From positions 1-48,333 of the forward strand of contig JAOAIP010000022.1 in NCBI GenBank assembly GCA_026414605.1: a stretch of DNA of 48,333 nucleotides. The letters are read 5' to 3'. Within the stretch, counting starts at the first letter, position 1. Every line of letters starts with the position of its first letter. The DNA is from Bacteroidia bacterium (GTDB lineage: Bacteria > Bacteroidota > Bacteroidia > B-17B0 > Aurantibacillaceae). Both the position numbers and the translations under genes were made by a program. Shown piece after piece: positions 1 to 48,333 of this stretch. The notes beneath the pieces are model-generated. The model ran no database searches, was not told the origin of the DNA, and was given only the letters and a program-made list of their open reading frames with translations.

Positions 1-113
1 CCTGCAAAATCTATATTGACAGTGGTAGTAGTACATTGTGCGTGTACTGAAAAAGCATAAAATAAAGAATAAATAAAAATACCCCAACTGAATTGTAAAG
101 TTTTATTTTTCAT
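1..113 (-). CDS. 5' end of a secreted protein, cut by the window edge
   Basis: An ATG on the minus strand (CAT at 111-113) opens a frame with no stop to the window edge, giving 37 codons. The peptide starts with a signal sequence: Lys at positions 2 and 4, a hydrophobic stretch GIFIYSLFYAF at about residues 11-21, and a plausible cleavage site at SVHA-QC near residues 22-27. The mature part begins Gln-Cys followed by Thr. A perfect -7 box lies 17 bases upstream, supporting this start. The gene was probably exported by Sec. Later targeting, for example by T9SS, cannot be seen from this fragment and function is unknown. Confidence 0.75.
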   Translation of the reverse strand, partial: MKNKTLQFSWGIFIYSLFYAFSVHAQCTTTTVNIDFA

Positions 114-129
114 AACTTAATTTTTCTGA

Positions 130-161
130 CAAATATAAATAATGTAAAATTAACAAACAAA
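130..161 (-). promoter_or_regulatory. Bacteroidota-type promoter for the partial secreted gene
   Basis: On the minus strand TTTG (158-161) is followed after 20 bases by TATATTTG (130-137). This matches the known Bacteroidota sigma factor consensus TTTG-N17-23-TAnnTTTG, just upstream of the ATG at 113. Confidence 0.65.
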
Positions 162-263
162 AAATTATTTTAATTTTTTTTGCATTTTCATACCCCGCTA
201 TCAAATCAAAAAAAATCCCATTAAACTAATGACGTTTGGACTAATTAAATGATGTAGTAATAA

Positions 264-294
264 AAAAATCCCCAACATTTTGTCGAGGATTTTT
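264..294 (-). terminator. Rho-independent terminator after the amidase gene
   Basis: AAAAATCCCC (264-273) pairs with GAGGATTTTT (285-294) with one mismatch. Read on the minus strand, the stem is followed by a run of T. It lies 30 bases past the stop codon of the amidase gene. Confidence 0.65.
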
Positions 295-323
295 AAATTA
301 GTATCTATCAACAAAAATAAAAT

Positions 324-3300
324 TTACTCCTTAATAATTTTTCCTATATGTATTTTATCTTGGGTGTCTTTAATTTTAATAAGATAAATACCTTTTGCCC
401 AATCAGATATATTTAATTGCAATGAATTATTTAAGTTTTTAGCAGAATATACTTTTGAACCGAGTGTGTTATAGATTTCAACATCAAAAGTATTAGGAGC
501 AGTAATCTGAATTTTATCCTTCACAGGATTAGGGAAGATCATTATTTGATTAAACTGATTCACAAAAGAAGCAATAGAAGTGCTAACACAAGTAGTATCT
601 ACTAATTGACCATTACTACTTACAACTGTACTTTGTAATCCTGCACCGTTTTCTGCTTTCACACTAAAATAATAAGTGGTGCCGTGAGCAATACTTGGGA
701 TGTTGACAGTTACCAAAGTGTTTGCCCAAGCGTTCGTCCAATTGATGATATTCGTTGATCCCGCAGAGGTACCCACAGAATACCAATATTGAGATAATCC
801 TGAATGTGGATCGGTGGATGTTCCCCAGTTTGCACTTAAACTATCCTTTGTACAAGCGATATTAATATCTGTTGTTTTTCCATCATTTACAGGAGATGGA
901 GCTGATGGAGGCGTCCAATCTACATTGACATCTTGATATACAATAGCAGATATATTATCAGCATTATCTTGTGCAATGGATTTTATTCGCCCTGCTGGTG
1001 TTGAAGGATTAGGATTTTGATAACGTAAATCTGTATTTCCTGGACCAACTAATACCGTTACATTTCCTGAAACTCTTGAACGATACACTTTTAATTGGTT
1101 AATATTCATCACAGCATTGCCACTTCTAAAAGATACATATTTTCCATTAGATGCATTATGGGGTGATGGATCTTGATACTTGTTGATTAATTGATTATTC
1201 CAATAAGTCCAAATTTCTCCGGTAATTCTATCATAAATAACCTTAACATTGTACCAAGTATTTGCAGAAAATGTCAAAGGAATATCCACAACAGCAGTAC
1301 CAAAACTATTATTCACTACTTTGTACAATTGAAATTTTTGGTCATCTAATCTGAACCACACAAAATAAGAGTTACTTCTGTTAGTTGTCCATCCTGTATC
1401 ACAAAAGAAATGAAAACCACCTCTTCTATTTGTACCAGTTCCATCTAACTTAATATCAAATTCATAGAGATAACGATTGGATAGTGTTTGGTCTAAAAAG
1501 GCATAGATATTGGTATTTCCTGCTGTAGAAGAGGACTCATCGGATTGAATAAGAGCCCCACCTGATTGCGACCAATTACCTACCACAACATTCCAATAGG
1601 GGCGAATAGCCGTACTATCAAAGTTATCTGCAAAGAAACCACGAGAACGATTAGCATCCCAATAGTTGCCATTATATTCTATCACTTGATAATATCCTTT
1701 TTGAATACCGCTACCTCCTGAATTATCAGTGTCAGTAATGGTTGTTGTAAAATTTGTTGTAACCCAAGAAGAAGGAGCACTTACAACAGTAACTGGAGCA
1801 ATGTTATCTGTAGCACTGCCGGTAGCAGTGATTGTATAATTGGCTGCCCATCCAATATCCGTAGTTGCACAATCACTTCTAAATTCTACTAAAACAGAGT
1901 CATTATTAACAGATACATTTCCAGGCGAATTTGTTCCTGTATAATAGCCCACCAATGGTGACCAAACAGACCCACCATTGTAAATATACATATAATCCCA
2001 AGTATTTTCTAATCCAAAAGATGTGAAATTGAGTGTGATATTAGTAGCCCCAGCTTGTGTGAATAAATATAATTTTCTTTCATCATTTGAATAATTTCCG
2101 CCAGATCCACCCGAATCGTAGAAAGTTCCTGAAGATGCAGTATAAGTAGCAGTAATAGTATAAGGAGAATTCACTAATTTATAATATCTATCCCAATTCC
2201 AATACTGACCAGGATCTGTATGTGTTTGATTAGGATAATGTTGGTGTCCTTTTATTTTAGTACAAGAACCGGGAATACCAGAACTACTATAATTAGTAGT
2301 AGGTAACCAAGGCCAGAAACCTGTACGTAATGGGTTAATACCGTAACCGCTGTTACAAATATCTTTGACTAATGCTGCTGAAGAATTATACATAGCAGTA
2401 GTATACCAATTATACCCTGTATTCATATAACCTTCGTGTTCAATTCCAATAGTATAAGGATTTTCTGTGCCTACGTGCCATGCTTTATCGGCTTCTAAAA
2501 CCATTTGTGTAACTTGCCCATCACTACTTCTTAATACATAGTGAGCAGATACTTGGGCAGAACAATTTTTAAACCAAGAAATAGCACCTGCATAACTTCC
2601 CTCTGTATCATGAATGGTAACCGCAGAAATAGCCGTACCACCTCTTGAAGAATAATTACAACTTGCAGCAGGATTCCATATTGCAGGTGGATAATCAGCA
2701 GAAGTTATTTGATTAGTAGATTGATTTTTATACATTGCACCTGACTCGGTATAAATCGCTTCTTCTGTAACAAGAACTCGTCCTGCACTCAATACGGCAT
2801 AATTTTCTTTAAATGTTTCTCTTAAATCAATTTTGTAATCAGGGAATCTATACGCATTCTGAGATTCGGGCTGACTTAAAAACCAATACAATTGATACAA
2901 ATGGGCTTGCATTGCAAAATCATTGATAATATCATTAGATAAAGGAAGTTCGCTTAATTCTATAAATATTTCTTTGTATCTCTCTAATCGTTCCGTTCCA
3001 AAAATGTTTTTTTCTTGTTGTAGTTTTTGAAAAGCCGATGCATACGCTAATATGCTACTTTCGGGATTATTTTTTATATCTTCAACAGAAAATCCTGATA
3101 ACAAAGAAACTTTTAATAAATTTTCTCTAAAATATCCTTTACCGTCTTCAATTAATCCCATCACTGTCAATGCTTTAGGCAAACCAATACAACTATTTTG
3201 TGAACCATCCAGATGGTAAAAACGTGTTTGTGTATACGCAATGGCTTCTAAAAATCCTTTGGGAACAGAGGAATAAATGCTATACGCTTTTTGAAAACTA

Positions 3301-3398
3301 CTTTGATAGGGATTTTCAGGTACTTCTACTCTATTGCTGGTGCTTGCAATTAAATTAATTGAAGCACCTATCAAAAAAACAGTTATTACTTTTTTCAT
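324..3398 (-). CDS. T9SS-exported multidomain N-acetylmuramoyl-L-alanine amidase
   Basis: A 1024-residue secreted protein with a signal peptide at residues 1-19. Residues 253-415 form an Amidase_2/AmpD-type zinc amidase that would cut the bond between MurNAc and L-Ala in peptidoglycan. Zinc ligands are visible as H263 in IHDTEG, H385 in KGHQH and D395 in THTDPG, with GIEHEG between them. A CUB-like domain follows (about 417-530), then a laminin-G-like jelly roll (about 590-770), a fibronectin III-like domain (about 835-930) and a type A T9SS sorting domain (last 75 residues, starting IFPNPVKDKI). Residues 25-180 weakly resemble a lytic transglycosylase (SVPKGFLEAIAYTQTRF) but the expected catalytic Glu-Ser is absent. 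It is transcribed alone, with its own promoter and terminator. Target is unknown: own wall, competitor wall or adhesion. Confidence 0.85.
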   Translation of the reverse strand: MKKVITVFLIGASINLIASTSNRVEVPENPYQSSFQKAYSIYSSVPKGFLEAIAYTQTRFYHLDGSQNSCIGLPKALTVMGLIEDGKGYFRENLLKVSLLSGFSVEDIKNNPESSILAYASAFQKLQQEKNIFGTERLERYKEIFIELSELPLSNDIINDFAMQAHLYQLYWFLSQPESQNAYRFPDYKIDLRETFKENYAVLSAGRVLVTEEAIYTESGAMYKNQSTNQITSADYPPAIWNPAASCNYSSRGGTAISAVTIHDTEGSYAGAISWFKNCSAQVSAHYVLRSSDGQVTQMVLEADKAWHVGTENPYTIGIEHEGYMNTGYNWYTTAMYNSSAALVKDICNSGYGINPLRTGFWPWLPTTNYSSSGIPGSCTKIKGHQHYPNQTHTDPGQYWNWDRYYKLVNSPYTITATYTASSGTFYDSGGSGGNYSNDERKLYLFTQAGATNITLNFTSFGLENTWDYMYIYNGGSVWSPLVGYYTGTNSPGNVSVNNDSVLVEFRSDCATTDIGWAANYTITATGSATDNIAPVTVVSAPSSWVTTNFTTTITDTDNSGGSGIQKGYYQVIEYNGNYWDANRSRGFFADNFDSTAIRPYWNVVVGNWSQSGGALIQSDESSSTAGNTNIYAFLDQTLSNRYLYEFDIKLDGTGTNRRGGFHFFCDTGWTTNRSNSYFVWFRLDDQKFQLYKVVNNSFGTAVVDIPLTFSANTWYNVKVIYDRITGEIWTYWNNQLINKYQDPSPHNASNGKYVSFRSGNAVMNINQLKVYRSRVSGNVTVLVGPGNTDLRYQNPNPSTPAGRIKSIAQDNADNISAIVYQDVNVDWTPPSAPSPVNDGKTTDINIACTKDSLSANWGTSTDPHSGLSQYWYSVGTSAGSTNIINWTNAWANTLVTVNIPSIAHGTTYYFSVKAENGAGLQSTVVSSNGQLVDTTCVSTSIASFVNQFNQIMIFPNPVKDKIQITAPNTFDVEIYNTLGSKVYSAKNLNNSLQLNISDWAKGIYLIKIKDTQDKIHIGKIIKE

Positions 3399-3417
3399 AG
3401 TTGTAAATTTTATGTTG

Positions 3418-3425
3418 CAAAAATA
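3418..3425 (-). promoter_or_regulatory. -7 box for the amidase gene
   Basis: TATTTTTG on the minus strand is a perfect TAnnTTTG, 20 bases upstream of the ATG at 3398. No clear TTTG -33 element is seen. Confidence 0.5.
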
Positions 3426-3449
3426 ATAAAATTATTAGTTATTAAAAAG

Positions 3450-4661
3450 TTAATTTTTAGTATAATGAAATTCGCCAAGTTCCGATTGAATAAGCACTTC
3501 TGGCGATACGCCTTGTTCTACTCTTCCAATAATATGAGCATCTATACCAAATTGTTGAGCAAGGTCTATCATTTTTAATGCTGTTGATTCATTAGTATAA
3601 ATTTCTAAACGATGCCCCATATTAAATACTTTATACAATTCTTTGTAATTATCTTTATTTTGTTCAGAAATGAGTTTAAATAATGGCGGTATTGGGAAAA
3701 GATTGTTTTTTATGACTCTTAATGGTGTAGAAAGAAAATGTAATACTTTAGTTTGCCCTCCTCCTGTGCAATGTATAATACCGTGAATATCTGAATGAAA
3801 TTTTTGAAGAATTTGAATGAGCAAAGGGGCATAAGTACGAGTTGGTGATAATGCTAATTTTCCGATAGATGCAGATTCTTTAATAAGTTTTTGTTGATAA
3901 GAATATTCAAGATTAATTTTATCTGTAACATGATATTTACCTGTATAAACAACATTGGAAGGTAATTGTGTATCATAAGATTCGGGATATTTTTCGGCGA
4001 TTTGTTTATTAAACAATTCATGCCTTGCCATTGTTAAACCATTACTTCCTATTCCGCTATTGTATTCAGATTCATAAGTAGCCCTTCCATAAGAAGCAAA
4101 TCCTACAATCACATCATTTTTTTGAATATCAATGGGTACAACCTTTTTCTTATGAACAAAAGTAGCCATTGTGCTATCTACTACAATAGTTTTTACAAGG
4201 TCTCCAATATCTGCTGTTTCACCGCCTGCATATTCAATGTGTACATCATATTTTTTCATTGTATTACAAAAATCCGCAGTCCCTTGAATAATAGCAGCAA
4301 TGACTTCACCTGGTATCCGTTGTTTATTTCTGCCAATGGTTGATGAAAGAGCAAATTGATTAGTAAATGCAGAACACAAAATATCATCCAAGTTCATCAC
4401 AATTGCATCTTGGGCAATATTTTTCCACACAGAAATATCACCTGTTTCTTTCCAATAAATATATGCTAAAGAAGATTTAGTACCTGCACCATCAGCGTGA
4501 ATGATAAATGCTTTATCGCTATTAGATTCCCAGACATTATCAATAATTTTACAAAAAGTATTAGGATAAAGTCCCTTACTTAAATGTTTAATGGCTTGAT
4601 GTACCTCTGTTTTATCAGAAGACACGCCTCTTTGAAGATATTTATCAGATGTTGAACTCAT
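3450..4661 (-). CDS. purM: Phosphoribosylformylglycinamidine cyclo-ligase (AIR synthase)
   Basis: A 403-residue cytosolic enzyme that closes the imidazole ring of purines, converting FGAM and ATP to AIR. The family's nucleotide-binding features are present: SSDKTEVHQAI near the N terminus, ADGAGTKSSLAY around residue 57, and a glycine-rich GGGQTKV around residue 300. The length and N terminus (SSTSDKYLQRGVSSDK) match the long Bacteroidota form, about 50 residues longer than E. coli PurM. The gene stands alone between the amidase and a dehydrogenase. The start is ATG at 4661, with a fair promoter-like TTTG and TATTTTCA about 20-60 bases upstream. No other purine gene is in the window. Confidence 0.93.
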   Translation of the reverse strand: MSSTSDKYLQRGVSSDKTEVHQAIKHLSKGLYPNTFCKIIDNVWESNSDKAFIIHADGAGTKSSLAYIYWKETGDISVWKNIAQDAIVMNLDDILCSAFTNQFALSSTIGRNKQRIPGEVIAAIIQGTADFCNTMKKYDVHIEYAGGETADIGDLVKTIVVDSTMATFVHKKKVVPIDIQKNDVIVGFASYGRATYESEYNSGIGSNGLTMARHELFNKQIAEKYPESYDTQLPSNVVYTGKYHVTDKINLEYSYQQKLIKESASIGKLALSPTRTYAPLLIQILQKFHSDIHGIIHCTGGGQTKVLHFLSTPLRVIKNNLFPIPPLFKLISEQNKDNYKELYKVFNMGHRLEIYTNESTALKMIDLAQQFGIDAHIIGRVEQGVSPEVLIQSELGEFHYTKN

Positions 4662-4833
4662 AAAGAAAATTATTATTGAAAATATATTCCGAATGTATTT
4701 GTCAAATCTCGCCCTTTTAGGACAATGGTATTAGTTTATTTATCTCTGTACTATTAAATCTTATCTTTTTGGACTAATTTTATAAATTGCTGAAGTAATG
4801 AATTCCTTAATGTTTCATCAAGAACTTCTTGTT

Positions 4834-5592
4834 TTAATTTGTTTTTTTAATGATATCTCTTGTTGTTGCTTGTGCTGTAGGCATTATGACAATTTCATTG
4901 ATATTGACGTGTGGTGGTTGTTGAACAATCCAGGCGATAGTATTTGCGATATCTTCGGCCGTGAGCGGTTGAAGGCCTATGTAAGTTTGTTTGGCTCTTT
5001 GAGCATCTCCTTTGAAACGTACTAAACTAAATTCGGTTTCTACCATACCAGGATGAACACCAGTTACTCTAATATTGTAAGGCAAGAATTCTATTCGCAT
5101 GGCTTTATTAAGAGCATCTACAGCGTGTTTAGTAGCACAATAAACATTACCATTTGGGTATACTTCTTTGCCTGCTATTGAACCGATATTAACGATATGT
5201 CCTTGTTGTCTTTCAATCATCCAATTACTCACTATCTTTGTAACATACAATAATCCTTTGATATTGGTGTCAATCATTGTTTCCCAATCTTCTTCTAATC
5301 CATTATTAATAGTGCTTAATCCTTGTGCTAATCCTGCATTATTCACAAGAACATCTATTTGTTGCCACTCTTTGGGTAGGGAAAATAAAGCGTTTTGACA
5401 AGCGGCTTTATCTCTAATATCAAAACAGAGCGTAATCACTTTTACAGAAAATTTTTGTTCAATATCTTGTTTAATAGCATTTAATCGGTCATTTCTTCTA
5501 CCTGTTAAAATGAGATTATATTTATTTTCTGCTAATTTATATGCAGTGGCTTTTCCAATTCCTGCTGTACTGCCAGTGATGAGTGCTATCAT
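4834..5592 (-). CDS. NADP-dependent short-chain dehydrogenase, YdfG-like
   Basis: A 252-residue classical SDR. The cofactor motif TGSTAGIG is at residues 6-13, TGRR at 30-33 suggests preference for NADP, NNAG is at 84-87, and the catalytic set is S138, Y151 and K155 (YCATK). HPGMVETEF near residue 180 is typical of the YdfG/3-hydroxy-acid and serine dehydrogenase branch. Substrate cannot be fixed from sequence. Sepiapterin reductase was considered because folE and a PTPS lie elsewhere in the window, but nothing specific supports it. The start is ATG at 5592, the only one giving a complete Rossmann strand. A near-consensus TATCTTCA lies about 15-25 bases upstream. Confidence 0.88.
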   Translation of the reverse strand: MIALITGSTAGIGKATAYKLAENKYNLILTGRRNDRLNAIKQDIEQKFSVKVITLCFDIRDKAACQNALFSLPKEWQQIDVLVNNAGLAQGLSTINNGLEEDWETMIDTNIKGLLYVTKIVSNWMIERQQGHIVNIGSIAGKEVYPNGNVYCATKHAVDALNKAMRIEFLPYNIRVTGVHPGMVETEFSLVRFKGDAQRAKQTYIGLQPLTAEDIANTIAWIVQQPPHVNINEIVIMPTAQATTRDIIKKTN

Positions 5593-5656
5593 AGTATTAT
5601 TTTGGGCTGTGAAGATAGTGAGAAATAATTTATTTAGTTATGAACAATGATTAAGT

Positions 5657-7552
5657 TTATTCTTTGTCAATATTTAATTTGCTATGGCGGGTGCTGTAAG
5701 TAAAATAAATTATTAAGCCAATTCCCAACCAAATCAAAAAGCCAATCCAATTTTTTAATTCAATTTGAGACATCATATACAAACAAGTAATAAGCCCTGC
5801 AACAGGAATTAAACTGTGTTTTTTGATAAAGGATTCTATTGTAAAGTATAGAAAAATCAACCAAAACAGCCATAAAGGAAAATTTGCAAAAAATGTTTTA
5901 ATAGATTGTTCATACAGTTCATTATGTTTTTCTGCTAATGGCAAAAAAACATTGTATAATTCTGTTTCGTTCATGAGATAGATTTTTGTTTTTAAATCAT
6001 TAAAACTTTGAGTATTCAAATGTTTAAAAACATCTTGTTGAAGTGTTTTATTTTTTCCAATTATATCTATTAATTTGTCTTTTTGTAAAATGACAGTTTG
6101 ATTTTTAATAAAATTTTTGGATGCTACGGGGTTAAAATAAAAACTCAAAATAACAGTAGAAACAAATACTAATGGCATTATCCATTGAGCATTGATATAA
6201 GGCGTTTTAAATTTTCTTTCAGGTGCATTAGGCATACGATGCAATCGCAAAACACCTGCAGATACTAAAACAAACGCAAATAAAGTACCTATACTTGTAA
6301 GGTCTGTAACTGTAGAAAGATTGAACACTAATGTTCCAATACCTACAATAAATCCTGTTATAATGGTTGAAAAAGAAGGCGTTTTAAATTTAGGATGAAT
6401 ACGTGCAAAAACAGGCGGTAACAAACCATCACGGCTCATACTCATCCATATTCTTGGCTGACCGAGTTGAAAAACTAATAACACACTTGCCATAGCCACA
6501 ATTGCACTAATAGAAATAATTCCCGATAAAAAATCAAGATGATGTTGAGAAAAGACAAAAGCCAATGGGTCTTCTACATTAAGATATTTATAATTGACCA
6601 TTCCCGTAAGCACCAAAGCAATTAGACAATAAAGAATAGTACTGATAATAATAGAATACATCATTCCTCTTGGTAAATCTCTTTGTGGATCTTTGCACTC
6701 TTCGGCTGTGGTAGAAATCGCATCAAAGCCAATGTATGCAAAAAAAACAGCAGATACACCTTTTAAAATACCTGTGATTCCATTTGGCATAAATGGATGC
6801 CAATTATCTACTGAAATATAAAATACTCCAAAAGCAATCACCATTAAAATTATAAGTAGTTTAATTGCCACCATTATATTACTGGCTGTTTTAGATTCTT
6901 CAATACCTCTGTAAACCAAATATGTAATTAAAACTACAATAAACAGTGCAGGTAAGTCAAAGATAATTTTTAAAGAACCTAAACAGGGTGCATTTGTCCA
7001 TGCTAAATAAGATTTTTGCATAGAATAAGGCAGCAAATCAAAACGATGATTATTTTCTATTAAAACTTTTTGTGCATCAATGAAACCGTTTTTTGCAGTA
7101 AAAAAATCTGTAGAAAGCCAAGGTGGAATGTCTATATTGAAGGAATGCAAAAACGCTGTGAAGTATCCCGACCATCCTATGGCTACGGTGATATTTCCAA
7201 TAGCATATTCCATTATCAATGCCCATCCTATAACCCAAGCATATAACTCTCCAAAGGCGACATAACTGTATGTATAAGCACTACCACTGACGGGCAAAGT
7301 AGAAGCAAATTCGGCATAAGCAAATGCCGACAAAGCACAGGCAATGGCAGTAAATATAAATAAAAACACAACGCCAGGACCACCTTCTGATGCGGCTTTT
7401 CCAATGGTTGTAAAAATCCCTGCACCAATAATAGCAGCAATGCCCAACGCAGTAAGATCTCGTACCGTAAGATTTTTATGTAATGTGTGTGCTGACTCTA
7501 CAGTGGCATCTTGAAGTATCTGATGAATATCTTTTTTACGAAATATTTTCAT
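5657..7552 (-). CDS. APC-family amino-acid permease with a long hydrophilic insert
   Basis: A 631-residue inner-membrane transporter of the amino acid-polyamine-organocation superfamily, closest in appearance to the cationic amino-acid/YfnA branch. TM1 carries the unwound substrate motif GIAAIIGAGIF at about residues 36-46. GFDAISTTAEE around residue 275 is a hallmark of this branch. About 12-14 membrane segments are visible. Two departures stand out: an expanded outer loop between TM3 and TM4-5 (about residues 137-190), and an 84-residue polar segment at 474-557 between two late helices. The latter is rich in Lys, Asn, Gln and Glu and lengthens the protein well beyond the usual 450-520. The exact substrate is unknown. 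It is followed after 16 bases by nothing on its strand, so it may end the gmd transcript (gap to gmd 16 bases). Confidence 0.88.
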   Translation of the reverse strand: MKIFRKKDIHQILQDATVESAHTLHKNLTVRDLTALGIAAIIGAGIFTTIGKAASEGGPGVVFLFIFTAIACALSAFAYAEFASTLPVSGSAYTYSYVAFGELYAWVIGWALIMEYAIGNITVAIGWSGYFTAFLHSFNIDIPPWLSTDFFTAKNGFIDAQKVLIENNHRFDLLPYSMQKSYLAWTNAPCLGSLKIIFDLPALFIVVLITYLVYRGIEESKTASNIMVAIKLLIILMVIAFGVFYISVDNWHPFMPNGITGILKGVSAVFFAYIGFDAISTTAEECKDPQRDLPRGMMYSIIISTILYCLIALVLTGMVNYKYLNVEDPLAFVFSQHHLDFLSGIISISAIVAMASVLLVFQLGQPRIWMSMSRDGLLPPVFARIHPKFKTPSFSTIITGFIVGIGTLVFNLSTVTDLTSIGTLFAFVLVSAGVLRLHRMPNAPERKFKTPYINAQWIMPLVFVSTVILSFYFNPVASKNFIKNQTVILQKDKLIDIIGKNKTLQQDVFKHLNTQSFNDLKTKIYLMNETELYNVFLPLAEKHNELYEQSIKTFFANFPLWLFWLIFLYFTIESFIKKHSLIPVAGLITCLYMMSQIELKNWIGFLIWLGIGLIIYFTYSTRHSKLNIDKE

Positions 7553-7568
7553 AACACTTTTAAATTAT

Positions 7569-8660
7569 TTACTCTTGTTGATGAAAAATTTTGTGTCCAC
7601 CTTCTAATAGATACTTATCTCTTTTGAACAATTCAAGGTCTGCAAGCACCATTTCTTTGCACAATTCTTCAACTGTATGCTTTGGTTCCCATCCTAATAA
7701 TTTCTTGGCTTTTGAATAATCACCTACTAACAAATCCACCTCTGCAGGACGAAAATATCTTGGATCAATTTTAATGATTACCTTTCCTGTTTTTGAATCA
7801 ATACCTACTTCCTCTACGCCTTTTCCTTTCCATTCAATGTTTATTCCAACATTTTGAAATGCTAATTCTGCAAACTTCCGAACAGAAATTTTTCTTCCTG
7901 TGGCTAACACAAAGTCATCGGGTTCTGAATGCTGAAGTATTCGCCACATTCCTTCTACATAATCTTTGGCATGCCCCCAATCTCTTTCTGCATCCAAATT
8001 TCCAAGATAAAGAACTTCTTGCAATCCTAAAAAAATTTTAGCCGCTGCACGAGTTATTTTGCGAGTAACAAATGTTTCTCCACGAATAGGGCTTTCGTGA
8101 TTAAACAAAATGCCGTTGCAAGCAAAAAACCCGTATGCTTCTCTATAATTTTTTGTAATCCAAAAAGCATAAAGTTTGGCTACACCATAAGGCGAACGGG
8201 GATAAAAGGGGGTCTTTTCATTTTGCGGAATTTCTTGAACTAATCCGTACAATTCAGAAGTAGATGCTTGATAAAAACGTGTTTTATCTTTTAAATTTAA
8301 AATCCGAATGGCTTCTAAAATTCTCAATGTTCCGAGAGCGTCTGCATTAGCGGTATATTCAGGTGTTTCAAAACTTACTTTGACGTGCGATTGGGCGGCT
8401 AAATTGTATATTTCATCGGGTTGTACTTCTTGAATAATTCTAATCAATGCTGTACTATCGGTTAAGTCGCCATAATGTAAAAAGAAACGAGTAGAAGGTT
8501 CGTGTGGGTCAGTGTATAAATGATCAATCCTATCAGTATTAAATAACGAACTTCTACGTTTGATACCGTGAACAATGTATCCTTTTTGAAGCAACAATTC
8601 TGCAAGATACGCTCCATCTTGTCCTGTAATACCAGTGATGAGTGCTACTTTTTGAGACAT
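7569..8660 (-). CDS. gmd: GDP-mannose 4,6-dehydratase
   Basis: A 363-residue SDR-type enzyme making GDP-4-keto-6-deoxymannose, the precursor of GDP-L-fucose, GDP-rhamnose and GDP-perosamine for surface polysaccharides. Seen: NADP motif TGITGQDG at residues 9-16, catalytic T134, S135 and E136 (STSELYG) and Y158-x3-K162 (SPYGVAK), plus the family signatures [12 protein letters not shown] and [11 protein letters not shown]. The frame extends to an upstream Met at 8738, but the extra 26 residues are hydrophobic and unrelated. A perfect -7 box at 8719-8726 lies inside that extension, so ATG at 8660 is taken as the start. No GDP-fucose synthase (fcl) is in the window. The permease gene follows after 16 bases. 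Confidence 0.95.
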
Positions 8661-8718
8661 ACGAATGTGTTTGAATAATTTGTAAAAATTTAAGAATGCT
8701 ATATTAAAAATTAAAGTG

Positions 8719-8726
8719 CAAATATA
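8719..8726 (-). promoter_or_regulatory. -7 box for gmd
   Basis: TATATTTG on the minus strand, a perfect TAnnTTTG. It would place the transcript start near 8712, about 50 bases before the gmd ATG at 8660 and downstream of the alternative Met at 8738. Confidence 0.55.
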
Positions 8727-8849
8727 CCAATAAACCAATTATTGAAATGAATAATTTGTAAAGAGAATTACATTCATTTGAAGCAATAATTCCCAATCGT
8801 TCTAACATCTTTAATTTAGGATGGATAAAATTCTGTATCATTGCCGACT

Positions 8850-9173
8850 ATGTTAGAAAGAATAAAAAATTTTAAGAGTGATAATTTTTTCTTTGGCTTA
8901 TTGATTGGAATTTTTACGCCATTTTTGGCATTCTTTATGTATTGGTTGTTTAAATATTATTACATTAGTTTTCCATCCCGCTTTATATGGTTTTTGAAGT
9001 TAGGCGGTATGTGGGATGGTATTGTAAAATTAAGCACTTTAACTAATTTATTGCCATTTTATATTTTTATCAATAAGAATAAAAACAAAGCCGCAGCGGG
9101 CATTATGACAGCCACAGTAATGTATGTATTGTATATTGTTTATTTGATGTATTTTGATAATAGCGAATACTAA
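8850..9173 (+). CDS. Small integral membrane protein before lpxB
   Basis: A 107-residue protein with three likely membrane segments: FFFGLLIGIFTPFLAFFMYWLF (about 13-34), FIWFLKLGGMWDGIVKLSTL (about 45-65, weaker) and AAGIMTATVMYVLYIVYLMYF (about 82-102). An in-frame TTG exists at 8841, but the ATG at 8850 is preferred. It has no motif I recognise. It ends 15 bases before lpxB, so it is probably cotranscribed and may relate to envelope lipid synthesis, though that is inference from position only. Confidence 0.7.
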   Translation: MLERIKNFKSDNFFFGLLIGIFTPFLAFFMYWLFKYYYISFPSRFIWFLKLGGMWDGIVKLSTLTNLLPFYIFINKNKNKAAAGIMTATVMYVLYIVYLMYFDNSEY

Positions 9174-9188
9174 AAATGAATTAGTCCA

Positions 9189-10319
9189 ATGAGATATTTC
9201 ATCATAGCAGGCGATCCATCAGGCGATTTACACGGATCTAATTTTATTCGTGAATTATTAAAATTAGATACTTCTGCTGAAATTGACTATGTAGGCGGAA
9301 AGAATATTGAAAATGTGCTTCATAAAAAGCCCTTGATACCATTAGATCGTACAGCATTTATGGGCTTTATAGATGTTCTTAAAAACATTCGTACTATTTT
9401 GAATAATTTTAAAATCGTTAAAAATCATTTGTTGAAACATCGTTATGATGTTGTTCTTTTAATAGATTATCCTGGATTTAATTTAAAGATGGCGAAATGG
9501 TGTAAAGAACACAACTATAAGGTTTATTATTACATATCACCTACTGTGTGGGCTTGGAAAGAAAGTCGTGTACATACTATTATAAATTATGTAGATAAAT
9601 TATTTTGCATACTTCCATTTGAAAAGGATTTTTACAAAAAATATAATTACGAAGTAGAATTCGTAGGACATCCACTATTAGACATTATTAATGAAAATAC
9701 CGTTTCTTATTCAAGAGATGAGTTTAGACAAAAATACCATTTACCTGATAAAAAATTTATTGCTATATTGCCTGGTAGTCGCCAACAAGAAATACAAGCG
9801 ATATTGCCAATAATGACAAGCATTTGCTCTTACTTTAAGGATTATCATTTTTTAATAGCAGGAATATCAAGATTTCCCAAAGAACTTTATACTCCTTTCT
9901 TAAAAGAAAATTCAAGTATCATTTACGATGACACGTATGCTATTCTTCGTTTTTCTGAGGCAGGCATCATAAAATCAGGCACTTCTACTATGGAAGCCGC
10001 ATTATTTAATGTACCACAAGTAGTATGTTATCGTGGGGGACAGTTGTCTTATTTAATAGCAAGATTATTGGTACGCAATATCCAATACATTAGTATGGTC
10101 AATTTGATTATGGGAAAAGAAGTGGTAAAAGAATTAATTCAAAATGATTTTAATGAAAAAAATTTACGAAAAGAATTAGATAAACTACTCAATGATACAT
10201 CTTACAGAAATCGCATCCTTAATGACTATCAAATAATGAGAGAAACATTAGGCGGTGCAGGTGCATCCAAAAAGTTAGCAGAAAAAATTTATTATTCACT
10301 AAAATCGGAAAATGCTTAA
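9189..10319 (+). CDS. lpxB: Lipid-A-disaccharide synthase
   Basis: A 376-residue GT-B glycosyltransferase (family GT19) acting at the inner membrane. It joins UDP-2,3-diacylglucosamine and lipid X to form the tetra-acyl disaccharide of lipid A. Family motifs are present: AGDPSGDLHGS at residues 7-17, LIDYPGFN near 95, YYISPTVWAWKESR near 115, VGHPLLD near 155, LPGSRQQEI near 195 and the donor-site segment SGTSTMEAALFNVPQVVCYR near 260-280. This confirms a lipopolysaccharide- or lipooligosaccharide-bearing Gram-negative. The last 8 bases overlap the next gene, indicating translational coupling with the SpoIID-like protein. Confidence 0.96.
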   Translation: MRYFIIAGDPSGDLHGSNFIRELLKLDTSAEIDYVGGKNIENVLHKKPLIPLDRTAFMGFIDVLKNIRTILNNFKIVKNHLLKHRYDVVLLIDYPGFNLKMAKWCKEHNYKVYYYISPTVWAWKESRVHTIINYVDKLFCILPFEKDFYKKYNYEVEFVGHPLLDIINENTVSYSRDEFRQKYHLPDKKFIAILPGSRQQEIQAILPIMTSICSYFKDYHFLIAGISRFPKELYTPFLKENSSIIYDDTYAILRFSEAGIIKSGTSTMEAALFNVPQVVCYRGGQLSYLIARLLVRNIQYISMVNLIMGKEVVKELIQNDFNEKNLRKELDKLLNDTSYRNRILNDYQIMRETLGGAGASKKLAEKIYYSLKSENA

Positions 10320-11502
10320 AAAGATGATCACATATAAAAAATTTTTGTTCTTCATTTTAAGCAGTTCGTTCTTTCATTATTTAGCATTTACACAAGAATT
10401 AGTCAATATCGGCATTTTAGGTGCATTAAAATTATCTTCTATCAAAATTTTATTTCAAGATGCTTATTCTGTTCAATTTGATGAAGCAAATGAATTACAA
10501 AAACTCAATAAAAATCAATTTTATCAATTAGAAGTAGTCAATGATTCATTAGTATTGATGGACAATTTGAATGGTAAAAAAATAACTGCAAAAACAATTC
10601 GTTTTTTTTCTCCTGATATTACAAATTCAGAGTTTTCAATCATTCATCCTAAATTATCCAATAGTAGAACATACAAAGGACATTTGACTATAACAGCCAA
10701 AGAATCTAATTTGCAATTAGTAAATACTTTAGAATTAGATGATTATGTATGTGGTGTAGTGAATGCAGAAGTAGGTAAAGGAAGACATCCTGAATTATAC
10801 AAAGCCCAATCTTTATTAGTACGAACTTATGCACTTTCGCATTTGTATAAGCATTTGCCCGAAGGATATAATTTATGTGACCAAGTACATTGCCAAGTAT
10901 ATTATGGTACTTGCCAATCCTCTTCTATTTTTGAAGCCGTAAAATCCACACATCATTTAGTCATAGTAGATAAAGATTTAAATTTAATAGTAGCCGCCTT
11001 TCATAGCAATAGTGGTGGGCAAACAGTCAATTCAGAAGACATTTGGGGAAGTAAAAAAGAGTATTTAAGAAGCGTAAAAGACACATTTAGCATAGGAATG
11101 CCAAGTTATAGATGGCAAAAAAAAATGGCATTGACTGAATGGATTCGTTACTTAAAAAAATACAAATATCCTGTAGATGATAGTGAAGCGTTGAATTTTG
11201 CTACAAATTTTAAGCAATATAACAGAAGCGTTTATTTGCACTACAATCATATAAAAATTCCCTTGAAAAACATACGAGAAGAATTAAAACTAATGTCTAC
11301 TTTCTTTGATATTAGTTTAAATGCCACAAAAGACACAGTGATTTTTTCAGGAAGAGGATTTGGACACGGCGTGGGACTTTCGCAAGAAGGGGCAATGAAA
11401 ATGGCTAAATTAGGATTAAACTACAAACAGATCATCAATTTTTATTATCAAAATGTTATTTTAATTGACTTAAAGAAATTAAACTTTTTCAAAGAAGAAT
11501 AG
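10312..11502 (+). CDS. SpoIID/LytB-domain secreted protein
   Basis: A 396-residue protein with a signal peptide (about residues 1-27, ending AFT-QE) and a SpoIID domain at about 120-385. SpoIID of Bacillus is a lytic transglycosylase that cuts peptidoglycan denuded of stem peptides. The catalytic Glu position is kept (E153 in LDDYVCGVVNAEVG), as is the cysteine set C189, C194 and C201 that binds zinc in known structures. The C-terminal GRGFGHGVGLSQEGA motif is also present. This organism is not a spore former, so a role in wall remodelling is more likely. It overlaps lpxB by 8 bases and abuts the ComF-like gene, so the three form one operon. Confidence 0.88.
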   Translation: MLKKMITYKKFLFFILSSSFFHYLAFTQELVNIGILGALKLSSIKILFQDAYSVQFDEANELQKLNKNQFYQLEVVNDSLVLMDNLNGKKITAKTIRFFSPDITNSEFSIIHPKLSNSRTYKGHLTITAKESNLQLVNTLELDDYVCGVVNAEVGKGRHPELYKAQSLLVRTYALSHLYKHLPEGYNLCDQVHCQVYYGTCQSSSIFEAVKSTHHLVIVDKDLNLIVAAFHSNSGGQTVNSEDIWGSKKEYLRSVKDTFSIGMPSYRWQKKMALTEWIRYLKKYKYPVDDSEALNFATNFKQYNRSVYLHYNHIKIPLKNIREELKLMSTFFDISLNATKDTVIFSGRGFGHGVGLSQEGAMKMAKLGLNYKQIINFYYQNVILIDLKKLNFFKEE

Positions 11503-12210
11503 ATGCTTGAAAATCTCAATATTATTGATGATTTTATTAGTTTAATTTATCCTAAAATTTGTGTTTCGTGTAAAGAAACATTATTAAAACACGAGATTTA
11601 TTTATGTGAAAAATGTAGAGAAAATTTACCACGACCAAAGTTTCACATCAATATTGAAGAATCAAACATACGAAAAATACTCTACGGACGCATTCCTGTG
11701 TTTGGATCTGCAGCATATTATTTATTTCATAAAAAAACAGGGGTTCAAAATATTTTACATCATATTAAATACAAAAAAGGCAAAGATTTAGCACAAACAA
11801 TAGGAAGTTGGATGGGATATGAGTTATCTACTTGCGAATGGATAAAAGATGTAGAAGGTGTAGTGCCTATACCATTACATCCTAAAAAACAATTAGAAAG
11901 GGGCTATAATCAAAGCGAAGAGTATAGCAAAGGCATTTCAAATGAAACCAAAATACCTATAATCAATGTGTTGAAAAAAGACATCTACACCACTACACAA
12001 ACAAAGAAAAAAAGATTTGAACGTTGGGAAAATGTAAAAGATAATTTTGTAGTTAGTGAAAATGTAAGTCAGTATAATCACTTAATGTTAGTAGATGATG
12101 TATTGACAACAGGGGCAACCTTTGAAGCCGCTTACAATACATTAGTAAAATCAGGATACAAAGGGAAAATAAGCATTGTAGTTATTGCAATGGCAACGCA
12201 TTTGATTTAA
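11503..12210 (+). CDS. ComF-family phosphoribosyltransferase-like protein
   Basis: A 235-residue cytosolic protein of the ComF/GntX family. An N-terminal zinc finger is visible: CVSC at about residues 20-23 and CEKC at about 35-38. The PRTase-like core has VVPIPLHPKKQLERGYNQSE near 125-145 and the PRPP loop LMLVDDVLTTGAT near 195-207. ComF proteins are linked to handling of single-stranded DNA during natural transformation, but many copies occur in species without known competence. The ATG directly follows the stop of the SpoIID-like gene. The stop codon abuts the stop codon of the convergent ABC gene with no spacer. Confidence 0.88.
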   Translation: MLENLNIIDDFISLIYPKICVSCKETLLKHEIYLCEKCRENLPRPKFHINIEESNIRKILYGRIPVFGSAAYYLFHKKTGVQNILHHIKYKKGKDLAQTIGSWMGYELSTCEWIKDVEGVVPIPLHPKKQLERGYNQSEEYSKGISNETKIPIINVLKKDIYTTTQTKKKRFERWENVKDNFVVSENVSQYNHLMLVDDVLTTGATFEAAYNTLVKSGYKGKISIVVIAMATHLI

Positions 12211-13932
12211 TTAAATGGTTTCATACTGTGCTTCATAGATTTGAGCATAATGCCCGTTAAGTTGTAACAATTCTTCGTGCGTTCCTTTTTCTACAATTTT
12301 TCCTTGATGCATTACTACAATTTGATGTGCCATTTGTATGGTAGATAAACGATGGGCAATAATAATAGCCGTCCTATTATGTAATATCTTTTTTAAGGCA
12401 GTTTGAATAAGTTGTTCTGTTTGAGAATCAATCATCGCTGTGGCTTCGTCTAAAATAAACAATTCAGGTTGATGCACATACGATCTCAAAAAAGCAATCA
12501 ATTGCTTTTGTCCTGATGATAAATTAGAACCTCTTTCTTGAATGATATAGTGGTAATTATTTTCTAATTGCATAATAAAATCGTGGATACCTATTTCCTT
12601 TGCGGCTTGTATAACTGTTTCTTCGGCTATATCAGGATTAAACATTCTTACATTGTTCAAGATGCTATCATTAAACAAATAAGGATCTTGCAATACCACT
12701 GCTATTTTATTTCTCAAAGATGTCAATTGATATTCTTGAATAGGTAGTTCATCTATTAGTATTTCGCCCTTTTGAATATCATACATTCTTGCGATTAATT
12801 GCACCAATGTTGATTTTCCTGAACCTGTTTGCCCAACAATAGCCGTAATCTCATAAGCAGGAATAAATAAATTAATATCTGACAGGACTTTTACTTGTTT
12901 ATCTTGATAGTAAAAATCCACATTTTTAAATGCAATTCCTTTTTGTAATTTTTGAAAAATTATTTTTCCATCATTGATTTGCGGAACATTTTCTTCTATT
13001 AAAGCATATACTCTTTCAGCCGCTACTAATCCCATTTGAAAAGTATTGAGTTGATCTGCAAGCATTCTCAAAGGACGAAAAAGCATTTGAGTCATCATTA
13101 CAAAAAAAGTAATATCACCAAGTGCTACATTTGGTAACAATGACGAAGTATAAATCACTAATGCAATTGCAATGCTTGATAAAAGTTCTAATACAGGAAA
13201 AAAAATAGAGTAATACCAAATAGATTGAATATGTGCTTTGCGATGTTGATCATTAAGTACTTTGAATTTTTCAAACTCTTTATCTTCTGCATTAAATTGT
13301 TGAACAATACTCATTCCTACTAAATGTTCTTGAATAAACTTATTTAAATGAGCAACAGCATTACGCACTTGTGTAAATGATTTTTGAACAGCATTTTTGA
13401 AAATCCATACAGATACTACCAAGAATGGTAACACCACTAATACTGCTAATGTCAAATGCACATTGATATAAAACATTGTAGCAATAAAAACTATTATAGT
13501 AATAATGCTTCCAAGAATAGTAGTAAATCCTTCTGCAAAAATTTCATTCATTGCTTCCATATCGGATACTACTCTTGTAACTACTGTACCTACGGGGGTT
13601 TTATCAAAATAAGAAATAGGTAAATGCAAGATGTGTTCAAATAAATTTTTCCGAGTTTTTAAAACTAACTTTTGCCCAAGGATAACAGAAATAACACTGT
13701 TGGAATATTGCAATAAGGACTCCATCATCATTAGTAAAACAAGAAATATCCCTAATTTAGTAAAATCATAAATATTAGAAGTACTGATATTATTCAAAGC
13801 CGTATTGATTAGCAATGGGCGAACTATAGATATTAATGAAATCAATAAAGTCAATGCAATAGCCGTATAAAACCATTTGGGATAAGCAGAAAGTTCTGAT
13901 AAAATTTTAAGTATGATGTTCTTTTTTTTCAT
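12211..13932 (-). CDS. ABC exporter, MsbA-like half transporter
   Basis: A 573-residue fusion of a six-helix transmembrane domain (about 1-320) and an ATPase domain (about 330-573). ATPase motifs: Walker A GQTGSGKST at 367-375, Q-loop Q415, signature LSSGQ at 471-475, Walker B LFILDE at 491-496 and H-loop H527. The fold matches type IV exporters that work as homodimers or heterodimers, such as MsbA (lipid A flippase) or the MdlB multidrug type. Substrate is not deducible. Its ATG overlaps the truA stop (ATGA), so the two are coupled. The 3' end abuts the convergent comF-like gene with no room for a terminator. Confidence 0.92.
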   Translation of the reverse strand: MKKKNIILKILSELSAYPKWFYTAIALTLLISLISIVRPLLINTALNNISTSNIYDFTKLGIFLVLLMMMESLLQYSNSVISVILGQKLVLKTRKNLFEHILHLPISYFDKTPVGTVVTRVVSDMEAMNEIFAEGFTTILGSIITIIVFIATMFYINVHLTLAVLVVLPFLVVSVWIFKNAVQKSFTQVRNAVAHLNKFIQEHLVGMSIVQQFNAEDKEFEKFKVLNDQHRKAHIQSIWYYSIFFPVLELLSSIAIALVIYTSSLLPNVALGDITFFVMMTQMLFRPLRMLADQLNTFQMGLVAAERVYALIEENVPQINDGKIIFQKLQKGIAFKNVDFYYQDKQVKVLSDINLFIPAYEITAIVGQTGSGKSTLVQLIARMYDIQKGEILIDELPIQEYQLTSLRNKIAVVLQDPYLFNDSILNNVRMFNPDIAEETVIQAAKEIGIHDFIMQLENNYHYIIQERGSNLSSGQKQLIAFLRSYVHQPELFILDEATAMIDSQTEQLIQTALKKILHNRTAIIIAHRLSTIQMAHQIVVMHQGKIVEKGTHEELLQLNGHYAQIYEAQYETI

Positions 13933-14687
13933 AAAATAAAAATTGACTCGGGATATTTAATTTGCGTAAGATACAAACCTTCTGCAGGTGCTGAAAATCC
14001 TGCTTTTTTTCTATCTCCTGAAAGTAGGATGTTTTCTAAATCATTTAAAGTGTATTTACCAATGCCCAACCAAATAAGTGTCCCAACAATAGCACGTACC
14101 ATATTTCGTAAAAAACGATTGGCTGTTATTACAAAGACAATACGATGATCTTGCACATTCCATTGAATATCATAAATAATACATTGTGTATGATTATATT
14201 CTGATGCATCCTTTGTAAAACAAGCAAAATCGGTATGCTGTTTAATTTTTTGAATACCTTCTTGAATAATAGCATTATTTAATGTTTGCGAATAATACCA
14301 AGACCTTTGATATAAAAACGGATCTTTTCGTTGATGAATATGATATTCATACGTCCGTGAAATAGCGTCGTAACGAGCATTTGCATTGGACGTTACACAA
14401 TACAATTGATGCACTGCTATATCGTCGGGCAACATAGAATTCCATTTATGTAACCAAAATTCAAAAGGATGATCTGCAAGCGTCAAAGAATCAAAATGAG
14501 CGAAAAATTGTTTGGCATGAACACCTGCATCTGTTCTTCCGCATCCTATAAGAGTTACAGGATGTCGTAAGGTAGTAGATAAAACATCGTTTAAAATTTG
14601 TTGAATAGTATGCGGTGTATTGGCTTGAATTTGCCATCCATTATATTTTGTCCCACAATAAGAAAGTTCCAAAAAATAACGAGACAT
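13929..14687 (-). CDS. truA: tRNA pseudouridine synthase A
   Basis: A 252-residue enzyme that isomerises uridines 38-40 in the tRNA anticodon arm. The catalytic Asp is D53 in GCGRTDAGVHA. FLRNMVRAIVGTL near residue 190 is the second family signature. Length is usual for the family. It overlaps the ABC exporter by four bases. Upstream (14688-14799) is a 112-base gap holding AAAGTTGA-type repeat units, and no convincing promoter was seen there. Confidence 0.95.
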   Translation of the reverse strand: MSRYFLELSYCGTKYNGWQIQANTPHTIQQILNDVLSTTLRHPVTLIGCGRTDAGVHAKQFFAHFDSLTLADHPFEFWLHKWNSMLPDDIAVHQLYCVTSNANARYDAISRTYEYHIHQRKDPFLYQRSWYYSQTLNNAIIQEGIQKIKQHTDFACFTKDASEYNHTQCIIYDIQWNVQDHRIVFVITANRFLRNMVRAIVGTLIWLGIGKYTLNDLENILLSGDRKKAGFSAPAEGLYLTQIKYPESIFIL

Positions 14688-14799
14688 AAAAGTATGAGAT
14701 GTTAGTGATTAGTTGAAAGTTGAAAATGAAAAGTAATAAGTCCTGTAAGGTTAGATATTAATGTTTTTTGATACATTATCATTCAAAAAAATATAAGCA

Positions 14800-15690
14800 T
14801 CAAAAATGATATTCTTTAAATTGTTTTGAAAACTCTTCTGAAGGAATAGGTATATTTTTTTGAACATTAAAAAAATCATAACTTTCTAAAAGTCCTTTAT
14901 CATCATAGAGATTAACTGATATAGGTAAAAAAGTTGCCTTATCAATATACAAAAATGCTTTTTTGCAATACATCTTTGGAATTAGAATAGTAGAACCTTT
15001 CTTCAAATAGCCAAATTCAAAATATAAATTATTTTTATCACGAATGATGTATTCATTGATATTAAATTTTCTTGCAATGCTTACTACTGTTTCTTTGCCT
15101 TCAATTTTGTATGGAACATAATCAAAATTGGAACTTTCATAATACAAACCATAACACTGCTTGCCATTTTTTTCAATAACTCCAAGGTAATGTAAATAAT
15201 TGAGATACTTTTCTTTTTCCTTAAAGAGTGCTATTTGAATCGTTTGAGCAATAAATTGAAAACCTAATTCGTGAATAGTATAATGTTGTTTTTTCTTCAT
15301 TATAGAGCCATTGGGGTCTAAAAAAATACTCATAGGCAAAGATGGATGTTTGACCAATGCTTTATTTTCATTTTGTCCTTCAATGTAGAGTATTTCTAAT
15401 TTTTTTTCAGGATTTATAAAATATAATTTTTTTGTAGGATAATAACTAATCTTGTAAAAAGAAGTTGATTTTAAATATTTATCTTGAAATCGTTCTAATG
15501 CTTCTAATTTAACTTTTAATGTTTTGATATTATCCACCGAATCAATCATTTGGTGCAATATCTGAATGGCAGAAAGATTCTCATTTTTAATCAATAAAAA
15601 ATTGGTTTTGATAGTAAAGCTATATGCAGATATTAAAAGGATTACAAACAATGCACCACTTACCAAATATCTAATATTTTTGTGTCTCAT
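14800..15690 (-). CDS. DUF1571-type exported protein with an embedded LysM-like segment
   Basis: A 296-residue protein with an N-terminal signal or anchor (hydrophobic about 9-27). The overall pattern (SVDNIKTLKVKLEALERF at the start, YLHYLGVIEKNGKQCYGLYYE in the middle, YIDKATFLPISVNLYDDKGLLESYDF near the end) fits DUF1571 proteins, which have a LolA/LolB-like shape. A LysM-like stretch is inserted at about residues 193-240: YKIEGKETVVSIARKFNI and then GYLKKGSTILIPK. This suggests contact with peptidoglycan. It overlaps the upstream DUF4292 gene by four bases and is the last gene of the cluster. Precise function is unknown. Confidence 0.75.
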   Translation of the reverse strand: MRHKNIRYLVSGALFVILLISAYSFTIKTNFLLIKNENLSAIQILHQMIDSVDNIKTLKVKLEALERFQDKYLKSTSFYKISYYPTKKLYFINPEKKLEILYIEGQNENKALVKHPSLPMSIFLDPNGSIMKKKQHYTIHELGFQFIAQTIQIALFKEKEKYLNYLHYLGVIEKNGKQCYGLYYESSNFDYVPYKIEGKETVVSIARKFNINEYIIRDKNNLYFEFGYLKKGSTILIPKMYCKKAFLYIDKATFLPISVNLYDDKGLLESYDFFNVQKNIPIPSEEFSKQFKEYHF

Positions 15691-16577
15691 TTAATTTCCT
15701 TTTTTTGATACGATGATGGAACACGAAAAGATAAATTTTGTGGTTTATTCAATTCTACTTTGGTGTATTTAAGTTGGAATTCAATAGGATTTTGATTTTC
15801 TGCAACGATAGTGGTTTTTACAAGTTGTGGAAAATACAAAGAGTCAATGATTGAGAATTTATCATAATCTACAGTAATGGAATGATTATTCTTCAAATCA
15901 ATAATTTGATTACGCAGAATTTTGAAGGTATTCGGATGCAATGAAATTATTTGTATAGGTTCTTTGGCAATCAAAATTTCTTTGTCTTTTAATAATCTTT
16001 TGACTTTTCGCTTTTTGGTAGTAGTAAGAACATATTGACAATTTTTTTTGTCATTGATGTGTTTAATTTTTTCTTCTTCATTGTAAAATTCAGCATTATT
16101 ACCAAACATTAAAGATTGTATTAAATCCAAATCGGCTGATACATTTAAGAGTTTAGAAATGTTTTCAATGCTCCCATAAAAATATTGCTTCTTGGGATAA
16201 ATAATCATTTTGACAGAATCATTAGTAATTAAAATTTTAGCAACATCAAATAAACCAATGGCTTCCACAGTAATTAAAATCGCACTGTCTTTTTTGGAAC
16301 GAATTTTTATATCTACATCTGTATCTTCACTATCAATAACGAGTTTTGTTTCTGCACGAGCATAAATCCACTCATAATTAAATGTATGCTGCTGCATCTT
16401 TTCAATCAAATGTTTAGTAGATTTAATATCCAAACGGCATTTTTCGGTGGTATCTGTAGTAGTTGGTGTTTTTGTTTTTACAGTAGATTTTTTTGTTTTA
16501 CAAGCATCCAACAATAAAACAAAACCAATGAAAAATAAAACAAAAATGGCTGTATTTGAAATTTTAGTAGCATTCAT
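15687..16577 (-). CDS. DUF4292 lipoprotein, LolB/LolA-like
   Basis: A 296-residue lipoprotein: signal residues 1-25 with lipobox LLDAC, so lipidation at about Cys26, followed by a Lys/Thr-rich linker. The body has the alternating strands of a convex beta-sheet (for example IYARAETKLVIDSEDTDVDIKIRSKKDSAILITVEA) typical of DUF4292, a Bacteroidota family resembling LolA/LolB. A role in carrying or receiving lipoproteins or lipids at the outer membrane is plausible but not shown. It sits 24 bases after the TPR lipoprotein gene and overlaps the DUF1571 gene by four bases. Confidence 0.8.
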   Translation of the reverse strand: MNATKISNTAIFVLFFIGFVLLLDACKTKKSTVKTKTPTTTDTTEKCRLDIKSTKHLIEKMQQHTFNYEWIYARAETKLVIDSEDTDVDIKIRSKKDSAILITVEAIGLFDVAKILITNDSVKMIIYPKKQYFYGSIENISKLLNVSADLDLIQSLMFGNNAEFYNEEEKIKHINDKKNCQYVLTTTKKRKVKRLLKDKEILIAKEPIQIISLHPNTFKILRNQIIDLKNNHSITVDYDKFSIIDSLYFPQLVKTTIVAENQNPIEFQLKYTKVELNKPQNLSFRVPSSYQKKEIK

Positions 16578-16601
16578 AAAATGACAATATCTTACAAAAA
16601 C

Positions 16602-18350
16602 TTAATGGCTTTCTTCTATCAAAGAATTTGTTTCAATTTTCTTTTGAAGGGTATCTGAATTTCCGCCCATTTCTTTGGCTTTTTTCCAATATTCAAGGGC
16701 TTCGTCTTTTCTATTTAATTGAAATAAAATATCTCCATAATGTTCTAAAATCACAGGTGATTGTTTTTTATCTATAATTTGTTTTAATACTTTTTCGGCT
16801 TCATTGTATCTTTTTTGTTGATAAAGTATCCAAGCATAAGTATCAATAAAATTGGGGTTATTAGGGGATATTTCTAAACTTCTTTTAATCATTCTTTCGG
16901 CTTTGTCTAATTTTTCTTTTCGTAATGCAAGATAATAGGCATAATTATTCAACACAAGTGCATTATCAGGATTTACAGTCAGTGCATATTCAAAATACTT
17001 ATCGGACTCGGGGTAGTTTTTAATTTGATTATAAGTTTCAGCCAATTCGGTATAAATAATTTCTAACAAATTGGTATTATCTACTGCATAATCGGTGGCT
17101 ATTTTATAGTTATTTATTGCTTCATCGTATTTTTTGAAATGCCTTAATGCAAGTCCTTTGTAAACATAAAACATTGCTTGATTAGGGAATATCTCTAATG
17201 CTAATTCGCTGTGTTTGTATAATGAATCGTACATTCCATTTTCATATTCTAAAGATAATAATTGATCCCATATTGGGTATTTATTTTTGCTCAAAAGTGC
17301 GGCTTTGTAGTACTCTGCAATGGCTTCTTGTTTTTTATTTTGTTTTAATAAATAATCTGCATAAATACTATGCGATTCGGCTGCTAATGGGTGCGTTTGT
17401 ACAAATAATTCACAAAGATGAAGTAATTTTTTATCAAAGATACTGTCTTGTGCTTTTATACTTGTAGAATAAAATTTTATCAAAATAGAAAGTTTGTCTT
17501 TAACATCATAATCAGGATTTGAAAATAATTTTTCAAGATGATAAAATGCTTTATCTTGATTATTTTGTGAAACATAATAATCATAATATACCAAATGAGC
17601 CGTTGCATTTAATGAATCATTACTCAATAAATCATTGGCTAATTCTAATGCTTTTGAGTATTCTTTATTTTTGAAAAACATTCCTGTAAGCACTTCTTTG
17701 GCTTTATTATCATCGGGATATAACTTTAAATATTTTTGTAACTCTTGTTCTACTAATTTTGGTTTATTCATAAAATACAATAATGTTACTTTTTCATACA
17801 TTATATCAAATGAATAGCCCCATTTTTTTTCTATTTCTTCTAATAACGACAATGCTTTTTGTGGTTGATTATTTAATTCGTATTCTAACACTAACTGTTT
17901 GTATAATTCTTGATTATTAGGATATTTTTTAATTAAATCTTTGAGTATCTCAATAGATTTATGATACTGTTGATTTTGATCATATAGTTTAATTAAAGCA
18001 TATTGATACCATATATTATTCGGTTGATATTGAACGGCTTTTTGTGCTGCCACTAATGCTTCTGATTTTCTATTCATCAAACGATATAAATTGCTCAACT
18101 CATACTGAACAGCCGCAGAAGTAGGAACTAATTTTTCACACTGCATTAAATACCACTCTGATTCTTTGAATTTGCCCAACAAACGATTGGATACGGCTTC
18201 AATAAACAAACCTGATAGTTGGGCTTCTTTGTCATTATCAATAAATGTATTAGCCGCAGATTTTTTAGTGCTTACATTTTTAGTAGTACTACAACTTGCA
18301 AGCAATAACAAAAAAATTAAACTCACTATTATTTGAAAATACTTCAACAT
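16602..18350 (-). CDS. TPR-repeat lipoprotein
   Basis: A 582-residue lipoprotein with signal peptide and lipobox LLASC (Cys at about residue 20). The rest is almost entirely tetratricopeptide repeats: many 34-residue units with the W/L-G-Y-A-F-A-P spacing are visible, for example AVQYQPNNIWYQYALIKLYDQ, then FEYALTVNPDNALVLNNYAYYLAL and AERMIKRSLEISPNNPNFIDTYAWI. Such proteins act as scaffolds. It is one base downstream of the nucleotidyltransferase and upstream of DUF4292, an order that suggests a shared envelope assembly job. No enzymatic domain is seen. Confidence 0.88.
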   Translation of the reverse strand: MLKYFQIIVSLIFLLLLASCSTTKNVSTKKSAANTFIDNDKEAQLSGLFIEAVSNRLLGKFKESEWYLMQCEKLVPTSAAVQYELSNLYRLMNRKSEALVAAQKAVQYQPNNIWYQYALIKLYDQNQQYHKSIEILKDLIKKYPNNQELYKQLVLEYELNNQPQKALSLLEEIEKKWGYSFDIMYEKVTLLYFMNKPKLVEQELQKYLKLYPDDNKAKEVLTGMFFKNKEYSKALELANDLLSNDSLNATAHLVYYDYYVSQNNQDKAFYHLEKLFSNPDYDVKDKLSILIKFYSTSIKAQDSIFDKKLLHLCELFVQTHPLAAESHSIYADYLLKQNKKQEAIAEYYKAALLSKNKYPIWDQLLSLEYENGMYDSLYKHSELALEIFPNQAMFYVYKGLALRHFKKYDEAINNYKIATDYAVDNTNLLEIIYTELAETYNQIKNYPESDKYFEYALTVNPDNALVLNNYAYYLALRKEKLDKAERMIKRSLEISPNNPNFIDTYAWILYQQKRYNEAEKVLKQIIDKKQSPVILEHYGDILFQLNRKDEALEYWKKAKEMGGNSDTLQKKIETNSLIEESH

Positions 18351-18351
18351 T

Positions 18352-19368
18352 TTATTCTACTTCTATTTGTGTATAATCGCTCACGTGAATGTTCATTATA
18401 TTCTTCATTCCTTTTGATTGAATTTGAGAAAAACTTCCAATGATACTCTTGTGAATAGCACATCCTTGTATTTTGCTTTGCTTCATTATTATTGTGTTTT
18501 CAATCTTTGCGTCTTTAATGCTTGTACTTTTGCCAATACTCACATACGGACCAATGACAGAATTTTCAATGATTACATCATCTGCTATGTAGCAGGGCTG
18601 TATAATTTGACTATTGGTAATCGTATTTTTTTGAGATGAAATAACATTGTTTTCTTGTAATACAACTTGATGCGAATACAAAGTAGTAGAACGATTTCCA
18701 CAATCCAACCATTTATCAACAGTTTGAGAATACAAAGCATATCCCTTTTTTCGCATATTTTCCATAGCATTGGTCAATTGATACTCTCCTTTTTCTTTCA
18801 AATTATTATCAATAAGATATTGTAATTCGGACTTCAAATAAGCCCCATCTTTGAAAAAATAAATACCAATAATGGCTTCGTTACTGACAGGATTTTCGGG
18901 CTTTTCTTCAAAGTTAATAATTTTCTTATTCTCATCTGTTACTACCACTCCATATTGTCTTGGATCATCTACGGTCTTGGTCCAAATAATACCGTCTTTT
19001 TGCGTATCTATTTGAAAATTGGCTTTGAACAATGTATCTGCAAATGCAATCAAAACATTTCCATTCAATGAATCATTAGCACACAAGATAGCGTGAGCCG
19101 TACCAAGTGCTTGTTCTTGATAATAAATTTTTCCTTGTGCCTTGTATTTTTGTGCTATTTGTGATAATTCTTCTTCTACTGCTTTCCCAAAGTCAGGATG
19201 AATAATATACGCAATGGTTTGTATAGGGATATTGGTAGAATGAAATACCTCGTAAATCAACCATTCTACAATACTTTTATCTGCTATAGGAAATAAAGGT
19301 TTTGGAACTGTCAAAGTAGAAGGACGCATTCGTGTTCCTTTTCCTGCCATCGGAATAATCAAATTCAT
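18352..19368 (-). CDS. Sugar-phosphate nucleotidyltransferase with hexapeptide tail
   Basis: A 338-residue cytosolic enzyme. The N-terminal Rossmann-like domain has the pyrophosphorylase loop MAGKGTRMRPSTLTVPKP at residues 7-24 and the metal-site Asp in IAFADTLF near 110. It resembles glucose-1-phosphate thymidylyl/uridylyltransferases. From about residue 245 a left-handed beta-helix of hexapeptide repeats follows (NTITNSQIIQPCYIADDVI, then VIGPYVSIGKSTSIKDA). It lacks an obvious acetyltransferase active site, so it probably makes one NDP-sugar. Exact sugar is unknown. It leads the operon with the TPR, DUF4292 and DUF1571 genes. Its 5' leader contains an 18-base palindrome at 19378-19395. Confidence 0.85.
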   Translation of the reverse strand: MNLIIPMAGKGTRMRPSTLTVPKPLFPIADKSIVEWLIYEVFHSTNIPIQTIAYIIHPDFGKAVEEELSQIAQKYKAQGKIYYQEQALGTAHAILCANDSLNGNVLIAFADTLFKANFQIDTQKDGIIWTKTVDDPRQYGVVVTDENKKIINFEEKPENPVSNEAIIGIYFFKDGAYLKSELQYLIDNNLKEKGEYQLTNAMENMRKKGYALYSQTVDKWLDCGNRSTTLYSHQVVLQENNVISSQKNTITNSQIIQPCYIADDVIIENSVIGPYVSIGKSTSIKDAKIENTIIMKQSKIQGCAIHKSIIGSFSQIQSKGMKNIMNIHVSDYTQIEVE

Positions 19369-19404
19369 ATTTAGTTATTTTAATTATAATTAAAATGAGA
19401 GTGG

Positions 19405-19412
19405 CAAAAATA
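19405..19412 (-). promoter_or_regulatory. -7 box for the nucleotidyltransferase operon
   Basis: TATTTTTG on the minus strand, a perfect TAnnTTTG, 37 bases upstream of the ATG at 19368. The palindrome TTTTAATTATAATTAAAA (19378-19395) would lie in the transcribed leader. Confidence 0.5.
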
Positions 19413-19468
19413 CAATTATTTTAATTCATAAATTAGTGTTCATTAAAATTAAATCCCTAAATAATCTC

Positions 19469-19476
19469 TATCTTTC
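19469..19476 (+). promoter_or_regulatory. Possible -7 box for the NlpC/P60 gene
   Basis: TATCTTTC differs from TAnnTTTG only in the last base and sits 15 bases before the ATG at 19492. It would leave a very short leader. Confidence 0.3.
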
Positions 19477-19491
19477 GCCCATTGGCTAAAT

Positions 19492-20001
19492 ATGAAATTT
19501 AATTTGTTATATATTTTGCTTGTGATTGTTATTTTGAGTGCTTGTAGTTCAAAAAAATCTGTTACTTCCACTTCACTTAAATCTACTTCTTACGAACGCA
19601 TCAAAAACACCTTACAACTCACCGACAAAGAAATGCACACACCACTCTATGAATTTATTGCAGAATGGTATGGCGTTCCTTACAAATATGGTGAATGCTC
19701 AAAAAACGGCATAGATTGTTCGGGCTTTGTTAATTTATTATATCAAAAAGTATATCACAAAACATTAGAGAGAAATTCAAATGCTATTTTTCAAAAGCAA
19801 TGTAAAAAGATAAACAAAAATGATCTTAAAGAAGGGGATTTGGTTTTTTTTAAAATAGATAGTAAAGAAATATCACACGTGGGCGTTTATTTGAGAAATA
19901 ACAAATTTGTTCACGCCTCCACCAAAAAAGGCGTAATGATAAGTGACTTGAATGAACCTTACTTTCAAAAATACTTTTATGCTTTTGGAAGATTGAAATA
20001 A
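19492..20001 (+). CDS. NlpC/P60 (C40) peptidoglycan endopeptidase lipoprotein
   Basis: A 169-residue lipoprotein: signal peptide with lipobox LSAC (Cys18), then an NlpC/P60 domain at about 50-165. The catalytic triad is C76 (GIDCSGF), H129 (SHVGVYL) and H141 (KFVHAST). Enzymes of this type cut the D-Glu to diaminopimelate bond in stem peptides. Size and layout match the Spr/MepS group of outer-membrane-anchored endopeptidases, so space-making during wall growth is likely. Transcribed divergently from the nucleotidyltransferase operon. Confidence 0.92.
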   Translation: MKFNLLYILLVIVILSACSSKKSVTSTSLKSTSYERIKNTLQLTDKEMHTPLYEFIAEWYGVPYKYGECSKNGIDCSGFVNLLYQKVYHKTLERNSNAIFQKQCKKINKNDLKEGDLVFFKIDSKEISHVGVYLRNNKFVHASTKKGVMISDLNEPYFQKYFYAFGRLK

Positions 20002-20281
20002 TTCTTTGTTATTTGTTCAAGTTATACCTAACCACAATGAACACAAAGGATTGGCACAAAGTTCGCAAAGTATCTTTGATAGATTATATTTTGTCCCTAC
20101 GAGAAAATATGCTTTTGCTATCATATTGTGCTACCAATATTCAGTCCCTGCGGGACTTTTAACTTGTAACTTTTCACTTTCAACTAATTGTGTGCTTTGT
20201 GGTTTATTTTTAAGTATCCGAATAGATATATTCCTCCATAATAATTTATACATTCGCCGCCAATTCTATTAAACAATAATT
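20002..20281 (+). repeat. Repeat-derived intergenic stretch with a triloop hairpin
   Basis: No gene supported. The stretch contains degenerate CACAAAG/TTCGCAAAG words (20040-20075), a perfect hairpin AGTCCC-TGC-GGGACT at 20143-20157 (with a partial GTCCCTACGAG partner at 20094-20104), and ACTTTTCACTTTCAACT of the AAAGTTGA family at about 20167-20183. A short open frame through it is not gene-like. Strand is nominal. Confidence 0.55.
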
Positions 20282-20800
20282 ATGGCAGACGAAAAATTAG
20301 CATCCGAATCAAAATGTATCAAAACAGAAATCGTTTTACCTGGCGATACTAACCCACTTGGTAATTTATTTGGTGGTAGATTGATGGAATGGATAGATAT
20401 TGCAGGAAGCATTGCCGCTCAAAGACATTGTGGAAGAGTGGTAGTTACGGCTGCTATCAATCACATTTCATTTTCTGTACCTATCAAAGTAAATAGCATT
20501 GTTACATTAGAAGCCCAAGTCAGTCGTGCATTTGATACCAGTATGGAAGTCGTTGTAGATGTATATGTAGAAAATACAGTAACAGGCAAACGAACAAAAT
20601 GCAATGAAGCCATTGCTACTTATGTGGCTATTGACCAAAATGGCACACCTCTACCCGTTCCTAAAGTAATTCCTAAAACTGAATTAGAAAAGAAAAGATA
20701 CGAAGCGGCTCTGCGTCGTAGGCAACTATCACTTATTTTAAGCGGTCGCTTAAAACCCGATGATGCCACTGAATTAAAATCCTTATTTGTAAAAGATTAA
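20282..20800 (+). CDS. Acyl-CoA thioesterase, single hotdog domain
   Basis: A 172-residue cytosolic hotdog-fold enzyme hydrolysing acyl-CoA to free acid and CoA. The active-site segment TNPLGNLFGGRLMEWIDIAGSI at about residues 23-44 matches the YciA/BFIT-type thioesterases (N-x-x-G-x-x-F-G-G pattern). HISFSVPIKVNSIV near 62-75 and a highly charged C-terminal tail (KKRYEAALRRRQ) follow. Chain-length preference cannot be read. It is a single gene followed by a strong bidirectional terminator. Confidence 0.9.
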   Translation: MADEKLASESKCIKTEIVLPGDTNPLGNLFGGRLMEWIDIAGSIAAQRHCGRVVVTAAINHISFSVPIKVNSIVTLEAQVSRAFDTSMEVVVDVYVENTVTGKRTKCNEAIATYVAIDQNGTPLPVPKVIPKTELEKKRYEAALRRRQLSLILSGRLKPDDATELKSLFVKD

Positions 20801-20833
20801 ACTTTAAAAAATCAAAACACATAGTTTAAAAAT

Positions 20834-20870
20834 AAAAATCCCCGACGACAATGATCAATCGGGGATTTTT
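20834..20870. terminator. Bidirectional Rho-independent terminator
   Basis: AAAAATCCCCGA (20834-20845) and TCGGGGATTTTT (20859-20870) form a perfect 12-bp stem around a 13-base loop, with A and T runs at the outer ends. It lies between the convergent thioesterase and alpha-oxoamine synthase genes and can serve both strands. Confidence 0.85.
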
Positions 20871-20892
20871 CATTACTTATATTTTGAAAGTA

Positions 20893-22149
20893 TTACAACT
20901 CTACTTCCACTTTTGCTAAATCATCTGATTGGTATTTTCCAGATTTTAATTTATCTACAATTTTAGAGAATGAATCAATCGTATATTTTACATCTTCTAA
21001 AGTATGCACAGCCGTAGGAATTAAACGAAGAATAATCATACCTTTTGGAACCACAGGATACGTAACCATTGAACAAAAGATATTGAAATTTTCACGCAAA
21101 TCATAAACTAAATTTGTTGCTTCGGGAATAGATCCACTTAAATAAACAGGTGTAACAGGTGTATTGGTATTGCCAATATCAAATCCTGCTTCTTTTAGCC
21201 CCTGTTGAAGGGCGTTTGTAATTTCCCATAGTTTTTCTCTATATTCAGGATGATTCCGCATTAATTCTAATCTTTTGAGAGCCCCAAGAACAATAGGCAA
21301 AGGCATGCTCTTGGCAAAAATTTGAGAACGCATATTATAGCGTAAATAGGTAATAATATCTTTTTCAGAACTGATAAAGCCACCTATTAAAGCAAAGGAT
21401 TTTGCAAAAGTTCCAAAATAAATATCAATTCCATCTTGACAATTTTGTTCTTGACCTGTGCCACCTCCCGTTTTTCCCATTGTTCCAATACCGTGTGCAT
21501 CATCTACAAACAAACGAAACTGATATTTTTTCTTTAATTCTACTATTTCCTTTAATTTTCCTTGATCGCCACGCATACCAAACACGCCTTCGGTAAGCAC
21601 TAAAATACCTCCACCCGTTTGTTCTACAATCTTAGTTGCTCTTTGAAGTTGTTTTTCCAAATCTTCAATATCATTGTGTTTGAATACAAATCTTTTACCC
21701 ATATGCAAACGAACGCCATCAATTATGCACGCATGACTTTCTGCATCGTATACAATGACATCTCTTCTATCTACCAAGGCATCAATGGCTGAAACCATGG
21801 CTTGATAGCCGTAGTTACATAAAATAGTTTCAGGTTTATTGACAAATTCAGATAGTTCTCTTTCTAATTGCTCGTGATATACTGAGTTACCACTCATCAT
21901 TCTTGCACCCATAGGGGCGGCTAATCCAAATTTTGCAGCGGCTTCGGCGTCTGCTTTTCTCACTTCAGGATGATTGGCTAAACCTAAATAATTATTCAGA
22001 CTCCAGTTCAACATTCGTTTTCCACGAAATGTCATATAAGGTCCGATTTCTCCTTCTAATTTTGGGAATGTAAAATAGCCGTGTGCTTTTGATGAATACA
22101 TTCCAAGGGGACCCATGTTCTGTTTCACCTTATCAAATATATCTCTCAT
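20893..22149 (-). CDS. PLP-dependent alpha-oxoamine synthase (serine palmitoyltransferase / cysteate acyltransferase type)
   Basis: A 418-residue fold-type I PLP enzyme. PLP-binding Lys is K250 in TFAKSFALIGGF, cofactor-ring residues are H139 (DAESHACIIDG) and D216-x-A-H219 (DDAHGIGTMG). Family members condense an amino acid with acyl-CoA and release CO2: 2-amino-3-ketobutyrate ligase, 8-amino-7-oxononanoate synthase, serine palmitoyltransferase, and the cysteate acyltransferase of sulfonolipid synthesis. The N-terminal 50 residues (YFTFPKLEGEIGPYMTFRGK) and the Bacteroidota context favour the lipid-forming enzymes over biotin or threonine metabolism. I cannot decide between serine and cysteate as substrate. 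It has a very good promoter and is monocistronic. Confidence 0.82.
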   Translation of the reverse strand: MRDIFDKVKQNMGPLGMYSSKAHGYFTFPKLEGEIGPYMTFRGKRMLNWSLNNYLGLANHPEVRKADAEAAAKFGLAAPMGARMMSGNSVYHEQLERELSEFVNKPETILCNYGYQAMVSAIDALVDRRDVIVYDAESHACIIDGVRLHMGKRFVFKHNDIEDLEKQLQRATKIVEQTGGGILVLTEGVFGMRGDQGKLKEIVELKKKYQFRLFVDDAHGIGTMGKTGGGTGQEQNCQDGIDIYFGTFAKSFALIGGFISSEKDIITYLRYNMRSQIFAKSMPLPIVLGALKRLELMRNHPEYREKLWEITNALQQGLKEAGFDIGNTNTPVTPVYLSGSIPEATNLVYDLRENFNIFCSMVTYPVVPKGMIILRLIPTAVHTLEDVKYTIDSFSKIVDKLKSGKYQSDDLAKVEVEL

Positions 22150-22165
22150 AAAATAAATTTTTGTG

Positions 22166-22197
22166 CAAAGGTAGGAAAAATATAATCTTTTATCAAA
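22166..22197 (-). promoter_or_regulatory. Strong promoter for the alpha-oxoamine synthase
   Basis: On the minus strand TTTG (22194-22197), a 20-base spacer, then TACCTTTG (22166-22173): both elements match the Bacteroidota consensus exactly. The -7 box is 16 bases from the ATG. Confidence 0.75.
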
Positions 22198-22261
22198 TGA
22201 TAGACAGAAGAGTATAACAGATGTTCGTGAATAAATTTAAACACTTTAGCACCCCAAAAAT

Positions 22262-23050
22262 CTACTTCTTTATTTCCGCCACTTCTCTATCATAACAGAG
22301 ATAATAGGTGCCTTTTGGGATATTGGAGATGTCTACATTTATCCCATATCCTCGCTTAATGATATTTCCGTAAATATCGTATATTTCAAACATTGTTTCA
22401 TCAGTAAATTGTATTTCTCTTTTATCTTTAGTGATTGAAAAATTAGGTTTGGTCTTGGTTGATTTAATAATAATTTCATTAGAATATCTCACTGTGTTAT
22501 TAAACCCTACTTGTTTTATTCTAAATTTATTTTCGCCACTCGTTAAAAATGCTTTGAAAGTATAAGTATGTCTCTCAGGTGTGCCTTTTCCAATGACTTC
22601 TCCAACAGGCACCCATTTATTCCATTTGAATTGTTCAATAATGTAAGGCAAAGGTCCATTTTCATCTTCGGTTATCCAAGTAATTATGCCATCGCTGGTG
22701 CCGTGTGCCGCCAAAATAACAAAGGTAGGCATTGGGCGAACATCTTCTATATTCAAGACCTTTGGCATACAATCTTTTTTATGGTAAATTTCAATAAAAA
22801 CTTTGTCGCCATATTTAAGATTTAAAGCACTTAAATCTATTTCAAAGGCACTGGAATTAATTTCATCTGTAGTGATATTTCCATTTACTTTTACTTCTAA
22901 TGCACAAAAACCAACGCTTCCAGAATAGTAATTTTGAATATATAAATTTTTTTGTTGATAAACACCGTCAATAACTAGTTTTTTGACCTCATCACTCCAA
23001 AGAAAACTATACACTAATGATAAAACTAAAAATAACATTAGTCGTTTCAT
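22262..23050 (-). CDS. Secreted protein with a short, divergent T9SS-like C terminus
   Basis: A 262-residue protein. The frame opens 9 codons earlier, at 23077, but a perfect -7 box at 23067-23074 overlaps that upstream codon region, and the ATG at 23050 starts a normal signal peptide (MKRLMLFLVLSLVYSFLW). The body contains two beta-rich stretches, about residues 20-110 and 112-205. The latter looks fibronectin III-like (PYIIEQFKWNKWVPVGEV and then NKFRIKQVGFNNTVRYSNEI). The end (IYDIYGNIIKRGYGINVDISNIPKGTYY) resembles the second half of a type A sorting domain, without the usual PNP start. Function unknown. Confidence 0.75.
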   Translation of the reverse strand: MKRLMLFLVLSLVYSFLWSDEVKKLVIDGVYQQKNLYIQNYYSGSVGFCALEVKVNGNITTDEINSSAFEIDLSALNLKYGDKVFIEIYHKKDCMPKVLNIEDVRPMPTFVILAAHGTSDGIITWITEDENGPLPYIIEQFKWNKWVPVGEVIGKGTPERHTYTFKAFLTSGENKFRIKQVGFNNTVRYSNEIIIKSTKTKPNFSITKDKREIQFTDETMFEIYDIYGNIIKRGYGINVDISNIPKGTYYLCYDREVAEIKK

Positions 23051-23066
23051 ATTAAAATTTTGTATG

Positions 23067-23094
23067 CAAAAATACAAAATTAGTATTAGACAAA
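23067..23094 (-). promoter_or_regulatory. Promoter for the secreted protein gene
   Basis: TATTTTTG (23067-23074) with a TTTG (23091-23094) 16 bases upstream on the minus strand. Spacing is slightly short of the usual 17-23. It fixes the translation start at 23050. Confidence 0.55.
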
Positions 23095-23121
23095 AAAATA
23101 TTTTTGAAATATACCATAAAA

Positions 23122-24789
23122 CTAACTTCCCATTGAAATTAAAAATTCTTCATTGGACTTTGTTTTACTCATTTGATTAATTAAAAACTCCATTGCTTCA
23201 TCGGGTTTCATATCACTTAGATATTTTCTTAAAATCCACATTTTATTTAAAGTATTTTTATCCAGCAATAAATCTTCTCTACGAGTAGAAGATGCTAATA
23301 AATCAATCGCAGGGAATATTCTTTTATTTGCCAATCTTCTATCTAATTGTAATTCCATATTACCTGTTCCCTTGAATTCTTCAAAAATTACTTCATCCAT
23401 CTTAGAACCCGTATCTATGAGTGCAGTTGCAATAATAGTAAGCGACCCACCATTTTCTATTTTTCGGGCAGCCCCAAAGAAACGTTTCGGTTTTTGTAAT
23501 GCCGATGCTTCTACCCCACCAGACAATACTTTTCCACTAGCGGGCATAACAGTATTGTAAGCACGAGCCATCCGTGTAATGCTATCTAACAATATCACTA
23601 CATCGTGTCCACATTCTACTAAACGTTTGGCTTTTTCTAATACGATATTGGACACTCTCACGTGCCGTTCAGCAGGTTCATCAAAAGTAGAAGCAATGAC
23701 TTCGGCACGAACGCTTCTTTGCATATCTGTTACTTCTTCGGGTCTTTCATCAATGAGCAGGATAATCAAATATACTTCAGGATGATTGTACGATATAGCA
23801 TTTGCAATTTCTTTGAGCAATACCGTTTTACCTGTTTTAGGTTGTGCTACTATAAGTCCTCTTTGACCTTTTCCAATAGGTGCAAACAAATCTACAATTC
23901 TTGTGCTAATTGTTTCGTATTGTCCGCCTGATAGTTTTAATTTTTCATACGGAAATAAAGGCGTTAAATAATCAAAGGTAACTCTATCTCTAATAAATGA
24001 AAGATCTCGTCCATTGACTTTTTCTATCTTCATTATGGGAAAATACTTTTCGCCTTCTTTGGGCGGACGAATAGAACCTCTTACGACATCTCCTGTTTTT
24101 AATCCATAAGATTTAATTTGTTGTGGTGAAATATAAATATCGTCAGGCGAACTCAAGTAGTTGTAGTCAGCACTTCTTAAAAATCCATAACCATCTTGCA
24201 AAACTTCTAAGACACCTTCGGCTTGAATGAGTCCATCAAAATTAAATGTAAAATTAATTTTCTTGTCTGGTGTAACTATTTCTGTTGTATTTTCAGTATT
24301 TTCAATTTCATTAGTGTAGGGTATATCAATTTCAGATTGTGGTTCATTGCTTACATATTCAGCAGGGATATTTTCGTGTAAATCATCTTCTTCAATGTTC
24401 ATAGGATAATCAGGCACATCGTTGATTTCATTTGAGATATTAGATGTTTGAGAAGCATCTGTATCAGATGCTGAATGAGAGTGTGTATTTGAATTGTCAT
24501 TTTGTTGAAACGATTGGGTAGATGTTGTTTCTGATGAATGAGTGGTATTTGTATTATCTGTAGAAATGCGTCTTCTTCTTTGCCTTGGTCCGGCAGATGA
24601 AGTAGAACTCCATTCCTTTAATAATTCTTCTTTAATTTGTTGAGCAAGGGCTTCATTTTGACTTTGAGCATCTACTATTTTAAATATAATATCTGCTTTA
24701 GAAAGTCCTTTTGATTCAATATTAAACTTTTCTGCTACTTTTTTTAATTCACTTGCTTTAAGTTCTGATAGTTCTTTTACTGTAAACAT
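23122..24789 (-). CDS. rho: Transcription termination factor Rho with a long disordered insertion
   Basis: A 555-residue hexameric RNA helicase that ends transcription. Domains: N-terminal helix bundle (about 1-58), a low-complexity insert rich in Ser, Thr, Asn, Asp and Glu with an RQRRRR patch (about 61-175), a cold-shock RNA-binding domain with GYGFLR at 200-205, and the RecA-type ATPase with P-loop AQPKTGKT at 315-322 and [10 protein letters not shown] near 345. E. coli Rho has 419 residues, so the insert accounts for the extra length. In Bacteroides a disordered Rho region of this kind has been linked to condensate formation. The gene has a long leader, about 270 bases, consistent with the autoregulation known for rho. 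Confidence 0.96.
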
Positions 24790-25339
24790 ATTTTATTTTT
24801 TGAGAATGAAATTTTTAATTGTTAGTAGTGATGATTGATTGATGATTAGTGATTTGTTTTTTAAATTATTTGTATTTTTTATGACTAATATCTTGGTAGA
24901 ACATAAGATTTATATCAAAGAAATTTAATGCATTGGTTACATTAAAATTGTTTAAGGAATAAGCACGAAAAAAGATAAAACCACATTGTTTGTTTGGAAA
25001 TTTATAATCAATTTTATTGAGGGAATTTTTTGTTAACCAATAAGAGAAAAATCTTATTGGGCAAATATAAGGAAATTATTTTTAATACTGTGAATAGAAG
25101 TATAATAATTTTTTGTTTTTTAATTAACCTCATTATTTCATTCATCTTAAAAAATGAAGAAGGGTTTGATTTTTATGGTCAATGAACTAAAATCTATCTT
25201 TACAATAATTCAAATCTTACAAAATTACTTATAGTAAATAACAAAGTTAATTGTTATTCTTTCAAAAAAGAAAATAAATTTAAAAAAGATAGAAATTCTA
25301 TTGTGCTTCTCAAAAAGAATTAACAAGAATGTATTCTAC
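24790..25339. other. Gene-free 550-base interval: rho leader and crcB 3' region
   Basis: No coding region supported. Its very A/T-rich sequence holds the probable rho promoter and a 5' hairpin (see separate entry). There is also a second perfect stem AATAACAA/TTGTTATT with a six-base loop at 25237-25258, about 80 bases past the crcB stop on the minus strand, which could be a weak end signal for crcB. The remainder shows nothing recognisable. Confidence 0.5.
25037..25069 (-). promoter_or_regulatory. rho promoter -7 box with hairpin at the transcript 5' end
   Basis: TATATTTG (25062-25069, minus strand) is a perfect -7 box. Immediately downstream CCAATAAGA/TCTTATTGG (25037-25060) forms a 9-bp perfect stem with a six-base loop. 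It would therefore lie at or within a few bases of the RNA 5' end. No T run follows on this strand, so it is not a terminator. Confidence 0.5.
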
Positions 25340-25714
25340 TTAAGAAAAAATCTTGCTACTCATTACCCCAACAAACACAAAAATTATCCCTAAAATTAAA
25401 CTTCCTAAACTGTATGCTACAAATAAAAGGTATTCGCCTTTTTCAAGCAAAGCAAGATTTTCAGCAGAAAAAGAAGAAAAAGTGGTAAATCCACCGCAAA
25501 ATCCTGTCGCAAAAAATAATCTGTAAGCACTTAAAGTTGGATATTCTTCTATGATGCCATAAATCAATCCTATTAAAAAAGATCCAACTATATTAATTGT
25601 AAATGTTCCTAATGGGAAAGTAATTGGGAAAATTTTTGTAATTACTATTGAAACGCTGTATCGTGAAATACTGCCTAAGAAACCGCCAATGCCTACTAAA
25701 AGTAAGTTTTTCAT
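25340..25714 (-). CDS. crcB: Fluoride ion channel/exporter CrcB (Fluc)
   Basis: A 124-residue four-helix membrane protein that works as an antiparallel dimer and lets fluoride leave the cell. Family motifs: GIGGFLGSISRYSVS at about residues 8-22, the conserved GSFLIGLIYG near 45-54 and FATGFCGGFTTFSSFS near 68-83. Only one copy is present, so it would be a dual-topology homodimer. A fluoride riboswitch directly upstream (25732-25795) confirms the function independently. A tRNA-Ser gene precedes the riboswitch on the same strand with no visible promoter between, so cotranscription is likely. Confidence 0.95.
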   Translation of the reverse strand: MKNLLLVGIGGFLGSISRYSVSIVITKIFPITFPLGTFTINIVGSFLIGLIYGIIEEYPTLSAYRLFFATGFCGGFTTFSSFSAENLALLEKGEYLLFVAYSLGSLILGIIFVFVGVMSSKIFS

Positions 25715-25731
25715 AGATCACTTTTTTATTT

Positions 25732-25795
25732 AGTAGGCGTTATCATCCTTTGTTTGGGTTCAAAGGCAGTTGAGTAGGCGAACGCCATCGCCATC
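25732..25795 (-). promoter_or_regulatory. Fluoride riboswitch (crcB motif)
   Basis: Read on the minus strand the element starts GGCGATGGCGTTCGCC (25792-25777): a GGCG/CGCC hairpin with GGCGTT in its loop. AACTGCC follows, then the stem CCTTTG/CAAAGG (25761-25766 with 25747-25752), then ATGATAACGCC. The loop GGCGTT is exactly complementary to the late AACGCC (25736-25741), forming the pseudoknot of this riboswitch class. Between it and the crcB ATG are 17 A/T-rich bases with no terminator, so control is more likely at translation, though the mechanism is not visible. Confidence 0.92.
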
Positions 25796-25804
25796 TTTTT
25801 TATG

Positions 25805-25895
25805 CGGTGAGGGGGGGATTCGAACCCCCGGTATAGCTTTTCAACTATACGGCGGTTTAGCAAACCGCTGGTTTCAGCCACTCACCCACCTCACC
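25805..25895 (-). tRNA. tRNA-Ser (anticodon GCT)
   Basis: A complete class II tRNA of 91 bases. Acceptor stem GGTGAGG/CCTCACC with discriminator G, D arm, anticodon stem GCGGT/ACCGC around TTGCTAA (anticodon GCT, reading AGC and AGU), a long variable arm typical of serine (TATAG/CTATA) and T arm GGGGG-TTCGAAT-CCCCC. CCA is not encoded. The 3' end lies 9 bases from the 5' end of the fluoride riboswitch. Confidence 0.97.
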
Positions 25896-25914
25896 AATTT
25901 TCAAAATGTGGCCG

Positions 25915-25922
25915 CAAATTTA
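25915..25922 (-). promoter_or_regulatory. -7 box for tRNA-Ser and probably riboswitch-crcB
   Basis: TAAATTTG on the minus strand is a perfect TAnnTTTG. It would start transcription about 10-15 bases before the mature tRNA 5' end. No second box was seen between the tRNA and the riboswitch. Confidence 0.6.
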
Positions 25923-25962
25923 CGTGATATTTTACAATTATTAAAATAAAATATCGCTTTTT

Positions 25963-27018
25963 TTAATTATCGTGTTTTTTTAGCCACTCTATTACTGCTG
26001 GGGCTAATTCATTTTGTGATTTAGAACCTACAAATACTCCAATGTGCCCGCCTTTGAAACTGTAAAGTGTTTTATCTTTACTTCCTACCAAATCATTTAA
26101 AGGAATTGTTGCTGCAGGAGGCACTAGATGATCTTCAGTGGCATAGATATTCAATAATGGGCAAGTGATGTTTTTCAAATTTACTTTTTGTCCTTTGATG
26201 ACTAATTCACCTTTTACTAATTTATTTTGTTGATATAAGTCCTTCATAAATTGGCGGAAACATTCTCCTGCTTGGTCGGGGCTTTCGTTAATCCATTTTT
26301 CCATTCTCAAAAAATTCAATAATTTTTCTTTATCGTCAATAATACTCATCAGATTTTGTTGCTTTTGCAATTTCATCATTGGCTTTAAGATTTCAAATCC
26401 AACGTTCAAAAAGTCGCCAGGAATTAAGCCGTGATAACCTTCTACTAATTTATCAAAGTCCATATCTTTGCTCCAACGGAACAATAATCCATCATTCGTT
26501 GAAAAATCTATTGGTGTAACATGTGTGACTAAGTTTTTTACTTTTTCTTGATGTAAAGCCGTATAAATTACCGAAAGTGTTCCTCCTTGACAAATACTCA
26601 ACAGTGTGATTTTATCGTGGCCAGTAGTTTTACGAATATAATCAACGCAATGATCAATGTAATCAATATAATCATCACAAGTTAAGTATCTATCGGCTTT
26701 GGTTGGAAATCCCCAATCAATGAGATACAAATCAGCACCGCCTTTTAATAAGTTTTTGATATAAGAACGATCGGGCTGAAGGTCTAACATTTTGTAAGTA
26801 TTTACTAAAGCATACACAATCAAAATAGGCGTTTTGATAGTAGGGGGTGTTTCTCTATCATAGTGGTAGAGAACTAATTTATCCTCTTTGTAAACAGCGG
26901 TTTTTGGAGTTGTTGCAATATCTATTTCTTTAATATCTTTGAGCACTTCTGCTCCTTTTAGCATTTTTTCTGCTAATTCAGCCATTTCTTTCATTTGATT
27001 GATATTTACTGGTTCCAT
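25963..27018 (-). CDS. phaC: Class III polyhydroxyalkanoate synthase subunit PhaC
   Basis: A 351-residue alpha/beta-hydrolase that polymerises 3-hydroxyacyl-CoA into storage polyester. Using ATG at 27018, the catalytic set is C143 (SICQGG), D296 (TEDHLVPP) and H325 (KGGHIG), aligned six residues before the C149/D302/H331 triad of the Allochromatium enzyme. AVYKEDKLVLY, LIVYALVN, DVYLIDWG-like LYLIDWGF and FLRMEKWINESPDQAGE are strong class III signatures. The nucleophile box has Ser where Gly is usual before Ile-Cys. An upstream Met at 27078 gives an unrelated hydrophobic extension and is rejected. Class III synthases need a PhaE partner, and none is in this window, nor phaA or phaB. Confidence 0.9.
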   Translation of the reverse strand: MEPVNINQMKEMAELAEKMLKGAEVLKDIKEIDIATTPKTAVYKEDKLVLYHYDRETPPTIKTPILIVYALVNTYKMLDLQPDRSYIKNLLKGGADLYLIDWGFPTKADRYLTCDDYIDYIDHCVDYIRKTTGHDKITLLSICQGGTLSVIYTALHQEKVKNLVTHVTPIDFSTNDGLLFRWSKDMDFDKLVEGYHGLIPGDFLNVGFEILKPMMKLQKQQNLMSIIDDKEKLLNFLRMEKWINESPDQAGECFRQFMKDLYQQNKLVKGELVIKGQKVNLKNITCPLLNIYATEDHLVPPAATIPLNDLVGSKDKTLYSFKGGHIGVFVGSKSQNELAPAVIEWLKKHDN

Positions 27019-27081
27019 ACAAATTATTTTATTGCTGCAAAATAACAAATTATTTATGAGAATAACAAGGTTAAACAAACT

Positions 27082-28398
27082 CTAATTCACCGTTTTTCTT
27101 CCGATGGACTCGTAGTGAAATCCTAATTCTTGCATTTGTTGTAAATCGTAGATATTTCTTCCATCAAAGATATTTTTACCTTTCATTAATTGTTGCATTT
27201 TTTGAAAATCAGGATTTCTAAACACTTGCCATTCGGTGCATATAACCAATGCGTCGGCATCTTTTAAGGCATCATAAGGATTATTAGTGTATTCAATAGT
27301 TTTTTCATCAAATATCTTCTTAAAATTATTCATTGCTTCGGGATCGTAAGCAGAAATATGGGCATTTTCATTTAATAAAGCACGAATGATATCTATGGCG
27401 GGGGCTTCACGAACATCATCGGTATCGGGCTTGAATGCTAATCCCCACACGGCAATTTTTTTTCCTTTTAAATCTTTGAAATAGTTCTTCAATTTTTTGG
27501 GAAGCAGTGCTTTTTGTAACTGATTCACTTGCATTACAGCATTGAGTATTTTAAACTCATAATTATATTCGGATGCAGTATAATGCAATGCCATCACATC
27601 TTTTGGAAAACAACTTCCACCATAACCTATTCCTGCAAATAAAAATCTTTTTCCTATCCGTTCATCACTGCCTATGCCTAAACGAATCATATCTACATCT
27701 GCTCCTACTTTTTCGCACAAATTCGCAATTTCATTCATAAACGAAATTTTTAATGCTAAAAAAGCATTAGCAGCATATTTCGTAAGTTCAGATGAACGTT
27801 CATCCATAAAGATAATAGGATTCCCTTGTCTAACAAAGGGTTTGTACAATTCTGTGAGTATTTTTTGGGCTTTTTCACTTTGAGTTCCGATAACAATTCT
27901 ATCGGGTTTCATAAAATCATCAACAGCAAAGCCCTCTCTCAAAAATTCAGGATTTGAAACTATATCTACATATTGTTTATTTTTTTCTGCAAATATCTGT
28001 TTGATTTTATCAGCAGTTCCAACAGGAACAGTACTTTTTGTAATTACAATTTTATAGTCGTTGACCAAATCGGCTATTTGTTTTGAAACATTTAATACAT
28101 AAGATAAGTCCGCACTGCCATCTTCGCCTGGGGGCGTTGGCAATGCTAAAAAAATAATTTCAGCAAAATCAACGGCTTCTTTTAATTCAGTAGTAAAATT
28201 TAATCGTCCTGCTTTGATATTCCTTTGAAATAAATTATCTAAATGGGGTTCATAAATAGGCACAATGCCTTGTTTCATTTTTTCAACTTTATTTTTATCA
28301 ATATCTACACAAAGAACTTCGTTGCCTGATTCAGCAAGACAAGTGCCTGTAACAAGCCCTACATATCCTGTTCCTACAACGGCTATTTTTTTACTCAT
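27082..28398 (-). CDS. ugd: UDP-glucose 6-dehydrogenase
   Basis: A 438-residue cytosolic NAD enzyme that oxidises UDP-glucose twice to UDP-glucuronate for capsule or exopolysaccharide. NAD motif GTGYVGLVTG at residues 9-18, the family segments LALPTPPGEDGSADLSYV near 85-102 and KSTVPVGT near 121-128, and catalytic C263 in GYGGSCFPKD are all present. Length fits the family. It lies between phaC and a DegT-family aminotransferase and has its own promoter region with two tandem -7 boxes. Confidence 0.95.
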   Translation of the reverse strand: MSKKIAVVGTGYVGLVTGTCLAESGNEVLCVDIDKNKVEKMKQGIVPIYEPHLDNLFQRNIKAGRLNFTTELKEAVDFAEIIFLALPTPPGEDGSADLSYVLNVSKQIADLVNDYKIVITKSTVPVGTADKIKQIFAEKNKQYVDIVSNPEFLREGFAVDDFMKPDRIVIGTQSEKAQKILTELYKPFVRQGNPIIFMDERSSELTKYAANAFLALKISFMNEIANLCEKVGADVDMIRLGIGSDERIGKRFLFAGIGYGGSCFPKDVMALHYTASEYNYEFKILNAVMQVNQLQKALLPKKLKNYFKDLKGKKIAVWGLAFKPDTDDVREAPAIDIIRALLNENAHISAYDPEAMNNFKKIFDEKTIEYTNNPYDALKDADALVICTEWQVFRNPDFQKMQQLMKGKNIFDGRNIYDLQQMQELGFHYESIGRKTVN

Positions 28399-28474
28399 AA
28401 TAATTTATTTTTGAAAATTTTTAAGTAAATGTTTTATTTAATCAATAAATTAAGTATTATTATTATTATTTTAG

Positions 28475-28499
28475 CAAAACTATTTATCACACAAAGATA
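28475..28499 (-). promoter_or_regulatory. Two tandem -7 boxes upstream of ugd
   Basis: On the minus strand TATCTTTG (28492-28499) and TAGTTTTG (28475-28482) are both perfect TAnnTTTG. Either could start the ugd transcript, and no clear -33 element decides. An ATT microsatellite (about 28455-28471) follows in the leader. Confidence 0.5.
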
Positions 28500-28516
28500 T
28501 TTCTTGAATAATATTT

Positions 28517-29656
28517 TTAGTTATTAAAAAAATTCAACACGGCATTTGTAATTTGTTCTAATGTATCTTCTGTTAGTTCTGTATGCATTGGCAAAGATAA
28601 AACAGATGCACAAAGCATTTCTGTAACAGGGAAATCGCCTTTTTTGTAACGAGGACTTTGATATGCTTTTTGTAAATGCAGAGGAATAGGATAATAAATC
28701 ATACTTGGAATGCCTTGTTCTTGCAAGAAAGCACGTAATGCATCTCTTTTGCCATTTTTAATTTGCAAAGTATATTGGTGAAAAACGTGCGTAGAGTTCG
28801 GATTTCTTGCAGGAATTATAATTTCGGGATGATTAGAAAATTTTCTATCGTAATATTCTGCTGCTTTTTGACGGGCTTGAATGTATTGGTCAAGATACTT
28901 AAGTTTGACATCTAATATGGCTGCCTGAATAGAATCTAAGCGTGAATTCACGCCAAGCACATCGTGCACATATTGTTTGCTTTGTCCGTGAGATGCAATC
29001 ATTCTGCAACGTTGAGCCAGTTCATCATCGTTGGTCATTATAGCACCACCATCTCCAAAGCAACCTAAATTTTTGGATGGGAAAAAGGAAGTACAACCTA
29101 TGTGTCCGATAGTTCCTGCTTTTTTTTGAGTACCATTTTGAAACGTATATTCAGCCCCTATGGCTTGGGCGTTGTCTTCAATCACATAGAGATTATACTT
29201 TTTAGCAATTTCCATAATGGCATCCATATTGGCACATTGTCCAAACAAATGAACCGGTACAATGGCTTTGGTCTTTTCAGTGATATTTCTTTCAAGGGCT
29301 TCTATATTGATATCAAAGGTAGATGGATTGACATCTACAAGAACAGGTGTAAGTCCTAATAAGCCAATGACTTCGGCAGTAGCCACATAGGTAAAGTCCG
29401 CAGTAATAACTTCATCACCAGGTTTTAATCCTAATGCCATCATTGCAATTTGCAGAGCGTCTGTGCCATTTGCACAAGGGATAACGTGTTTTACTTGAAG
29501 GTATTGTTCTAAATTTTGTTGAAATCTTTTGACCGCAGGACCATTGATAAATGCTGTAGATTCTAATACTTCTTGAATAGCCGCATCTATTTCGGGCTTA
29601 ATTTTAAGATACTGATTTTTAAGATCTACCATTGGTGTTAAAGGGGCTTTATTCAT
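28517..29656 (-). CDS. DegT/DnrJ/EryC1/StrS-family sugar aminotransferase
   Basis: A 379-residue PLP enzyme that aminates a keto-sugar nucleotide. Internal aldimine Lys is K195 in FFPSKNLGCFGDGGA; D161 (VIEDNAQAIGA) binds the PLP ring nitrogen; GTDALQIAM near 65 holds the phosphate. The VDLKNQY start and DVLGVNSRLDSIQAA segment are close to WbpE/ArnB-like enzymes of O-antigen synthesis. The nearest visible sugar gene is ugd, 118 bases downstream, which suggests a surface polysaccharide role; the exact sugar is unknown. Confidence 0.9.
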   Translation of the reverse strand: MNKAPLTPMVDLKNQYLKIKPEIDAAIQEVLESTAFINGPAVKRFQQNLEQYLQVKHVIPCANGTDALQIAMMALGLKPGDEVITADFTYVATAEVIGLLGLTPVLVDVNPSTFDINIEALERNITEKTKAIVPVHLFGQCANMDAIMEIAKKYNLYVIEDNAQAIGAEYTFQNGTQKKAGTIGHIGCTSFFPSKNLGCFGDGGAIMTNDDELAQRCRMIASHGQSKQYVHDVLGVNSRLDSIQAAILDVKLKYLDQYIQARQKAAEYYDRKFSNHPEIIIPARNPNSTHVFHQYTLQIKNGKRDALRAFLQEQGIPSMIYYPIPLHLQKAYQSPRYKKGDFPVTEMLCASVLSLPMHTELTEDTLEQITNAVLNFFNN

Positions 29657-29705
29657 TTTAAAAAATTTTGCCGTGAATATACAATAATTTTAAATGCTGA
29701 CTTTC

Positions 29706-30422
29706 TTAGTATTTTAATTCAAACTCCATCAAAGCATCTTTTAAAAAGGACAAAGATTGAACTTGTTGCAACAACAAATGATGCCTCATATAATCCAACA
29801 AAATATGTGTCAAGCGAAACACAGGAAGGTCCTTCCAATTCAATTGTTTATTATCAAAGAAAAATTGATACAAAAGTTGAGAGTCGTTTTTATCTAATGT
29901 TTGTTCATTAGGACGAGAAATAAATTTACCTTCTTGTAAATGAAAATATGCATTTAATGAGTCAAAATTTTCAAGTGGTGTATGGCCTGATAATATCACA
30001 AATTCTCGCAAAAAGAGTAAGTGAAATAGCGGTAATGATTCGGTATTTGATTGGTCTAATTGGATAAAGGTTGAATTTAATAAAGAAAAAATCTTCTCAT
30101 CAATGACTTCTTCTTCTTTTAATGTTTTGATTAATACTTCAACTAAAAATTGAGCAATCGCATTTTTCTTAAAATCAATATAAAGCGTTTGATAAACATA
30201 ACTTGGCTTAATGTCTTTGATTTGATATCTTTGAGATTTTTTTTGAACAATTTGAACATCAATGATATTAGGCACTTGAAGGTGAGCAGGTTGAATGAAA
30301 TGATTGATTTCTACCGCTGCTGTAATAAGTCCTTTTTGTTCGGTGTATAATTTTAGTAAATACTGAAAATCTTTAATTTGAATTTTATTTAATACAATGG
30401 CTTTAGTTTGTATAAACTCCAT
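29706..30422 (-). CDS. recO: DNA repair protein RecO
   Basis: A 238-residue recombination mediator that helps load RecA on gaps by displacing SSB. The N-terminal OB-fold is recognisable (KAIVLNKIQIKDFQYLLKLYTEQKGLITA), followed by a helical domain. The family's zinc cysteines, absent in many Bacteroidota, are not seen. A TTG two codons upstream could extend the frame, but ATG at 30422 is the natural start. Upstream is the repeat-filled gap 30423-30958. Confidence 0.85.
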   Translation of the reverse strand: MEFIQTKAIVLNKIQIKDFQYLLKLYTEQKGLITAAVEINHFIQPAHLQVPNIIDVQIVQKKSQRYQIKDIKPSYVYQTLYIDFKKNAIAQFLVEVLIKTLKEEEVIDEKIFSLLNSTFIQLDQSNTESLPLFHLLFLREFVILSGHTPLENFDSLNAYFHLQEGKFISRPNEQTLDKNDSQLLYQFFFDNKQLNWKDLPVFRLTHILLDYMRHHLLLQQVQSLSFLKDALMEFELKY

Positions 30423-30480
30423 AAACAAAATGGCTTACAAAAATTTGTTGTTACTTTCTACTTTCTTCCTTATAGGTGTC

Positions 30481-30560
30481 GCCCTTTCAGGGCTTGAAAT
30501 GTTGTAGATTTATTTTCACAGGGCTTTGCCCTGTGCTATTGTATTTTGCCCCTTCGGGGC
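30481..30560. repeat. Cluster of three triloop hairpins
   Basis: Three perfect short palindromes lie within 80 bases: GCCCT-TTC-AGGGC (30481-30493), CACAGGGC-TTT-GCCCTGTG (30517-30535) and GCCCC-TTC-GGGGC (30548-30560). They resemble the AGTCCC-TGC-GGGACT hairpin at 20143-20157. This layout is of the dispersed repeat type seen in Bacteroidota intergenic DNA rather than a gene. Confidence 0.7.
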
Positions 30561-30564
30561 TTAA

Positions 30565-30930
30565 ACTCATCCCCATCCCTTCTCTTTTGAAAAAGAGAAG
30601 GGCGATTTGAAAATCATTTTCCCCCTCTTTAACTTTGTTAGATAGGGGAAATTAAAGGGGGTGAGTTAAAAATGGCAATGATTAAAGTAGTCAAAGCATC
30701 CGTGCCGCCTTATCTTATCCCCCTCTCTAATTCATTTAGAGAGGGGGAATTAAAGGGGGTGAGTAAAAAACTCCGCATCCCTTACGCGAATTTTAGTCAA
30801 AAGTTAAAAGTCAAAAATTGAAAGTAATTATCCTTAAAAAATTTAAAGCACCCAATATTTATCAAAAACATTATTCTTTATCACTTTCAACTTTCTACTT
30901 TGAACTTTCTACTAATTATTGTGGTTTAGT
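30565..30930 (+). repeat. Composite hairpin repeat, copy A
   Basis: Contains a 12-bp stem CCCTTCTCTTTT/AAAAGAGAAGGG (30577-30602), a degenerate CCCCCTCTTTAA...GGGGG module ending in GGGGGTGAG (30628-30665), and a perfect stem CCCCCTCTCTAA/TTAGAGAGGGGG (30719-30747). Then GGGGGTGAG, CTCCGCATCCC and a roughly 130-base tail of TTAGTCAAAAGTTAAAAG type. The last hairpin and tail are shared in the same orientation with copy B (34922-35230). Together with the triloop cluster this fills the gap 30423-30958. Confidence 0.75.
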
Positions 30931-30958
30931 TTGAAGTGCTGTGTAATAATAATCTGTT

Positions 30959-31624
30959 TTACTTAATACTTTCTTTTTTCTTTTTAAGTTCTTCTAATGC
31001 TTTATTTTGATTCGCAAGTTCTTGTTTTTTCTTTTCAATTTCTGATTCATTGTTTTTTATTTCTTCTTCGGCTTTTTTAATTTTTTCTTTATAGTCCTCA
31101 ATATCTTTTTTTAGTTTTTCATTTTTCTTTTCTAATGATTTTTGTTTATCTTCAATATCTGCTACTAATTTTGATTGTTCTTTGATTTGTTTTTCTAATG
31201 GCTTAATGCTCATTTCAATGGCAAATTCTTTCATCATTTTTTCAATATATCTACTTTTATCTTTATCATTGTCTTTCAAATAATTTCCATTTCCCAAATC
31301 AACAGCCACTTTCATTACTATACTTTTATCAGATTGTTCATCAAAAGTAGTATAAATATCTACGGGATTATTGCCCCAATCTTTTATTAATACATTATCC
31401 CCAAAAACTTCATTCCCACTACTTTTCACTTTTTCATTTTTGAAGTCGTTTAATTTGTCTTTCCATTCACTTTTTATTTCCTCCATAGTATTGTTATAAA
31501 TCTTGACTTCCAAACAAGGTGCTTTCCCCGCAGAAAAAGAACCTGATGATTCTTTGACTTTAATTTCTTGGGCTTGGCTGATAAACACAAAAGCACTTAA
31601 TACTAATACATAAATTGTTTTCAT
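30959..31624 (-). CDS. Secreted protein with C-terminal coiled coil
   Basis: A 221-residue protein with a signal peptide (residues 1-18, ending ISQAQ). Residues 20-140 form a mixed globular part (SFSAGKAPCLEVKIYNN, VDIYTTFDEQSDKS). From about residue 143 to the end it is a long charged coiled coil with heptad-like Lys/Glu/Leu/Ile spacing. It has no T9SS domain or lipobox, so it is probably periplasmic. I do not recognise a family. It follows murQ by 47 bases with a near-consensus -7 box (TATATTAG) between, so it may be separate from that operon. Confidence 0.75.
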   Translation of the reverse strand: MKTIYVLVLSAFVFISQAQEIKVKESSGSFSAGKAPCLEVKIYNNTMEEIKSEWKDKLNDFKNEKVKSSGNEVFGDNVLIKDWGNNPVDIYTTFDEQSDKSIVMKVAVDLGNGNYLKDNDKDKSRYIEKMMKEFAIEMSIKPLEKQIKEQSKLVADIEDKQKSLEKKNEKLKKDIEDYKEKIKKAEEEIKNNESEIEKKKQELANQNKALEELKKKKESIK

Positions 31625-31671
31625 ACGCCATTGTTTTGGTTGCTAATATAGGGAAAAATTTTAAGGTGTTT

Positions 31672-32490
31672 TTAATGATTATTTTTATTCAACCATTCCA
31701 TTGCTTTTCGTACACTACCTTGTTGAAGTAAAACATCTTTGAGATAATCATAATCATTAATTCCTGTATTTCGCATCAATATACGCACGCCTCTATCAAT
31801 GAGTTTATTATTTGCCAATTGCATATCTACCATTTTATTGCCTTTTACTCTACCTAATTGTATCATCACAGAAGTAGAAATCATATTCAAAATAAGTTTT
31901 TGTGCTGTACCTGCTTTCATTCTTGTAGATCCTGTTACAAATTCTGGTCCTACCACGACTTCAATAGGATAATTGGCATATTTGCTTATTTCAGCATTGG
32001 GATTGCAAGCAATAGATCCTGTAAGGATATTATGTTTTTGACATTCTTTTAATGCCCCAACGACATAAGGTGTCGTTCCAGATGCAGACAAACCAATTAT
32101 TACATCCTTTGTATTTACTTTGTGTTTCTTCAAATCCTTCCATCCTTGATGAATATCATCTTCTGCAAATTCTACAGCTTGTGTGATGGCTTTTTTTCCA
32201 CCTGCAATAATACCTATCACTCTTCCATACTCAATACCATAAGTAGGTGGACATTCTGATGCATCTACTATACCCAGTCGCCCGCTTGTTCCTGCCCCAA
32301 TATAAAACAATCTTCCGCCTTGCTTCATTTTTTCAACAATTGCTTGAACAAGTGGAACAATAGCAGGAATAACTTTTTCAACAGCATCCGGAACTTTTTT
32401 ATCTTCTTGATTGATATTTTTGAGCAATTCTTCAATGCTCATTTTTTCAAGATGATTATACAATGAATCGCTTTCTGTAATCTTTGTCAT
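31672..32490 (-). CDS. murQ: N-acetylmuramic acid 6-phosphate etherase
   Basis: A 272-residue SIS-fold enzyme that splits the lactyl ether of MurNAc-6-phosphate, giving GlcNAc-6-phosphate and lactate, for recycling of peptidoglycan sugar. The substrate loop GAGTSGRLGIVDASECPPTYG lies at residues 65-85 with the catalytic Glu at E79, and VEFAEDD with the second Glu near 109. The sequence GSTRMKAGTAQK near 190 is also typical. It overlaps the preceding Cys-x-Cys protein gene by four bases and so is coupled to it and hutH. No murP or nagK partner is in the window. Confidence 0.95.
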   Translation of the reverse strand: MTKITESDSLYNHLEKMSIEELLKNINQEDKKVPDAVEKVIPAIVPLVQAIVEKMKQGGRLFYIGAGTSGRLGIVDASECPPTYGIEYGRVIGIIAGGKKAITQAVEFAEDDIHQGWKDLKKHKVNTKDVIIGLSASGTTPYVVGALKECQKHNILTGSIACNPNAEISKYANYPIEVVVGPEFVTGSTRMKAGTAQKLILNMISTSVMIQLGRVKGNKMVDMQLANNKLIDRGVRILMRNTGINDYDYLKDVLLQQGSVRKAMEWLNKNNH

Positions 32491-33059
32491 TTTAAGTATT
32501 TTTTAGCAATGAATAAAAATAAAAGAAATCCAATAACTGATAAAGCCAAATAAATATACAATTCAAATCTATCTGGCAAAATATTTTTATGAAAAGCATA
32601 AGAAGTATCTTCACTCACTTTTATTTCAGGAAAATGTTGTTTTAATTTTTCTAATTCTTCATCATAAGTAATAATGTGTGTAGCAATAAAAAAATCTTCT
32701 GCATCATTGGTAAACTTTTTTCTACTTAAACCACACCAATCTACTTGACAAGAATTTATTTGTTTACTTTTAGCATAAATAATCCATTCTTCACCCTCAT
32801 TTACAGGCACAGCACATTCATCATTTTCAGGAAATAACACTTTATAGTTTTTATAAGCGTTTCCTTTAAATAAATTTAATACCTCCACTTCTGCTACTAA
32901 AAAATGATTTTGATGCGGAATTATTTTTTTAATCACTACACGAGCAATGACATCGTATTCATTCGCCACTTCTGGTGTCCATTGTATAACAGGACATTGA
33001 CAAGCATAGTGCAATTGCCAACAAAAAAGAAATACTAACAAGTAATTTAATTTTCCCAT
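32487..33059 (-). CDS. Secreted C-terminally anchored protein with CxC start, NTR/TIMP-like
   Basis: A 190-residue protein. A signal peptide (about 1-18) ends at HYAC, so the mature chain begins near Cys-Gln-Cys-Pro. The beta-rich body (VIARVVIKKIIPHQNHFLVAEVEVLNLFKGN and PENDECAVPVNEGEEWIIYAK) with additional Cys (SCQVDWCGLSR) resembles the OB-fold NTR domain of TIMP-like proteins, whose mature N terminus is also Cys-x-Cys. A TM helix at about 166-184 plus a Lys tail anchors the C terminus. The NTR call is inference from pattern only. It is between hutH (6-base gap) and murQ (4-base overlap). Confidence 0.6.
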   Translation of the reverse strand: MGKLNYLLVFLFCWQLHYACQCPVIQWTPEVANEYDVIARVVIKKIIPHQNHFLVAEVEVLNLFKGNAYKNYKVLFPENDECAVPVNEGEEWIIYAKSKQINSCQVDWCGLSRKKFTNDAEDFFIATHIITYDEELEKLKQHFPEIKVSEDTSYAFHKNILPDRFELYIYLALSVIGFLLFLFIAKKYLK

Positions 33060-33065
33060 AAAAAC

Positions 33066-34571
33066 TTATTTATTGAACATTGAATACCATTCTAATAATT
33101 TATTTTCAATAAATTTTTTAGTAGCGTGAATATACCCATAAAGCGTTGTATCTTTTTCAATAAATGGCACAATCGTTCTATACTCCTCTAATAATTGATG
33201 AATAAATTTTGATGATTTTATATCTTGACGAAAATTCAATGCTTGGGCAGCAGTAAATAATTCAATGGCTAAAAGTTCCTTTACATTTTCAAAAATTTCA
33301 ATGCATTTGTTTGCCGCATTGGATCCCATACTTACATAATCTTCTTGTCCATTAGATGAGACAATACTATCTGCAGAAGCAGGCGTGCATAATATCTTAT
33401 TACGATTCACCAACGATGCTGCTGTATATTGTGGAATCATAAACCCTGAATGTAAACCCGGATGCTTGACCAAAAATGCTGGTAATCCACGAATTCCAGA
33501 AATTAATTGATACACTCTACGTTCAGAAATTCCGCCTAATTGATTTAATGCCAAAGCCAAAGTATCAAAAGCATTTGATAAAATCTGTCCGTGAAAATTT
33601 CCCCCTGACAAAATTAAATTCTCATCAGGAAAAATTAAAGGATTGTCCGTTACAGAGTTTACTTCTGTTTCAATAATTGATTTTATAAATTGAATGAGAT
33701 CATAAGATGCCCCGTGCACTTGCGGAATACATCTAAAAGAATACGGATCTTGAACGGCTTTGTTTTCAGTGCTATAAAAATTTGGACTATCCTTGAGAAT
33801 CGCATTGATTTGTTGAGCGGTAAAAGATTGTCCTTTGTGCGATCTTACATTGTGAATATGTTCATCAAATGGTTCATAGCGACAATGAAATGCTTCTAAC
33901 GAAACAGCGGCTATTACATTTGCAGCAGTGAATAATGGCAAAACATTAATCATCAAATAAATTCCTATTCCGCTCATATACTGCGTTCCATTTAATAATG
34001 CCAATCCTTCTTTGGGATGCAATCGTAGTTTTTGCCAACCCAATTTTTGATACAATTCTTTTGTGGATATTTTTTGATTATTAAAATACACTTCACCTTC
34101 TCCAATAAGTGTTAAGGACAAATGGGCTAATGGTGCTAAATCGCCCGATGCTCCTAACGATCCTTGTTGATAAATAACAGGATAAACTTCATTATTAAAC
34201 ATTTCTACCAATCGTAATATCGTCTCTTTATTTACAGCACTATGCCCCAAAAGCAAGTTTTGTATTTTACTCAATACAATCCATTTAGTGATGTGCGGCG
34301 GCAATTCCTTTCCTACCCCACAAGAATGACTCTTTATCAAATTCTCCTGCAATTGAACCAATTGATCATCCTCAATTCGCACATTACACAACGATCCAAA
34401 ACCTGTATTGATACCATAATAAGACCTATTATTTTGAGTCAATGTTTGATTAAGATACTCAAAACATTTTTGTGCTTTATCTAATGCACCATCCAAAAGA
34501 TGCACTTTTTCATTAGTTTGATAAATCAATTCATCAACATTAATAGGACGATGATAATGCAATTGTATCAT
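33066..34571 (-). CDS. hutH: Histidine ammonia-lyase
   Basis: A 501-residue enzyme that removes ammonia from L-histidine to give urocanate, the first step toward glutamate. The MIO prosthetic group forms from A141-S142-G143 in GSLGASGDLAPLAH, and the active-site Tyr and loop are Y52 in YYGINTGFG. SVTDNPLIF and SSNGQEDYVSMG are further signatures of the aromatic ammonia-lyase family. A tyrosine or phenylalanine lyase cannot be wholly excluded. It heads a tight operon with an NTR-like protein and murQ. The other hut genes are absent here. Confidence 0.93.
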   Translation of the reverse strand: MIQLHYHRPINVDELIYQTNEKVHLLDGALDKAQKCFEYLNQTLTQNNRSYYGINTGFGSLCNVRIEDDQLVQLQENLIKSHSCGVGKELPPHITKWIVLSKIQNLLLGHSAVNKETILRLVEMFNNEVYPVIYQQGSLGASGDLAPLAHLSLTLIGEGEVYFNNQKISTKELYQKLGWQKLRLHPKEGLALLNGTQYMSGIGIYLMINVLPLFTAANVIAAVSLEAFHCRYEPFDEHIHNVRSHKGQSFTAQQINAILKDSPNFYSTENKAVQDPYSFRCIPQVHGASYDLIQFIKSIIETEVNSVTDNPLIFPDENLILSGGNFHGQILSNAFDTLALALNQLGGISERRVYQLISGIRGLPAFLVKHPGLHSGFMIPQYTAASLVNRNKILCTPASADSIVSSNGQEDYVSMGSNAANKCIEIFENVKELLAIELFTAAQALNFRQDIKSSKFIHQLLEEYRTIVPFIEKDTTLYGYIHATKKFIENKLLEWYSMFNK

Positions 34572-34611
34572 AAGTAAATTTATTTAATGATTATTGTTTA
34601 AATTTTTATTT

Positions 34612-34913
34612 GGGCATGCCCCTCGCCTACCCCAGCACTTTTTTTACTCGTCATTGCGAACGCAGTGAAGCAATCTCAAAAGGAATTACCACTATCCAAT
34701 ACGAGATTGCTTCGGGCTACGCCCTCGCAACGACGACTGGCTGTGGTTGGCTCGGGTCGGGCTGCTACGGGCTTCGCTTTCGCTTCGGTAATCCTCGCCT
34801 TATCGTCATCGCGAACGAAGTGAAGCAATCTCAAAGGAATTTCCACACATTCAATAAGAGATTGCTTCGCCCTTCTTAAAAAAAGGGCTCGCAATGACGA
34901 TGACTAACGAAGG
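34612..34913 (+). repeat. Two tandem palindromic modules with GAAGCAATCTC arms
   Basis: The gap after hutH opens with a perfect GGGCATGCCC (34612-34621). Module 1 (34649-34736) and module 2 (34804-34903) share outer ends of CGTCATTGCGAAC / CTCGCAATGACGA type. They have inner arms GAAGCAATCTC and GAGATTGCTTC at 34667-34677/34703-34713 and 34822-34832/34858-34868. Both have a central AAAGGAATT segment. They are GC-richer than their surroundings and have no coding capacity of their own; frames through them on both strands are by-products. Confidence 0.75.
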
Positions 34914-34921
34914 CGAGGCAG

Positions 34922-35230
34922 TACCGGCTTCGCCGCCCTCCGCATCCCTCACGCAACTCACCCCCTTCCCCTCTCTTTTGAAAAAGAGAGGGGCGATGCG
35001 AAAGTTGTTTTATTCAATTGCTCCCCCTCTCTAATTCAATTAGAGAGGGGGAATAAAAAGGGGGTGAGTAAAAATCCCGCATCCTTCACGCAAATTTTAG
35101 TCAAAAGTTAAAAGTCAAAAGTTGAAAGTAATTATCCTTAAAAAATTTAAAGTACCAAATATTCATCAAAAAGATTATTCTTTATCACTTTCCACTTTCT
35201 ACTTTCCATTAATAAAAGGAGTGAGTTAAT
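34922..35230 (+). repeat. Composite hairpin repeat, copy B
   Basis: Starts TACCGGCTTCGCCG and contains CTCTCTTTTGAAAAAGAGAG hairpin (about 34971-34992), an AT-rich spacer with TTGTTTTATTCAATTG, the stem CCCCCTCTCTAA/TTAGAGAGGGGG (about 35023-35051) and GGGGGTGAG. It ends with the TTAGTCAAAAGTTAAAAG tail shared with copy A. The core 34922-35097 matches copy C (48158-48333) in inverted orientation, with only scattered differences by eye. Confidence 0.8.
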
Positions 35231-35261
35231 AGTTCAATCCCTTATTATCAAGTTCGTTTTC

Positions 35262-37820
35262 TTAAAATGGATACCCTATTCCAAAGTTAAAAATAGATTG
35301 CTTCAAAGGTTGTTTGTCAAAAGTAAATCTTTGTCCTTCAGGATATTTAGGATCCTTAATAGGCATTGCCCAATCTAAGCGTAAAATAAAATATTCAAAA
35401 TCCCAACGAAAACCAATTCCTGCACCTACTGCAAACTCTTTCCAAAAACGCAAAGGATTGAATTCTCCATTGGGCTTATCTATTCTTGGTGATAACAACC
35501 AGATATTTCCCGCATCTACAAACAATGCCCCATAATACGAACTAATGATATTAAAACGAAACTCTGCATTTCCTTCTATCAATATATCTCCAATCTTATC
35601 ATATCTGGCATTATCAATAGGCATATACGCCCCAGGTCCAATACTTCTACTCCTCCAAGCCCGCACACTATTAGGTCCGCCTGCAAAAAAACTTTGTTCA
35701 TAAGGCAAAGTATTTAAATTTTTGAGCGGCACTCCAATACCTCCTGCAATACGATAAACCATTTTACTTTTTTTATACACAGGCACATACACTCTATAAT
35801 CGGCTTCTCCTTTCAAAAAATGTGCAAAAGGCACATTCATCACATAATATCTTCCCAAAGAATCTTTTTGTAATTTTAAATAAGGGGCTAATTCTCTTAA
35901 CAATAATCCCGATCCTGTAAAACTCACTCTCAAATAATGCTGCAATCGGTTGATTTTACTATTAAAAATCCCTGTATTGTAGGTCATTACTAATTTTAAG
36001 TCGTTTGTAATGTGTGTGATAAAAGAATTCAACAGCATATAATCTTTTATTGCTATTAAGTTTTGTTGAAACTCTGATGACAAATACGCTCTTACTAAAT
36101 AAACCTCCGCAGGAATTAAATCAAAACGATATTTGTGATCCAAAGAATAAAATTGAAATCCATAAGAAAGGTTGGATATTGTTCTTGCAAACTCTATTCT
36201 GGATTGATAATTTGTAGATACATTAAAATAAGTTCTTGCAGCATCCTTTTTAAATTTTAATAAAGAAAAAGGAAAAAAATCTCTTGGAATAGATATTTTT
36301 AATTCAGATCCTATTTGAATAGTGTTGAATGTATTCTTAATAGTATTTTCATTAAGGTTGGTGATATTATTGATATCCGTTAAACTTCCTAAATTGGATT
36401 GAGTTAAACTTTGCTGCGAACTATACAATTGTTTTTGAGCAATGAGTGCGCCTGTTATTTTAAAATCAATTTTCTCTCCACCTCCAAATAAACTTCTATG
36501 ACTATAAATAAAAGAACCATCAACGCCTAAGTTTGCAGATGTATTAGTACCTTCTACTTCAAGAGAAACATATTGTTTTTTTATAGGTTGTGTGATAATG
36601 TAAGCATTTAATAAAAAATTTCCTGTACTATCTTTTTCTTTAATATCATCAAATTGTATCAATACACTTCTGTATATACCAACATTTGTCAAACGACGAT
36701 ATGTTTCTTCTGCTACTTCTTTATTAAAGATATCATTAGAATGCATTTTAATTTGAGATGCTATTGAATGCGGATTAAATAATAAAGGTTCATTATACAA
36801 AAAGTAAATATCCTCTACTTTTAAGGTATCCTTAAAATAGGCATTTTTAAAACTTCCTTCAAAAAATTCTGAAATAAAATAAATGTTTTTAATCTTATAC
36901 CTCGGATGATTGACAAATACAATAGAGTCAGAACTTTCATTCAAATGTGTAGGGAATAAATTAAGATGCATTGTAATAATAATATCTGGTGCTTTACTCA
37001 CACTATCTGCATCATATTGAATAAACTCAGGTGCAAAGTAATAATATCCATTATTCTGCAAATACTCTGATATTCGTTCTCTTTCTTTTCTCAAAATATC
37101 TATATCAAAAGGAATACCCGGCTTTAATAAGCGATGTATAGAATCCTGCCGAATGAGTTTAAAAATTAAAGAATCTTTTATATCATAATTGATTTGCGAA
37201 ATATACTTTCGTCTATTGGCTTTAATTTCATAAGTAACATAAGCCGTTTTAAATGCAGGATTAAAAATTACTTTATCTATTACTTCTGCATAAAAAAATC
37301 CTTTTGTTTGTAAATATCTTTTTATTTGTTCAACAGATTGCTTGGTAAGCAAAGAATCATAAATAACAGGTTCCTCTGCTATTTCTCTCAATCTTTCACG
37401 CCAAGTAGGTTTATCTTCATTTAATAATTTAGGTTCTTTGGGCTTTTTTCCTTTGGCTATTCGTTTTTGATTCCTTTGTTCTGCTTTTTGGATTCGCTTT
37501 TTGTTTATTTCTTCAATTCTTAATTTTCTCTTTTCTTTTCCTTCTCTTAATTTTTGTGTATCAATTTGAAAATACAACCATGCATTAAATGGGATATTAG
37601 ACAATATCATTGAGTTCGGCTTTTGCTTCACATACATCATTATTTCATCTTTATTCAATTTTGCTTTATCTTTGTCTTTAATATCAACATAAGCCACTAC
37701 ATACTGATTGCCTTTTAAAAATTTAGTTAAACTTTTTCGTATATTACATGAAAATAAAATCAACAACCATCCAATTAGAGAAAGATAAATAAGTATTTTT
37801 GACCGATAATTTTTCACCAT
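35262..37820 (-). CDS. tamL: TamL-type Omp85 outer-membrane lipoprotein
   Basis: An 852-residue BamA/TamA-family protein with a lipoprotein signal (lipobox LFSC, Cys25), the mark of the Bacteroidota TamL variant. Periplasmic POTRA-like regions occupy about 35-90 and 150-430, interrupted by a very basic Lys/Arg/Glu segment at about 90-147. The C-terminal 16-strand barrel (about 440-852) carries the conserved NSVRAWRSRSIGPG segment of the lid strand and ends in an aromatic (GYPF). It is thought to work with TamB in outer-membrane assembly; tamB is not in the window. Its ATG shares CATG with the divergent methyltransferase start. Confidence 0.9.
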   Translation of the reverse strand: MVKNYRSKILIYLSLIGWLLILFSCNIRKSLTKFLKGNQYVVAYVDIKDKDKAKLNKDEIMMYVKQKPNSMILSNIPFNAWLYFQIDTQKLREGKEKRKLRIEEINKKRIQKAEQRNQKRIAKGKKPKEPKLLNEDKPTWRERLREIAEEPVIYDSLLTKQSVEQIKRYLQTKGFFYAEVIDKVIFNPAFKTAYVTYEIKANRRKYISQINYDIKDSLIFKLIRQDSIHRLLKPGIPFDIDILRKERERISEYLQNNGYYYFAPEFIQYDADSVSKAPDIIITMHLNLFPTHLNESSDSIVFVNHPRYKIKNIYFISEFFEGSFKNAYFKDTLKVEDIYFLYNEPLLFNPHSIASQIKMHSNDIFNKEVAEETYRRLTNVGIYRSVLIQFDDIKEKDSTGNFLLNAYIITQPIKKQYVSLEVEGTNTSANLGVDGSFIYSHRSLFGGGEKIDFKITGALIAQKQLYSSQQSLTQSNLGSLTDINNITNLNENTIKNTFNTIQIGSELKISIPRDFFPFSLLKFKKDAARTYFNVSTNYQSRIEFARTISNLSYGFQFYSLDHKYRFDLIPAEVYLVRAYLSSEFQQNLIAIKDYMLLNSFITHITNDLKLVMTYNTGIFNSKINRLQHYLRVSFTGSGLLLRELAPYLKLQKDSLGRYYVMNVPFAHFLKGEADYRVYVPVYKKSKMVYRIAGGIGVPLKNLNTLPYEQSFFAGGPNSVRAWRSRSIGPGAYMPIDNARYDKIGDILIEGNAEFRFNIISSYYGALFVDAGNIWLLSPRIDKPNGEFNPLRFWKEFAVGAGIGFRWDFEYFILRLDWAMPIKDPKYPEGQRFTFDKQPLKQSIFNFGIGYPF
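37794..37801 (+). promoter_or_regulatory. -7 box for the RNA methyltransferase, inside tamL
   Basis: TATTTTTG on the plus strand is a perfect TAnnTTTG, 17 bases before the ATG at 37819. It lies within codons 7-9 of tamL, so the methyltransferase transcript would have a leader of about ten bases. Confidence 0.55.
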
Positions 37821-38571
37821 GGATTCTTTAAGTAAAAATCAAATTAAATTCATTAAATCATTGCATCAAAAAAAACAAAGACAAGAACATCAATTGTTTT
37901 TAATAGAAGGCGAAAAGTTAGTAAATGAAGTATTAAGAGACAAACCTGAAATTATTGAATGGCTAATTATTAAAAAAAACTATGCATTTGAAAAAGAAAT
38001 TTCAAAACCTGTTTATTTTATTGATGATGCTGTATTTGCTTCAATAAGCACTTTATCTACTCCGCCTCCTATAATGGCTGTTTGTAAATTTTTACCTCAC
38101 TCTACGGATTTGTCTATTAATTTTAACTCAACTTTTTCTTTTTATCTGGACAATATTAACGACCCTGGTAATCTTGGTACAATTATTCGTATCTGCGATT
38201 GGTTTGGTATATCAAAAATACATTGCTCTCCTAATACTGTAGAACTTTATAATCCCAAAACTATACAAGCCAGCAAAGGTTCTTTTTTAAGAGTTAATGT
38301 AATTTATATCCCGTTTGAAAAATTAAATCTATCTCCACAAACCATTGTTTACGCCGCAGACACAAAAGGAACTAATATCTATCAAACTTCTTTAAAATCA
38401 GGACTGATTATTTTAGGAAATGAAGCAAACGGTATATCTCCTTCATTAAAAAATTATGTACATCAATATCTCACTATCCCCAAACATCCTAATAGCAAAG
38501 CAGAGTCATTAAATGTAGCAATGAGTGCGGCTATTATTGCAAGTGAATTTTCACGACCCTTTCTTCTTTAA
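37819..38571 (+). CDS. SpoU/TrmH-family RNA 2'-O-methyltransferase
   Basis: A 250-residue SPOUT methyltransferase using S-adenosylmethionine on a ribose of rRNA or tRNA. An N-terminal substrate-binding domain (NQIKFIKSLHQKKQRQEHQLFLIEGEKLVNEVL) precedes the trefoil-knot domain. Its motifs are LDNINDPGNLGTIIRICDWFG at about 111-131, LILGNEANGISPSL near 193-206 and the last LTIPKHPNSKAESLNVAMSAAI near 217-238. The target site is not deducible. Start codon overlaps the tamL start by two bases. The 112-base gap after it (38572-38683) to the convergent T9SS gene shows no clear hairpin. Confidence 0.93.
   Translation: MDSLSKNQIKFIKSLHQKKQRQEHQLFLIEGEKLVNEVLRDKPEIIEWLIIKKNYAFEKEISKPVYFIDDAVFASISTLSTPPPIMAVCKFLPHSTDLSINFNSTFSFYLDNINDPGNLGTIIRICDWFGISKIHCSPNTVELYNPKTIQASKGSFLRVNVIYIPFEKLNLSPQTIVYAADTKGTNIYQTSLKSGLIILGNEANGISPSLKNYVHQYLTIPKHPNSKAESLNVAMSAAIIASEFSRPFLL
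37840..37870 (-). promoter_or_regulatory. Promoter for tamL, inside the methyltransferase gene
   Basis: On the minus strand TTTG (37867-37870), exactly 19 bases, then TTAATTTG (37840-37847): one mismatch to TTTG-N19-TAnnTTTG. It lies in codons 8-18 of the divergent gene and 19 bases from the tamL ATG. Confidence 0.55.
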
Positions 38572-38683
38572 AATATCCGACCACAAATGCTTAATGTAAT
38601 TTTTGTGAAGTTGTGTGATGCAAATTTTCTTCGAATCTTATTTATCAAAATAATTTTAGCAAATTATTACTAAGCATTATTTT

Positions 38684-41653
38684 TTATCTATACAATGTTA
38701 CATGTCCTACAAACTCTTTCTTTATATTTTGAACTGTTGTAAAACACCTAATTTTATAAACATAAACATCATTCTTCGCATCCACTCCCTTTACCTTTCC
38801 ATTCCATCCTTCATACACATTATTCGTCTTAAATATCAACTCCCCCCATCTATCGTATATTCTCATCTCAAATCCTTCCTCTAAAAATCCTGCACCTTTC
38901 ACATTAAATACATCGTTTAATCCATCTCCATTCGGCGTAAATGCATCTGGAATGTACATCGTAAATTCTTCTGTTACAGGTATTATTCTATATGTCGTAT
39001 CTGTACATCCATAGATATTCGTAGCAATTAACATCACAGGAAAATTTCCAACATACGTATAAGTATACACTGCATTTTTTGTATCCGCTGTATCTGTATT
39101 AGTCATAATATCCCCAAAATCCCAATGCCAATATGTTATTGGACCATTATTATATGTGGCCGTAAATTCTATTTCATTATGTAACAATGTAGCTACACTT
39201 GGTGAATAATAAATCGCCGGCTCAGGACGGGGATACACTTCTATACTAAATGGGGCTTGAACAGTATTTTTACATCCATTACTATCTACTAAAAATACTT
39301 TTACGGGATATGCTCCTGGTTTTTCAAAACAATATCTTACAGAATCTCCATTAGCATACAAATTATATCCAAAATCCCATATTGTATTTATAGATGGTGG
39401 ATGAGCGTTTGACCATAATTTTATACAAAGTGGTCTACAGCCCTTTATGTTATCATATACAAAATTAGGTGTAGGCAATGGCAATACATTGACCCAAAAA
39501 TTAGCAGTAATGGTTTGTTGCGGACAAGCCACATCATTGGCTATGATGGTATAATAAGTTGTTTGATTGGGCTTTACTATATTTGCAAAACCCGCTGGAA
39601 AATATAATCCTGTGTATGGATACCATTGATAGTTGTATACTCCACTTCCTCCAATACATAAAGCATAAACATTGGCACTATCCCCTTTACAAAGAGTAAT
39701 ATCTGGTGGTGTCACTGAAAATGATATAGGGGTTAGCACAGTTACATTAATAGAATTAGAACTCACACATCCTCCATTGGGCTGCACGGACAATGTGTAT
39801 ACACCGCTCATTCCAAAATTAGCGTTAGGAATGTTTAAATTTTGATTTGTAGAAACTACTTGTCCATAAGGATTTGTCCAAGTATAAGAACTTGCCCCCG
39901 CTGGTCCATTGATAACAATGGCTTCTCCAGGACAGACATTTGGAATAGGTGATAAGGTAAAATTGATCTTTGGCAATACCGATAAATCAGTTGTTGTATA
40001 AGTTGAGCAAGATGTATTTCCTGAAGTAAAGATAGCCGTAACAGTATAAGTCCCCGATTGATTTGATTGAGCATTAGAAATATTAATATTTTGAGTATTA
40101 GCAGTAAAAGAGTTAGGTCCTGCCCACGAATAAGAAGTAGCAGAATTAGCCGATGCTGTAAAAGTAATGTTATCCCCTACACAGATTGTTGAACTGGGTG
40201 TAACATTGGGTGTATAAATTGGTACTACATAAAGAGAGGTTGTGTATGTTGAAGAACAATTGAGGGTTCCACTATTTACGGAAACGGTTACAGTATAAAC
40301 ACCACTATTTAAGGTATTCACATTATTAATTGTTGGATTTTGTTGATTAGACGTAAATCCATTTGGACCTGTCCAAGTATAATTCGTTGTTAGGGTAGAA
40401 TTGTTTGAGATAGAAAAAGTAACATTACTTCCTGGACAAACAGAAGAAGACGGCGAAATAGTACTTGACCCCTGACCAATAATACTGACATTAGTAGCAA
40501 CAACACAACTATTCCCCCCCGTTCCGATATTAACAGAATAGGTACCTGAATGATTAACAGTAGCATTATTAATGACAGGATTTTGTTGATTAGATGTAAA
40601 TCCATTTGGACCTGTCCAAGTATAAGTAGCATTTGCAGGGGCACCTGTAACTGTCAATGATAAATTTTGACCTGCACAAATAGGTGCATTGCTACTTACT
40701 GTATAAGAATTATTGGAGGTAATAGTAATTGGTGCCGATACTGAAATAGTAAATCCATCACAACGAGTATATGTCGTAACAGCGGTATAAGTAGTAGTAG
40801 AAGATGGACATACTTGAACAGTATTAGTATTTGCAATCAATCCCGAACTACTAAACCATTGAATAGGTCCCCAGATAGCCGGACCGCTTGGAACAAAACG
40901 CCATGCTTCGTTATTAGCAGACCAAGGACCAGTGTTTCTTCCAGGGGGGGTTAATCCTGTTGTTCCTGTTGCATTTTGAATTCCTATTAAAGCATTGCCA
41001 TTATTCCAAGAATTACAAGTTGGCTTATTTTGAACATACACTTCAATCACATTTGTTGTTTCATATAAAACTATTTCAGTGCTACTTTGTAAATTATTAC
41101 AAGAAAAATGACACACATTTACATACTTTACAACAAAAGTTCTACAAGGCGGAGATCCTAATATCTCATAATATATTCCCCCACATACAGAAGGATCTAT
41201 ATCATGATACACTCCAAAAATGGAATTAAGAGGCAAAGCATTACTTGGACAGGATGCAGAATAAGACCAAGGGCAGGTTTGATTAGCATAAGATAAGTCA
41301 AAAGATATGAGACCATTCGCACCCACTACACATTGATTATATGTGTTCCCCAAAAAACAGAAAGGGAATGGAAGGTTAATAACTCCACTCCATATATCAT
41401 CTTGATTTACAAAAAGAGCTGTACCACTACTCGTAATAGGTACTGGGGGGTTAAATGGAATAGAGGTAATGCTATAGGAAGTTGTTTGTCCAATATTAAA
41501 TGCTGTGGCAGATAAAGTAGTACAAGGGTTTGAACACGTAACTGTATTAGATGTGGCAGTAACTGTTATATTTGGACAGCCAGGACCTTGAGAGAATAAG
41601 TAATTATTGATTAAGATTATAGACAATGAAAAATAGATTCTTAAAGATCTCAT
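38684..41653 (-). CDS. Large T9SS type B surface protein with Ig-like and PKD repeats
   Basis: A 989-residue secreted protein: signal peptide (1-21); a nidogen-like domain common in Bacteroidota surface proteins (about 88-245: LPFPFCFLGNTYNQCVVGANGLISF, then NSIFGVYHDIDP and EAWRFVPSG). A string of Ig-like modules about 80-90 residues long follows, each opening with a Cys motif (ICAGQNLSL, VCPGSNVTF, ICVGDNITF, VCPGEAIVI, LCKGDSANV) at roughly 325, 405, 495, 575 and 655. There are two PKD domains (about 730-800, 815-890, with WDFG), and a gliding-motility-associated type B sorting domain (YIPDAFTPNGDGLNDVF to the end). Likely a cell-surface adhesin or released matrix protein. It has a full promoter and is monocistronic. 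Confidence 0.88.
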   Translation of the reverse strand: MRSLRIYFSLSIILINNYLFSQGPGCPNITVTATSNTVTCSNPCTTLSATAFNIGQTTSYSITSIPFNPPVPITSSGTALFVNQDDIWSGVINLPFPFCFLGNTYNQCVVGANGLISFDLSYANQTCPWSYSASCPSNALPLNSIFGVYHDIDPSVCGGIYYEILGSPPCRTFVVKYVNVCHFSCNNLQSSTEIVLYETTNVIEVYVQNKPTCNSWNNGNALIGIQNATGTTGLTPPGRNTGPWSANNEAWRFVPSGPAIWGPIQWFSSSGLIANTNTVQVCPSSTTTYTAVTTYTRCDGFTISVSAPITITSNNSYTVSSNAPICAGQNLSLTVTGAPANATYTWTGPNGFTSNQQNPVINNATVNHSGTYSVNIGTGGNSCVVATNVSIIGQGSSTISPSSSVCPGSNVTFSISNNSTLTTNYTWTGPNGFTSNQQNPTINNVNTLNSGVYTVTVSVNSGTLNCSSTYTTSLYVVPIYTPNVTPSSTICVGDNITFTASANSATSYSWAGPNSFTANTQNINISNAQSNQSGTYTVTAIFTSGNTSCSTYTTTDLSVLPKINFTLSPIPNVCPGEAIVINGPAGASSYTWTNPYGQVVSTNQNLNIPNANFGMSGVYTLSVQPNGGCVSSNSINVTVLTPISFSVTPPDITLCKGDSANVYALCIGGSGVYNYQWYPYTGLYFPAGFANIVKPNQTTYYTIIANDVACPQQTITANFWVNVLPLPTPNFVYDNIKGCRPLCIKLWSNAHPPSINTIWDFGYNLYANGDSVRYCFEKPGAYPVKVFLVDSNGCKNTVQAPFSIEVYPRPEPAIYYSPSVATLLHNEIEFTATYNNGPITYWHWDFGDIMTNTDTADTKNAVYTYTYVGNFPVMLIATNIYGCTDTTYRIIPVTEEFTMYIPDAFTPNGDGLNDVFNVKGAGFLEEGFEMRIYDRWGELIFKTNNVYEGWNGKVKGVDAKNDVYVYKIRCFTTVQNIKKEFVGHVTLYR
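40321..40625 (-). repeat. Near-identical 62-base segments in neighbouring Ig modules
   Basis: 40321-40382 and 40564-40625 differ at only about five positions and lie 243 bases (81 codons) apart in frame. Both encode YTWTGPNGFTSNQQNP plus following residues. The nearest other module (about 40100) is clearly diverged, so this pair reflects a recent duplication or gene conversion inside the type B protein. Confidence 0.8.
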
Positions 41654-41669
41654 TTATTTAAATTTGCTA

Positions 41670-41702
41670 CAAATTTAAAGAAAATATAACATTAAAATCA
41701 AA
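41670..41702 (-). promoter_or_regulatory. Promoter for the T9SS type B protein
   Basis: On the minus strand TTTG (41699-41702), a 21-base spacer, then TAAATTTG (41670-41677), matching the Bacteroidota consensus; the -7 box is 16 bases before the ATG. The rest of the gap to folE (41703-41883) shows nothing recognisable. Confidence 0.65.
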
Positions 41703-41883
41703 TTGTTCACTCATTGAAAATACCCATTCACGAAATAAAATACACTATTCACTCAATTATCTTAAAAAATGTCGGTATAAAGTGTTCAATAAATTGAAAA
41801 ATAAGATACTCAATATTTATCTCAAAAAGGTTTACAAATTAAACCACGAAACCTTAAAATTAAAACTTGAAAAATTCTATTTT

Positions 41884-42513
41884 TTAATCCTTTATTAAAC
41901 TAATAAATTCTTTTCTTGTAGCTTCTTCTAAAAAAACACCAGAAAAAGCAGAGGTGGTAGTTATACTATGTTGCTTTTGAACCCCACGCATTTGCATACA
42001 CAAATGAGCACATTCTATTACTACCCCCACTCCTAATGGATGTAAGGTTTCTTGCAGACAATCTCTAATTTGATTGGTTAATCTTTCTTGTACTTGTAAC
42101 CGTCGGGCATAGGCATCCACTACTCGGGCTATTTTGCTTAACCCTACAATTTTTCCATTAGGAATATACGCCACGTGTGCTTTTCCAATAAATGGTAATA
42201 AATGATGCTCACACAAACTAAATACCTCTATATTTTTTACTAATACCATTTGAGAATAATCTTCATCAAACATAGCAGATTTTACGATTTCAATAGCATC
42301 CAAATGATAGCCGTGCGTTAAAAATTGAATAGATTTGGCTGCGCGTTCAGGTGTTTTCAACAAACCATCTCTACTTATATCTTCACCAACTATTTTAATG
42401 ATGGTTTCGTAAGCATCCTTTAAAATTTTAGTTTTTTCAGTATTGTACAAATCAATACGAAAATAGTTTTCAAAACTTTCCCAATCTGTAATAATAGGTT
42501 TTTTATTCTCCAT
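41884..42513 (-). CDS. folE: GTP cyclohydrolase I
   Basis: A 209-residue enzyme converting GTP to 7,8-dihydroneopterin triphosphate, entry to folate, queuosine and biopterin. Zinc ligands and active site: LCEHHLLPF (Cys and His near residue 100), then [10 protein letters not shown] with the third Cys near 171-177. KTPERAAKS and [27 protein letters not shown] are canonical. A TTG codon at 42525 would add four residues; ATG at 42513 is preferred. It overlaps the PTPS-family gene upstream by 11 bases, so they are coupled. Confidence 0.96.
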
Positions 42514-42916
42514 AATACTCTGCAAAATTATTATCTGTTTCTTGTATTTTTACACAATGCAATTCTGCACCATAGGATTTGATTTTTGGTTCAATTTTTT
42601 GCCAAATGAATACACATAAATTTTCAATACTTGGCAAATGAGTTTGAAAATAATCAATATCTAAATTTAAATTTTTATGATCTAATACATCCACTATCTC
42701 CGTTTTCAAAATATCACTTAAATCAAACAAATTCATTACAAATCCTGTTTCTGAATTTATTTTACCCTTAATTGTTACATACACTTCATAATTATGTCCG
42801 TGAAAATTTGGATTTGCACATTTTCCAAATGCTTTGAAATTTTCTTCTGCACTCCACTGTGCATTAAAAAGTTTATGTGCTGCATTAAAATGTTCTTTGC
42901 GTGTAATGTATATCAT
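42503..42916 (-). CDS. 6-pyruvoyl-tetrahydropterin synthase / QueD family, PTPS-II-like motif
   Basis: A 137-residue T-fold protein acting on dihydroneopterin triphosphate. Zinc histidines are H14 (NAAHKL), H39 and H41 (FHGH). The nucleophile is C33 in [10 protein letters not shown]: the spacing is Cys-x5-His-Gly-His, the pattern of animal-type PTPS (tetrahydrobiopterin synthesis), whereas QueD proteins usually have Cys-x3-His-Gly-His. The C-terminal [13 protein letters not shown] matches the family Glu motif. With folE next door it could supply biopterin or queuosine. A TACC/CATTTTTG-like -7 near-match precedes the ATG at 42916. Confidence 0.88.
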
Positions 42917-42967
42917 AGCCGCAAAAATGTGTATTTTTTACCTGATAAAAAACATAAAAATTTGCCT

Positions 42968-42975
42968 TACCTTTG
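42968..42975 (+). promoter_or_regulatory. -7 box for the second Omp85-type gene
   Basis: TACCTTTG on the plus strand, a perfect TAnnTTTG, 39 bases before the ATG at 43015. No TTTG at the expected -33 distance. Confidence 0.5.
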
Positions 42976-43014
42976 TTGGCATCTTAAATACTAAATAATT
43001 CACAAACAATCTGA

Positions 43015-44418
43015 ATGCTTTTTAATTTCAAAAAACATCTAACTTTATTTTTACATTTGTTTTTGATTAACTTTTCTTTTGTTTTAGCACAACATTATTA
43101 TATCATAGATACTATTGAAATAGAAGGTAACAAAAAAACAAAATCATCTATTATTCTAAGAGAATTTATTAAAAAATCAAAAGACACTGTTTCCACCAAT
43201 TACTTAAATTATGTTTTACAAAGATCTCAACAAAACATCTTTAATACTAATCTTTTTGTATTTGATACCGTGTATTCTGAAAAAATTGATTCGCAAAAAA
43301 TTAAATTACATACACACGTTCGTGAACGTTGGTATATATGGCCTTTACCTATTTTTGAAGTACAGGATAGAAATTTTAATACTTGGTGGGAAACAAAAGA
43401 TTGGTTTAGAATAAACTATGGTATAATCGTAGATCACCAAAATTTTACAGGAAGAAAAGACAAATTTTCAATTGTGATTCAACGTGGTTATTCAGAAAAA
43501 CATGGCATTGTATACAAAAAACCTTATATTAATAAACAGCAAACTATTGGATTTAGAACCTCTTTCTTTTTCAAACAAAATAACGAAGCCCAATACAACA
43601 CTTTTAACAACAAACCACTTTTTTATAGGGACTACAAAAAACACATTATTCAAGTAATAGAAACCAAATTATCTTTCACTTATAGAAAAAAATATTTTGA
43701 CCAACATACATTAGAATTGGCTTATAATCATTGGCAAATCAATGATACTTTATTAAAACTTAATCCTTCTATTTTTCATTCCTCTTCCAATAATGTTTTG
43801 AATTATTTTTACTTGTATTATTCCTACATTTTTAATAACACAGATATTCAATACTATCCACTCAAAGGTTGGGTGTTTAGCATTAATGCTACCAAAAATG
43901 GCTTAGGCATCTCATCCATTGAAAATACAGATAATTTCTTTGTTTATGCGTCTATCAAAAAATTTTCTCCCCTAAAAGATTGGCTAAATCTTGCCAATGC
44001 CGTATACACAAAATGGACACCTAATAAAATTCCTTATTTTTTTAATCGTTCTATCGGTTATGGAAATAATCTTGTAAGGGGCTATGAATACTACATTATT
44101 GATGGTCAAAAATATATTATGCTTAAAAATAGTTTGCGATGGCGACTCATTAAGCCCCGAGTAATTACAATAAAAAAATTAAATATCCCACAATTTAATA
44201 CCATTCCTTTTTATTCTTATCTCAATCTTTTTTTTGATGCAGCGTATGTAGAAGACCGCTATTTTTATACAAACAATTTTTTAAATAATCGCTGGATATA
44301 TGGCTATGGTATTGGCTTAGATTTCATTACTTATTATGACTTAGTATTTCGTATAGAGTTTGCCATTAATCATTTACAACAAACTGGTATTTATCTTCAT
44401 TTGAATATGGGATTGTAG
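43015..44418 (+). CDS. Small Omp85-like outer-membrane barrel with one POTRA
   Basis: A 467-residue protein with a signal peptide (about 1-25, ending LAQ). One POTRA-type domain is visible at about 28-110 (YYIIDTIEIEGNKKTKSSIILREF). The remainder is aromatic-rich amphipathic strands of a barrel, with the RGY element GYGNNLVRGYEYY near 345-357 as in BamA/TamA/FhaC proteins. The chain ends in Leu (HLNMGL) rather than the usual aromatic. It is shorter than BamA or TamL and carries no lipobox. Its substrate is unknown; transport of a single class of surface protein or lipid is possible. Confidence 0.8.
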   Translation: MLFNFKKHLTLFLHLFLINFSFVLAQHYYIIDTIEIEGNKKTKSSIILREFIKKSKDTVSTNYLNYVLQRSQQNIFNTNLFVFDTVYSEKIDSQKIKLHTHVRERWYIWPLPIFEVQDRNFNTWWETKDWFRINYGIIVDHQNFTGRKDKFSIVIQRGYSEKHGIVYKKPYINKQQTIGFRTSFFFKQNNEAQYNTFNNKPLFYRDYKKHIIQVIETKLSFTYRKKYFDQHTLELAYNHWQINDTLLKLNPSIFHSSSNNVLNYFYLYYSYIFNNTDIQYYPLKGWVFSINATKNGLGISSIENTDNFFVYASIKKFSPLKDWLNLANAVYTKWTPNKIPYFFNRSIGYGNNLVRGYEYYIIDGQKYIMLKNSLRWRLIKPRVITIKKLNIPQFNTIPFYSYLNLFFDAAYVEDRYFYTNNFLNNRWIYGYGIGLDFITYYDLVFRIEFAINHLQQTGIYLHLNMGL

Positions 44419-44463
44419 ATTTTGTTTTATTTCACAATTAAAATCACTAACAATTAAATTTAC

Positions 44464-44471
44464 TACTTTTG
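44464..44471 (+). promoter_or_regulatory. -7 box for pruA
   Basis: TACTTTTG on the plus strand, a perfect TAnnTTTG, 16 bases before the ATG at 44488. Confidence 0.55.
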
Positions 44472-44487
44472 CCCAAAATTTTTAGTT

Positions 44488-46113
44488 ATGAATAATGGAT
44501 TTTTCAAAGTACCTGTACCTCAAAATGAACCAGTCAAACAATATGCTCCAAACACAGAAGAAAGAAAAAAACTTCAAGAAGCCATTGCAGAATGGCGTAG
44601 CAAAGAAGTAGATATCCCAATGTATATTGGTGGGAAAGAAGTACGAAGTGGAAATAAAGTAAGAATAGCACCCCCTCACGATCATAAGCATACCTTAGGG
44701 TACTTTCATAAAAGCAATAAAGAACATATACATCAAGCCATAGATGCTGCACTGGCAGCAAAACCACAATGGGAAGCCCTTTCGTGGGAACAAAGATCGT
44801 CTATCTTCTTAAAAGCCGCCGATCTTATTGCTAATAAATACCGCTACAAACTCAATGCGGCTACCATGTTAGGACAAAGCAAAAATCCATTTCAAGCAGA
44901 AATAGACAGTGCGTGCGAACTCATTGACTTTTTGAGGTTCAATGTCTATTTTATGTCTGAAATATATCAAGAACAGCCCAACTCTGCTCCTGGAATGTGG
45001 AATAGAATGATATGGCGTCCGTTGGAAGGTTTTGTCTATGCTTTAACGCCTTTTAATTTTACTGCTATTGCAGGCAATCTACCCACAAGTGCAGCAATGA
45101 TGGGAAATGTAGTAGTGTGGAAACCCAGTAATGATCAAGTATACAGTGCCCACGTCATTATGGAAATACTAAAAGAAGCAGGATTACCAGATGGTGTTAT
45201 CAATCTCATTTATCCAAGTGGTCCAGAAGCCGCAGAAGTAATTTTCTCACATTATTATTTTGCAGGTATTCACTTCACTGGTTCCACCGAAGTTTTTCAA
45301 AATATATGGAAAAAAATCGGTGAAAATATCCATAACTATCGTTCTTATCCAAGAATTGTAGGGGAAACAGGCGGAAAGGATTTTGTTATCGCACATAGTT
45401 CTGCTAATCCTAAAGAAGTGGCTGTAGCACTTGTCAGAGGAGCATTTGAATATCAAGGACAAAAATGTTCTGCTGCATCTCGGGCTTACATTCCAAAAAG
45501 TTTATGGAACGATGTAAAAAAATATATGGAAGAGGACTTAGCATCTATGAAAATGGGCGGAGTAGAAGATTTTTCTAATTTTATCAATGCAGTAATTAAC
45601 GAAGATAGTTTTAATAAACTGGCTCAACATATTGAAAATGCGAAAAAATCAAACGATGTAAAAATAATAATGGGCGGTAAATATGACAAATCCGTAGGTT
45701 ACTTTATTGAACCTACAGTAATACAATGTTTTAACCCAACCTATTATACAATGTGCAATGAATTGTTTGGTCCTATTTTATCTGTGTATGTTTATGAAGA
45801 CAATGAATATGAAGAAATGTTGGAAATAGTAGATAAAACAGGAGTATACGCCCTTACAGGTTCTGTTTTTGCAAACGACCGCTATGCTATTGACTTGGCT
45901 TGCAAAAAACTCATCAATAGTGCAGGTAATTTTTACATTAATGATAAACCAACAGGTGCCGTTGTAGGACAACAACCTTTTGGAGGTGCAAGGGCATCGG
46001 GTACCAATGACAAAGCAGGTTCAAAATTGAACTTACTCAGATGGGTGAGCCCACAAGTTATTAAAGAAACTTTTGTTCCGCCTACCGATTATAGATACCC
46101 ATTTTTAGGTTAA
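44488..46113 (+). CDS. pruA: L-glutamate gamma-semialdehyde (P5C) dehydrogenase
   Basis: A 541-residue aldehyde dehydrogenase oxidising glutamate semialdehyde to glutamate with NAD, the second step of proline breakdown. Catalytic C327 (YQGQKCSAASRAY) and general base E293 (VGETGGKD) are present, with cofactor motif FTGST near 263. The N-terminal region (NEPVKQYAPNTEERKKLQEAI) and the C-terminal GAVVGQQPFGGARASGTNDKAG are typical of the stand-alone P5C dehydrogenase family (P5CDH type 1). No proline dehydrogenase gene is adjacent, so proline oxidation must be completed from elsewhere. It is probably monocistronic. Confidence 0.95.
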   Translation: MNNGFFKVPVPQNEPVKQYAPNTEERKKLQEAIAEWRSKEVDIPMYIGGKEVRSGNKVRIAPPHDHKHTLGYFHKSNKEHIHQAIDAALAAKPQWEALSWEQRSSIFLKAADLIANKYRYKLNAATMLGQSKNPFQAEIDSACELIDFLRFNVYFMSEIYQEQPNSAPGMWNRMIWRPLEGFVYALTPFNFTAIAGNLPTSAAMMGNVVVWKPSNDQVYSAHVIMEILKEAGLPDGVINLIYPSGPEAAEVIFSHYYFAGIHFTGSTEVFQNIWKKIGENIHNYRSYPRIVGETGGKDFVIAHSSANPKEVAVALVRGAFEYQGQKCSAASRAYIPKSLWNDVKKYMEEDLASMKMGGVEDFSNFINAVINEDSFNKLAQHIENAKKSNDVKIIMGGKYDKSVGYFIEPTVIQCFNPTYYTMCNELFGPILSVYVYEDNEYEEMLEIVDKTGVYALTGSVFANDRYAIDLACKKLINSAGNFYINDKPTGAVVGQQPFGGARASGTNDKAGSKLNLLRWVSPQVIKETFVPPTDYRYPFLG

Positions 46114-46253
46114 TACTTTAATTATTAGAATTTTTGAATGTGATTGATGATTTTATTATTCTCTTTTAAACATAAATTCTTTCATACCCAAAATTGCACA
46201 ATACTTACATTTATATTATAACAAAATTATTTTCGCTTTAAAATTTAAAATTT

Positions 46254-47333
46254 ATGTTTCGCCTAATATCCTTTATTCTTTTTGTGCTTCATTCTATAAT
46301 CTTATTTGCACAAAATAACAATACTCCACTCATTTCAGAGAAAGAAAAAAAACATTTCAAATCCTTAAAACAACTTACTTTTGGAGGCGATAATGCAGAG
46401 GCCTATTTTGATAAAACAGGCACCAAAATTACATTTCAACTTACCAATAAAAACTGGAATATCCCTTGTGATCAAATTTATTTTTTGGATTTAAAAAAAA
46501 TCCATCAACTGGATCTTACAAAACCCGAATCCTTCAAAAGAATTAGCACAGGAAAAGGCAGAACCACCTGTTCTTACTTTATGCCCGATGGAAAACATAT
46601 CTTATTTGCATCTACACACGAAAAAATTGATACTTGCCCTCAACCACCTGTTAATATCTGCAAATATGTGTGGCATATCATACCTGAGTATGATATTTAT
46701 GTCGCCGATTTAAATGGTAATATCGTAAAAAAACTAACGGATACTTATGGTTATGATGCAGAAGCAACCGTATCACCCAAAGGCGATAAAATCGTATTTA
46801 CTTCTACAAGAAGTGGAGACCTTGAACTATGGGTGATGAATATTGACGGATCTAATCCTGTTCAAATCACGAATGAATTAGGATACGATGGCGGAGCATT
46901 TTTTTCACCCGATGGAAGTAAAATTGTCTTTCGTGCTTCAAGACCCAAAACAGAAGAAGAAATCAAAGAATACAAAGAACTATTAGCACAAAACTTGGTT
47001 GCCCCTACCAATCTTGAAATTTTTGTATGTGATTCAGATGGAAAAAATTTGAAGCAAGTTACACACTTAGGGAAAGCCAATTGGGCACCTTTTTTTCATC
47101 CATCAGGAAATAAAATAATTTTTTCCTCCAATCATCATAGCACACGTGGTTATGACTTTCAATTGTATATGATAAACATTGATGGAACAGGATTAGAACA
47201 AATTACAACAGAAAGTAATTTTAATGCTTTTCCAATGTTTTCACCCGATGGGAAAAAACTCATATTTTCATCCAATAGAAACAATGGTGGAACGCGTGAT
47301 ACCAATTTGTTTTTAGCCGAGTGGAAAGATTAG
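46254..47333 (+). CDS. Secreted TolB/PD40-type beta-propeller protein
   Basis: A 359-residue protein with a signal peptide (about 1-19, ending LFAQ) and six propeller blades of the PD40/WD40-like type, each with an SPDG or SPKG turn: SPKGDKIVFTSTRSGDLELWV, FSPDGSKIVFRASRP, HPSGNKIIFSSN and FSPDGKKLIFSSNRNN. The last blades match the C-terminal domain of TolB most clearly. There is no peptidase domain, so it is not a DPP-IV-like enzyme; binding is more likely. A near-match -7 box TATTTTCG lies about 25 bases upstream. Its stop overlaps the yqgE-family stop by four bases. Confidence 0.85.
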   Translation: MFRLISFILFVLHSIILFAQNNNTPLISEKEKKHFKSLKQLTFGGDNAEAYFDKTGTKITFQLTNKNWNIPCDQIYFLDLKKIHQLDLTKPESFKRISTGKGRTTCSYFMPDGKHILFASTHEKIDTCPQPPVNICKYVWHIIPEYDIYVADLNGNIVKKLTDTYGYDAEATVSPKGDKIVFTSTRSGDLELWVMNIDGSNPVQITNELGYDGGAFFSPDGSKIVFRASRPKTEEEIKEYKELLAQNLVAPTNLEIFVCDSDGKNLKQVTHLGKANWAPFFHPSGNKIIFSSNHHSTRGYDFQLYMINIDGTGLEQITTESNFNAFPMFSPDGKKLIFSSNRNNGGTRDTNLFLAEWKD

Positions 47334-47926
47334 TTTAAGTAAGCATTTTCAGGAAAGTTAGCCACATAAAAATGAGGTGTTTGAAATACGGCTTTTCTCC
47401 ACCATTCATTTTGACTCATTTTATTAAACACTAATGATGGCTTGGCAGTAGTAGTAAGCCAAGAGTTTCGGGCGATTTCATCTTCCAGTTGATTTTCACC
47501 CCAACCTGAATAACCTAAAAAGAATTTAATGTCTTGAGGTGTTGCTTCATCTCTTTTGACGAGTTCTTGAACTATTTTAAAATCTCCTCCAAAATAAATA
47601 CCTTCTGCAATTTCTTTGCTGTCTGCTATCAAATCTCCTAAACGATGAATATAAAACAAAGAAGTAGTTTGCACAGGACCACCGAAATAAATAGGCCAAT
47701 CGGTAGCATTTTCAAAGGGTTTTACAATATCGCTCAAAGCCACATTTTTAATAGGTTTATTTACAATAAATCCTAATGTTCCTTCTTTTTCATTATGTAT
47801 TGCTAAAAGAACTACTGACCGTTTAAAATAGCCATCCAACATAAAGGGTTCCGCAATAAGTAAACTTCCTTTATGTGCTTTATAATTCGTGAAATCAAGA
47901 GATAGAGAATTTTCTTTGAATATCAT
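47330..47926 (-). CDS. YqgE/AlgH-family protein (DUF179)
   Basis: A 198-residue cytosolic protein of the YqgE/AlgH family. Signatures seen: GSLLIAEPFMLDGYFKRSVVLLAIHNEKEGTLGFIVNKP at about 20-58 and YFGGPVQTTSLFYIHR near 80-95, then FFLGYSGWGENQLEDEI near 140-156. Molecular function is still poorly known; some members were linked to transcription or to alginate regulation. It is convergent with the propeller gene and their stops share TTAG. A perfect -7 box (47970-47977) lies 44 bases upstream. Confidence 0.93.
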   Translation of the reverse strand: MIFKENSLSLDFTNYKAHKGSLLIAEPFMLDGYFKRSVVLLAIHNEKEGTLGFIVNKPIKNVALSDIVKPFENATDWPIYFGGPVQTTSLFYIHRLGDLIADSKEIAEGIYFGGDFKIVQELVKRDEATPQDIKFFLGYSGWGENQLEDEIARNSWLTTTAKPSLVFNKMSQNEWWRKAVFQTPHFYVANFPENAYLN

Positions 47927-47969
47927 AGTTCAGAGTTCATTTTTGATGTGATAGTTTCAAATTTTATGC

Positions 47970-47977
47970 CAAATATA
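47970..47977 (-). promoter_or_regulatory. -7 box for the YqgE-family gene
   Basis: TATATTTG on the minus strand is a perfect TAnnTTTG, 44 bases before the ATG at 47926. No matching -33 TTTG. Confidence 0.5.
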
Positions 47978-48157
47978 CAAATAATTTTCCTTATGACAAA
48001 ATGTAAAGTTATTTACTCACCTCCTTTTATTTTATTAGTTGAAAGTTAAAAGTGGAGAGTTGAAAGTGGAATGAGAAAAGAATAAGGAATATTCTTGTGA
48101 TATTTAGTGGGTTAAACTCTTTATTGGCAAAAAACTTTTTACTTTCCACTTTTAACT

Positions 48158-48333
48158 GAATTTTGCGTGAGGGATGCGGAGTTTTTACTCACCCCCTTTT
48201 ATTCCCCCTCTCTAAATGAATTAGAGAGGGGGAGCAATTGAATAAAACAACTTTCGCATCGCCCCTTTCTTTTTCAAAAGAGAGGGGAAGGGGGTGAGTT
48301 GCGTGAGGGATGTGGAGGGCGGCGAAGCCGGTA
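48158..48333 (-). repeat. Composite hairpin repeat, copy C (inverted, cut by window edge)
   Basis: Read on the minus strand it matches copy B from its TACCGGCTTCGCCG end: the CTCTCTTTTGAAAAAG hairpin, the TTGTTTTATTCAATTG spacer, the CCCCCTCTCTAA/TTAGAGAGGGGG stem and GGGGGTGAG. The interval 48040-48157 before it carries AGTTGAAAG/AAAAGTGG units and nothing gene-like. The element reaches the window edge and probably continues. Confidence 0.8.

Follow-up and report, generated by a model that had tools for sequence, protein, structure and literature searches.

How is a fluoride riboswitch transcribed, and at what level does it act, when it begins only nine bases behind a tRNA gene? This question is raised by a locus of a Bacteroidia bacterium (family Aurantibacillaceae; contig JAOAIP010000022.1), within an analyzed stretch of 48,333 nucleotides that is called the window here. 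On its minus strand lie, in order, a -7 promoter box, a gene for tRNA-Ser(GCT), nine nucleotides, a fluoride riboswitch and the fluoride exporter gene crcB. A first-pass annotation of this DNA had proposed that the riboswitch rides on the tRNA transcript and probably acts on translation. The follow-up analysis favors both proposals and adds a start-codon hairpin, the likely expression platform, which was absent from that annotation. We place the probability of the whole model, in which a shared tRNA promoter, tRNA processing and a fluoride-relieved start-codon hairpin together govern crcB, at about 0.72.

Components of the locus

The full tRNA-Ser(GCT) gene that had been annotated is found by both Rfam (25805-25895; RF00005, 57.8 bits) and ARAGORN (25804-25895). 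It is a single-copy gene, with no second full-length match in the genome, and we take it to be essential. From the tRNA discriminator base to the aptamer there are nine bases (25796-25804), as first counted. The aptamer, a representative of the crcB motif (25727-25801), scores 51.0 bits over the full RF01734 model (1-64 of 64; gathering score 34; E 2.6e-11). Its P1 (GGCG/CGCC) and P3 (CCUUUG/CAAAGG) stems are both present, the latter as already noted in the first pass, and so is the class pseudoknot, whose 5' strand GGCGUU (25781-25786) pairs with the 3' strand AACGCC (25741-25736), itself part of an inverted repeat. Judged by the covariance model, these three helices and its place before a fluoride-resistance gene, the element is a bona fide fluoride riboswitch, and it would be expected to bind this ion. 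No second fluoride riboswitch was found in the 2.48 Mb genome.

The crcB open reading frame, also on the minus strand (25340-25714; 124 amino acids), is identified by PF02537 (104 bits) and by TIGR00494 (98.4 bits, cut-off 80.45), and its start codon (25712-25714) follows the end of the Rfam riboswitch match by 12 nucleotides. Elsewhere in the window, an intergenic stretch of this Bacteroidota genome (30517-30561, plus strand) scores 45.5 bits for the Acido-Lenti-1 RNA (RF01687; gathering score 37), a match that may be only a GC-rich hairpin repeat.

Distribution of tRNA-riboswitch pairs

One account of the arrangement is that tRNA and riboswitch are neighbors without regulatory meaning, following a chance rearrangement at the tRNA 3' end that was kept in one genus. 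The comparative search for tRNAs near crcB-motif RNAs that the first-pass annotation had suggested for Bacteroidota was run collection-wide, by scanning about 85,000 species genomes with a strict pattern that requires a fluoride core 20-50 bases behind a T-arm. It returned 12 matches, 8 of which were confirmed as same-strand tRNA-then-riboswitch pairs, and such rarity favors chance. The tRNAs concerned are tRNA-Arg in a Bacillota metagenome-assembled genome (MAG), tRNA-Ala in two Acidobacteriota, tRNA-Val CAC in three Elusimicrobiota, tRNA-Gln in a member of the Omnitrophota and two tRNA-Val in Thermoflavifilum thermophilum, of the Bacteroidota, where the AUG lies inside a hairpin stem. Some of the tRNA-led switches among the confirmed pairs have terminators (L015 and L019). 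Three matches (L016, L021 and L022) were discarded as coincidental, having no tRNA at the matched place and no riboswitch above the cut-off.

Within the order, the other crcB loci examined all lack a neighboring tRNA, and tRNA linkage as a general crcB feature of the order was therefore rejected. Other tRNAs of the same genome lie 17-22 nucleotides before open reading frames (loci L137 and L132; one frame is kdsB-like), so tight tRNA-mRNA spacing is not peculiar to crcB. The counts from the scan are small and demonstrate no enrichment above background; with the arrangement this rare, selection for the tRNA-switch order is likewise not demonstrated. What speaks against chance is recurrence with different tRNAs, because the confirmed pairs indicate that the order, although rare, is found in at least five phyla. 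Furthermore, in a sample of Elusimicrobiota, 4 of 30 riboswitch loci are led by tRNA-Val(CAC), up to 172 bases upstream and with no evident promoter between. We consider the odds on a meaningless adjacency to be even. A chance origin and use of the tRNA promoter are mutually compatible.

Some loci seen in this survey deserve mention in their own right. In an Elusimicrobia MAG (L019, 5495-5800, plus strand), tRNA-Val and a fluoride riboswitch with a terminator precede an eno-like open reading frame instead of crcB, and the switch appears to control this gene, whose presumed product, enolase, we take to be a fluoride-inhibited enzyme. In a Terriglobus MAG, a fluoride riboswitch stands behind an apparently degenerate tRNA-Ala remnant (L023, about 3150-3235, minus strand), and a related MAG has an intact tRNA at the corresponding place (L017). 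Elusimicrobiota also carry a multi-copy element of about 140 nucleotides directly downstream of many tRNAs (Val, Met, Arg, Glu and Ser), with copies at L149 (about 1329-1480), L151 (about 1232-1400) and L179-L197. The element contains a 9-13 nucleotide antisense copy of the T-arm of its adjoining tRNA, and most copies are then followed by a direct repeat (11-27 nucleotides) of that tRNA's 3' end, usually from the T-loop C. Matches at E values up to 0.001, many of them weak, occur in 51 of 248 genomes, and a tRNA adjoins the element at 16-17 of 19 loci checked. No Rfam family fits it, and it has the look of a mobile or structured RNA element that targets tRNAs and is so far undescribed.

Promoter and co-transcription

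The -7 box annotated before the tRNA, TAAATTTG (25915-25922, minus strand), is an exact match to TAnnTTTG, the promoter consensus established for Bacteroidota (PMC6847099; PMC7366714), and presumably serves the whole tRNA-riboswitch-crcB transcript. Because it is the only such box on the minus strand within 25700-26000, compared with 52 on the same strand in 48 kb, its position is unlikely to be accidental. Among 30 tRNA loci sampled from the genome, 10 have a perfect box 20-30 nucleotides upstream, which is the peak position, and the box of tRNA-Ser(GCT) is at 27 nucleotides. From 25915 to the crcB ATG, the minus strand contains no further perfect -7 box; a consensus promoter belonging to crcB was rejected on this basis, and the annotated lack of a promoter between tRNA and riboswitch holds as far as the consensus can tell. 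A terminator after the tRNA, which the annotation had named as contrary evidence, was also searched for, and nothing terminator-like was found on this strand between the tRNA and the ATG.

The crcB mRNA might instead originate from a non-consensus promoter of its own, inside the tRNA or just before the aptamer. The tRNA would then be incidental, and the hairpin described below would still control translation. Not every promoter has a perfect TAnnTTTG, which makes a weak internal one conceivable, and a one-mismatch box, TATAGTTG, is present at 25849 in the tRNA variable arm. Moreover, a perfect box occurs in 17 of 55 Bacteroidota riboswitch loci; since about two thirds of the loci are without one, its absence here is weak evidence against a separate promoter. 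The geometry is harder to reconcile with this explanation. Of 22 boxes found up to 120 nucleotides upstream of the riboswitch in the 55 loci, 16 fall 1-20 nucleotides before the aptamer, a stretch that in the window is tRNA sequence, and with a spacing of nine bases, or five in the congener G002, there is no space for a promoter except within the tRNA.

Three other crcB genomes of the genus were compared, a small sample in which two members (G001 and G003) are incomplete. G002 retains the tRNA-Ser(GCT) gene, the riboswitch, crcB and the hairpin, with the spacer CCAAA (5 nucleotides) between the tRNA and P1. In G001, crcB lies about 84 bases after the tRNA-Ser end and no riboswitch is recognized. 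In G003 the tRNA keeps its position after the same PHA synthase-like gene, but crcB is on another contig, with a TACATTTG box of its own a short distance upstream of the ATG. The tRNA -7 box is kept in all three, as TACATTTG in G002 and G003 and as TACCTTTG, further upstream, in G001. Thus, crcB lacks a perfect box of its own where it stands behind the tRNA and has one where it stands elsewhere. Box placement and this congener pattern favor read-through from the tRNA, and we regard a separate crcB promoter as unlikely. The co-transcription of tRNA, riboswitch and crcB proposed in the first pass is well supported computationally by the box position, the box spacing across the phylum and the congeners, and we infer a single transcript.

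The junction in G002 is tighter still (L002, 1501-1515, plus strand). There, CCA follows the discriminator and just AA precedes P1, so the Rfam tRNA and riboswitch models overlap.

Processing of the tRNA

A transcript of this kind would have to be cut to release the tRNA. CCA directly follows the annotated 3' end in 4 of the 30 tRNAs; because CCA is mostly unencoded, the 3' end is probably formed by RNase Z-type cleavage behind the discriminator base, and RNase Z is encoded in the genome (TIGR02651, 295 bits). Cleavage is presumed to occur at the start of the spacer. It is plausible that this 3'-end processing sets the 5' end of the crcB mRNA, about nine bases before the aptamer.

A predicted hairpin that encloses the start codon

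The 3' strand of the pseudoknot appears to have a second partner within the coding sequence. A 5' arm, AACGCCUACUAAA (25729-25741, minus strand), faces a 3' arm, UUUAGUAGGCAUU (25688-25700, minus strand), that lies within crcB codons 5-9. These 13-nucleotide arms are 92% complementary, with 12 of 13 positions paired and ten of them consecutive. Specifically, GCCUACUAAA (25738-25729), which comprises pseudoknot 3' strand and the next bases, is perfectly complementary to UUUAGUAGGC (25700-25691) in codons 5-8. The hairpin is the central helix of the minimum free energy structure and of every fold made, and the start codon is inside its loop. No shuffle of the downstream sequence among 100 matches as well, and only 12 of 3000 synonymous recodings of crcB codons 2-15 pair as well, which argues that the complementarity of the arms is no by-product of the protein sequence. 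Comparable hairpins are common in the phylum. At 34 of 55 Bacteroidota loci, no more than 5 of 100 shuffles equal the native hairpin, and many of these hairpins lie at the start codon.

The hairpin of G002, GCCUACCAAU/AUUGGUAGGU, differs from that of the window by two compensatory double changes (U-A to C-G and A-U to U-A) and one G-C to G-U change, although the register is common to these two sequences only and the covariation thus rests on two genomes. The recoding test is weak in G002, where 290 of 3000 variants are as good. A near-copy of GCCUACUAAA also occurs within the aptamer (GCCUACUCAA, 25779-25770, minus strand), and either copy could pair with codons 5-8; this first near-copy is not kept in G002.

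Because the hairpin and the ligand-bound pseudoknot both use AACGCC, they are mutually exclusive. Rough energies (-37.7 kcal/mol for the hairpin state versus -20.8 kcal/mol for the held aptamer plus -7.6 kcal/mol for the pseudoknot duplex) suggest that folding favors the OFF hairpin without ligand. In the same type of calculation, holding the aptamer would open the start region only modestly, as the predicted opening cost is 7.2 rather than 11.5 kcal/mol and the mean unpaired probability, from a nested energy model, barely changes.

The helix that excludes the bound aptamer encloses the AUG (25714-25712), as expected of a translational ON switch. A terminator-type riboswitch would place a hairpin with a U-run before the gene, whereas here no T-run follows the hairpin, its 3' arm is within the open reading frame, and a search for an intrinsic terminator between the aptamer and the ATG found none. 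These features also weigh against early arrest of RNA polymerase in the absence of fluoride, whether caused by the hairpin itself or by an event that depends on Rho or pausing. Terminators operate on the same strand exchange in many fluoride riboswitches (PMC13273304; e.g., L015, L048 and L062), and Rho is encoded, rho being the next large open reading frame downstream of crcB in the window, but we consider transcriptional action highly improbable at this locus. The annotated absence of a terminator before the ATG, the AUG-enclosing hairpin and the compensatory changes in the congener all agree with the earlier view that control is probably at translation. On these sequence and folding grounds, translational control of crcB through the hairpin is well supported computationally.

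A model for fluoride control of crcB

These elements can be assembled into a single proposed mechanism. One sigma-ABfr-type promoter (25922-25915) would drive constitutive synthesis of a pre-tRNA-Ser(GCT)-riboswitch-crcB RNA, from which the tRNA would be released by RNase P together with RNase Z-type cleavage at its 3' end. Without fluoride, AACGCC plus CUACUAAA would pair with crcB codons 5-9 to form a 10-13 bp hairpin, with the AUG shut inside its loop. CrcB would then not be made, since Bacteroidota lack Shine-Dalgarno sequences and adjust initiation through mRNA structure near the start codon (PMC6847099), and initiation would therefore depend on an open start region. Fluoride would stabilize the GGCGUU/AACGCC pseudoknot, withdraw the shared strand, open the start region and turn on CrcB production. 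We give very little credence to a further coupling of tRNA maturation and switch, whereby, across the 9 (window) or 5 (G002) bases from discriminator to P1, the bound aptamer would alter the RNase Z cut or the cut would be needed for aptamer folding, with mutual effects between fluoride sensing and the supply of serine tRNA.

If the model is correct, a riboswitch that is carried on a tRNA transcript can manage with no dedicated promoter; its 5' end would come from maturation of the tRNA, and the constitutive RNA would be read only at translation. The locus would also offer a compact natural case for aptamer folding a few bases from a maturing tRNA. Furthermore, it would mean that coding sequence can be the switching arm of a start-codon hairpin in a phylum without Shine-Dalgarno sequences.

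Comparison with known systems

For both terminators and translational switches, it is established that the fluoride pseudoknot exchanges a strand with a downstream hairpin (PK versus P4), and covariation across the whole riboswitch has recently been used to model this exchange (PMC13273304). The translational RF01734 switches of Pseudomonas syringae and Burkholderia pseudomallei share with the window the aptamer, the pseudoknot, the fluoride-export target and ON-type strand exchange. Unlike these, the window hairpin takes its 3' arm from crcB codons 5-9 and has the AUG in the loop, and the RNA follows a tRNA rather than its own promoter. The terminator-type switch of Bacillus cereus crcB likewise forms its hairpin from the pseudoknot 3' strand and the following bases, whereas the window hairpin lacks a U-run and uses coding sequence as an arm.

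As far as consulted, the description of the crcB motif by Weinberg et al. 2010 (PMC2864571) makes no mention of tRNA linkage. No description of a riboswitch directly behind a tRNA was found in the open-access papers searched, and because most subscription papers lay outside the search, this silence is weak evidence of novelty.

Transcripts that join a tRNA to an mRNA are familiar from the thrU-tufB and metY-nusA operons of E. coli, in which a tRNA promoter serves a protein gene and processing makes the mRNA 5' end. The proposed use of the tRNA-Ser(GCT) promoter by crcB would be of the same kind, with the difference that a ligand-sensing riboswitch is placed 9 bases (5 in G002) behind the tRNA. 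Overall, the locus is genuine and combines known parts in a rare arrangement, and its strand-exchange hairpin is a known design of the fluoride riboswitch class.
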